Source: Druceiella hillmani (taxonomy: Eukaryota > Arthropoda > Insecta > Lepidoptera > Hepialidae). Taken from it: DNA of 64,000 nucleotides. Where the stretch lies: positions 26,826,001 through 26,890,000 of the forward strand of contig JAYKKI010000029.1 in the NCBI GenBank assembly GCA_039881145.1, given 5' to 3'. The stretch's first letter is position 1; every line of letters starts with the position of its first letter. Under the pieces are notes generated by a model. It saw nothing but the letters and a program-made list of their open reading frames with translations. It had not been told where the DNA came from and did no database searches. Positions 1 to 64,000 of the stretch are shown piece by piece. The position numbers and the translations under genes are program-made.

Positions 1-1890
1 GGTCATGCCACCACCTGCAGCTATCACTAGTTCTGATTTTCGTTTGTAGGTGGCTCCTACACCATCTGTAAAGGTGGTAGATAGTACAGTAAAGGTGCAT
101 CCTTTTCTGTGACTGGCCGCGTGGTAGTTTCAAGAAAAAAAGTAAATTCCGAAAGGCATAGTTACGGTCCGCCCAGTAGATTGTCTGCGAAAAAGTGAGA
201 TAAAATCATAAGCATTGTTTATTATTAATTTAATTACTAATCTGTTTAATATCTGTTTAATAATATCATCACGGGAACTATCACTTATTTTCGACGCTGT
301 CGCTGTTCTCGCATTTGCTCGGCCCTGAACTTTTTGATCTCTTGGATTCCTTTTGACGTAAGCTTTCTCCTTTCGATTCCTTTTGACACGAGCTCTTCTT
401 ATTAACGTTTTCTATAATTCTCAGCCTATTTACTATTCGTATGAAATGACACCATTAATTTTTTTGTAATTTTTCATTTAATACCAAATTTCATTTATAT
501 TTCGGTGAATATTTTTATTGTCTTACTTTGTTTCCTAGTATTAGTACACAAGTTCTTTATAACGATACTCAAATTAACATCCTAGCAAAACGCGTTTTCA
601 TTTTACTCTAATTTATAACCTTATACAACGCTAATTCACAATCACGCGCATATACCTACACTAGTACGATTACGTTACAGGCAAAACTAATGCTGCACGA
701 CAATCATATACAGATATGTTCTATCTGTAGTGAACTCAACTTTTATTAACAAACAGAGGAGTAAACTCCAGTCGCGCATCGGAGCTGACACGCACAATTT
801 TTCTTGTTTATATTGGCTCATTGTATTATATTGGGGGTGGGTACGATTTCTTGTAGAAAGTTCTTGCATTTAAATTTGACACTCTCTGATCAAATATTCT
901 TTCATTGTTCAGGGACCAGTAATCTTTTCTTTTTTTGTTTGTCCATTGCTTCAGTAAACCATTTTTGAATTAATGAATTCTTCATAAGGCAATTGTTTTA
1001 CATAACTGTCATCGCACTTTCTTTAGAGACATTTTTTAAAATAACGGTCACAACAACCACCTCCAACATATTTTAAAAATTAGCTATTTTAGTAAGAGTT
1101 TATTAAGTATTTTAGACAATATTTTTTAAGGCTGCAAGTAAGAAATCAATATTTGCACGGGTCATGCAAGTATAAGTTTCACGGATCTGTAATTTCGGTG
1201 GCACGACCCAAAATGGTTGCAATAGAGAAAATAAGGAATAACTCATTTTGGTACTGTTTATTCCCAAAAAATTCAGGTGAAATTTTGCAACGTACCAAAC
1301 AAGTAACGATTTGGTTTTTTTACACATTCTTGGATAACATAATTTTTTACTCGCTGCTTGGTGACTATTAGCATCATCCTCCACAAATTCTTCAAAACAT
1401 TTCGTTTCGGCATTTTGCGCTTTGTTATTAGGTTTTATGAGACCGTGTCTAGTTTTCTTATAAATTATAGCTATATTCTTTACCCTCCAGATTTTGTATT
1501 TGTTCACTTATTTTCTAGAAATACTTTTTCTACGTACTGCTTTTTCTTTACGATTTTTCATTTTGGAATCATTGTCTTGAAGTTGTGTTTTCAATACTTC
1601 ATCGAAAATTGTCTTTTTTACTAAGTTTCTCTTTTAAATGATGTCTTCAACTGCTCGTAACGAATATTTGGCGTTAGTTCTATTAATTTTGTCTTAACAT
1701 ACTTTTTATTCCTTAATCGGTTGTATCTCTGTTGCTGCATTTTTAGTTTTCTCTTTAGTTTAAAAAGTATACTGTCGTTTCGTTTTATTTCTTTGTTTCT
1801 GAGTTTTTCTGCCGTCCACTTTTTTCTGACATCTTGAACTCTCTGATCCTCGACATAGAATGGTCCTGTATGTTCATGTACATCCATTCT
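1..1890 (-). pseudogene. Decayed transposon-type gene (DDE-like family, unnamed), runs off the window start
   Basis: Reading the minus strand from 1890 to 1, broken frames match in order a protein family I recognise from insect transposons, although I cannot name its superfamily. First comes a basic coiled stretch (1621-1887, rich in Lys/Arg). Next comes a block with FEEFVEDDANSHQAASKK, then SYSLFSLLQPFWVVPP, then RETYTCMTRANIDFLLAALK (within 1112-1507). Further down, EEFINSKMVY can be read near 980. At 20-130 are NYHAASHRKG and DGVGATYKRKSELV, which correspond to the family's conserved His-Gly-Lys-Gly / Asp-Gly-Val-Gly-Ala / Lys-Arg block. Stops and frameshifts occur throughout, for example between 1507 and 1621 and just below 1112. 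About 10 extra residues separate the HRKG and DGVGA blocks, which I expect to be nearly adjacent. No inverted-repeat ends were found. The gene is surely inactive. Confidence 0.6.
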
Positions 1891-2963
1891 CTTGTCGAAA
1901 TAAGATATTGGAGCTACTGCAGTGAATTTCTCATATTTCTTTTATTTTCTTCTTCTTTACCTAGTTTCCAGAATTATCTCTCTTCTCACGACCAATCATT
2001 TGTCGATATTTTTGTCGTCCCTGTTCTTTTCTTTTTAGGTATTTTGCTCTCTTCTTGTCTTGTTGTTTAGCTAACTTAATTATATTACCGTCGAAGTTTT
2101 TCAAATTCATTTGTCTTTTCAAGTAGGATTTCATTTCTTTTCAAATTTAGTTCATTTTTTAGGCATAATGTATAAATCTGTAGAAAAAATGTATACTTAA
2201 TACAATATAAGTCGCATGTAAGTATGTTATATACATTTATATAGATATTTCTACAAATGTAAAATATGAAAATCCTACAAACGTCCGCATATAAAATGTA
2301 AAAATCTTGAATTGTTATTAAATCGATTATATTAAAAAAAGCGCCGTGCGAAGCTCTACATATTTGAAAATAAAACGAAGTATTCAGTCTCCTCTCATAA
2401 TTTTTGCGAAGGGGCTGCCGACACTGGACTGATGATTTCAGAATCAACTTGAGATTATTTTCTAATGTTATCATTCTACTAAAATTTCATTAATCATTTC
2501 TTCATTATTAATTTAAATTAAATGAAACTTCATTATTAATTTCTTAACGTATTTCAACCAATAATACTAGGGTAATTAATAATACCAGGGGATTTTTTGC
2601 CTGACATTCTACGTCATATGGAATCCGAAATAGCCACAGAGCAGACGGTGCGAATTATGTGACCTCTAGGTAGAAATATTTAAAAACAAAAACCTTTAGT
2701 TTTTGACTCGCAAAACATTTAGCAAAAATTTCAAATTTTATTTTACTCGGTAAACTCACTTGTAAAATGCAAATTTTAGGTACTCATACAGTTAAGTAAC
2801 TCTAATACAGTTTTAGTATTTAGTTTTTGTGTAGGAATACAGTATTCTAAAGTATACGAGTAGTAACATGGAGTAACATAAAATAAAGAAAAATATTACT
2901 TTTTAATTAATACAAAGATATAGAAGGACATTTTTGGGAAGGCTTTGCACCACGGGAATGAGA

Positions 2964-2965
<2 letters not shown>
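1891..2965. other. AT-rich noncoding stretch
   Basis: No supported gene. Short frames here, including 2085-2474 on the minus strand, are low-complexity Ile/Phe/Tyr/Leu peptides. 2490-2545 carries short repeats of the type 'tcattattaatttc'. Confidence 0.5.

Positions 2966-3039
<74 letters not shown>
2966..3039. repeat. (TA)n microsatellite, left of Helitron remnant
   Basis: About 37 uninterrupted TA units. A second long TA tract begins at 4436, so the Helitron remnant between them is bracketed by the same simple repeat. Helitrons insert between A and T, so insertion into a TA tract would give this picture. Confidence 0.95.
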
Positions 3040-3043
<4 letters not shown>

Positions 3044-3164
3044 TAAAGTAAGTATATAATGTGCATGCTGCTAAAACTCAGAAACGAGTCCCGGTACGAT
3101 CAAGGGAGTTATATGGTGTGGTAGCCTTATATCCTCCATACACGAAGAAGGTTCCCGTTTAAAC

Positions 3165-3208
3165 CTAAAGGGCGTGCCCTACCTAAGGTTGAAAATTTCG
3201 CCCTTTAG
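3165..3208. repeat. 10-bp inverted repeat at the edge of the heat-shock-element array
   Basis: Arms ctaaagggcg (3165-3174) and cgccctttag (3199-3208) are perfect reverse complements with 24 nt between them. A smaller palindrome, agggc-gt-gccct, lies at 3169-3180. The right arm overlaps the first pentamer of the adjacent array. The role is unknown; a structure belonging to the Helitron's 5' part is possible. Confidence 0.6.
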
Positions 3209-3401
3209 AAATTTCCAGAACATTCGAGAGTATTTGAGAGCATTCCACAACATTCCAGAACATCCCGGAATGTTGTGGAATGTTTGGGAATGGTTTCAAT
3301 TATTCGGAAACATCCAGGAACTTCCCAGATCATTGTGGAACATTCCAGAACCCTCTCGAATGTTGTGAACTGTTCTGGAATATTGTGGACCATTCGAAGT
3401 C
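3207..3401 (+). promoter_or_regulatory. Heat-shock-element array, about 39 in-phase pentamers
   Basis: From 3207 the sequence divides into consecutive 5-bp blocks without slipping: AGAAA TTTCC AGAAC ATTCG, then AGAGT ATTTG AGAGC ATTCC, and so on to GGACC ATTCG AAGTC at 3401. Blocks alternate between nGAAn-like and nTTCn-like, which is the binding unit of heat shock factor; three alternating units suffice for a trimer. Some blocks are mutated (ACAAC, GTTGT, ATCCC, GGTTT), but the phase is kept for about 195 bp. A TATA box follows at 3437 and a Helitron reading frame at 3627. The alternation also creates open frames on both strands (3174-3511), which I take as artefacts. HSF binding is inferred from the motif. 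Confidence 0.8.
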
Positions 3402-3436
3402 ATTTTTTGTATGGGTGGGGCTACCCATTGGTAGGA

Positions 3437-3446
3437 GTATATAAAG
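3437..3446 (+). promoter_or_regulatory. TATA box of the heat-shock-like promoter
   Basis: gtatataaag lies about 36 bp after the last pentamer of the array. Transcription would be expected to start about 25-30 bp downstream, near 3465-3475. This leaves a leader of about 155 nt, rich in 'gtgaa/aagtg' words, before the ATG at 3627. Long, A-rich, G-poor leaders are typical of insect hsp70 genes; that likeness is an impression, not an alignment. Confidence 0.65.
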
Positions 3447-3626
3447 CAATATCCGTCGTGAGTTCGAACGTTAGTTTTTATCACTGAAGTGCAGAGAGTG
3501 AATAAAAACAAACAGTGAAGTGTAAGTAATCAAGGTGATAGTGACTAAATATAAAGTGTGAAAAGTGTTTAAAGGGTACTTAGTGTTTTTTTTAAGAAAA
3601 AGTTGATTTGATTAATATTTTATACA

Positions 3627-4432
3627 ATGCCCAAACGTAAAAAAGGAGGAGATTTTTTTTTGCCAGTTCTGAAGCTAAACGGCGAAAAGAAAAAGAAAAG
3701 CGAAAAAACGAAATAGCGCGAAGCACGTTTACGTTCCCAATAATCGAGAATGAGCACTGTGAGAAGCAGATAAACCGAAGAACAACGAAAAGAACGAATT
3801 AAAGAATCAAGAATTGCGACACAATCTTGTGATAAAAGTCTGCGAATGCAAGCCATCCCTGAAAATATCACTCTACGAGAAGCGCGGATGAGGACAAGTT
3901 CAAAGAGAGTATGAGTGATGACATACTGTACCAAATCCGACAAGCTCGTCCAGAAGTGGCCATCGAATTCAACGTCGACATCTTCAGTGAAACATTTATT
4001 CGACTAGAAGATAAATGTTTAGCAATAAAAAACCAGACCTTAGTACAACTTGGGATGCTAGCACCATGACAAGCTGTTTTCAGTGTGCTAAACTTCAAAA
4101 TTACAGAGGATAAATGCTACAACATCAACGAACTACTTTAATATATTGCTCTCAACAAACCACTCCTCAGTGACAATAAAAAAAAATTACATCGTTATCA
4201 TGGACCGGATCGACAACAACACTGGTGGAATTATTTACTTGGACGCACCAGGCGGCTCCGGGAAAACGTTTATAATAAATCTATTACTGGCAGAAATGTT
4301 ACGTACTAAACAACATATCGCACTTGCACTGGCATCACCCAGTTATGGAAGGAGGACTGCCTATTCCGCCCTATAATTACCGTTGAATATATTCGAAGAT
4401 TAATTCCCAGTATGTAAAATCTCAAGAGCACC
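3627..4432 (+). pseudogene. Helitron Rep/helicase remnant, internally deleted
   Basis: The frame opens MPKRKK at 3627, as Helitron proteins often do. After a frameshift in a T-run it continues as ASSEAKRRKEKEKRK, then (another frame) TEEQRKERIKESRIATQS and ENITLREARMRTSSKRV, the basic N-terminal repeats of the family. At 3911 it jumps directly to helicase-side sequence, MSDDILYQIRQARPE and RLEDKCLAIKNQTLVQLGM. A stop follows, and 4146-4376 carries DRIDNNTGGIIYLDAPGGSG, then KT: the Walker A motif of the PIF1-like Helitron helicase (APGGSGKT intact). The last recognisable residues are PVCKISRAP at about 4410-4430. The Rep (HUH) nuclease domain, expected between the two parts, is missing, as are all later helicase motifs. 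Several stops and frameshifts make it non-functional. Canonical ends (5' TC, 3' hairpin plus CTRR) were not established, though CTAG occurs at 4431-4434. Confidence 0.85.
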
Positions 4433-4433
4433 T

Positions 4434-4435
<2 letters not shown>

Positions 4436-4528
<93 letters not shown>
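4436..4528. repeat. (TA)n microsatellite, right of Helitron remnant
   Basis: About 46 TA units with one interruption (taaat) near 4479. It begins immediately after the last Helitron-like codons. Confidence 0.95.
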
Positions 4529-4530
<2 letters not shown>

Positions 4531-4766
4531 TGGATTCTATAATGTCAGAGTGTTTTGAAGTTACTAGTGTTTTTGTCTTGAAGTTTAGATTTAAAATCAA
4601 ATGATATTGGAAGATAGGTGATCAAAATTAAAAAGCCATCTGGTTAGAGGTTGAATTCTGAAGAGCCTTTCATAAAATCTTATGTTATAAAAAATGAACT
4701 ACGATATCTACATAGAACAATGGGTATCTGGAAATGTGGTCAAAGTACAAATAACTTGTAGAAATA

Positions 4767-5012
4767 ATGAATATATTTGGCGTTAATTTTGTAGAAATTC
4801 ATTATTCACAATTAAATGAAACTACGTGATGTAGTATTATTTCTACTTTCTTTACGTTCTTTACCACGACCTAGGTTTCGTTGTATTACAACATCTTCAG
4901 GTGGGATATTAGCAAAGATTTCTTTGCTAATATCTCAAAAAAAAAGGACGTGGTAAAGAACTTAAAGAAAGTAGAAATAATACTACATCACGTAGTTTCA
5001 TTTAATTATAGA
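4767..5012. mobile_element. MITE with 59-bp subterminal inverted repeats (copy 1)
   Basis: The arm at 4810-4868 is the reverse complement of 4951-5009 with a single mismatch. The centre carries a second perfect hairpin: gatattagcaaaga (4905-4918), loop tttt, and its complement at 4923-4936. A 40-bp leader at 4768-4807 (atatatttggcgttaatttt and on) is shared with the copy at 27.3 kb and with a fragment at 25.7 kb. It has no coding capacity. The family looks like a non-autonomous DNA element of foldback type; the mobilising transposase is unknown, and flanking target duplications could not be fixed. Confidence 0.8.
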
Positions 5013-5394
5013 TATAATTTAGGAAAATGAAAGCACCACATTTATTCTGATGTTAGAAATATATTTTTTAATGCTAGTACCCCCTCCAAAATTTCTATAT
5101 TAACTTTAAGGTTTAACTAGACATTTGTGTATTCTTATACGCTTTTTGACTGCCAAATTTGAAATATTTGGGTAAAATTCTTTCCGAGGAAAACGAATGT
5201 AACAGACTGACATGTTTTTTTTTCTGATGTAGACATAAAACACTTTAAATTGTAACCATTGTAAGTTATTCTATAAATAAATGTGTGAAATTAAATGTAT
5301 TTAATTTGTACCAACTTTCGGTCTTTATCTAGGCCATTTATATTCCCAGAGCACAATATGAATAGAGGCACAAAATGAAAAGTGTAATATAACC

Positions 5395-5515
5395 GTATTT
5401 GTGTCAGTGGAAGTGATCGATTACGCTAGGCGCTGGCGCGGCGTGGGTTGCGCGATCTGCCCTAATGGGTCGCCTGAGGCGGCTCCTATAAATTGCTCTA
5501 ATAAATAAAATGATA
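5395..5515. other. GC-rich island in AT-rich DNA, origin unclear
   Basis: 5410-5490 contains words such as ggcgctggcgcggcgtgg and gggtcgcctgaggcggctcc, then falls to an aataaataaaa end at 5500-5511. GC-rich body plus AT-rich tail resembles a retroposed SINE fragment, but no clear tRNA promoter boxes were seen. A conserved noncoding element is another reading. Confidence 0.4.
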
Positions 5516-5732
5516 CAGTTTTTCGAGACTATATTCATTGACAAAAAACTTATAAATAATATACAATGTGCTAGGTTTCAGAGCCCGATTCGGTCAGTAG
5601 CAGATCATATTTTCAAAGAGAGCGGAACATTCATGAGATACTATCAGGATAATAATTGTAACCCTGTGTAATTAAATATAATTCAACATTTGCCACTTTT
5701 AAAGTAGCGTAAATTCCCTAAATGTAAAGGGT

Positions 5733-5769
5733 ATAAGGTTTTCTGTTAATGATAAGGTTTTCTGTTAAT
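5733..5769. repeat. 18-bp tandem duplication
   Basis: ataaggttttctgttaat occurs at 5733-5750 and again at 5752-5769, identical, separated by one base. Confidence 0.9.
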
Positions 5770-5779
5770 TAAACTTTAA

Positions 5780-7770
5780 ACTTAACGTACATCGATTAGA
5801 TAATACTGATAGTAAAATTAAAATGAACCAATATTTTCTACAATCGTTAGAAAATTAAAAATTTGTAAATATCTACATGCCATATGGAAACGGCGTTTTT
5901 CGTCGCTTTTGGTACAAAATTATTGCAATTTTAAGATTCTTTAGTCGAACAAAATAGTGTTGTAATTTCATGACACATGGCTTCCATCATGTACATTTGT
6001 GAGCATGGAAATCATTAATACTAGCCATTTTCCCTTTCGCTAGGATTTGGTTCATGAATCTGAGAACCACATTTGCTTACAAATTTCGATTAAAATTATT
6101 CAAGGTATCTTATTATAAATTCAAAATATATACAAGTAGACCATTATGGGACCTACATTACGTATATACAGACATTTGGTCGACTGGTTTTTCAATTAAA
6201 ATTATTCAATCATTATAAGTTAACGTATTAATGTCTATATACTAATTGCTGGTAAAAATTGATACAAGAATTCGTTTCCTTCTATTTTCATATACCATTT
6301 ATTCAACCAAGACTCACAATGTACTAAATGAATATTCTACTCTTTATGATCATGTTTATAAAAAAGGCCTACATAGTAAATGCAATTCAAGTTACTGTGC
6401 TTGGAATGATGAGTTATTTGGTCTGTGTTGTTATATTTTCAGTTTTAATTTCTTTTTTTATAGCTTTTTCTTGAATTCCTTTTACGGTTCTAATGCTTTA
6501 TCCTTTTCTCCTTTTTTCTTGAATTTTCTTCGTTATCCTTTTTATTTTATCGATGCTTCTAATCATGCTTCTAAGACAGACATATAAAATATGAAATTGG
6601 TTGTCATTTCTTCCTTATTGGCTAGTTTTCTTCTTTGCTTGGCACAGGATATAACTGTTTTTAATTTGTGATACTATAGAAGAATCTGTTGATGTATTTC
6701 ATTAATTATTGATGAAATATATCAGCTCAGGATCTTCTTATGAAGATGCAATCAGATATCATAATGTTTCAAAGGTCGACTATTGGTTGGTACTCATTGG
6801 ATAATATATTGAATCGGATAAATTAGAGAGTCCAGGAATGAAATTAGCAGGCTTCATTTTGTTATTTAAGCGTGTAGGTAATGACAAAAGTCGTTGTCTT
6901 CTTATGCTAAACCAATTAATGAAATATTTCGGATGTGACTTATATTTTCGTATCTAATAAGGCGCAGCAAAAAGATTTACGGGATGCTAACAGTTTTTAA
7001 TCACTGAGTAAAAAAATTAAGTTGGGTTTATTTATTTTATATTAAGGCTAAGAATAAGAATAATCTCTCGATGGCACCAGGTAGAGTGGATAATCTAGGT
7101 TTCGAGAAAATAATCATTAGGAGATCAAATGAACTTCCTGTACTGTGCAGGTGACTACTAAGCTAGGTGTAGCCGATGTCGGTCCTTTTTGCTTGTTGTC
7201 CTTCAGAGCCAAAAACTACGGTATTTTGGAAGATACGTTTGTTAGTAGATTTCATCGAGGTTGCAAATATTATTTATGGGATATTTGAATCGTCTATTAT
7301 ATTTGCTAATAAGTGGTCAAATTTTTCTTTTTTAATTTCTTTGTAAGTACCTTGTTCAAATAGTTTAATTTTGCTGTAGACAATTTCGCCTTATGAAAAA
7401 TGTGAAAAAAATATAATGAAAATAATGCGTCTAAAATCCGAGACTACTAAACCCAGAATTATGGAAAAATAGAGGTTTTGTGAAGCCCAAGTAGAGGCTA
7501 TAGGAAAACAATATAGATGATTATAGATGTCACAATTGTTTAAATATATACCATGTTTTTGCGCCTGCGAGCGTATAGTCGACAATATATGTTTATTTTT
7601 ATGTATTCTCAACTAATTTTCTCACAAATCATGCGAGGTGGGAGCTTGAAATTGTCATAGTGATGTATTTTATTAGCTCATATATTTTTTACTAGTCTTA
7701 GTTTTTTTGAATTCTCTATATGTTATGGGTATCAATTGCTTTTTGATAATATTTTAAATAGTATTCTGGA
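5780..7770. other. Noncoding stretch without recognisable elements
   Basis: The longest frame (6246-6587, plus) gives a Phe/Ser/Tyr-rich hydrophobic peptide with no domain I recognise. 6560-6960 contains fragments that look vaguely protein-like but are full of stops. No repeat family member was identified. Confidence 0.4.
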
Positions 7771-7907
7771 AAAGATGTTATAAAAATGTAAGAAAATTTT
7801 GCATTCTCTCCTTATTTCCCAAAACAATGAATACATTTACGTTATGAAAAATGATATTTTCAAATAGTTTAATAGAAATACTCGGTACCCTTAAATATTT
7901 TAACTGC

Positions 7908-7965
7908 CTATATGTGTACGGAACCCTCGTAGTGTGGGTTCTACTCGTGATTGAGAGGTTTTTAT
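7908..7965 (+). repeat. Lepidopteran interspersed-repeat end ('tacggaaccct' type)
   Basis: tgtgtacggaaccctcgtag, followed by a stretch ending gattgagaggttttt, is a diverged form of a 3'-end motif that recurs widely in moth and butterfly genomes. A second diverged copy is at 17054-17109. No coding region is attached. Confidence 0.55.
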
Positions 7966-7972
7966 GTATTTT

Positions 7973-8470
7973 GTATAAATGCGTGTGCATGTTAAATTTT
8001 AAAGTTTCTCTGCCGTAGTCATTCTAATGTTACATTCATCATCAAATTAATAATCTCTCAACCTTATTATTATTAGTTTCGATTTCATTTAATTTATTCG
8101 GCTACTTAATGCATTTAACTTATAGATTAAGGCAACTTATTTAGTAAGTAAACTTTTAGAAGTATTTGAATTATCTCGTCCATTCGTTTGTTACTTTTAT
8201 TTGAATTTTGAATATATGCAAATGAATGAAACGCCACGAGTTCTATTTTTCCATCAGGGAAGTTTCGAAATAAAACTTTAGAGTAACACTAAATTATTCA
8301 AAGCTTGCATGCAAAAACTTCTAAACGAAGAACCCGTTTTATCTATAAACACTACTTTTAGTCCGCTGCTTCCCTCACTTGGTAATTTTTTTTATGACTA
8401 TAATACTGTCTAAATTAGATTAGCGGGAGCGATTATGTTGCTACCTTATATGGCGTGTATAGTGTTTCAA
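7973..8470. repeat. Interspersed repeat, copy A (homologous to 14026-14595)
   Basis: Aligns by eye with 14026-14595 over most of its length. Shared landmarks are ataaatgcgtgt at the start, ctgccgtagtcattct / ctgccatagtcattct, a ttaatgcatttaact / ttaatgcatttcact block, tatctataaacactac / tatttctaaatactt, and gttgctacctta / gttgctacctca near the end. It is an old dispersed repeat with no protein. Confidence 0.7.
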
Positions 8471-8559
8471 AATTCAAATCTATTTGTGACTTCGTTGTGA
8501 CGTTGCTTCGTTATTCCCATTGTGTACTTTTTGCCTCTAACAAGGAATATAAAGTAGCC

Positions 8560-9370
8560 TGTATTATATTCCGACCCCTCCTCCAACTGTCTTTATACCA
8601 ACAAACCAAAAATCACGTCGATCTGTTGCTCTGTTGCGACGAAAAGAAGAACAAAAAACACATTTGTGCATTTAAAATATTATAATATTAGTTAGGAAGA
8701 GATTTTCCGGGGTGATAGTCTATATCATATCACCTAATATCTCTATGCAAAATATCACGTCGATTAGTAGCTCCATTGTAACATGAAAGAAGGGCAAAAA
8801 ACACATTTATAACATTAATTAGGATATACTCCTACTACCAAGAACGAGACACCGGATTAAAAGTAACCATTATCATTCCCCGACCCGTCAACTATATCGG
8901 TTAAAAACATTACGATGATCCGCGGCTATGTTGCGACGTAAAAGAAGGATAAATAAAAGCGCTTTGGCATTCACAGTATTATTTGGGATTGTTATATCAG
9001 TTAGTATAAGATTTCTCGGGTCGATGAGTGCGCTATGCCATTTCCCAGCCCACTAACTATCTCAGTCAAAGAATCACGTCGATCTGCAATTCCGTAGCAA
9101 TATGAAATAAGGACAAAAACGTTCACTTTTTCATTGATAATATTAATTAGTATTATAACGTTAGGAAGGATGAGACTTCCTAGTTTGAATGTAGCGTTGC
9201 GACGTGAAAGAAAAACCTATAAACATACTTTCGCCCTTAAGTTAGTATTATGCTATTAGTTGGATTGAGGTTACCCAGCACAAAATTTAGCCTTTATTAT
9301 TTCCCAGCAGCTATTTCTGGCCGAAAAATCATGTTGACCCGCTGCTCCGTCCACATAACATAAAAAAATT
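8560..9370. repeat. Degenerate tandem array, about 6 units of 125-165 bp
   Basis: A marker block, 'atcacgtcgatctgttgctc' or a variant followed by 'gttgcgacgtgaaagaagga', starts near 8612, 8755, 8909, 9072, about 9190 and 9326. Between the markers, units share cacattt...gcattt...tattagttaggat and then tttcccagcccactaacta. The units are diverged, so the array is old. The unit resembles the 3' part of dispersed lepidopteran repeats and directly continues repeat copy A. Confidence 0.7.
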
Positions 9371-9827
9371 TAGAGCAATAACATTTTCATAGTAGAACTT
9401 TACAACTGCTTAATAGCTTATAAAATTTATTATTTTCAATGACAGTTTATCTCAAGCAGATTACTTTTTGTTTTATATATTTATTTCATTACGATGGGCT
9501 TCTTGCAACTAATTCCGCGCCAAAATTGGATAAAGAGTGATAGTGAAAAAGAAAAATATATATTCAACGGAAAAAAGTTTCAACTCCTCATATATTTTGT
9601 AAGCTGGTGGAGTGCATTCCGCGCTGAGAAGTGTCCATGAATACTCGTTCTCGATTCGTTTCGCACGCATTTTGAATAAAATTGTGAACTCATCTGAACC
9701 GTCAATATGATTATAGCTGGATGATTTGTCCTTAAGCCAATGTAAAAAAAGAAATCTAATTGAAATATTTTATTTAATGATGTCTGTTACTTTTAGTTTT
9801 GTATTTAATAGTGCAGGTACGTAATAA

Positions 9828-9858
9828 ACTACACACACATACACACACACACACACAT

Positions 9859-9920
<62 letters not shown>
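9828..9920. repeat. Compound (CA)n(TA)n microsatellite
   Basis: An acacac tract with two cat interruptions (9831-9869) runs directly into an uninterrupted TA tract ending at 9920. Confidence 0.95.
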
Positions 9921-9922
<2 letters not shown>

Positions 9923-12917
9923 ACATTAGTCGGTATATACAGATGAAAATATTATAGAGAGCACCAACGACCATTATGATATAAATGGATGTAAAAATAG
10001 ATTTTTGAGAATTTCAACTTTTATCAGTATTGAAAGATACAAGAAGAATCAGAAATAGCTATTTTGCAAAAGCATTTACGACATGAAATTGAGTAGTTAG
10101 AAGCTATGAATTGTTTCTTCGTATTATTCGCTCCGGAAGCTTTTTACCGTATAAGGCAGAGTTTTCCAGTGATTTATTAAAATTTGATAAAACATCGTGC
10201 GCTTTGAGTCATGTTTGTAGGCAATTTAATAGTTTACATATCACAAAAGCTCAGGCACTACTAGTGGGAGAATGTGTAAGTGAAAATCCTCTTTAAATCT
10301 CTATCTGAAACCTTTCAAAATTTAACGCAAATAAACAACATTGGGGACACTATGAGGCTGTAACTGTAGAATGGATACGATGGAGTAATGAAGATTTCTT
10401 GTTAAATATAATTATTCACAAAAAGTCGTGCTTAATTCTTTTACTGAATCTTAAATACTTTCAAGTACGTAATACTTGGGAGTATCTGATATTATTAAAT
10501 GAAAATTAAAACGGTGTCACGTTATTTTATAACTATTTATTAAGGGATTATGGAGTTTAAGGGCGATCATCAGGAATCGGTGTGTATTTTTATATTATCC
10601 TTATGTGCAAACCTATATCATACATGGGCGTTGATATTTCTGAGAAACAAGAATAAATGTGAACGTTTTGGATGTTTTATTTTATGTTCCATATCTCCAA
10701 ATGTAATTAAGATAAAAAGATGAAAATATTGCCGTCTATATATAATAATATAGGTTGTGTTAAATTTTTAATAAAAGAAAATTCTAAGAATTTTCATTGA
10801 TTAAAAATCTCAACATAATTTTTTTTTCAGTTTTGACAATTCTTTAGAAATTACAATCACAGAAGTAATATAACATAAATCTCTATGTAGTATTATCCTC
10901 ATAAGTTTCATTAAAAATAATTTTGTGGAACATTTTGAAGAAAAAATTAATTTCGGCCATTTCTATAATTTAAAATAAATAATGCAGTGATTTCTGCACT
11001 CTCTTGGAGATCATAATGTTATTCTATTCAATAGAATAATATTCTGACCTCATATTATTTATGATGAATTAACTTAATCGTTACAATGTATTGTAATATA
11101 AATATTATCATAATCGACACGTATTAGTAAAATTGAAGTGACCTTTTATGACCTGTAATGAATTTTTCAAATTTTTCATTTCAGATATAGAAGAAATGCT
11201 ATGCATGGACAACAAAACTACATTAAGCATGGACAACAAAATAACTATACTCCATTTAATTTGAAAAAAGAAAATGTTTATAAATAATGAAGTTTGATAG
11301 TTCAGGTATTGTAAACCTTTTTTCTTACATTGACGTTAGTAATAAATTAAAAATATATATTTTATTAGCGTGCATATGTATACTGTATACATTCGTAACT
11401 TATGTTAAACAGGTTATATTTTATATTTAAGAGAAATTAAGTTAAGTAAGATGAAGTGTTTTGGACAATTTATAAGTATTGCTGTTACATAAAAAAACAA
11501 AAATAATACCAAAAATTTTAATAGAAATAGTAGTTTAATTAAATGTTAAGTTATACAGAAAACTATTACAAAGTAATCACAAATACTTAATTTTTAGGTA
11601 ATCATTACAATATTTTTTTTAGAACGGACTAATGTATAAAAATAAACTATCTATTAAACCGTATATCAATAGTAACAATGATTTTTCAGCCATGCCGCGG
11701 GGCTTATTAAATGACATTACTCCAAGTAGAATTCTCGTTTAATTTGAAAGTATTGTTTTCTTTCGCCATATATCATTTCTTTTGGGTCCAGATCATATTG
11801 GATGCGTTTATTTTACAGTGATATGACGGCAATCTTAGTATTTTACGGTGATATGTATTCTTGAATAGTTGTATAGGTACGGACCTTCGAAGAACATTCT
11901 CCATTTTAATTACACTCATACTTAAAAATATTATACATTTAACACAACGAATTTAACATTATAAAACACATGATAATATAATAAACTTAATAGAATACAA
12001 AATAATTTTATGAAATGCCAAAAACTCAGAGATCAATATTGAGAAATGAGATGTCCGTGCGCCCGCGGTTTTTAATCTCCATTACGTTGATAAGTGTGGC
12101 AAGCAAGCATTGAATACACGTGGTATACATAAGTTGCCATATGTGGGCATACAGTAAACAAAAAAATATAATTGATCTTCTGAATCTATATGTCTTTGGA
12201 GAAGAAGTGTGTCCCTTGTGAACATATAAATAATGAATGTCGCAAATAATTATACCAACTGTGTGCTCGGATTGATTAAGATTTGTTAGTCCTACGTAAA
12301 ATTATATACGGCCATTTCAATATCATGCTTAGTTTTCGTGTTTGTGCAACAGGCAAACAGATAGATAATCATATGAACCCGCATTGATTGTCCTCAAAAC
12401 AAAAGCTAATAAGTTAATTTTACTAGACATACATATCTGAATGGAGAATAAAAGTCCCCGCAAAATTCATAAGCACATAATGGCATTTTTATCTAATAAA
12501 CTGATGTTTTTATGAAAGTTGAACGAAAGTACGGTGTCAAAATAATATTATTAACTAAGTCTCAACGTGTATTGACCATAAAAATGGTTATTACATTTCT
12601 TCTCTTTCTAATATATATTCAAATGTTTTTCAGATTATACGAGTAGTGTAAAAATTAATATAGGTATGTCATTATGAAATAAATATTTAATTATTTGTCG
12701 AAGATTTTGAGATGAGGTAAACATTACATTTTCCGCAGCCATTGGCACACATATATTATTTTTTAAACTACTTGTACGAAACACAAACGCAAATATATGT
12801 TTTCTTTTCAGAATAATATTTCAATTATTATATTTTCCGTTAATACCTATGCCACTCAGAACGCGTTTTTTTTGTAAGACTATTAAAATGCACCATAAGG
12901 AATGACTGCGAATGCAC

Positions 12918-12918
<1 letters not shown>
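9921..12918. other. AT-rich noncoding stretch
   Basis: No gene or repeat family was recognised. The only frame of note (10111-10296, plus, 61 codons) lacks any known domain. A short direct repeat, catggacaacaaaa, lies at 11203-11242. The base composition is close to background. Confidence 0.4.
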
Positions 12919-12978
<60 letters not shown>

Positions 12979-13003
12979 GTATATATATAAGTATATATAT
13001 GTG

Positions 13004-13059
<56 letters not shown>
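12919..13059. repeat. Long (TA)n microsatellite with central variant
   Basis: Two TA tracts (12919-12976 and about 13007-13058) are separated by tatatataagtatatatatg and tgtatg variants. It produces spurious Tyr/Ile-repeat open frames on the minus strand. Confidence 0.95.
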
Positions 13060-13063
<4 letters not shown>

Positions 13064-14025
13064 CAATCAACCCTGCGTTTCCGGGTATTAGCGTAGGATT
13101 CAGTAGGATATGACCTGTTCGATGAAACGACCGACCGAAACATTTTACTGTGTTTGCTCTAGATATCGTGAGCTAAGATTGGTGGGTGATTGCTACTCGA
13201 ACGTGTACGTTGTTGTATACGTTTTTTTACAGAAAAAAAATTTCAAGTAAGTATTTTTAAATTCCAAAGATTCAATTTACCTCAGATTTTTTATGAAGTT
13301 GATATTTGATGTTGTAGTGTTAATATTTTTAAAACTATTATGTTTTTACTTTTTTCTCATTGAATATAATAACCTGTCGATAACATAACCTCAAATCGAA
13401 TAACAAATTCATAAGTTGCGCTACATTTATATTCCAGATTATACTTACATATCTGATAATCTTAAAGATAACAGAGTTATTGAAGAGATTTCAATGATGC
13501 TTGAGAATTCTACATCTGAACGGGTTCAGTAACCAACAATTCCCAACAATGCCTTCAATATCAAGATCTAATAACGATGCTCACAAAAAGACACCACAAA
13601 AAGACATGCCTTAAAAGTATCTGACTACACGTGCCTGGTTGTGCTGCTTACTAACGTTCGGAAACGGTCCAAACGAGTAGCAAACGTAATCACATCTCCG
13701 GATATTCCGGATTAGTGAAAAAAAGGAAAAGGAAAGTAAAACTATCAAGATTATGAAGAAAAAAAAATCAACATTAAAAGCAAAAAATTAAATTAGATTG
13801 AAGTTCGGGGGAAGAAGAAACGATATATATACACACACATATATGTAGAAGAGTGTGTTTTAATAATTATATGAACAATGTATGGACAATTTAAGTACAT
13901 TAATGGACTTAATTATTAAAATAATTATTCGTATTATTTTAGACGTCCTGTCAAATTAGATACTCCAAAAATAATTTCGGCACGATCAGAAAACATGCTA
14001 AATTGACAAAATTATTATACTACCT
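13060..14025. other. Noncoding stretch of mixed composition
   Basis: 13065-13215 and 13500-13720 are less AT-rich than their surroundings but show no frame longer than 60 codons and no recognisable motif. A small TA/CA patch lies at 13824-13846. Confidence 0.35.
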
Positions 14026-14595
14026 TTTTATGCATTTTATATAAATGCGTGTAAATATTATAATTTTACAGTTTATCTGCCATAGTCATTCTAGCGTTAT
14101 ATTGATAAACAATTAATTATCCCACAGCCTTGTTATTATTAATTTCGGTTTCTTTCAATTTATTTCACCATTTAATGCATTTCACTCATTTGTAAATTAT
14201 TTTCGTAAATAAACACTTAAGAAATATTATAACTGTTCCATCCAATCGTATGCTAGTTTTGATTTGAATTAATTTATTAGAAGTTGATACATAAAAGGTT
14301 TAAAAACAAAACTTGTTTTATTTCTAAATACTTTTACGCGCGGCTTAACTTTTACCTACGGCTGCACTCACGTGATAATAGTAAAAACTTGAAGTCAGAA
14401 ATTAAAACATGTAGCGACATCTAGAATGATTAAATGAAATAAAATGTTAAGCCCTTATTTTCTTGACTTTATGATACAAATGACAATGACAACAAAAATA
14501 TTTACCTCTAAATTAGGGATTAAACTATAAACTGCGGACTGATTCTGTTGCTACCTCACATTTCGGATGTAGCATTTCAAAAAATCACGTCTCGC
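14026..14595. repeat. Interspersed repeat, copy B (homologous to 7973-8470)
   Basis: Same order of landmarks as copy A. It ends at aaaaaatcacgtctcgctgg (about 14578-14597), the same 'atcacgtc' word that marks the tandem units after copy A. An additional stretch at 14390-14510 is absent from copy A. The R1-type LINE remnant begins shortly beyond it. Confidence 0.65.
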
Positions 14596-14759
14596 TGGAA
14601 TCGTGTTAGAACTAGCCTCACTTTTATCATACGACAAACATTGAACTGAGATGTGCTCGAAAATATGCTGCACGCTGTATCCTCGCCCTTCCAGACTCCT
14701 CGTGTAGTATACTTCTTTCACATTTATATTATTAATTAGAATCATAATGTTAGCTTTGA

Positions 14760-16320
14760 CCGACCTTACCATTAATATATATTAGCCATTCCCAACCAAG
14801 TCGCGGTGACTAAAGAGACCACGTTCTAAGTCTCTAACAAAACTCTACTAGCATCGTCGTGCTCACTGCAGTGAAACAAAACATGATTCATGTCCTGTGT
14901 CTCAAATCCGCAGGTACACGCCGGGCTAAACAAATTGGCACGAAATGCACCGTGTCCCGTAAGAAACTGTAAGGTATATAAGGGGAAAAACAACCTGGAT
15001 ATTTCCTCTTTGGAATCAGGGGAGTACCACTTGTGCTACTAATGAGTAACGACGATCTCTAAAATGCATCATTTGTATCGACAAGGGATTCATTAGCCAA
15101 AAACTACAACAACAACATTTAACGAACTCTCAACAAAACTCTTACCTCGTGCCAAGATGAAATTCGCCGCCCGTTCTGCAATCGCGAGGTCGACAGGCAC
15201 GAGACCCACCAAAAACGGGAAACGCATCCGTTGAGCAGATTTTGTAAACCTTGGTCACCGTCAGTAGCAGCTCTCACCGATGTACCGCGCCTGTGGCAAA
15301 AAGTTCCGCCGTGTATCGGGGACTATGCCTAGGAAGGTTACTTGATCCGCACGCCGATCCTAGCGGCTCCCTCGCCAGCCTGTCCTTAAAGTGGACAGTC
15401 TTGGATTTTTTTGGGGCAAAGCAAAGCTTGTTCTTAGTGCCCCGGCCATGTAGTTTGGCGAGGGTGACCGCCACCTGGTTCTCTATCTCTTTTCAGCTCG
15501 CTCCTCCGACCAACAGTAGAGTGTCGTCCGCATAAGCGATGGTTCCGCATCACTGAGTATACAAACGGACATCATGTTTCACAGAATTGGTCCAAAGACC
15601 GAGCCTTGCGGGCAGTCCCTGATCAACGTTTTCTTAACTTCGATGTCTGTGTCCTGCAAAAAGACAACACGATAGCAGAAGGAATCCATAATTATTCAGC
15701 GGAGGTCCACTGAAACTCCCCAGGACTCTAGTGCGAACAAGATGGCTGACCACCAGACATTGTCAAATGCGTCGGAGACGTCCAAGAAGATTCCTAGAAC
15801 GCATTTGTCTGGGACCGCGTCAACCCAAGACAAAGCTGCTGTAATCGCGTCCGATGTGGGCACTCCGGAACGAAAACCGAATTGTCTATTGGAACCCGGC
15901 GAATGAGATATATCACAATAGACAAGCCACCAAAACTCCCTCGAGCAACTTCCCGAAGGCCGGAAGGAGCGTAATGGGGTCTGAACAATTTTGGATCGCA
16001 AGGGATTCCACATTAATCTTTGGTATGACGTTAAGCCTCCCCACTTTCCATACCTTCGTAAAGTGGCCCGTGTTAAAGAAGCGGTTATAGATTGCAAGTA
16101 TGTCATGCGCCGCGTTTTTCCGTACGACTTTTAGTAATCTATTATCGATTCTACCAATTCTTGGAGCTTTTTCGAGTCAAGTTTTCCAACGATGACGTCC
16201 AATTCCGAGTGGCGCATCTCCGGATCAGAGCTACAATCTCGGACTATACTCGCTACATAGCTGATGTAGTTATATGTTTTGACTTATTTTTTTGCTTCTG
16301 GAGTTCATCCTGAAGAGCTA
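14760..16320 (-). mobile_element. R1-type non-LTR retrotransposon, 5'-truncated and mutated
   Basis: Read on the minus strand from about 16320 downwards. A degenerate region (FNTGHFTKVWKVGRLNVIPK, then DPITLLPAFGKLLEGVLV) gives reverse transcriptase motifs 1-2. The open frame at 15696-16106 gives RQFGFRSGVPTSDAI and FLDVSDAFDNVWWSA (motif A Asp). After a frameshift CPQGSVFGPI appears near 15610, then the region of the YADD motif (degenerate, about 15540). The frame at 15274-15474 then gives KNKLCFAPKKSKTV. The C-terminal part is at 14830-15010: LQFLTGHGAFRANL, then a Cys-His cluster CTCGFETQDMNHVLFHC. This order is that of the R1/TRAS clade pol. The endonuclease and ORF1 are missing, as expected of 5' truncation. 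Numerous stops and shifts make it inactive. Higher GC than the surrounding DNA. Confidence 0.85.
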
Positions 16321-17044
16321 GCATAAATCGATACTATATTACTGGCTCACACGATAGTTACTGTGGTTTCTGTATATTGACTCTGAAATGATGCAAGAAT
16401 TCTCTTTCAAGGTAGTCACTTTCTGGTAGATCAAAAAATGAGGAAGGTTTGTTATGTTTCCATGGAGTAATCATCAACAGTAAGTATGACGTGAGCTATA
16501 CTTTGTTTGTCGTATATGATATTGGGCTATTCCGAGCCATTAAAAATATGTCGGTGCAATAAAAGCCATTTTTAAAACATGACTTGAGAAACGCTGCCGT
16601 ATTATGATTTCAGTTAATCTGCAACATATCTCAATAAAGATGATTTTTGTGTTGCATATACTCATGAAGTTAAAGGTAACTGAAAACGTCTTAAGGGAAG
16701 TATCATAAATTTGTTTACGCGGTAATTCAAAGGACGTTCTGAAAAAAATATTTTAGCGCAAAAACGTGCATTATATTTTTGATGTATTGAAATGTCAGCA
16801 TCTTAAACTTTGACTCCTATATGGTTTTAAACTCAAAAGCAACAATAACATAAAAAAATTAACTCCCCCCTTCTACCCCTAATCGAAATTAAAGTAATAT
16901 AATAAACTAAGTAATTATATCACATAAAAATATTTTGTTAAATATGCGCCTATGAAAGATATGGTAGCCAATAGATTTTTGTTCTAAAAAAATAAAATTT
17001 TGTAAGTAGTTTAAAAGGAGTATTAAGTAACAATCAATGTTTAT
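16321..17044. other. AT-rich noncoding stretch
   Basis: Nothing coding was recognised between the LINE remnant and the next repeat. It contains a short C-run (actccccccttctacccc, about 16860). Confidence 0.35.
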
Positions 17045-17113
17045 AAATGCCTAAATGTGTACGGTACCCTCATAGTACGAGTTCCATTTGTGCTTGACCG
17101 GTTTTTTAATTGT
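17045..17113 (+). repeat. Lepidopteran interspersed-repeat end, second copy
   Basis: tgtgtacggtaccctcatag, then gagttccatttgtgcttgac and cggtttttt. It matches the motif at 7908-7965 and the common moth form ending in a 'cttggccggttttt' word. Confidence 0.65.
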
Positions 17114-18145
17114 TGCCAAGCAACATCACTTAGAACTTGACTTTGTTAGAATGTTAGAATTAAAAATGTGGTTTTCAGTCCTTAATGCTTGTTAGCCTTC
17201 CATTATAAATACTGAGAAAATGGAAAAAAATACTATTATATATTTCAAATTGTTTAATACATACGTAAAAATGCTTTGAAATACTACTTTAAAAATTTAG
17301 AAATCTTTTATGAAAATATTGAATAAAAGCAAATATTTACATATTTAGCTGGATCCAAAATTAAGGCCATCAGAAATGGTTTGAACAACAAATTGGAAAA
17401 TACTCAAATAAAATATGCAGAAAAAAATATAAAATTATAATAGGTGACAAAATTTTGTTTCGAATTTTCTTTCTAAACCTCTATATTATCGTAGTCGGAT
17501 TTGTCTTGTTAAGCGATATAACTTGTTTTGCGGATTACGGATCCATTTACGACCAACGCTTTTTTATGGTTTAGTACCTAAAGGATTCAAAGGGAAGGCA
17601 ATTATCATATTAACGTTGTCTATTTGCTTGTTTTTCAAAGTCTTATCTAGTTCCTTCACGGAATAAATTATAACCTTAAATTTTACAAAAGCCATGTAGT
17701 TATTTAACGAAAATGAAAAAAAATATTTAACAAAGGCACTTATAAACAATGGTATATAATAAAAATAGGATATTATTGAAAAGATCTCCTTTAGTGCAAA
17801 TCTACTTTTGATTTTTTCTTCCATTAAAAGGTATGAGAACTGTCTCAATTATCTGTTTTAGGCTGATTTTATTATCAGATTTATCTCAATGTTTTCAATC
17901 TTTGAGATAAACCTTGTTATTTCAAACTTGTTATCTTATTTTTTTAATTGAGCTAGTGACTTAATTGAACAGTTTTAGAAAAGAAATAATGCCTTTACAC
18001 GTTGTATTTGTTTTTGAAAGCATTAAAGGGAAATAGCATGCTCATCACGGAATCTCTAATTCGACCCGACAGTTATTATTTACTGAGGCTCGTGTAATCT
18101 TTCAAGCCAAAAATCTGCTGGACATGCGATGGAAGAATGCCCATT

Positions 18146-18179
18146 CGTCTTTAATTCAAAGTAGAATGAATTAAAGACG
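18146..18179. repeat. Perfect 13-bp hairpin
   Basis: cgtctttaattca (18146-18158), 8-nt loop, tgaattaaagacg (18167-18179). It stands in unassigned DNA; the surrounding 18060-18260 region is somewhat GC-richer than background but unrecognised. Confidence 0.85.
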
Positions 18180-18720
18180 CGTTGTGATGTTTCCTGGTGG
18201 CTGCAAGGAATATATCACACGTCTTACACAGTTGGAGCAAGCCAGTTTAAGATTATCTGCTTTTCAAATCAATAATAAAACTGATAGTCACAACACTCGG
18301 TCAGGCACAAAAAAATAATCTACTTGCAAATAATAATTAATTTACATAAAGAGTACTAGTATACTATATTTGTTATAAATTTTATTTTACATACGAACCA
18401 TGTTTATATTTCCGTAATGTTATTATCTACTTAACGCAGAAATATAAATTTTATTAATATGCTCCGGTTATATTTATGAAAGTACCCGTCTTATTTACGT
18501 GCTGATATTTTGTGATTTGTGCATAGACGCACATAATACTTGCGGTTTATTGAGTACTATGTTTCCCTATGTTAAATATGATCTATGGTTTCGTATGCAA
18601 TGTTGTCTCCTTGTTATATATATATTGTTAGCTTATTTATTTCGAAAATGGCATTTTTGTAAATTTGTTTTTATGTAACTGTATTTTTTTCCCTCTGTTT
18701 AATGTACATTGTGTATTTTG

Positions 18721-18804
18721 TTAATTTTATCCAGGTTAAATATTGACATGTCTTCTATATATTTAATTTTATCCTGGTTAAATATTAACATGTCTTCTAT
18801 TTAT
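18721..18804. repeat. 42-bp tandem duplication
   Basis: Units at 18721-18762 and 18763-18804 differ at a few positions (ccagg/cctgg, ttgac/ttaac). The duplication lies at the 5' edge of the LINE remnant. Confidence 0.9.
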
Positions 18805-18829
18805 TCCTCTTATTCCTGCTCCTCTCCCG

Positions 18830-21252
18830 ACGATTCCTTTTTCCCTCCTGTCTTTCCGTTTCAGATGACCTTGAGCCATTTTGTGGCGCCTTTAATACAC
18901 ACGATATTCTTCAGTCTATTTTTTCTCGCAGCCCTTCTGAGTTGTATTTCTGTTATATCAATGTTGAGAGTATTCCATACCATTACTCTGATTTTATCAA
19001 TTATTTTGAAAATATAAATGCATGCTTGTCTCATTAGCGAAACCTGGCTTAAACATTCAGCCTCCTCTAATATTTATTTGCTTCCAGGTTTCATGTTAAT
19101 CCGTAATGACCGCCTTTGTGGGTGCGGTGGTGGGGTCGCTGTCGATGTTCTAAATGATCTTTCCTTTAAAATTATCGCAAAATCCTCGACTGACTGTAAT
19201 GGAATATTTATTTATTGAAATTACTTTCTCCCAAATGAAATTACTCTGAGTTGTGTATAATACTAGGGGGTAAGCCTAGTATTTCGTATTTTGGTAATTT
19301 TGAAATTATTATTGGAAATCATATACCACTATATCCCCAAATGGTGATTATGGGTGACTTCAATACCTGTCTGTATAAAAGTAATATGAGAAGTGCACAG
19401 CTTTGGGATATTGTAAATGCTGGAAATCTCATCATTCTTCTATCCTTTGCTACTTTCCACCAGGTAATTTATCATTTCTTATCTTTTCATTATATTCTCC
19501 CCTAAAAGTGTATGTTTCTACGGCCAACTTCTTGCTCCTAGATTCTCACACCATGGCCTAAATTACCATCCTACAAGTTGCGTAGTCCTAGGCTAGCTCC
19601 TAAAATTTCCAATTTTTATAGCTTTAACAGTATTGACTTGCCTTGTTTGCTTGAGGATTTCAATCTCATTGATTGGGATAGTATTCTATCCATTAAAATG
19701 ATTGTTGAAAAAGTTGTTAAATTCAACAACCGTGTCATCAAGCTGTTTGATGGTAGCTCAAGAGCGTTAGAGACAATTACAAATTACATATGTTTAGAGT
19801 TGAATAACACTCTACTCACAATACTTGTACTTCTTGACTTTAGTAACGCATTCAACTCCGTTGACTTTGATATTTTAGTGACTTGTTAGAAATCTTTGAA
19901 TATATCTTAACACTTATTAGAATCGTTTAGCTCATTTCTATGTAGACGTCGGCAATCTGTGAAGTCTTCAGATGGGTTATCTGAATGGACGGACTTATTA
20001 GCTGGTGTTCCTCAAGGAAAAGTTCTTTCTCCACATCTTTTGTTCAATATTCATTGATGGGTTGTTGGGAATATACAAAGTAATTATCATCGTTACGTTG
20101 ATGATTTACAAATATATGCCCATACTCATGTAAACTCCATAGCAACTGTTATCGATATCAACCGTTATAGATGAAGATCTCGCGTCAATTGGTCAGTGGG
20201 ATCATAAAATGGGTCTGTTAGTTAATCCAATTAAGTCTAAAACTGTCATAATTGGTAGCCAAAGACTCAGATCTGCCCTATCTAACATTAAATTACACAC
20301 CAATTCCATTTACGTCAACTATTGAAGATTTGGGTCTACTGATCGATCATAATCTTAGCTGGCAGCCTCAAGTAAACGATGTTAGTCGTCGCATCTTCAG
20401 CAGAATACACTCCCTCAAGCATCTTCAAAATTTTCTAGACGTTCAAAAAAAAACTCACCTCTGTCAAACACTCTTACTGCCACTGCTTGGCTACGGAAAT
20501 GTATCTATCCAGACCTTTTTGAGTATCACCTTAGAAAATTAGAACGCCTACAAAATTTGTGCATCCATTTTGTTTTTGGTTGCAAAAAATATAATCGTGT
20601 ATGTTAATTAAGAGGGCAATTTAATGGATGGAAGTCCGTAATCGGTGCAAACTTCACATTCTGACACTGCTTTATAAAATTTTAAATAATTCTACTTATG
20701 CAACTTATCTTAGAACCAGATTTAGTTATTTGTCTACACACGGTATAGAGCTATGCTCTGAAAACCAGCTCAGTCTCCTTTTTCCCAAACATACAACCAC
20801 CTTTTATGAAAAGTCATTCGCTGTCCAAGCTATAAGACTTTGTTATCGACTAGATCCGGATACCAGGAACTCGCTCTCCTTACATGTATTTAAAGATGGT
20901 CTGAAAAAGTTCTTACTCTCATAATCTCTCTGTCCTACTGTTCCTAATTCCATTTTTCCCCCTTTTTCCTTGTTCCCAACCAGGCCAAGATTTATAATTA
21001 ACCATTTTTTTGTTTTGTATTTATTTATATGTAGTTTTGTTTAGCTTATTTATATGTTATATTTTTTGTTATTTGTTATGTCCTAAGTTTCGTTTTTTTC
21101 TTATTAATGTCTTTTACAGTCATCGACATCACAAAATGTGTACATTTAATCAATGTAGTTGACTGGAAGAGATTGTTCTTGTAGTAATAAGTCCACTAAA
21201 TGTATATATTATATGTACGATAAAATATTCATAAATAAAATAAATAAATAAT
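18830..21252 (+). mobile_element. CR1/Jockey-superfamily LINE, decayed, with complete 3' end
   Basis: The endonuclease starts in broken frames near 18930 (YINVESIPYHYSDFI) and continues at 19018-19218 with LISETWL (catalytic Glu) and LPGFMLIRNDR. GDFNTCLYKSN follows at about 19355, then NSIDLPCLLEDFNLIDWDSI at about 19630. An internal deletion near 19775 removes sequence before the reverse transcriptase. The RT shows LLDFSNAFNSVDFDIL (motif A, about 19830), GVPQGKVLSP (about 20010) and YVDDLQIYAH (motif C, about 20100). It ends with the C-terminal domain at 20252-20542 and 20628-20924 (ILTLLYKILNNST, HVFKDGLKKFLLS). The 3' UTR runs to a tail of aaataaaataaataaataa at 21234-21251. At least five frame breaks make it inactive. 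The tail hairpin (21171-21190) is shared with the SINEs elsewhere in the window. Confidence 0.88.
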
Positions 21253-23829
21253 ATCTACTATTATTTTGTCTGCTGGCATGTACTTTGGTTGGTCTAATTA
21301 ATTTCTACTTATAAATTAAAAACACAGGGTAAAAATAAAATTACACAATGTCATATTTTTATCATTTTTATTTTTGTTTCCAAAATATGTGTAGTCTAGA
21401 AGTAAACAACTTAGGATATATTTTATATAGATGATTGACTTGAGCACCAACTATAAATGATAATTACGGCCAGGCTGTTGTAAACTGGTATGTCCTAGAA
21501 ACAAGTATGTCCTTTTAATAAATCCTGACCAATTATCTCAATAAACCGACATTGCAGGGGCGACAAATAAGACATTTGTCGCTTTCGTTCGTAGATACTG
21601 TTTTAAAGCTACCTCCCGACTATCTGTAAAATAATACGGCATCATATCGAATGTAAGAAAACATCATTTAACTTAAATAATAAAACATAGAATAAAATAT
21701 TTACATACATTTGGATATATCCTATTCTTCGTTCATACGTGTAGTTGAAACAGCCAAGAATCTTTAAAGTTTAAGATCTGTAAATAAAACAAAGCGGTTA
21801 ACGACTTATTTTCTAACCAGCTTTGCCCTCTTTAGAAAATATTATCAAGTTAATTCTAAGATTAATACATCTAATAGCACAACATAATCACTCAGTTTAA
21901 TCTTTAGAGTCCTACTTACAATATTTTGAATGCAAAAGTATTTTTGTTTGTTCCTCTTTTATGTCACAACTGAACAATGTATTAATGTAACTTTTTGCTC
22001 AAAGAAAGTTATTTGTGGGTGGTTTGGAATATGACATAGGCTACTTTCCAACTCGATAAATCTCATCCTAACTAATATTACAATCCCAACAAATATTAAA
22101 AATTTAAAAGTGTTTTCCCTATACTTATTATTGTGTAACTTTCTTAATAAAATAATCTTTACATACACTATTACACTGCTGATTGTAATATAATCTAAAG
22201 TAAAATGAAAATGCATACGTCGATCGAGACGCACATTTGCCCGCAGAGATACAATGTACGGACAACAATATTATTAACGATACACTCGAATATATGATAG
22301 ATGCATTTTCAATTTTGTATCAAAGTGTTAGTCATTGCTTACTCTGAGTCTTTGAATTACATTTTTACTATGTATAAATATAAAATGAATTTCAAGAAAA
22401 TTTACAATAATAAAATAAAAGTCTTCGAATGCAACAATATTTCTAACTACGGTCTATATTTAATATAAATCTTTTATTGTTTCTCAAGCAGAGAATTTTC
22501 GAATATTGAACATTTTATATAAGGTTTTATGTTGAAATCCCGACGCCATCGTAAAATAAATTGTACTGATTTCCTACTATCACCATTAAATTATATTTCA
22601 TTTTATAATGCCATGTATTTTTTTTATTAAGTGTTTGAATTTATACTTATTAAGAATAACATTAAGTGTCTACTTTATAACAACTGTTATCCATTACTTT
22701 GAATGATGCAAGTATGTAAGAAATAAAACGTGCAACTACTATATTTCAAAGGTAATATATGTACTGGATACCAAAATTTAAAGAGTTTACATTAATTCCA
22801 TTTGGTTTAAAATTATGTTGGTTTAGATTCGTTATATTACAATGTGTATTATCTATTATTCATACGGAAACTCAGTGCAATTAAATTTAATATTTAATTA
22901 TAATAACCGATAATTCAATAAAAGTCATTCAGAAAATAACAAAAATACTTAATTTTTCACTTCAGTCTTTGTTTTCCGCAAATTTATGGTGATTTTGAAA
23001 AAAGCGTAAAGTAGCTCGCAGAATTTTTATTTTGGATTTTAATAACAAACGTATTTTTAAAAGAAAACCAGTTCTCAAGTTATAACATATTTGCTAAATA
23101 ATTTCAACTGCACGTTTTTACGTAATTCTAACAAATAATGTGGATCTGACTACGTCGCCACGGATGCAGACAGCAACGTCTGATAAAATATCAGCCGCTT
23201 AAATAATGCACGGTACTTTTGATAATAGAATAATGAGAGTACATTAAATGAATACGTGAGTACGGGAGACCTTTGTTTAGAGTTTCACAAGCGAGCGATA
23301 TGAAACCGGCCCCATGTGGCATGAATACTCGTGATTTTATGTAAAGATAATACTTTATACGTTTTCTTATTATACACGAATATTTATATACACTTCGCGT
23401 GTGTTAAATGACACAGATACTTAAGCCTGTTTTATTAATTTATTGTCGTGTAGAATATTTATAGATCTAATAATTGTTTAAATGCCAATTCATAGTGCTC
23501 TGAAACTAAATAAGTTCTTATATGCATTTTGGTCTAATGAGGACGTTATTTGAAAGGAAATTTCTTTATTCTATATTACACATACGTCGCATGCATACAT
23601 ATACATGCCCACAAACATTTTAAATTTTGATTTTAATATATTGCATAGACTCCGTAATATAATAACGTAAGTTATGTGTAAAATTTTGACGAAATAAAAT
23701 TATTGAGTATCTTCGAAATTGCACGTCCATTTTTATAAATAGCAAAATAAATAGTGGAGACGTGGACTACAAAAATTAGCATGGAGGCTAACCCTTAATT
23801 CATGCTAATTATTACATGTTTAATCTGCA
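21253..23829. other. AT-rich noncoding stretch
   Basis: No gene seen. 23140-23340 is slightly less AT-rich and more complex (an acgtcgccacggatgcagac word and gaaaccggccccatgtggc). An 8-bp hairpin, gcgacaaa/tttgtcgc, lies at about 21559-21581. Confidence 0.4.
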
Positions 23830-23905
23830 CGCGTACTCACCCACACGCACGCACACTCACCCATACGCACCCACACTCATGCACATGCACACACTATACA
23901 CACCT
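23830..23905. repeat. Degenerate CA-rich minisatellite
   Basis: Irregular repeats of cacacgcacgcacactcacc / catacgcacccacactcatg type give a strongly strand-asymmetric C/A tract. Confidence 0.8.
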
Positions 23906-25723
23906 CTCAAATGTTGGTCATTGGTTAGTCTAAGTGATTAGTATAGTTCAACGCTTGCTTAGATTATCTAACACGCGTTGCATTTATTATTTAACTTAGC
24001 TGCACAATAAATTAGTAGCATATCATTTTATCGGAAGTAGCATATAATTTTATTCTACAATTACTATTTAATTATTGAAACCCTCACACATTCGAGTACC
24101 AACGTTTTTAAAGGTATTTTACCCTTGTGGAAAATACCTTTACGGTTCAGTATATATTTCCTTTTTCTTCGCGTTAATAATATGACTTTCGAGAAAACAC
24201 GGTTTGTTATTCACAACAGTAAGCTCATATTTAAGAAATAGTGGTACAGTATATCGAACGCGGGGGTAAAATAAGTCACTGGAACTTTAAAGTATAAATA
24301 GAACTTATAATGTGAACTGGAGTTTAATAAGTTCTGAGTGAGTTGCTTGAATTAAACAATTTACATAGTAATTTAGAGGCGAAGAATGTCGCTGTATTAT
24401 CAATTATAAAACCTTTCCAACACGAGTGTAGTTATGAATTATTTGAAATGATCGGAGACAGAAATATATTGAGGATGGACACACTATTTCAAAATAAATA
24501 CGTTTGGTTCACACACCGCGTGAAAATTAATCAAAATAAGAAATATTTATATTCTGATTAAGCTATATAATATAATTCTGGTTCTAACTCAAGAAAATAT
24601 ATACAACCGGAGACGTAAGGAGGCTATTTAAACACACGATATGGATTACCTCATTTGAAATTCTATTTCGATAAATTGTTTATTTTAATTTCCAAATACT
24701 TCTTTTTTAATTTGCTCATTTATGGTTATTTGTTATGTAACAAAAAGGGAAATAAGACTTAAATTATGAAATAACCTCAAAAAGGAACTGTTTAAATATT
24801 TACCTCGGAACCACTGTGCTTTATTTAACTAAAACAAATTGCAGCGCGCAAACTATTTACACAATTAGAGCGCATGTTTAATACGTTAAAAGACTCTTAA
24901 TTAAAACCGGCCCTCCATTGTTTGGTTCCATTAATTTACCTCCGTAATGGCAATTACCAGAATGTATACGGAAACATGGAATGTTCTTGCTTTTTCTGTT
25001 GTTTTCTTCCATCCGACGTTTAAAACCGGCGTAGGTTTTAAAAGGTTTTCTTTTCTCTTCTGCAAATAGAGGCTCTTCTTTAATGTTGTTGTATGATATT
25101 TTTACACGAGCCGTTTATAGGATCATGTTTTATTTATATGAATGTGTCCATAGTCTTTGTTGATTGGATCTATGCCAACAATATCATAAATATGCGTGTA
25201 CATACGGGTATTCGTACATGCGCGTGGAGGTGGGTAGATGTTTGTGCTGGATTGCGTCGGTGCGTGTCTCCGTTCTGAGTTCAAGTTCGAATAAAATAAT
25301 TTCTTTAGAAAGAATCCCTTGTGAAGAAAAATATTTACTATTTAATATAAAAAAGATATATGTTTAATACTATTATTAGCAGCTTGAACAAAAATAGAGT
25401 GAGCCATGTTATAAAGGAAGAAATTTTGAAAGTAATAAAAATATTGAAGAATGTTATTGGTGCTCCGATGAATGATGCGATTTGTGAAACACTTGAATAG
25501 GTCAGATCAAATATTGCAGGCAAAAACTCGCTCGTGTAATAAGATACATTACCACAATGCTAGACTTGAATAGTTTTAAGTGCCATCATATAAAAACAAA
25601 CATAAGAGGCACAAACGCAATTTTGCCTTTCTTTTCAATGGAGAACAACCTCGCTACAGAGTTGCTTTTAATACAATTTGCATATGATTTTCTACAAAAC
25701 TGCAAAACTTTCTACAAAACTCA
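23906..25723. other. AT-rich noncoding stretch with one denser patch
   Basis: 24890-25070 holds more complex sequence (ttaaaaccggccctccattg; attaatttacctccgtaatgg). A 11-bp hairpin, aaaggtatttt/aaaataccttt, lies at 24111-24142. No coding frame was recognised; 24343-24561 (plus) has no known domain. Confidence 0.4.
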
Positions 25724-25765
25724 TGAATGAATTTCTACAAAATTAACGCCAAATATATTCAACAA
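25724..25765 (-). mobile_element. MITE fragment, same family as 4767-5012
   Basis: The stretch at 25727-25761 is the reverse complement of the 35-bp leader at 4768-4804 with essentially no mismatch. Only this terminal piece is present; the inverted-repeat arms are absent. Confidence 0.75.
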
Positions 25766-27319
25766 TTTGCATAATTAAAAATAGATGACGTTCATTTTCT
25801 TCCTAATTTTTTTTTCTTTTTTCGAAAGAATCATAATAGAAACCATATATAATAGATTGTGTTAGTATCTTATAACTCATTTCGTTTCATTTATAGGAAA
25901 AGATAGCATACAAAACCATAGGATATTTTTGTAATTCTTTGTGTCACCGTATTCAAGAATTAAAAATCGAAGAGTTGGAATTGATGAATAACATCCTTTA
26001 TTGCTCTGTAATTATTTGCTTCGAATTTTGAGATTAAATTAAGACAAACATATTTTAGTGCGTTATAAGTTGGAACAGACATCCATCTAAAAAAATAAAA
26101 TAGATTACAAGAACGTCACAATTTATTGAGAATTATATGGAAATGAGCATCGAATAATAATGAAAACTAAGTTTTCATTTCCTACAACTACTCATGTAGT
26201 GCAAAGAAAAAACAACAAACTAGACATGTATCTTAAATACTCAGGTATGAAAAATCCGCAAGTCACATTACGACATACGATCTATCGTATATATAAATAC
26301 TGTAAAACATAATTTTAGCCAAAAAACACTATAAAAGTCGTATTTCTTGAAAGCTTTCAGAGTTTTGTAGCTCTCTGTAATACACGAAGTTGAATAAATG
26401 TTATGCCCTTATTTGTAATTTCGGGCGGCAAAAAAGTTCGGGAAAAGTTTTTAACGAGGAAATTTGCAGAATTTCCTTGCAAAATTATAAATTAAGAAAT
26501 GATGTTTTGATGCATGATACGATATTCTCATTTAGAAACAAACTATGATTAAACATTTTATGAAAAGTTACTTTTTGAACTACTATAAAAGTGTATTTCA
26601 TATACTTCACTACGATAAACGAAAGTTTAATGAATTTTTTATTCTACGTCTGTGGTTTCACGTCATTTGTTTTGCATGTTTTCATAATTTCTGTATGCGT
26701 GCGTTGACATATTAATGCGCATCTTTGTTAAATAAAATAGTAAAAAAAATTAGTAAATGCTTTTATCCAAGATTAGATGCTCTACGTTTTTATTTTTTTA
26801 TTGCCTTACTCAAGCCTCTGTAAAAATTATTTTTTATTTTTACAGGAAAATTCAAATGATTATGCTTGCTCATGTAGGCAACCATTGTTATTTGGCGAAG
26901 CATTTAATTTGAGTTAATATACGAAAATATGCGTGTCTAATCACTTATGTCGTCGTCGCTTTTTTTGTTATAACTATCAAATTTTTTTTTATACTACTTG
27001 GGTATTATATTCGATAACATGTTCACAAGTAAAGCAAATGAGTTTAAATATTAGGAAAACAGACAATATACGGTTTGAAATTCTAAAATGTTTACAAGTA
27101 AATTGTACAAAATAAATTTTAAAATATGTTGTAGATGTACTTCAGTGTTCCAATAAATAATATTCCGCCCACCGTAGAAAAGATAAAGTGAGATTCTACA
27201 CGCTGAAGATAAATTAGGTATTATGTAAATTAACCTCACCAGGAAATAATTAATATATTGTAAGTTTAATTATACATTTTTGCTTATTTTACTCATAATT
27301 AATTCTCAAACGTATTCAA
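25766..27319. other. AT-rich noncoding stretch between MITE pieces
   Basis: No gene or recognised repeat. Short frames are Ile/Phe/Tyr/Lys-rich and unconvincing. Confidence 0.35.
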
Positions 27320-27505
27320 ATATTGAATATATTTGGCGTTAATTTCGTAGAAATGCATTATTCAAAACTAAATGAAACTATGTAAGATAGTATTATTTCT
27401 ACTTTATTTAAATTCTTTACCACGATCCCAGGTCGTTAGTAGTTTCGTAGTAAATATTCGAAATAAAGTAGAAATAATACTACATCACGTAGTTTCATCT
27501 AGTTG
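27320..27505. mobile_element. MITE, copy 2 (diverged, shorter centre)
   Basis: It begins with the same leader as copy 1 (atatatttggcgttaattt at about 27327). The left arm is at 27368-27412 and the right arm at 27459-27502 in reverse complement, with about four mismatches over 44 bp. The centre is about 46 bp against 82 bp in copy 1 and lacks the inner gatattagcaaaga hairpin. The arms differ more from each other than in copy 1, so this copy is probably older. Confidence 0.8.
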
Positions 27506-30500
27506 TAAACGTATTCAGTTTAACCTTTATTAATCAGTTGATATTTATGATGTACTTATTGAGCTAATAACATATTAGTTAAGTTTGGTCTTTATCTTTT
27601 TAACTTCATAGTTCAATACTATTATAATTTTTTGAAAAGAATAGGAAACTTATTTTTAGTGGAGACTTCAATTTTCTATACTTTTTCCTGTGAACCTATT
27701 GTCATACAACTTGTCTTTTTTGAGCTACGGTGTAATAAATTACTTCAGATCATACGTTATAATATAAAATTACAGTCTATACAGTATTTGAATCACATAT
27801 TTAAGAAAGATCATGTATCAAAAGAGATAAATTTTACAAGAAAGATATTTATGAGTTTTTTCTAAAAAAATTCATCGTTTACTCGTTTTTACTAAAAATA
27901 AGTTAAAATATTTTGCAATGTTTCTGAGAAAAAACATATTTCAGTCATTCATTTAGGATTATAAGCAAATCATTACAAAATAAATTGGCTTTTGGGTTTC
28001 TTAATTATATGATTATAACTCACAATTATAAGACTTAATTCTGATTATTTTTGCTTATAAATAATTGTTAAGCATATTTAGTTTAACATAATGAATCTGT
28101 TTGGATTTAAACAGACATAAGTTTGGATTTAAACAGACATAAAGCAAATTTTATGAAATTCTTCAACATAAAGGATTACAACATCACACCGCCAACAACG
28201 TTGCTGGCAACAACTTACACTTCACGTTATTGAAGAAAATGATGTGCACTTATTTTCTTCTATTCTTATTTTATATTCTTATATTCTTTTGCAACCCCCC
28301 AAAGTTTACTTTTAGCATGTTCTTTTTGTAGTGATAAGTCCCAAGTATTTGAAGTTAATGATGTTGTTAATATGGGACAAAACGACGGTAAATTTATTTG
28401 CGGTCGACGTAGGTAACAAGATACCTGCTACTGCTTCTATAATGTAAATTTTGACATATTTTCTTAGATTCCTTTTAATAATAGCAAAGTCTTTGTCTAT
28501 GAGGACACATTGCTTTTTATCCTACAGGTAAAATATCTTCAATAATAACAAGCTGGAACATAACCTAACGTTACATGGTTTTTTATTTTAGTCAGTGCAT
28601 CCATCTTAACACATGTACAAATTTTCCACAGATTGCATGTTTTCCCTTAAATATTTATAATGATATGTGCGGACTTCTTTGGAACCTTTCCAATTTTTTT
28701 TGAAAAGTTACTATACTATACTATACAAATGAACGCTTTTTGCTACAGATGTACTTCAAATGAAAATGTTTTGCTATATGTATAGACAAATACACTTTTT
28801 CCAGATTGGTTCCTTATTAAATTTGTAACCTAGTTAACATTCTCATCTTTAATTTTTGCTACTGACTCTTCACAGTACTTTTAAAAATTTGTTTTAAATC
28901 TTAACTTGAGAAGTGCGCTATATGTCGACTTCTTGTTGTCAAATTCATAAAAAAAATTCTTCGTTGAATATTTTCTTTTAAGGTGAATGTTTGTTTTTCA
29001 ATCCTTGAAATTGAGTTTCTATTAATTATCGAATATATCATCTTGATAGACACTTTGCATTAAAATAATGAACTTCCTTTTCTGCACAATGCGATAATTT
29101 GAAGGAGAATATTGAATAAGTCCTATTACGATTACCTCGTGATAATAAGCGGGAAGCTATGTATTTCCAGTGATATTTCATCACTTTTTGTCAATAGTTT
29201 TTGAAAATTAAAGAATACAATTTTCTAAGATTTTCCGACTTGATACCGTAAATATTTACAATTTTTTTAGAGAAGAAGTTGTTAAGTTATATTTTTAAAC
29301 CTTCGTCTGGTTGTTGACCAAAGCACGCAAAGCGAAGAACTAGAGGTGGAGAAGAAGAAACTGAAGACCAAATTACGAGAATATTTAGATATTTTGGTCT
29401 TAGGTTTCCTGAATTTTTGCTGTTTCTTGCAGTAATCGAAAACTACACTGTACTTGTTTGTTTTTAGTATCGGAATACAAAAACTTTGCTGGAAATTAAT
29501 GGTGTGCTATATAAATATACTAGCAATTCTCATCAGGTTTAGAAGCAGAAATTTGTATAAGTTCAAGGTTATGAGCAGATTTATTCACAAATACTCTTTT
29601 TCTTTCTTTTTAGTGCCCCACAGTCGCTATCGAAAAAAATATTTTCTTGTATTTTATTTTTTTTCCTCCTCCCGTGCAGTTAAATTTACAAAGTATAGCC
29701 CCGAAATTTGAAACACTGTCTACGAAAAATAGTTACTCATTTTTTTTGGGTTTATTCAGTTTTGCGATTCATTTAATTTTCACAAATGTAATTTTGCACA
29801 ATTAATAATTTATGAGCTACATTAGATGGAAAACTATGAAAAATTACATCACTTTTTTATTATGAGTTATCGGACATGACGAACTAAGTTCAATATAATT
29901 TCCATTCTAAACAATTTACATTTCTTTTTACTTTTTATCTATCGGTGAAACTTTTATTTGTAAGGTCAATAGTTCATCAAAATATATTATTTGTATATTG
30001 TATTGTAAATATATTATATTTGTATTGTACATCAAAATATATTATTGTTGTATATAGTAGTTGTATCTCATAAGAATTTTATTGATGATTTCTATCGAAC
30101 AAAAAAAGTAAAAAGTTTTTAATAAAACTTGTGGAGAATTAAATGTTTTATATAAATGCTAACAACATATTTTGAAATATGATGAAATAATCTGATATAA
30201 GGAAAACATGTTTTGTATTGAAAAATAATGTGTTATGTGGAAAAAAAACTATTTAAACTTGATTATGTAAACGTTAAAAATCGAATGTTAATAAACTATT
30301 TTTCACAATTTTTGACATACCTTGTAGACTATCAATTTTGCAAAATAACGTCTCTGTGGAAAAATTATAGAAAATTTAGTCCTTTACAATATCGCTATTT
30401 GGCATTTTAACCTATGTGTTGAATTGTTAACAAAATGTGGAAGACATGTGGAAGATTCTGGATCCATTTATTATGATTCAGGATCTTGGAAAAAGAGTCA

Positions 30501-31583
30501 CTGCAATGCTATTTAGTTTTAATGCCAAATTATAAAAGAATATATAGTACGTAAAAAAACATACTTGAAAAATTTATCAGATATTCTTGGAATAATTTTG
30601 ATTTTTCTAGATTATTTTTCTCTATTAGTACTAAATTAAAAAGTTCTTATTCCCTTAGCGATATATTTGCAGAAAATATGAAATAATCTTTTCAATTAAA
30701 GTGTGGAAATGTATAAACATTTGGTAATTTGGGTGCTCGGAATGGCTGTTACCATATGGCACCAATGGTTGCTTGTGTGAGTATCCCTAAGTTAAGATGA
30801 ATACAAATTAAAATAATGTCACTTGCATAGTTGAAATATTGAACATATACGCGTCATTGTTTACTTAGACGTAACGTTTTTTGCGTATATATATTTTTTT
30901 GTTTATTTAAGATTAATATTTTATGATGTAATTATATGTGATTTAATGTTTTTTTGTATAACGGGAGTTAAAGGTTTCTTATGATTATCAAACTATATAT
31001 GATCTTTTTAAGAACCTTTGATATTTAAGTAATTTTGTTATTCGGTAATTTATATTAAGAAAACTTTTTATAGAGTTCCCTGCTTAATTTTTTTTGAGAG
31101 ACGAAACACATACCACGCTCACACCACTTTAAATTTAATGAGATTTTTCACGCAAAAATAAAATATGAGACAGCGTTTCGGAATGTCTCATTAATTTTAG
31201 CTGCTCTTGATTTTTCACATATTCGAACTTCGTTTTGTAAAAAGCAGTTCGGCGGTTGGCAAGCGTCACGTATATTGTCGATATGCAGCAGAACGCCAAT
31301 AATAAATTGGTTGAAGATCATTTCATTTCGATTGCATCGTTACAATTTCCTGAGTTTATTCGATGAATCAGTGACCAGTTTTTTCCGATAATTATTAAGT
31401 ATTATATTTGATAATGAAACACTGTAGTTATTGTTGTTGAGGTATTTATTAATTATTTGTGTTTTATTTATTACATAATTATTATTACCGAACATTCGAA
31501 TCTTTATTTAATCTGAATTTAAATATCAAATAGTAAAGTTTTCCAGTGAACAGAATGCAACAGAAATAATATTATTGATAGTA
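27506..31583. other. AT-rich noncoding stretch
   Basis: No supported gene. A perfect 22-bp tandem duplication (gtttggatttaaacagacat plus aa) lies at 28099-28142. A repeated catcaaaatatattat word occurs at 29974-30050. Frames such as 29454-29711 and 30228-30410 (plus) carry no recognisable domain. Confidence 0.4.
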
Positions 31584-31632
31584 TTTTTATTCATTACATT
31601 ACAGAATATGTGTGTAATGTAATGAATAAAAA
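31584..31632. repeat. Perfect 19-bp hairpin
   Basis: tttttattcattacattac (31584-31602), 11-nt loop, gtaatgtaatgaataaaaa (31614-31632). It is followed at once by the palindrome ccatggccatgg. There is no adjacent gene. Confidence 0.9.
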
Positions 31633-34600
31633 CCATGGCCATGGTGTTCGAAAATATATTTTTTATTCAAAGAGTTTTATTTCTTTGATACGATCTAAAT
31701 GGAAAAGTACAGGTTGTTTGATTTTTTGTTCCAGCCAAATACTTCCTTAAGTTTAAATTTTTTAAGGTAACGCTAAAGTTTCATTTTAGAATATGTTATT
31801 GAACAAGTCCTCATTTTTTATCAAGTTGAAATAAAGAGTTTTAATTAAATTATTTTATTTTTATCGTAAATTTGTGTAAGGTCGTAGTTTAAAACTAATA
31901 AGATACAAAACTCGTATAGGAGAAGTTCTCTGTAACAGCAAAGCTTTATGAGTTTAACCACGCTAACGATTGTGTCGTTACGTATTAAGCTATTTATACG
32001 TGGATGATTCTACTGTTAGTATTAAACATGTTGATGAAATAAACGTTTCGGATAAATTTTCTACTTCACAATTCAACATGTTAATGGTCTTAACAGATTG
32101 TGAAACAATCAGGTATTTTTCGATTAGGTCGATTTTACATAGACGTGTCGATAAAATTTGATTTCGTCGATAATGTTTTTAAAAAAGTACGTGAAATGTT
32201 TTTAAAAAAGTACGTGAAATAATTCAGACAGAATTCAAGTAAATATTTGTTCTCTGTTAATCGTCTCTAATACTGTTTTCATTAAGTAGCCTGTTTTATG
32301 TAAGGTCAGGGCGTTCAAAATTTTAAAACTATTTGTCAAATTGATTTTTACTTAATCTCTGAGAAATCATTTAAATCTCTGAGAACTGAGAAAAATATTC
32401 GTTCAAGGCAATCTTTCGACGGCGGACTGAAAATACTAAATTGAAATTATTTTGATCAAACATTATGACTATAAAGTGATAAAATGGCCCTAATAATGTA
32501 ATTATAGTTACAAATATCAAATGGCCCTAATAATGTAATCATAGTTACAGTATCCTTTGCCTTTCACAATTTCTCGTGTGAATATATTAGAATATTCTGT
32601 AAATTGTTAAAATATACCACTAATATCGATTGATAGTATTAGGAAAGATCTTGCAGTGTACGCATGTGATAGTTCGGACTAGGAGCTTGTTTAAAACGAT
32701 TTTATTGATATCATCGACAGGAAACGTTTGAATCTCATTATAAAACCTAAAGTAATTAGTGAACCTCTCTTACAAATTTTATCCAAGTTAATGTTGAAGA
32801 GTTCGAGGTACTACATCGTAATGAGCTGATCTGATCAGGGTTGATAACGTACTTTCACGGTTCGTTATATGGAAATGCCAGCAAAATTCTAGAAATATAT
32901 ATGCCTAGAAATATGTAGCTTGCAGTCCCAATACATATGTATCGATTTTTTTTCCCTTTATTTCCGAAACTACAAATATAGGTTTTTAGAAGATAAAGAT
33001 GTTGTATAAAAACTATGGCGATAATCCTAGATGTCAAAATTGTTTAATATACATATTTTACGCGTACGAAGGATACATTAGGCAATATTTTTTGGGCATT
33101 AGAAGTTGTAGAATTAAAAAAAAGGTGTTGTCTTTCGCAAAAAAATGAGGACTGCTCTAATATGGCACCAATGCGTGCGGTACAACATTTTAAATAATTC
33201 TGAATAATAATATAATAATGATAATGACGTTTGTAATAATAATAATATAATAATAATGATATCTGTAACGTACAAAAGATCGGGTAGCAAGTGAGAGAGA
33301 GCTTTCGACCCTCGACATTGACCTCGGTGGAACGTGTTGGTCTCCACAGGGAACGTGCTAGACTTACTATATTCAATTCGTGCTAGACTTACACTCTCTA
33401 GTACGCTCAAGACGTTTCACGTACTTCACTGCGGCTGTGTCCCCGATACAGCCCACCCGTTTTTTTGAAATATTACTTAAGTATTAGAATAATAAGAATT
33501 AGTTTAACTTCATGTTAACATTTTTCAAACTTCATCAGTGCAATATAGCTGTTTCATCTAAGAAATAATACTTGAATACTTAATGTAGCTAAGAAGCTAT
33601 AGCAAGTATTCGATATAATAAATGTAATAGACTTCATAAAAAAGAATCTTATTTGGTTCATTCTGACCTTGACGGACGTCCAATTCTTCATTTCTTCCTA
33701 AAAACTATTTATGCCTATTTCGCTCTTTCATTGTTTTTTGTTTCGAAAATTTGTGGAGCATTATTTCGTAAGCTGGAATGTTCAGATAAAATTGTGGTCT
33801 GGTATAAAACCTGTAAAACCTTTTTATATGTTCACCCACTTCCAAATGACAGAATTATTTAAAATGTTGTACACGTATCGAGAACTGATGACGAAACAGT
33901 AATTAAAAAAATAAATTATGGTTCAAAAAAACTAAATGCGCATCTGCGCTTAGTTAATAATATGAACGAAACAATAAAAATAATCTTTCCATGCAAAGAT
34001 TTCGGTCAAGAACGAAAGGATATCTCATAAATCGGTCAAAATTAATTTTTTGAATAAATCTAAAATAAGAATGAAGTGATTGACAAAAAAATAACTTTAA
34101 TGTAAAAAAAAGCCTGGGGTGCAATTTACGACCACTGGTATCAAGCAGTGATATAAAGGTTAATTGACCTTAACCTATAGAGGAATTTTATCTTTCATTT
34201 TTAATAAAAATTATACCTCCGATCCAAGCGCATAATATTTGGCGTTAATCCTTTTATTCTGTGGTAGTTAACTATTGTAATAACTTTCGTTTTTTCTAAT
34301 TGTCTCAAAATTCTCCCAATGAAAGTTATGCAGAAATCAACACAGAAAAAAAAACAAAGAATACCAAACGACCAGTAACTCCGTTATGCAAAGAAGAGGT
34401 ATGACTATTTCATAGTTTGAAAATAGTTAACCTGCTAACTACTTTTGATGACGGGATACATTTTAGATTTCTTGAATTTAATACTCATTTATAAGATTTA
34501 CACTTATCCAGAATCTAATTTTAAATTAAAATTATGTTTGGAAAGAAAGTAATGAGATGTAAATCTCGTTTTACAAATCGTAATATCGTGTTTCATGTGC

Positions 34601-34944
34601 TGGGAGGGAACGAGAGATTAATTTTGATTATTTTGAAATTATTTCAAAATCAGAACTTTACTTCAAAACAATAATGACAATGAAATCGGCATTTATATTA
34701 TAACCCAACTATTTTTATTTAAAACGGTCAGTCTTTTAACCCCTAAAATATGAAATCTGAAATAGATAGCGATAATGGAGCACAATGTTGCTTGGTTCTA
34801 AATAATGCTATCGATCCCTTCGCTTTTATTATTAGTTTTTGCCAGAACAAAACCAGTTCAATTGTTTGATCATCTTTCTTTCCTTTTTACAATACGAAGT
34901 ATTTTAGATAGATAATAGTACAGAAACCTTGTTCATTAAAATTC
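31633..34944. other. Noncoding stretch with several short direct repeats
   Basis: A 23-bp tandem duplication lies at 32173-32218 (atgtttttaaaaaagtacgt plus gaa). A 31-bp near-identical repeat with period 37 lies at 32482-32549 (aaatggccctaataatgtaa and on). cgtgctagacttac occurs at 33354-33367 and 33379-33392. An ATA/ATT trinucleotide-rich patch lies at 33205-33262. 33260-33460 is GC-richer and unassigned. Confidence 0.5.
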
Positions 34945-35094
34945 ACGTCGTCATCGTGGTGTGTTGGTGCCTTTCACACCGCGGAGACCCGAGTGTTATA
35001 GTTGGCTGTAAGATATTGCTCTCGTAGTAATAAGACGCCATATGTATCAACTAGATACATTAAAGTAGATAAATAAATAAAAATATATAAAATT
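34945..35094 (+). mobile_element. SINE, diverged copy B, with LINE-type 3' tail
   Basis: The GC-rich head (gtggtgtgttggtgcctttc at about 34956, then accgcggagacccgag) corresponds to the tRNA-like head of the SINE at 56.9 kb; the B-box segment is deleted or mutated. The 3' part, gttggctgtaagatattgct at about 35001, is followed by a hairpin remnant attgct/agtaat and taagacgccatatgtatc. It ends in gataaataaataaaaa. Confidence 0.75.
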
Positions 35095-35369
35095 GGCCAA
35101 GATAACCCCTGTTGGTTACCTATTCGTTAAATAAAAATTAAATTGAAATCCGCAGAATTTAATGTTACAAAAGTAAAATATTATATATTAATCTTGTGAA
35201 AAAGTTTGACTAGGCACCCTAAAGTTATGAGACTGACACAGCACTTGGTACCAAGGCAACCAAGCCAAGCACTATATGGAACTAATGTGGAAGCGAAACT
35301 TGCCAATATCTATGTATACATGTTACACACACTCACATACATTTTTAAATAAACCTGTATGTACGTATA

Positions 35370-35416
<47 letters not shown>

Positions 35417-36393
35417 TTATAGGCACACATACACTATTCCGCGATATGTTAGTTAAACGATCACGTATAGGATGTCGAAACGTCTAACATTACCTGTGGT
35501 TAGTTAGCCTCAAAAGCTTCACTAACCTTTTCATGCCGAGCGGTAAATTGCTCAGTTAAACTTGGAAGTGTAATTATTGATGTGACTGGGAATTTCTCCA
35601 TATAATTAAAAGTAGGAAATATTTTTACAAATGGTTTAAAATGATCATAAGTCACCGTTTTGTTAATCACATATAATAACTTTAAAATTGGAAGTTTAAT
35701 TATTGACGCGACTGAGAATTTCTCTTCGTAAATTATATTAGAACGTCGAGGATGAACTTAAATTACAGTAGTAACACCTTCATATTCTTACTCATCATAT
35801 ATATAATATATAATATATAATGTCTGTATGTGTGCGTATCTGCGGGCATACGGCACGCTCGCCTGCCTCTCGGTATAATATTTTTTGTTTATTTTTTACA
35901 AAAATTGTTTATACGATTTTTTCTGCATGACGGAAAATTTTATATATACATTCTTAATACGATCTTTATAAAGACAATATTTTTAAGTTATGCTATAGAA
36001 ATATGGACAAAAGTATATTTTCTCCGGTATGGTTGTAATATTTACAAAATACCAAAAAATAGTCTGCATACGAATGAGGCCTACTCTCATTAAAATTTTG
36101 TACCTACTAATTGATTTCCATATTATTTTTTTTGAATACGAGTATAATATCGACTAACTAATGTAACGTAAATACATTTTTACAATTCTCATCTAAAACT
36201 AGAAGTCTTCTGACGTTACCTAATACCCATCTTTTTAGGGTAGCATAAAGAAGTGGTTTTCTTCCGAGGGTTAAGTTTTATAGACATATTTTTTCTTTTA
36301 TTTTAGGTTGAATGTGTACACCTCAAATGTAAAGTTTGTAACTATTTTTTTTTAATTTTAAGTCTGTTTTTATTTATATTTATACATATACAA

Positions 36394-36430
<37 letters not shown>

Positions 36431-36580
36431 TAAGTTATTTATAATTTGTCCATCGCGTTGGATTCTGTCCTCTTACAAGTGCTACAAAATTGGGCATATT
36501 CTTAATTTAAAACGAAACCAAACGCATTAAAAAAATATTCTTTACCATATATTCTTTTTCTTAATATGTATTATTTAAAA
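35095..36580. other. Noncoding stretch with two (TA)n tracts
   Basis: TA tracts lie at 35365-35413 and 36395-36427. A smaller tatataatatataatatata patch lies at 35797-35820. aagtttaattattgacgcgac at about 35690 repeats, diverged, the aagtgtaattattgatgtgac at about 35567, marking a duplication of about 125 bp. No gene. Confidence 0.6.
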
Positions 36581-36589
36581 GCTTTCAAG

Positions 36590-36990
36590 AGCAAAAGCTG
36601 TGATTTACGAAAGCTACGTACACGTGCAGATGGATATCCGGTCGGTAGCTTTTATTGAAAATTCATTTATCTTACCCTTCAAACGCTCGTGACACATTGC
36701 ACGTAGGAAGTTTCAATTAAGCGTGTTGGAATTCTTCCGAATCGTGCGCCGATTTTGTTCAAGGTCTTTTTGGTGCTTTAAGGTGCGTACCCGCACACAA
36801 CGACATTAATTGAAAAATTCTTAAAAGCAATACAATGTGACAGTGGATCTATGATGAAATGAAGGTTCCCGGGGATGATTTTATACCTTTTTATTTTTCT
36901 CGCTTCGGAAAGCAGATAAGGGTAGAGAAAAATGAGTTTACATTTTGTTGAAGTGGGCGAAAGACATAAATAAATATAGGCGACAAGCAT
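36590..36990. other. Complex-sequence island, possible regulatory DNA
   Basis: Less AT-rich than its surroundings. It contains varied words (cacgtgcagatggatatccg, gaatcgtgcgccgattttg, gttcccggggatgatt) and homeodomain-type cores (caattaagc, cattaattg). The frame on the minus strand at 36778-36990 has no domain. Conservation across species would decide its status. Confidence 0.35.
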
Positions 36991-38225
36991 ATGGCAAATG
37001 CGTAATATTGGCGCTTAAAAGCTTGTGTTTGCGATAATTGATTTATTATGTAATCACGGAATCAAATTGGTAAAGAAATTAGCTACAAGTATGTTATTTA
37101 AGTTTAACTTAATTTCATAATTTAGTATTTCCGCCCATAAATTTTGTCCTGCATTTTTAAAAATCGTGGATAAAATTTTTGAGTTTTAAATAATTTCTTT
37201 GTTTGATATAAACAAATGAGAAGGTAACAAGTATTTAAAAATTTAATTTTTGCATTGTATCATAACAATATATGACATATAATATTATCAACATCTTGAG
37301 TAGTTGTTACCAAATGAAGTAAAAATGCATATGAAGTAATTTCGCCTCAACATTGAAAGAGATGAGTTAAAAAAAGAAAGGTAAATTTGAATCCAGTTCG
37401 TCGCCACATTACAATACGACGTTATCAGTGCCATAAAAAAAATAAATTTTTAAGAGGAAAATTCTTAATATTCACGACATGATAAAAAGTTCTTAAATTA
37501 GAATATAAATTATAACTCGGAATATGTCGTGCGGCGCGGACTGCGCCCCGCATACCAATGAGGACATTTGATAAAAATTTGATGTAAGTTTACCTTGCAT
37601 TCCTACCTCTTTGCGATAGTCAGCGACAGCCCAGAGCTGGGGGCGATAAATAACAACAGTCCCTTTGAGAGAAGGATGAAATGAAGGGTGACTGCATACA
37701 AGCGACATTAGGAAAATTACTTTTTAGGCTCCCAGAATCATCGTATTGACTTTATTTTTCACATGTAGAATCACTACTTATTTATCGTAAATATTGTATG
37801 GACATAATTTATAGTGGCAGATAGCATTGCCTGATTGACTGCCTGAAAAAACTCACGAATCTAGAAATTACACAAAGGTGTCTCAAATGACGCAAGCGAC
37901 AACTAAAGAACGATTTTCTAAAATTTCACTTCTAAAGTGGTGAAACGGATGTTGAAACTTTCTGCGGAGAAACAATATTTGACTACTCTAAAAGAGAGTA
38001 CTCTAAAAAACATGTTACGTACGAGCGAAGATACGAGTGGAACGTACTTCAAAAATAATAAGATCTATAATAACTGTAGTATTCTCACAACGTTTGGGTA
38101 GGTTTCTAAAAACTCTGTTTTTTCGTAATTTCGGGTACAGTAGTCTCGATAAAACGGTGGACATAATTTTTAAGTATTTTTCTAAAGAAATAATAACTAA
38201 AATTACGAAAAAAAATGTTGAGGCC
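36991..38225. other. Noncoding stretch with one possible small exon
   Basis: Mostly AT-rich. 37594-37691 on the minus strand is flanked by splice-like signals (ttgtatgcag before, gtaaac after). It lies within a minus-strand open frame at 37493-37708 without any recognised domain. Confidence 0.35.
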
Positions 38226-38229
38226 CTTA

Positions 38230-38455
38230 TAATCAGGTCTTTTAAATGTTACATCACACTATACACGGATTGAATTGATTTTTTTTCGAGATATTATTTT
38301 TTTCCCCTTAAAATGTAACATGCCTTATTATTGTGCCAAATGTTCTACCTCAAGCGGTTTCTGAGAAAAACGGCTATAACTGACGGATATACAAACATAT
38401 AGGTGATATTAAAAGGGTTTCGTTTTTCTTTTTGAGTTGCGGGACCCTAAAAACA
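38230..38455. repeat. Lepidopteran interspersed repeat ('ggttccgttttt' type)
   Basis: Contains gcggtttctgagaaaaacgg, then tgacggatatacaaaca, then gggtttcgtttttc and gggaccctaaaaa. These are the degenerate forms of a common moth repeat with the order 'gagaaaaacg', 'gacagacggacaaac', 'gggttccgttttt', 'ggaaccctaaaaa'. No coding part. Confidence 0.65.
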
Positions 38456-41400
38456 AATAATTAAATAAATGAGTCAGAATTTTTTTATGGATATCAAACC
38501 TCAAGGGGTCTAAATGGGGGTACAAAGTTTGTAATGGAGTAAAATTATTAAACGGTTCTATTAACTTGGAAATATCTTTTATATAATGTAGGCAGAATAC
38601 AAAAAAAGATTTTTTCAAAAATGGGGGTAATGAGAATTCGAAGTTAGGAGAGGTCGAAATAGTGATCTAACATAATAAATGTATGAAGCATCAACAATAA
38701 ATAGCCACGCACAAAAGATACCACTAGCAGTAAAACTTACCTCAAAGCGCTACTGCCGTGCTAGAGATATGATACAGATGCCCTAACTGATATTTTTCGA
38801 ATCGGAGGTTTTGATTTGAAATAGTTGATTTCATCATCCTGAACTTGAAAACAAGGTTTATTGAAGTAATTATTACCCACTTAGGGTATGATCAGCTGTG
38901 GTAAGTACAATTTTGATTGTTTAGGTAAACCGTAAGAAATCAAGTTTGAATATTTCGGTTTCATGCAAATTGCAGATGTGGTACCTGTGCGCTTAGTACG
39001 GCAGTCGACTCGTCTAGACACAGATTGGTGACGACGGCTATTCACAGTACGGGAGACATGTCTTAGAAAAATGCGGTTTTGAAATAAAATTACAAGAAAA
39101 TAACGTAGATATTGACAACCTTTATGTGGGCGTTTAATAATTTAATAACCCACTTCTTTCAAGGATTTTAAACACTCACATTATTGTTGCATACTGTAAT
39201 ACAGAGAAGTCGATAAAATAAGATTGAAAATACGTAAATAAGTTGTATAACTAGAATGCTCTTGTTCTAGAGATTGAAAGGAGAAAAAAAGAGTCGACGC
39301 AGAAAAAAAAGAACATACTCTGAGTAGCGTATACACAGAACACCCAATTAATACGGACTGCAAGCATCTCCTTATGCTTCTCCGTGAAATCCAGATTTCA
39401 CTTCATTTGAAGTATTAAGAACTGTAAATCGTGTGGTTCATTTTTCCTTGTATCATGTTTGCGACATTTTAGGATTAGTTTAAAGCTACGGCGACAATAG
39501 CGTACAAACATTCGTGACGTATTCGCGCTATAAAACTTCGACTTCGCCCTTCATACTACGGCCACACTGTCGAACGAACATTCCTTACATGTTATCACGA
39601 CTAAATTCTTCGATGTCACGTAAAAAACTGACAACTGTATTATAAGTATTCGGTGCTACCCAAAGTCAACAAATGTTTGGGACATGAGACGAATGTTTTA
39701 GCCATACCTCTCGCAGTAATGTATTAATAAATTCGAAATAAATTCTTAATAAATTCTTTGTCGAAGCCCTATAATGTGATCTTAGATTAAGACAATTTAT
39801 ACTGGCATGCGGCTGTAGAAGAAACCTTATTTTGTCAATAATTTAACACAGACGGATTAATAAAATATTTAAGTGCCGTATAAAATGAAGGAAATAGTGT
39901 TTAAATCGATCGGTGTTTAGTTTAAAAATGAAATGGTGAAATTAATGGATATGCAATGACAGACAAGAGACCAGTCACACAGGCAAATTATCAAACTCAT
40001 AGAAGTTAACTGAAGATGTCTGTTCTGTCTGTTTCTATCACGATCAGTTTTACGCTGTGTGCTCGCGCGTAAGCTCACTCTGCAGTCTGGTTATTTTGGT
40101 ACCGCCCTCTAAAATGGAATACCGTGTGCAAAAAAATATTTTAAATATTAACTTGATACATATCATTCATATTAATTCACCTAATTAGCTACATATCTGA
40201 AATTCCGAGTTCTTGTGATAATACTAAAGCCGGTGTTCTTTTGCGAAGATGTTATAATTTGGTGGATCTTAACAAAGACTAAAAAATACATAAAATATTT
40301 TTTAAAAAAGTAATACCTATAACGGCCAAATTTCACACAACGCATATTTGAATGCTCATAGAATATACGTTTACTGTACTTGAAACGTTTCATTTTGCCT
40401 TTTTTTATTATGCAAAATCTACTTCGTTTTCTCTTATGGGATGAAGTCATGCAAGCCGATATTAGAGAAGGGTTGTGGTTACTTGTATGTCAGCGCCAAT
40501 GAGTTTTTTGCCCAATCTAATGACAAAAATTCGATAATTTTGTCTTTCTATACCAACATCACATGAATAATAAAATCAGTTTTCACGCTTGTGTCTACTG
40601 TATTGGAGAACAAAAAAGGTGAAAACGTTTCGTTTTTATTTCCATTTAGTATGAACTAACTTTTTGGGCTATTGTGTTCGTAAGAATATATGTCTTGTAT
40701 TCCTGTAGAAAATATAAAATAATAATATACATTATTGAGTAATTATAAACAGTTAGTATAAAATAAATAACAATAATAGAAATTGTTGGATAATAATGAA
40801 GAACAATAAAAACTTAATTTTATTGGTGACATGTCACGCTTTACAAATTCAAACAAAGTTGAATAAACTACTCGTTTTTTCAAAGTCCCAAATTCAAGAG
40901 GCAATCAGGCTCTCACAATTTATTAAAGCAAAGCAAGGTGTCCCTTGGCCTTCTTTTGGTATGTTTTTTTACTACATCTTGTTGTAGGTTTCCAAATAAG
41001 AACTGTTTTTTTTAAATAGATCAGATTCAAAGACAAGAATTTCGAACAATAAACATGACATCACTATTTTCAATTCAAGTCTCGTCTTTTTCCTTTACTT
41101 CTTGCACGACATCCGTTTCACCTCAAACTGATACAAGAGCCAGCCTCTTCTCATCTAAATGGTATCATAAGAAATATTGCCGGTTGGTATTCGCGTTACA
41201 TATAAATTTATAAAAATATAATGGTTTATGTAAACATAAAAAGAAGCATGTCATAGAAAGACACATAAGCCCTCTTTTGTAGTTGCAGAAATACGAAAAC
41301 AATGCGTACAGATAAAAGGCTTCAAAGGCCGGCTCCGCGATAAATGTAAGCCAGGGCGGATGTAAGTCTTTAGTTTAAAAATAGTACGATGTTTTATTCT

Positions 41401-42915
41401 TTCAACAATGTTAAATATGAACAAAAATATGTAGTCATAAAATTGTAACAAGATCTAATTGTGTGGTTTATGTTTCAAAAACTTAATAAATTCCAAATTG
41501 GGTTATTGACAGAAGGTTAGTTCAATTGTAGATTCATTTTCGTGAAACTAATATTGAGGTATTTCGCTGTTTTCTGATACATTGTTGCCACTAGAGTTGT
41601 GTATAAGTAGCCGAAGTAAACCGAAGGTTACTTTGGTTCTCTAATTATACCGATATATATTATTCGTACGTTCAGTTTCTATTATGTCACTTTATTAAAT
41701 TCTTCAAGATACTCGAGCCATGTTAAAACTCTTGTAGGTTGCGTCTGCCTAAATAATTTACATTTATTGTTGTATGGAATTCTACACAATGTGTCTCTCG
41801 ATTAAATGTTCCAAAACAATCAAGATGGAAGGACGTATGTTTATATATAACCTCGGTTTATCGTTTTATTACAACCTGTAAAGTAAATACAAGTTCGTGC
41901 ATGATTCTTTGAACGCCAAACTTTATAGAAGTTTCCAAGTTAGCACGTGACAGATATTAGAAAGTTGTGGAAAAAACAAAAGTCGTTCATCGGCACACTT
42001 TGTTTCTATCTTATTTTGAAGATTACACGTTTGATGTTTTAACGTTTACTTTTTACTCCATATTTTGTGTAATAGCATTTATTTCACATTTTCAACGTAA
42101 AAATCTAATCAGTTGCCATTTCATAACTACCGAGTTCTTATCAAAATAAACATATTTTCCATCGTTTGATGGTAACGGAAACGTGAATTGAATTTTTTTT
42201 TATTCCTTTATTCTAATGTTAGTTAGACAAACATTCTTATGTACCGCGTATTCATTGACGTAAATATATTCTATTTTCTGGTGATAAATGAGCATTTTAT
42301 TAATTATTAAAATTTCCATTCGATGAATAATTAAAATGGAGGCATCCAGTTATTTAAGGTGAGTAAAGTAGTAAAGAGAGTTTTGTATATCAATTTCCAC
42401 ATGGCTTTATGGTACAATCACCGCATGGAGGTGCAATAAATTCACAGTTAAGGCGGACGTGCTGTTACAGCCGTTTGCAGCAAGCGAAAGAGACAAGTAC
42501 TCGTAGTAAAATAATAATTATGGCTTTATTACCACACACTATTACTGTAAATTGCACTTTGCCATTACGATGGATCACTTCAGACGCATTTGAATTCTTA
42601 TTTTTTGTACTACTTCCGATTTTCTGCTGTGAACCTGGACTCGTTTTTATTTAACGATTTAGATAGTTGTCGGATGAAACTAACAACGGCTTGATTGTCT
42701 TTGCTATTCTGTATTCTGAACTTTCTGTGAATCCCGAAGCTTCGATATATGTACATACCACAAGAGTACACAAATATACATTCAATTTAAGGTGAATGCA
42801 ATTCGTACCCATGCTCATTTCCCGTGAGTGCTCGTGCTCATTCACATCTATCGATGCTGTTATCTAAAAATACGTCTATATCTCGACCAATGCACTATTA
42901 TAAGAGTACATTGTG
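38456..42915. other. Noncoding stretch with one degenerate duplication
   Basis: 39486-39541 and 39556-39613 are diverged copies with period 70 (ctacggcgaca / ctacggccaca ... aaacttcga / aattcttcga). 42400-42620 is more complex and includes a plus-strand frame (42409-42654) with no recognised domain. No gene could be supported elsewhere. Confidence 0.45.
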
Positions 42916-42919
42916 CATA

Positions 42920-43230
42920 GTCTTAAGGTGATATTAAAAACTCAACATTAGTTTCCTAATATGTATGATGGACGTAATCTCATTTCTTAAATTTAAATGT
43001 CTCGGAATATCTATAACTCTCTTCATTTGACACACGAAATTGGGAAAAAATTTAATATTTTTTTTATAATAAAACCCATATTAATATTTTTGAACGTCAT
43101 ATATTGTGATATATGTGGGTTAATATGTTTTATTACTATGAATATTCCAAGTTTCTACGTCAAATAGTTTCCGAGAAAACTTATGTGACATCTTCCGCTT
43201 TTTTAATTTTGGGGTGCCGAACTCTTTCAA
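42920..43230. repeat. Diverged lepidopteran repeat, same type as 38230-38455
   Basis: aagtttctacgtcaaatag, then tttccgagaaaac, then cttccgcttttttaattttg and gggtgccgaactctt. It follows the order of the 38.3-kb copy but is more decayed. Confidence 0.5.
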
Positions 43231-44178
43231 TAATTCTTTGTTGATCTTCAATCGTACAGATTTTATTTAGCTATCTCCCTGGCTTCATAAAGAAGCGTTG
43301 GGAAATATAAAACGGGCGAAAATGGGCTAAGCATTATTACGTTAACTTTAGACAAGAGTAGGCTAAAAAAGTTCGAAACGGTGTTACGGTATTGAAGATT
43401 TTATTCATAAATTGTTCAAACGGTTGTAAATGAAACAAGTTTATTACATTATTTTTAATTTATTCAAATTTTAATTGTTTTTCAAAGAATTTTAAACATT
43501 TTTAGCATTCATTCATGAAACATATTACATATTTGCTCAAAATGTTTAATGATAAAATTGAAAATTATATTTTATTATTTACATTTTAAAAATTTAAACA
43601 AAAAAATTCTTGCAGATACTATGTACAAACAAATAAGCAATTAAGGAATTTTATATTGAAACCGAAAGCTATATTTATAAAGTTAAATAATATACAATGT
43701 CATGTTCAAAATTTTATATCACTAAACTAGTTAGTTTTACAGAAAGCATTAATGATTAAAAATCCAATAATTTAAATATTAAAATGTATTACAAATAAAT
43801 TGATCGCGCAATGTACAAGAGCAATTTTTGAAAATTACACGTAAATCTAATTATTATATTGATATAAAAAATTTATGAATATTTACATTTAAGTAACAAT
43901 TGAACCTACATACGATTGAGTGATGGAAATTCAATTTCGAAGAAATTTATTCTAGACAGGTTTCAAATTGTATAAAAGGGTCCCATTGTTCAATAAGTTA
44001 CAAGCTATAAATTATATAATTGAAGAATGTATTTAAATATCTAACAAAATTTATGTAACAAAAATTTATCGGTATACAATACAAGGGATATATGTAACAT
44101 TTCGCAAATAATAAAATAATGAGGCGACGGTCTATTTTATAACAGTGTTGATTAATTTGGAACATATTTTTAATCTAA

Positions 44179-44248
<70 letters not shown>

Positions 44249-44867
44249 AGGTAGAAAATTAATATCGCCTGATAATCTTAATGCGATAAACTTGGCGTAA
44301 GTTGATACATTTTTCATAGTTTTTAACAAAAGATGAATTTATTTGCATTTTTCTTTCTTTAAATCCTTTTATTTTTATCTTTTTCGATTCACTGAGCTCG
44401 GTTTCGTATTCATACCCTGTTTGAGGATATATTTGTAATTACAAATTGATTTTTACTGAACATGTTTTGTCGATTCCATTGGTACTGCTAGAAATTTTTA
44501 AACATTTTTCTAGTTAAAGACAAATTATCAATCATTAATAAGTTGTAATGGAATATGTGATACAGATGATTAGTTTTTAGTATTTTTAAATTATTATAAT
44601 CTTGCTGATATGTTTCTGGTAAAAGAATACCCAACAGTAAAATTTTCAAAATTTATTTTTAATTATTTTTCCTAAAAATTCAAAGACTTCATGAACTCAT
44701 TATTTTTTCAGGTTTGTAAATTAAGAACTATTATTTAAGAATTATTATAATGCAGTATATAACATTTGATGGGCCTTTCTCAAATTATCAGAATATTTAT
44801 CGCCATCTACGGCATAGACCTCCTTTTAACTTGCAGTAAACTTGTGTGTGTGTATATACATATATAT

Positions 44868-44934
<67 letters not shown>

Positions 44935-47900
44935 ATATGATGTTTTATTAACTTATTAACTCTTCGTAGTTCGGATCTTCGTAAATTATTAGATTAATTT
45001 ATAATATTTACGTTTTTGAAAAACATTTTCTATGCTTTTTTCGGTATAGTCCTCCAAGGATAACCTACATTTTACTGAATGTGGAGAAAATTTTAACCAT
45101 ACTCAATGACCACGAATCAGAATCTTGTAGTCTTGCAGGTATATTTATAAAATTGATACTTAAACCAAGGGATACAAACAACACTTTCACACAAACATAT
45201 TTTAAACAAAAGTTGCATTTTTAATCGATATACTCGTCTTATGCTGCATTTAAGGGACACAATTAATTTATGCTTCAATTAAAAGTGAATTGAAGCATTT
45301 TATTATCTAACTGGCTTAGACATACATCTTATCACGCGTGGAAAAATAAGAAAGTTGTTGGAATTAAAAAAAAATCTTCATGTGAATTTGAAATTTGCTC
45401 TTAGCATGGAAACTACTGAGTGTTTGAGACGTGAGAGGAAAGAAGCCCGCGTCCTGCAGTAGGAAACCGTAGGCTGATATGTTGTCGTGGTGTTTATTAC
45501 GTACTTACACTTTTTATATAATGTACGCACGTTTTTATATAATGGAATAATTATCTCATTCGGACTAACTTTTTATATAATGGTATAATTATTTAATTTC
45601 GGACAAATGTTTCACCTATGTTTATCTAAATGATACAAGCTATATGTAAGCAATAAAAAGCACTTCCGTATATGTGACTAAGCATATCTAAATTCACTGA
45701 AAGAAGAGGTAAGATTTCTCTTCAGGAAACTACCCTAATTAAACGAGTCAGGATTGTTACACCGTCCACATGCAATGAAAGTATAGATTAGTACTTAACG
45801 AATTTCATAGTGATTATTTGAGGAATAAAAATAGTATAAATAATCAAACTCCCTTTCGCATTTAAAATATTGCTTTATAATCTAATATAATTTGGATTAC
45901 AAAAAATATTCCAATATTCGAAATCATATTGACTTAATTTAAATAAATACCTTGAATATGTGATTTAGAAATATAATACTAAAATAATAAATTTAAACAC
46001 AAAAATAATTACTAGTCTAGCATTCAAACTTGCTTTAGTTTTAAAACTTTAAATTCTAAAAAGTATAAGTGGTTAAAGTAATACCGTGTTCTACATATTA
46101 CCGACAAATATTCTAGGCATAAAAAATTCACCACCTGTACAAATAGTCAATGGCTGATTTATGCCGGAGTCGTAAATCTACTCTAAGGCAGTCCCCCAAC
46201 ATCTAAAAACCTGTTTGAGCAACGTGTCTATATAGAATTTTGTGTGAAAGTCTGCTGAGAAACTCCTTGTTGCATACAGGGCAGTAGAGAGATTTTTGCT
46301 AGGGATAACTCGAAATCACGGAAAGAAAAATGTAAGGATTAGGCAAATGACGCGGTGGAGAAGATCGAGCGCCAGAGTATAGTTGAGCAGGATATTTTCT
46401 ATTGTCTTATATTACACGGTCGGATAGGCAAGGAGCAGTAACGGTAAAGGATGACCGGATGGAACAATTATTGTTTTAGCTAAACACTAAATTATTGTTT
46501 TAGCTAGGACGCGCTCAGAAAACAAGCGCGTGAATTCGAAATAAAAATAAAATTCGAAAAGTATTGTTTCATGAACAGGATTAATGAAAGTAGATGAACG
46601 TGAAAAACTATAAATACGAAATTGCATGCTGCTTAATGGAAAAGTGTAAATTAAATAATAAAAGTTTGGATAGATTCAGCGACACCGGTTACAGGAACGA
46701 ATGGGTGGTCCTCTGTAAAAAAATAGTAATTAAAAATAGGCATAAACATTGGTCACATCAATATGTAATTATAAACATTTTATTTCTTTATCAGTTCAAT
46801 ATAAAAATTGACTATTGTCCGATATTCCTCTTATTACCATACCTTATGAAAAATAAAGATACATCGCAAATTTTGTAACGTTTTACGCGAAAATATAAAA
46901 ATAATAGAAAGGAACGATCTTGTTAAACATATTATATAATTTACCGTAAAGCCATTAATCATTCTTGCTTAATTAATCTGATCAAAAACTGGAGCTCTAC
47001 CATTCGGGTTCACAGTACGCAGGCAAAATTGACGATTTATTAAATTTCTGTTTTATCACTGAAGGAAATGCCTGACTTGTCAATAAAAGCCTGCCTATCC
47101 ATTTTTTCGTACTTTCATATATTAATCAAGTTTTTGTGAAAGTTGTAAGTGTAATTAATCATTTTATAAGGAAATGAGATGAGAAAGGCTTATAATTAAA
47201 AACTATGGAATAAGTTCAATTAAAACAAAGAATTTAATCGATTATTGATATTTCATTTACCATTTGACGCTTTCAGACAAAGAGGCTGTTAATTGAATTG
47301 CAAAAAATATTCTTCCTTGAATCATTTTAAACATTAATTTTAATAAGTTAGGAACGGCTATGTTCCTCGTTAGAACAGTGTTAAAAGAATTTTTATGTTA
47401 AAATAATTTTTTTGGTTTTTGATATTATTAACTTGATTCCTGATGAATTGTAGATGTAAAATAACATATCAGTGAAAAGCTAATTTTGGCTAAAAATTTA
47501 ACTAGTTAAATTAAACACAGTTGGCTATGTTATATTTATGACATTTTTATGTTTTTAAATTGAAAAAAAATATACATGTTGAAAAAACGGAAAAATGGCT
47601 TAAATTTTGTTTGCCTAAAAATTATAACATATAATAAATCCATGCTGAAATCTCTATTTTCCATTTACGATTAAACAAGAAACTTAACTTCCTGGATTCA
47701 TGTCTATCGAAATATCGAGATGTCTTAGTTAGTTGCTTATTTAAATCCAATTTAAATAAATACTATAAACATAACACTATCCAATATTGGCTTCCCTGAC
47801 ATGCTAAATATATCATACAAAAAAAAACATCCGTCGAGAAAATTTAACGGACTTGTTCCAAGAGAAATTTTATTCGCAAAATGCGTACGATTTACATTGA

Positions 47901-47940
47901 AAAATCACCAAGTAACTCATTAGCCCCAAGACCTTAGCTT
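43231..47940. other. Very AT-rich noncoding stretch with microsatellites
   Basis: (TA)n tracts lie at 44182-44243 and 44843-44939 (the latter led by a gtgtgtgtgtatatac variant). 45508-45604 carries three tttttatataatg copies with spacing of about 21 and 39 bp. An 11-bp hairpin (atgcttcaatt/aattgaagcat) lies at 45270-45298. A 17-bp direct repeat (aattattgttttagcta) lies at 46466-46482 and 46490-46506. 46140-46480 is somewhat GC-richer without identity. Confidence 0.6.
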
Positions 47941-47944
47941 ATTG

Positions 47945-48330
47945 AAATATGACTTCCGACAAACGCAGACGCGGGATAAATCCCCGGCGAACTGATACAC
48001 TTGTTATTCTGTTAAACAAAATAATAAATAAGCATTACGGGCGGCGAATCGCGGCGGGTGGACGGCCTGAACAGAAATGTGTAACGGAAACGGGTGGTGA
48101 GGGAGCGTCTGATAACGGGCTCGGCGCGGAAATAAAAATGCCAAATATGTGGAAACAAATCGACAGGCTTTTTGAGTCGATTGCGGCGCGCCGCTGCCTC
48201 TAATGGCTTTTTAATGGCTCTCAGCCGAGCGCTACTCGTAATGAAGCTGTCCCTCGCAATCAGCGCCATATTTATGTTGCTCTGAAACGCACTGCATTCG
48301 CCTTGAATATCTCAAGCGTAGGAGTTACTT
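47945..48330. other. GC-elevated island, candidate regulatory element
   Basis: A sharp rise in GC and complexity against an AT-rich background (gcgggataaatccccggcg, attacgggcggcgaatcgcg, gagtcgattgcggcgcgccg). It has homeodomain-like taat cores (taatggctttttaatggc). Overlapping frames on both strands (plus 47949-48203, minus 48012-48269) show no known domain. Distance to the 3' end of the kekkon gene is about 2.2 kb. I read it as possible conserved noncoding DNA; an unrecognised exon is the alternative. Confidence 0.45.
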
Positions 48331-49161
48331 TAAAATGAGCCTCCATGTTACTTATTACCTTTGGTGTAATAAGTTATTCGGATTCGGTCTACGATTCATT
48401 GGATGGACGTCGCATTAAAGTTATCACAAATGTAAGTATACATAATGTGCACATTAATTATATTCTTTTACAATTCGCCACTCTTAATTTACTGTTTGTT
48501 AAATTTGACGTCTCAATAAGTTATTTTTAAATAATCGAGATAAATTTATTTTAGTAATTTCGAATCTTATTTCTAAAAGTGTGCTTACATTTGGTATTTA
48601 AGTATCAATTTTAGTAAATAATATTTTTCATTTAAAATTATATTTATACTCGTTTGTGTCAATTCTAACAGATTTTGGTTTGGATTGGATAGAATATAAT
48701 TGTACTTATTAAATAATATAACAGTTGTTATGAGAAAATAAATATAAATAGAAAGGAAAAAATGGTACAAAGTATTAGTTCGGTAAATAAAAACTTACGG
48801 TTGCGTGTTTGGTGCGTGTGATATTTTGTCATTTTTAAAAAAATTCAGTGAATATGGATATATTTAAAATTATATAGCGTAGCATGGTACGCAAAGTAGA
48901 AAAAACAAGCACGGAAAAATAACAATCACTATTATGCCTTTGTACTTATATAATTTATTAGCATTTAAGTATTTTAAAAATTATATTCCTTGAAAATGAG
49001 ACGTTAATATTATCAACAATAAATAAGACGTTTATATGGAATAAATGTCTATAGAATCCATGTAACTTCCTACCTGTAATACAGTTAATATATATCTAAT
49101 AATAACAAATGACATAAATAAAAATAACAAGTGAATATATCCTTTAACTATACTTGTTCTT
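48331..49161. other. AT-rich noncoding stretch
   Basis: Nothing identifiable between the GC island and the minisatellite. Confidence 0.35.
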
Positions 49162-49400
49162 TTAACGCCGAGTTTCAAATTATTCAATTTAATTGAGGTG
49201 ATTTAACGCTGAGTATCAAATTATTCAATATATTTCAGGTGATTAACGTCGAGTTTCAAATTATTCAATATAATTTAGGTGATTTACACCGAGTTTCAAA
49301 TTATTCAATATAATTCAGGTGATTTACGCCGAGTTTAAAATTATTCAATATAATTCAGGTAATTGACACCGTGTTTCAAATTATTATAATAAGTAAGGTT
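49162..49400. repeat. 40-bp minisatellite, six units
   Basis: The marker cgccgag / cgctgag / cgtcgag / caccgag recurs at 49166, 49207, 49247, 49287, 49327 and 49367, a spacing of 40 (first 41). Each unit contains gagtttcaaattattcaata, then a taattcaggtgattta-like stretch. The sixth unit is partial. Units are 80-95% alike by eye. It lies about 1.1 kb past the kekkon stop codon. Confidence 0.92.
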
Positions 49401-50527
49401 AATTTAATTCAATTGCAACATAATTTGTATATTTTTATAGCCTATCAGAATACAATTTTCAGTTGCACCAGGAGTATCGCTTGAATTATTTATTAGAATT
49501 ATAGCAACTTGCTAAAACGTTGTTTCGACATTGCTATAATATTATTATTTTTTATATATTTATTTACTTACTGACTTTACGGTTTGTGCGATATATCCGC
49601 GAAATACCCAATTTTCTACGATTTCGATTTCAATGTCATGAATCGAATAGCAGAATAAGTTAAAATAGGTTAATTGATTTGCTTAATTCGTAGGGAATTA
49701 AGCAAATACATCCGGCATGCAGTTACCGACGACCGCAATCGATACTCGATGCCAACATGCGGCAATTGACATAACGAGTGTTTTCGTATCCACCCATGAC
49801 AGTCCCCAATAAAAATGAAACCCAATTTGTGCATTTATGGGTTTTCAACATACACACTTGACATTTGGAATATATACAAGACTAGATAGAATTCTCTTCT
49901 TACTTGCAGTGAGTTATATCTCATCATGTCCAAAATGAAAAAATTAGCAAGTAGAGTATTTTTTAAACAGAATCGAATGATTATTTTCTGTATGATCTGT
50001 GATATAAGGAAGTAAGTAACTTTAAATGGAAATCAAATGATTGAGTTAGTTTCTAATTCACTACGAATGATTTACTGAGAAAATTAAACGGAGTCTTAAT
50101 GCAGTTGTTGTCATCAAATTCCATGGAATACCGTACCTCAAATTTGAATATCCTAAAGAAAGTCTTACTATAATTAGTTACGGTTACATATACAAGCCCT
50201 TGTGAAATGACAAATACACACAAATTTAATAATGTTCTTAGAGCACGATTAAAAATTCAATTAATGACAATGATAATTTTAATCAAGAAACTTTAACGAA
50301 GTGCTCATTAAAATGTATAATTACACATGTATATATAGATATCAAGAATTGGATATTATGTAATATGTACAACTAATAGTGGCTTATTAACAAACAAAAT
50401 GCACGCTTAGTTAATTTCCATTTGCAAATTTGTAGTAATCGCTAGAAATGTTCCCTTTTGTTTCAATTACACTCACTGGCGTGGGCGGTCACAGGAGCGC
50501 GGCCGCATCCAGCGCCAGCGCGCGCCG
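49401..50527. other. 3' flank of the kekkon-type gene
   Basis: A perfect 13-bp hairpin, atttgcttaattc / gaattaagcaaat, lies at 49677-49707 with loop gtagg. On the minus strand no AATAAA occurs in the first 300 nt after the stop; the variant ATTAAA is at 50278-50283. 50470-50527, directly after the stop, is GC-rich (gcgcggccgcatccagcgcc) and is probably 3' untranslated sequence. Confidence 0.5.
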
Positions 50528-52255
50528 CTAGAGTGATACGAATTCAATAGGCTGAGAGGGATGCGACGGAGGTAACGGCTGAGGTTCTGAGCCAGGTAGC
50601 GACCACGTAGAACTGCCCGCTGCTGTCACACGTGGCCCCATATTGTCATAAGCTGGAGCAGCACAACAGGCACGAGCACGCCGTGGCAAGGTTGCGCCAC
50701 CACCCAATAAATCAGGATAGCGTTCGCTCGCTGCTACTTGCACGGAAATGAATATACCACCAAACGCTCGAGATGGCAACGCAAATTCTGGTGGTGGTGG
50801 TGGATAAGCACTCGGGTCACATCCCTCAATGGTTATGTGCACTGGCTCGAAGTTTCCGACGGCACTCGGTGATGAGGGTGAACGCTCGGCCAACTCGAGA
50901 TCAGATGGAGAGCCGAGATCTGCACTTGATCGCTCACAGCTTGTCGCGAGTGATGCATCAAGAAGCTTTTTCTCCTGATCAGTAAAGCTACGACTCGGCG
51001 GTACATGGTGTCGGCGTGCACGCCAACACGCACAGGCAAGCGCGAGGCCAAGAGCTGCAAGGGCACTGAAAGCGCCCCCAAGAGCTCCGAGCAACGCTGG
51101 GAGACCAGGAGCTGCGCGTGCTGTCTCAGCGTGCGCTCGCGGCAGAATAAGACTAATAGCTGTGCGTGCAACACCATTGGAGCTTCGAGCAAGACAGGCC
51201 CATTCACCGGCCGCATCGACAGTCACGTTGCTTAGGCTGACATTACTCCAGCGTGCTTTCGATACGTTTATGAGCTCTGTGTCGACAGTTGAGTCCGCAG
51301 CGGCTTCATCAATATTGGTCTCCGCAGCTATGGTACTATTCTCAAGCGGGGCGCCATTGAAAAACCATCGGATATGCGGCTCAGGATCTCCGTGTACTAA
51401 ACAACCAAATGTAACATCTCCACCAGGTTCAGCGCGTACGACTCGTGTCGAGGGTCGTACTTCGGGCGAACAACCCATTTGTGCGCTCGGTATGTCTCGC
51501 CAAGTATGATCCACGAGAGTAGAGGGCTCTGCGCACTTTAATTCCTCCGTTCCGAGATTGGTTGTTAGGAACCAATCACGAAAAGGACGGAGCAAACAGT
51601 CACAACGCCATGGGTTACCGGAGAGCGCGAGCGTTTTTAGAGATGGTAGATCGAAGGCGCGGACGTGGAGTTCAGCAAGACGATTACCACGCAGGTCCAC
51701 AGATTCAAGCGCCCGCAGATTCTGTAACGCTGTCGCGTGCACAAGTGTTAGGCGACAGTTTTGGGCATCGATGACGCGAAGGTGCGGAAGCGGTGGAAAC
51801 TGGTTAGCAATGAGTGCGGTAAGCGGATTGCCACTGAGTATGAGCAGGCGCAGACGATCGTTACCACGAAAGGTATCACGTGCAAGTTCGGCTAGCTCAT
51901 TGTCGGCAAGATCGAGCTCAACGAGGATACGCAGGTGTCGAAAAGCATCGCGATGTAGCGTTCGTAGATGCGTTGCACGCAGGTTGATACGTTGTAGGTT
52001 GAGGAGGTCGAGAGCAGCGAAGGCATCACGTGATAGTGTGCGTAGCTCATTGTCGTGAAGATCTAGAACTTGGATATCGGCAGAAAGAGGTGGCGGAGCT
52101 CGCAGACCAGCGCTTGCGCATACAGCGCTCTTCTTGCCGGAAGACCACTTGCAACGGCAGGCGGGCTCGCAGTCAGACCAGTCCCCCGCTGCGCGTGCTG
52201 CACATGCCAACAGCGCCGCCACCAGCCACCAGCCCGGCCGCCCACCGTTGCTCAT
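50528..52255 (-). CDS. Kekkon-type LRR-Ig transmembrane receptor
   Basis: 575 residues, one uninterrupted exon. A signal peptide (about 1-24, WWLVAALLACAARAAG) is followed by an N-terminal cap with Cys29, 33, 35 and 46. Seven leucine-rich repeats span about 60-215 (for example IQVLDLHDNELRTLSRDAF), and the C-terminal cap has Cys218, 220, 241 and 262. One Ig domain (about 266-371) has Cys285, Trp297 and Cys354, and contains four potential N-glycosylation sites (N306, 330, 338, 343). The membrane helix is at about 384-410, stopped by WRARRHH. The tail of about 165 residues contains FTDQEKKLLD, as in Drosophila Kek proteins, a Pro run, and ends EFVSL, compatible with a class II PDZ ligand. Domain order and length fit the kekkon family; which paralogue (Kek5/Kek6-like?) is not settled. 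The start is supported by an in-frame TAA 15 nt before the ATG (52271-52273). GC content is far above the flanking DNA. Family members act at the cell surface in EGFR, BMP or neurotrophin-like signalling; the role here is inferred. Confidence 0.93.
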   Translation of the reverse strand: MSNGGRPGWWLVAALLACAARAAGDWSDCEPACRCKWSSGKKSAVCASAGLRAPPPLSADIQVLDLHDNELRTLSRDAFAALDLLNLQRINLRATHLRTLHRDAFRHLRILVELDLADNELAELARDTFRGNDRLRLLILSGNPLTALIANQFPPLPHLRVIDAQNCRLTLVHATALQNLRALESVDLRGNRLAELHVRAFDLPSLKTLALSGNPWRCDCLLRPFRDWFLTTNLGTEELKCAEPSTLVDHTWRDIPSAQMGCSPEVRPSTRVVRAEPGGDVTFGCLVHGDPEPHIRWFFNGAPLENSTIAAETNIDEAAADSTVDTELINVSKARWSNVSLSNVTVDAAGEWACLARSSNGVARTAISLILPRAHAETARAAPGLPALLGALGGAFSALAALGLALACACWRARRHHVPPSRSFTDQEKKLLDASLATSCERSSADLGSPSDLELAERSPSSPSAVGNFEPVHITIEGCDPSAYPPPPPEFALPSRAFGGIFISVQVAASERYPDLLGGGATLPRRARACCAAPAYDNMGPRVTAAGSSTWSLPGSEPQPLPPSHPSQPIEFVSL

Positions 52256-52275
52256 CGCATCTCCATCAAATTATA

Positions 52276-52295
52276 CTCTGTAACGAATAAAATAA
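52276..52295 (-). other. 3' splice site in the 5' UTR of the kekkon-type gene
   Basis: On the minus strand, 22 nt before the ATG, the sequence reads ttattttattcgttacag followed by agtataattt. This is a pyrimidine-rich tract ending in CAG, with exon sequence starting at 52277. An in-frame stop lies just inside the exon, so the upstream exon(s) would be noncoding. The donor and promoter were not located; they lie at higher coordinates, perhaps outside the window. Confidence 0.7.
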
Positions 52296-52849
52296 TTCTA
52301 TGTTATATTTCACTGCAATACTTTAATGAAGGCGACAAAACTTAATGGATTGCCGTCTTCCATTACCATTTCCATAAGTTTTTATTATTATTATAATACA
52401 TACAGAAAATGTGAAAATAGTTTTGGGAATGGAGAGGATAAAAATAGCATGAACAGTGTTTCTGTCGTAATGGTTTATTATTGAATAATTATTTTTGTCA
52501 TATGATTAAAACTTGATTCGAAGTGAGATATATCTTATAACAAATATTTGAATACATACATTTAGTAAGTTAATTCTTTAAATATTTGAATAACTTCTTT
52601 ATTTACAAACAATTATATATTGAGAAAAATGTTTATAAAAATATCGATGTTATTGATAAACACATAGAAGTATATCTATACGCATAACAGAGTCGTAACG
52701 AAACCTTGTGAGAATTTGGGACATATTTTAAAAAGTATTTTCTCGTAATACAAGCAGTACGCTCTTATCAGAATTACATAACGAATGATCATTTCATCAA
52801 GAGTTTTTCTCAAGTCACTGCTAGATATACGTCTCTTCAAAGCCCATAA
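52296..52849. other. Putative intron, first part
   Basis: AT-rich sequence directly upstream of the splice acceptor. No element recognised. Confidence 0.4.
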
Positions 52850-53070
52850 TCGCTACACCGAGCAGTAGATAAGCAATTGTTGGCATTTGCCATGTGTAGC
52901 TTCTCGTACCAGTGACAATGTTGCCTGTCACACTGGTCCATGGCATTTAGCTGCTAACCGCGCTATGCCGTTAAAGGTCGTAAGCCTTCTGATCAACGCA
53001 ACACATTATGGGTCTCGACGAATATCTTGACGAAACATTTGTACGGCGAGGAGTCATGAATGGACTTATG
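52850..53070. other. Complex island upstream of the kekkon-type coding exon
   Basis: Less AT-rich, with varied words (gtgacaatgttgcctgtcac, gctaaccgcgctatgccgtt, gtacggcgaggagtcatgaa). An imperfect hairpin around ccagtgaca / tgtcacactgg lies at about 52909-52937. It sits about 0.6 kb upstream of the coding exon, probably inside the 5' intron, so an intronic enhancer is a reasonable guess. Confidence 0.35.
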
Positions 53071-56000
53071 TAACATTACATAACACTCAGTTTGGTTAAG
53101 CTTGTGTCATTCAAATATATGTAATGGATGTGATTGTCGCTGGCAACTTTTCTTATATATTGATTAAAAAGTGGGATCCATTAGTTATATGGCAAAGGTG
53201 CAATTGAAATTTGATACCGTTTTCATTCGAAACAAACTAGGTAGAAAATGAGAGTAATTGGAGAGTCAAGCAAAGTATTTTCTCCCTTTTTTTCCTCCAT
53301 TAATTACCAGTAAGCATCGGATCAGATAGGGGAAGCAAAATAACATCAAATTCTTGTGAAATTAGGTTGATTTGCTTAAATGTTATAAATTAAAAAAACG
53401 TTTTGAGTGTAATCTTGTAAGTTAATATAATTGCTGCAAGAAGATAGCATAATAATGGAAAAATAAGGCGTGTTTATTTCATTTTAAATTATTTTTGCAT
53501 GTTTTAAAATAAATTTTTCAGTCTATATTTAGATTATTATTTCAGGCCTAACACGAAATGAACTAACGACCAGAGAATTCAGAAATGAATTAATGTTGCG
53601 TCAATGTAAGTCGCATACTAGCTTCGATTAAACGACGCATGGCAGAAATAAAATATGAGCATAGTAAAAATATAAGACGTTTCACAGGTTTACACATCGG
53701 ATACGAACTATGATGAAATTTTATGGCGGAGAAAATTGAACGCTCAGTTCCAATCAGTTGACGATGGATTCCAGTAAACATGTCTATGGCATGTATTTGT
53801 CACAAGCCAATTAATGTGAACCATGGAACTAGCTGAGCTTTTTATGGTTTATAGATGACAAGAAAAGTCATGAAATGTGGATAAATTTATGATTAACGCT
53901 AATATATTCTAAATTTACAAAGTAATAAACACTAAGTAGGAAATGAAAACAAGATTTTACAAATAAGTGGCCATCCTTAAATTAGTTTTTACCTTTTGTC
54001 ACTTTAGTGTAAATAAAATATGTCAAAAATAAAAAAAATATGAATTAATATTTGCTGCAAAGCCAAACTTCTGCTAGTGAATTAAAAGGGGGCATAATCT
54101 TATTTATGTTAAATTCACTTCTATCCAAAGTTACTATATACTCACTATATCCGAAGTTAGTATGATAACAATAGGGTGATTGTTAATATCCTAACTTTGG
54201 ATTCAATTTTTGTATAATTGCCACTTTAAGAAGTAATTACAATGAAATACAGAAAAAAAGTAAGAGATATCGGTAGAGTCTGATAGAGGAAGAGTGCACA
54301 GAGATCAAATGTATCCCGCTACAGTGATCGACGTTTATATTAACGAATATATTTATATATCGACGAGCCTGCAACCGACAAAATATGATGCGACGTGACA
54401 GGTGATATTTTAATATCGTTGAGTTGCAAAAAGCAATTTATATATTTTGGCAGGTTATTTAAATATATTATCCAGATTTACTTCTGATATACATGATATT
54501 ATGATTTCTGGGCGTTATACCGTTTCGTTTATAATGGAAAGACACTATGGTAAATATTTCCGAAAAATATAAGTTAAAATGATACTTTAGGTTTGTGTAA
54601 TTTAAATTATATGCCTACTTTTACTTTATTTATTTCTATATTCTGATAAATTCTATATTTTCAGCATATAACTTAAGTTTTATTAGTGCAGTTGAGTGCC
54701 GTCATTATAGTTATCGTTTTCTGGCATTTGTAAGTAATTATTCAGCGATTTTATTAATTTTTACCGTATTCTTCCGGAATTCTTAACTCTATTGAATTTC
54801 GGAGTAAATATTATATGCGGTTTACACCGGAAAAGAGTTTATTTTTTTAAGCTAGATATGAAAGCGTGAACTTAAGTATGCAATAACACTACAGGTATTT
54901 TGAAAAATTTACACAAATTTAAAACTAAATTTTATATTAAAGGTGATATATTCCAACAAAAAATATAATAAAAACTGAGATAATCTTCATAAATAAAGAA
55001 ACAATAAGATTAATAAAATTTTCGAATAAAACCAACAATTTATTGTTTTAAAAGAAATTGTGAAATAAAAAAAATAATTTCTAGCTATATAGCATAATTA
55101 TCAATCAGCGGTAACTCACAAAATTGGACCTGGATATGCTTCATAAAAAGAGACATGCTCACAAATGACCAGCTATGAAAAAATGCTGTTTGATGGAGAT
55201 ATGATCATAATAGACCAATAATGTTTCGTATTGGAATAATCAACAATGGCTTTGTTTCTAGTACGTATCTGATATTTTCATACTATTTTGTTCGTGAAAC
55301 TCTACTAGACTGCTTCGCAGGGTAACAAACGAATATTGCAATTAAACTGTGTGGCAAAATATAGATAACTTTTAAGGAAAATTGACTCACTTGATCATCA
55401 AGTATAGTTATTAAGTCATAATTGTAATCGTTATTTAAATTATTAAAAGTTTATTTTTTAAGTCTATTTCTGCCCAATTTCCTAACAGGGACGACGCCTA
55501 TTTGAAATATGCTAACACTATAATGCTGCAAGCTCAATAAAAGATGATTCCTGTCCCGAAGAAGTTCTCCATCCAAAATGTAATTTATTTGCGAATGAAA
55601 TTACGTCATGCACGTATGGACCAATATAATAATAACATAAATCCATTAATATGCATATATTTCTTAATCTGATTAAGAAGAAACAAATACATATTTTGAA
55701 TTACTTAGCGCTTCATTATATCTTTTTTAATACTGGTCTTTTTACTTCTTTCACTTAAACCTGAGACTGAAATAGAGCTTCGTGCCGAAAATATATTGAA
55801 ACTTTTATAGTAAAAATTTAATTGGGTTATGGTCATATTAAGACTCGGGTGAAAAATATTAATTATAATAAATAAGTCTAACGTAACATGCAGATCAAAT
55901 AGAATACGATAACGTTATATTTTATTTGATGTTCTAAAAAGTAATTCCACCTTCAATATTAATATTCGATGTATAATATTCCAGATTTATATGTTTTCTT

Positions 56001-56219
56001 TTACTTTACGATAAAACTTTGAAAGGAAGATTGAAGTTTGGTACAAGTTTTAATCTTCTTGGTATTCATTTAAATGTACAAAAATATATCAAATTAACAG
56101 TTTCTTATAATAAATAAGTTATAGCGAACGGTAAAGAGATATGACACCAATGGGGAAATAATTATTACGTTTACCGACACTTTTTTCCCATCATCGATTT
56201 CATTCCAATAATTTATTCG
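53071..56219. other. AT-rich noncoding stretch upstream of the gene
   Basis: No gene. 53575-53830 is more complex than its surroundings and contains caattaatgtg and gacgatggattcc words. The minus frame at 53590-53781 has no domain. Confidence 0.35.
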
Positions 56220-56640
56220 TCTCATTTAGTGCCGTACGAAATATGGGCTTCGAATTAAACCTCAACCCAACTTAAAGATCATCACTCCATCTGGAAGAGC
56301 CCAATGACAAGAACACGCCCACTCCGACTACCCATTGCTCAATCCTCCATTAATGAGAGGTCGAAGTAAATCTGAATTACCCAAAACTAAAAAGGTCGTT
56401 ACCGTAACTTTTGTCCAACACGGGCGCCGCAGACTCCGTAGATGATTTATTTATTCAATCTTCCTGCACTCGACGTGACGCGAACCGCAAGAAAATATAT
56501 TTGAATTTTATTTTACTCCTCAACAGGTTGAGCTAGACGGCACCGCCATCAGTCACGCGGGTAATGTCATAACTCATCGAGCGACAACCTTGGGGACCCC
56601 ATTCATTCGGCGGTAGCGGTCAGGGTTATAAAAGAAAATA
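56220..56640. other. GC-elevated island, candidate regulatory element
   Basis: Clearly higher GC and complexity than its neighbours: cacgcccactccgactaccc, cacgggcgccgcagactccg, catcagtcacgcgggtaatg, cattcattcggcggtagcgg. No frame above 60 codons. It ends in ggttataaaagaaaataaag, which contains a TATA-like word. Function unknown. Confidence 0.4.
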
Positions 56641-56874
56641 AAGGTTGACACAATATAACGTAACCGGACTTTTAGCTATTGAAATTTCGCTCGAGGAAGC
56701 GGGTTATCCCGATCAAGATATTAAAATAATAATTGCAATGTGGAAAAATAATCAAATAACAAACACTAGTGGTTTTAGCAACAGTAATAACATTGACGAA
56801 TTTTTTTAACGAAACTGACTTCACTCGATTTATACAGTAAATTGTGAACTCGTCGCAAGTAACTATCGTCTGGG

Positions 56875-57070
56875 CAGTATATTCAAATGATCACAAGGCA
56901 CACGGCCGTTGGTAACGCAGGGCACCGCGGGGACCCTGGTTCGATTTGAGGCCGTTCGTGGCGTTGGGATAGACTGATATTCTGGTTGGCTGTAAGAAAT
57001 TGCTTTCGTAGCAATAAGTCCGCCATAGGTATCAATTGTCTGAATTAAGGAACGCAAATAAATAAATAAA
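56875..57070 (+). mobile_element. tRNA-derived SINE, copy A, with LINE-type 3' tail
   Basis: The head contains an A-box-like ttggtaacgcagg (about 56909-56921) and a B-box-like ggttcgatttg (56938-56948), the internal pol III promoter of tRNA genes. After a linker comes ggttggctgtaagaa, then the perfect hairpin attgct-ttcgt-agcaat (56999-57015), then aagtccgccataggtatc, and an acgcaaataaataaataaa end. The 3' part matches the tail of the LINE at 18830-21252, the arrangement seen in SINEs that use a partner LINE's reverse transcriptase. The copy is old, as the B box has lost its last consensus bases. Confidence 0.82.
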
Positions 57071-58864
<1,794 letters not shown>

Positions 58865-58911
58865 CCACGATGTCTGCCCGTTTCCAAACTGCAAACGGGC
58901 AGACATCGTGG
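58865..58911. repeat. GC-rich perfect 19-bp hairpin
   Basis: ccacgatgtctgcccgttt (58865-58883), loop of 9 nt, aaacgggcagacatcgtgg (58893-58911). The stem extends imperfectly on both sides (cactaa / ggccagt). It stands out because the flanks are more than 70% AT. It may be the core of an inverted-repeat element; a small RNA precursor is less likely given the short arms. Confidence 0.85.
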
Positions 58912-60040
58912 CCAGTTATACGAAACTGGCATTTTATTTAATAATACCATGAATATTTTTATTGATATTAATTTTACCTCAATCTTATTTCTAAAATTGC
59001 TTCATCAGGGTGCAAATTGTAATCATATTTTTATTTTTTTTTCTTGTATTATTGATGATTCATGGTTGAAATCGTTTCCGTAAAAATATGTTTAAGTATT
59101 TAAGTGTTTAATTGCATTTCATTGCAATTCACATTTACAAGTTTTTACACGTTTTGGCAAACCAAGAAACGGTTAATAATTCCCGTCTACACTCTAACCA
59201 AAGCGGACTGACACTTTGTTCAAATGTATTGAGCTTTAGATTTTTTTCTTTCAGGATTGCGATTTTAATTCTTTCAGGACTCCTTTTTTCACTTCGTCGT
59301 ATGCTCTGTGAATTATATTCAGTTTCTGACAGTTCTCATCGTAGAGAAAATCTTTTGATACGGGTGGTGTTATCTGTTTTTAATTCTGTGGAATTTCTAA
59401 CGTCATTAAAGTTTTTACGAAATGTTTTTAAATTCCTTATTAAAGAACTAGCGTATGTTTTGAAAATAAATTTATACAATAAATACTGTAAATAGCCTGT
59501 ATTATTTATTGAAAACGCCCATTATACGAAACTCGGTGAAAACGGTTAACTTCCGTACGATATATTTAGCAGCGTGAAGTAAAGCTTTCTGCTAAATTAT
59601 TCGTTTGATGGTGAACTAAAGTGGAATTTGTATTAGTATAATAAGTTTTATTTCCTAATAAAACGAGGTGTTCTTTTAGACGTTTGGTATATCAATTTTA
59701 AAGAAATTAGTATTATTCTGGAATGTTATCTTGCTTTGAAATTCTAATGAACTAACTTTACTTGATAAGATAACTTACTAGATTAAATAGTTGAATAAGT
59801 GAAATGAAATCTGTTTAGAATATAGGAAAACGTAAATATATTGCCTACTATATATTTCATGTTTGTAAAAATATCGTGTAGATTTAAAAACAATATGATA
59901 TCTGTATAGATTTTCTACAATCTTTGCATTTATTTAATTTAATTTTAATTTTTTTCATAATTTTAAATTCAGACATATTATTTCATATTTTTGTATATAT
60001 CTGAAGATAAGATCCCTGAAATTAGCAAAAAAATATTTTT
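58912..60040. other. AT-rich noncoding stretch
   Basis: The frame at 59112-59495 (plus, 127 codons) is the longest, but it is low-GC, Leu/Phe/Ser-rich and shows no domain, so it is not called. Confidence 0.4.
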
Positions 60041-60044
60041 CAGA

Positions 60045-60250
60045 CCCTTATAACTGGTCCTTTGGAACTACTAAAGAAAATTCTAATTCTTAATTTGTTT
60101 ACCATCAGTCCAGAAATTTCCATAAGGCTAATTTTGGCTGTAAGCTATTGATTTATGTGGGGGTTTTATTGCCATGATAAGTTTCAAGTTTCTACTTTAA
60201 ACATGTCGGCGATCTTCTAAGGGTTCCGTTTTTCCTTTCTTACAAATGCG
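60045..60250. repeat. Lepidopteran interspersed repeat ('ggttccgttttt' type)
   Basis: aagtttcaagtttctacttt, then catgtcggcgatcttctaa, then gggttccgtttttcctttc. It is the best preserved of the three plus-oriented copies in the window at its 3' side. Confidence 0.65.
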
Positions 60251-60375
60251 AATAGTGCATTTGTCTAGCTGTACGCAAATGCTTTCTTTAATATCCAGTT
60301 TGACGGGGCATCTAAAATAAGTGCGAAGAAATAGTTTAAACTAACAATTCCGAACTTTATTAATTAAGTCTGGTG

Positions 60376-61245
<870 letters not shown>

Positions 61246-61249
61246 TATA

Positions 61250-61400
61250 ACTTTTGACGTCATGTGCCATCCCACGAGTCTTTTTTGAGGTTTCATAGCC
61301 AAACGACTCCCTTGCTTGGCCTTATATTTTTCTCATATCAGTCCGTCCGTTTGTCCATCTATCTTTATACACCAACTCAATTACACTACTATTTTTTAGA
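61250..61400 (-). repeat. Lepidopteran repeat, opposite orientation
   Basis: gaggtttcatagccaaacga, then cagtccgtccgtttgtccat. It is a diverged form of the moth repeat that reads 'ggtttcgtagccaaatggca ... ctgtctgtccgtccgt' and is the reverse orientation of the 38.3- and 60.1-kb copies. Confidence 0.55.
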
Positions 61401-62174
61401 GACAAAATTACTACAGAAACGATATATTGATAAACCATAATGGGAAATGACATAGAAAAAAAGATTGTGTAACCATCTTCCATAAAATGAAAAGAAGGAC
61501 AAAAATCTTTTTCCTACTCGTCGAATTTATGTTTTTAGGTTCAAACAGAATAAAACATCCCTTAGGACTAAGTCATTTTAATGCTTTTCTCTCAATGCAT
61601 TTACGTTAAAAATCATTTAGAAGGGATCCCTTTAACTTTTAAAATATGGTTGTTAAAAATTTAAAGAAGTTCAGAAATACGGCTCTTATTAAGTACATTC
61701 AGTGAAAATTTTACCACATATTGTATGTGCATGTACAGTTTCAGAACTATTTTGAAAAACCTCCGTTACGGAACGATGATATTGTTGTCAAAGTCAAATA
61801 GCTCTTCTAATGCAATAGTCAAAACCTACTTATGTTGACGGAAGAAAAAGAAAACAACGTTTACGTTTATTTATAACGGTTGACAAGGTTTACTTATATT
61901 TTAAAGGAAACTAAAGCAATGATTCTTAATATCATAGTTTTTGAGCAAGTTTCGATGTTTTACGTCTGTACAAGATATATTAATTAATATGAAGGTACGA
62001 TAAAAATAATATTAACATTTGTAAATGGTTTATAGAAATATTATATAGGTTTCAAATTTTATATGTAAGAATGTACGTAAACAAATTATAAATATTACAA
62101 AACAATAAAAACGCAACATTCGATTAAATCATAAGCCTACATTGAAAAAAACCTGCTAGTTGCACTTTCGCCTT
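61401..62174. other. AT-rich noncoding stretch
   Basis: Nothing recognised. Confidence 0.3.
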
Positions 62175-62455
62175 AAATAGAAAACTTGATCAAACCGAAG
62201 CGCAAGTCGGCCTTCAGCGGAGTCGCGCGCCGGGCGGCATGTCGAAATACGCTGTTAAGAAACTATCTGCGCTCGAGCGAACTGAGGCTACTGGAGGACC
62301 TGCAGTTAGTGCAAAAATCAATAGCTGCTGGCGGCGCGCCAGCTCACCGCGACCACTTACCCTGCCCGTGTTTATAAGGAAGCGCGAAATTAATTGAGGT
62401 ATACGAAGTAACGCCACCGTTACGAAATGGGTGGCAGCGGTCCCTTAGATAAGAG
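62175..62455. other. GC-rich island: possible exon or conserved element
   Basis: Very GC-rich for this window (gagtcgcgcgccgggcggca, gctggcggcgcgccagctc). Open frames overlap on both strands (plus 62186-62377, minus 62214-62417) without recognised domains. On the minus strand a consensus donor cagg/gtaagtgg falls at 62360, directly after a short Met-initiated stretch (MALLRIPQLISRFLINTGR). That would fit a small first coding exon read towards lower coordinates. No partner exon was found. GC-rich frames arise easily by chance on both strands, so coding is unproven. Confidence 0.4.
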
Positions 62456-64000
62456 GATCTTCTAGAAAGTGCATATTCTCATTTTCATTTTGCTTGTGGA
62501 TTTTATTTAGGATTTAATATGAAGAAAAATAACGCAAAATACTATGGCATTTCAATTGTGATAACATAACGTATTTATAACATACATAACCTATTAAATA
62601 ACTGTGTATACAATCATATTACCGTGTTATAATTTTTTATCGTGATTAAAAAAGTGGCTGAAAGTTTGAATGATCGATAGTGAAGTATTTTTATAAAATT
62701 TTATTGGTATTCATGAAACTTTCGTGCAGCCAGAAAATATTTACCTGAAAGTGTTTAATCAAAAAAATGAAAGCTCAATATAGCTCCATAAATTTGTAAG
62801 CATATTGAGTTCGGATATTAGTTTTCTATATTAAAACATGTTAAATACGTATAAATTTTACACTATTAGTTTGATAATTTTTAAACAAAAAATATCCATA
62901 TCTTTGGTATTTCTTTCATTTTTTAAATTTCTGTACGTTCTATTAATTCTGATAGATAATGTAATAAATACTGCAAATTTCTTGTGTGACATTTGTTCTA
63001 GGTTGTTTATTTTTTTAGTTTTTGAATTATTATCTGCATAAAATAACATTCAGCATTACAAAAAGAATATTGAATGTAGCAAAATATTTTACTGTCACTA
63101 AAGGAAACTGACAGTAATATTCTTTTAAATAACTTATTGTTAAAAAGAAAGTATTTAATGCTATACGATATTGCCTGTAGATTTCAGAGTAAAAAAAATA
63201 TTGAACTCAATAGTTGGCGAATAATTTTCAAAAGAATAATATAAGGAGCTAAAAAAATAACTATTATCAATGAAAGGTTCTAACGTCTTTCCATTCGTTA
63301 TTTTCTTTTCATAATATCTAATTTTTTCCCCATTTTCATTTCGTCATTTCCTTTATAGTCTGACTATAAAGTCTGCGTAATAAAATAATAAAATGTTTTG
63401 CTCAAACTCAACTCAAAATGTTTTGTTTTAATTTTTTTACCGCCCTTAACTATAACAAAAATAAAAACTAAATTTTCAAAAAAATGTTTGGTATTATTAT
63501 TTGTTTGTGTTAAAAATATTAAGAATATTTACATAGATTTTATAAAGTTGAATAAAGAATTTATTTTATTTCGTAAAGGTAAAATTATGCGTCCCACTTA
63601 AACGAATATAATTTCTCAATTCTTTTATTACATAAAAAATGTCCGAATTGAACTAGATATTAAGAGGTACATCTTTCTAATCACAAAAAATGGAACCAAT
63701 TGAAAAATGTGGCCTATTCTTTAGAAATGAAAGACTAGTTATATACGGTTCAAGGAGGAGCCTAATGCAATATATGTAAAGTTTAAGAAAAGTTGTTCCG
63801 CCGTCACTACGCTTTATGCGGGTTAGGTTTGATTAAAACGATAATGGTCTTACGTGAAAATAGGATTCCTGTTATCATATCACTTAATGGAGAGACAATT
63901 TATCACGTTATTTATTTTGTATAATTTCAGTAAAGATCATGAGCTTTTTTATCTTCTATGCCCCGCCAACTATCACAGTCACAAAGCTCTCGTAAGAAAA
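62456..64000. other. AT-rich noncoding end of window
   Basis: No gene recognised. 63780-63900 is slightly more complex (ttccgccgtcactacgcttt). Small frames at 62838-63041 and 63398-63601 are Phe/Leu/Ile/Lys-rich and are not called. Confidence 0.35.

Follow-up and report, generated by a model that had tools for sequence, protein, structure and literature searches.

A long heat-shock-element array in the putative promoter of a Helitron family from the moth Druceiella hillmani

Mobile elements can rely on the heat shock factor (HSF) of their host: ONSEN, a plant LTR retrotransposon and not a Helitron, uses it through a promoter motif. Among Helitrons, the closest described systems are those of Caenorhabditis. 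In C. elegans, HSF-1 binds the heat-shock elements (HSEs) of Helitrons and drives Helitron1_CE, and tandem overlapping HSEs are mentioned for Caenorhabditis Helitrons (available text of PMC6765114 and PMC6927752), which agrees with what the first-pass annotation of the present locus had stated about Helitron-borne HSEs in this genus. According to the available text of PMC6927752, a survey of genomes with annotated Helitrons detected HSE enrichment only in Caenorhabditis and dense HSE clusters in none of the others. In wheat, the promoter of the Helitron Feng8 responds to heat and is predicted to contain an nTTCnnGAAn element, and the Arabidopsis retrotransposon ONSEN is named alongside it (available text of PMC13286980). 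An article on insect Helitrons (PMC6544945) contains no mention of heat shock in the available part of its main text, and an earlier report of a heat-shock promoter in an insect Helitron was not found among the matches listed from the open-licence PMC literature.

Here we describe a Helitron copy with a long HSE array in a window of 64,000 nucleotides (the whole stretch of DNA that was analyzed) from the moth D. hillmani. Its features are collected in Table 1. As far as the available texts describe them, Helitron1_CE and HelitronY1_CE of Caenorhabditis resemble it in carrying dense HSEs, and Feng8 resembles it in having a Helitron promoter with an HSE-type element. The moth locus differs from the former in belonging to another phylum and in having about 38 continuous units in one register beside a TATA box and an initiator; it differs from the latter, a plant element with one short predicted motif, in the length of its array. 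An HSF-1-driven, transposase-bearing element is described in Caenorhabditis and a heat response has been demonstrated for Feng8, whereas for the moth array such a response is predicted. The likeness to ONSEN would lie in the reliance of a mobile element on host HSF.

Table 1. Features of the Helitron copy in the window
Positions	Strand	Feature	Basis or detail
2966..3039	.	(TA)37 at the place of the Helitron 5' end in other copies	repeat listing; alignment
3040..4436	+	decayed Helitron copy, truncated and with an internal deletion	homology to 20 genomic copies
3040..3207	+	5'-terminal part of the element, preceding the array	alignment of copies
3208..3397	+	heat-shock-element array	38 units (19 exact), GAA and TTC alternating
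3425..3431	+	CCATTGG	sequence
3438..3446	+	TATA box TATATAAAG	sequence; TATATA in 19/21 aligned rows
3471..3476	+	initiator-like TTAGTT	family majority TCAGTT
3477..3626	+	A-rich leader	sequence and alignment of copies
3627..3899	+	start of broken Helitron frame, MPKRKK...	ATG at 3627
3895..3903	.	junction of internal deletion	about 3899
4200..4373	+	PIF1-helicase-like fragment of Helitron protein	PF05970 match
4436..4528	.	(AT)n where family homology stops	repeat listing; alignment

The array is a real feature of the sequence. A single register is kept through all of its consecutive 5-bp blocks, in which GAA and TTC alternate; counted by hand, half of the units are exact, 16 of the 38 retain two of the three core letters and 3 retain one. 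The description of the array as phase-perfect in the first-pass annotation therefore stands for the register and fails for the letters. The core-letter match reaches 0.807 (80.7%), as compared with a window mean of 0.31 (sd 0.035), 0.509 at the next-best place in the 64 kb, a maximum of 0.50 in 100 dinucleotide-shuffled windows and a maximum of 0.43 when the array sequence alone was shuffled 1000 times. Signed autocorrelation of GAA/TTC gives negative values at lags of 5, 15 and 25 and positive ones at 10, 20 and 30. Thus, the enrichment over shuffled sequence and the 5-bp periodicity that the annotation had led us to expect are both present. By the usual definition of an HSE, at least three alternating nGAAn/nTTCn units in register, the array qualifies. 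Its exact runs of this length are limited to one of 4 units at 3208 and one of 3 units at 3338; an exact triple outside it, at 6516, is chance-like. The second-best score of 0.509 belongs to a tandem repeat of a 40-bp unit (49162-49385, 5.6 copies) and is probably due to the period of that repeat.

Downstream of the array, a TATA box, a leader and a Helitron reading frame follow in the order that had been annotated. Between the array and the TATA box lies CCATTGG, which we take to be an inverted CCAAT box; we liken the TTAGTT beyond the TATA box, degenerate in the window copy, to the initiator consensus that the family majority form TCAGTT resembles. The distance from the first T of TATATAAAG to TCAGT is 35 bp in the majority sequence of this first family (counted by hand). 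As in Caenorhabditis, the HSE-bearing promoter stands upstream of a transposase, and the Rep domain is found further downstream in a family copy.

The window copy itself is decayed. Its homology to 20 fetched genomic copies sets in at about 2966-3147 and, in copies that have the second part, runs to about 4436; (TA)n also occupies the position of the 5' end in four other fetched copies (L028, L029, L031, L039). Both sides of the deletion junction align in 12 of the 20 copies, at a different and mostly larger distance. Stop codons break the reading frames, both Helitron ends are lost and the copy is without a Rep domain, and its helicase fragment scores below the curated cut-off of PF05970 (E 2.1e-05; 24.7 against 25.9 bits). 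A PDB search with two protein fragments gave six weak matches for one (best E 0.027, not Helitron) and none for the other. The label of Helitron remnant nevertheless holds, given the family ends and the Rep domain of another copy. As a dead relic, the window copy could offer HSF at most a stray landing site. In viral contigs, none of the 53 pattern matches of the helicase fragment was confirmed as a relative, and the Helitron 3' end had 0 matches; the six-unit HSE pattern matched 15 stretches there.

Two other features of the window may be mentioned. A separate repeat at 4745-5013 was also detected by blastn at six of the loci from which the 20 copies were taken (L024, L025, L028, L030, L033, L039), and its halves look mutually inverted by eye, like a fold-back element. 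A single-exon-looking protein with leucine-rich repeats and an Ig domain, similar to leucine-rich repeat-containing protein 24, is encoded at 50528-52255 on the minus strand; among the best 120 of its 406 matches, the best named relatives are from Lepidoptera (up to 59% identity), and the first named match clearly outside Lepidoptera has 43%.

The family was searched for in the assembly from which the window comes (2.59 Gb, 181 contigs). With positions 3150-3625 as the query, 40 of 1204 first-look candidates were scored; all 40, including the window, match over at least 400 bases, and the other 39 do so at 79-84% identity. Twenty of these 39 places were taken with 10-kb context for alignment. 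The 5' end A|TCAATATATATTATAAAAG begins as A|TC in 8 of the 20 copies, while 5 differ, 4 have (TA)n and 3 are unclear or without an end. The 3' end GAGCGAAGCCGGGTACCCCAGCTAG|T is followed by T in all 11 copies whose printed end contains it, with exact CTAG/CTAA in 7 of the 11, and the 26-bp 3' end occurs at 368 genomic sites with at most 2 mismatches (control 0). One of six open reading frames tested from the copies contains Helitron_like_N (PF14214; L025:3910-4767, E 7.2e-17, over the cut-off), and the remaining five had no Pfam match. The 3' end of one copy (L042) folds into a hairpin no better than its shuffles (z 0.54). From its ends and its Rep domain, the element is assignable to the Helitrons. 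The fetched copies are broken; the sampled copies are old, since they differ by 6-10% from the majority and by at least 11% from one another. As regards the proposed seeding of heat-responsive promoters, 8 of about 11 open reading frames (120 aa or longer) that lie beyond the element at these 20 loci had no Pfam match over the curated cut-off.

The array is a trait of this family. HSE pairs in the 20 copies, counted per 100-bp bin, number 2.9 and 3.65 where the array mainly lies, 0.60 and 1.40 at its two edges and 0-0.25 in every other bin. Because the first query contained the array, copies were also picked by an array-free, 30-bp promoter pattern downstream of it, which has 413 genomic sites at up to 3 mismatches (control 0). 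In each of 20 copies drawn from the 29 exact sites listed, the array scores above all 50 shuffles of its own sequence, narrowly so in L119 (0.53 against 0.50). The annotation had made its proposal depend on other Helitron copies carrying the array, and the 39 further scored places and these 20 sites show that they do. Array length equals that of the window copy modulo 10 in 13 of 20 other aligned copies.

Exact runs of six HSE units occur 42 times genome-wide (41 places by hand count), as opposed to a single occurrence of the reversed pattern. We fetched 40 of the 41 places. Four belong to the first family (L047, L053, L061, L063), and about five represent a second Helitron family, two of these being linked to it by no more than 38-41 bp of matching sequence. 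When clustered automatically, both Helitron families fell together with a further repeat through short matches (15 members), and they were separated by eye; L073 and L082 also match the first family in the masked comparison. For this sister family, 40 of 103 first-look candidates were scored and 21 copies sampled. Its nucleotide homology to the first family lies downstream of the array, and its protein start MPQRKRRGNLAYNESKRKKQKE is related to the MPKRKK start. In each of the 21 copies the array outscores all 50 shuffles of that copy, and the majority sequence reaches 0.90 across 20 units. Downstream of the array, about 12 of the 21 have an exact TATA(A/T)A, and in the majority sequence TATA and TCAGT are 31 bp apart (counted by hand). 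HSE pairs number 11 in the first majority and 25 in the sister majority, which also has 15 HSE triples. The GAAnnTTC spacers are mainly TA and TG in the sister family and CA in the first. The GAA/TTC cores are thus kept between the families while the spacers differ, and the decamer profiles agree, with the qualification that the decamers were chosen by core match and so lean to the cores. Comparison of the copies shows that the phasing and the layout of TATA box and putative initiator are common to the two diverged families.

The reading that we favor, with a probability of roughly 0.7, is that the array is the HSF-dependent promoter region of a Helitron lineage, preserved here in a relic. The proximal promoter would be made of tandem GAAnnTTCnn decamers, with HSF molecules occupying adjacent sites over about 200 bp; once bound, they would turn on transcription at the TATA box and initiator immediately beyond the array, so that heat stress in the animal would lead to transposase being made. 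The arrangement suggests that heat once switched on this Helitron. Several points count against this interpretation, namely that half of the units in the window are inexact, that TATA(A/T)A is kept in only part of the sister copies and that the fetched copies are old and broken. Moreover, additional conservation of the core letters, as a sign of selection, was seen in neither Helitron family: cores and spacers score 0.911 and 0.903 in the first (p 0.30) and 0.835 and 0.828 in the sister family (p 0.31). Decay after insertion would hide such selection. Because neither family shows better core conservation, we infer the function, including putative HSF binding, heat induction and heat-linked transposition, from the layout and its recurrence.

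The same lack of core-specific conservation would be expected if the array were a decamer minisatellite or fold-back stretch, that is, a tandem 10-bp palindrome spread by slippage that resembles HSEs and has no role for heat shock factor. In line with this explanation, 10 bp is the commonest size among indels longer than 1 bp inside the array (12 cases; nine of 8 bp were also noted, as were 29 indels of 1 bp), and an HSE-like palindrome forms the terminal hairpin of a third repeat. It is nonetheless unlikely, considering that the array directly precedes a TATA box and initiator in two diverged families with common GAA/TTC cores and different spacers, and that functional HSE-bearing Helitron promoters have been published (available text of PMC6765114 and PMC13286980).

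Capture of the upstream region of an hsp gene, which the Helitron would have used ready-made, had been proposed for the origin of the array and was not borne out by the hsp70 genes of this genome. The comparison covered the 941-bp upstream regions of five full-length hsp70 matches (L090-L094; blastn, word size 7). These promoters are like the array in combining HSEs with a TATA box, and in two of the five (L093, L094) HSE, CCATTGG and TATATAA even stand in the same order. However, all five share only the HSE motif with the array: none is alignable to it, the two blastn matches having a length of 25 bp at E 0.009 and of 22 bp at E 0.38, and they contain 0-8 exact HSE pairs per 941 bp in exact runs of at most 4 units. 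The array is, furthermore, already present in two diverged Helitron families. We consider such a capture improbable in general and reject it for the five regions compared. The two hsp70 genes with CCATTGG lie on one contig and are 88% identical over 281 bp reaching the coding start; their upstream regions share HSE, CCATTGG and TATATAAG. Least probable of all is that the array serves a different factor, for instance Scalloped/TEAD (CATTCC/GGAATG) or STAT (TTCnnnGAA). TEAD words do number 6 in the window array and 5 in the first-family majority, as against at most 3 in shuffles, but there are 0 in the sister majority with all its HSE pairs and triples, and the STAT spacing counts are 0, 1 and 0, so that both factors are disfavored.

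HSE runs were also observed in other repeats among the fetched six-unit places. A third repeat family comprises ten clustered members (L044, L050, L056, L057, L059, L065, L069, L070, L075, L082) and three recognized by end sequence only (L062, L067, L080). Its 3' end resembles that of a Helitron, CTRR|T (CTAG|T), and is immediately preceded by a palindrome of six exact HSE units; 4 of the 13 members have the exact CTRR with a T after it, and the three ends that were folded give hairpins of 11-13 pairs with z from -1.5 to -3.5. Neither a 5' end nor a Rep domain was found for this repeat, and its Helitron label is therefore tentative. A further family (L054, L072, L076, L078, L079, L081) carries roughly twelve HSE units in an array, and smaller groups (L051/L060, L064/L071, L073/L077/L083) each carry an exact six-unit run, hence several repeats of this genome hold HSE arrays. 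It may be speculated, as a rather doubtful extension, that moth Helitrons as a group adopted the HSE as a standing part, in the form of a promoter array in the two sister families and of a terminal hairpin in the third repeat. If so, HSF could act both on transposase expression and at the end of the element, and several families of this sort could, by spreading, have rewired the heat-shock response of the host independently of Caenorhabditis.

Helitrons with heat-shock promoters are a known kind of element; what appears to be new is that the host is a lepidopteran and that the array is so long and so ordered. The moth family is of note for falling outside the range from which this kind had been described. 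The occurrence of a long ordered array in two diverged lepidopteran Helitron families suggests that Helitrons adopted the heat-shock response more than once. It also makes testable whether stress-linked transposition, together with the copying of HSE arrays, rewires heat-responsive genes in a large insect genome.
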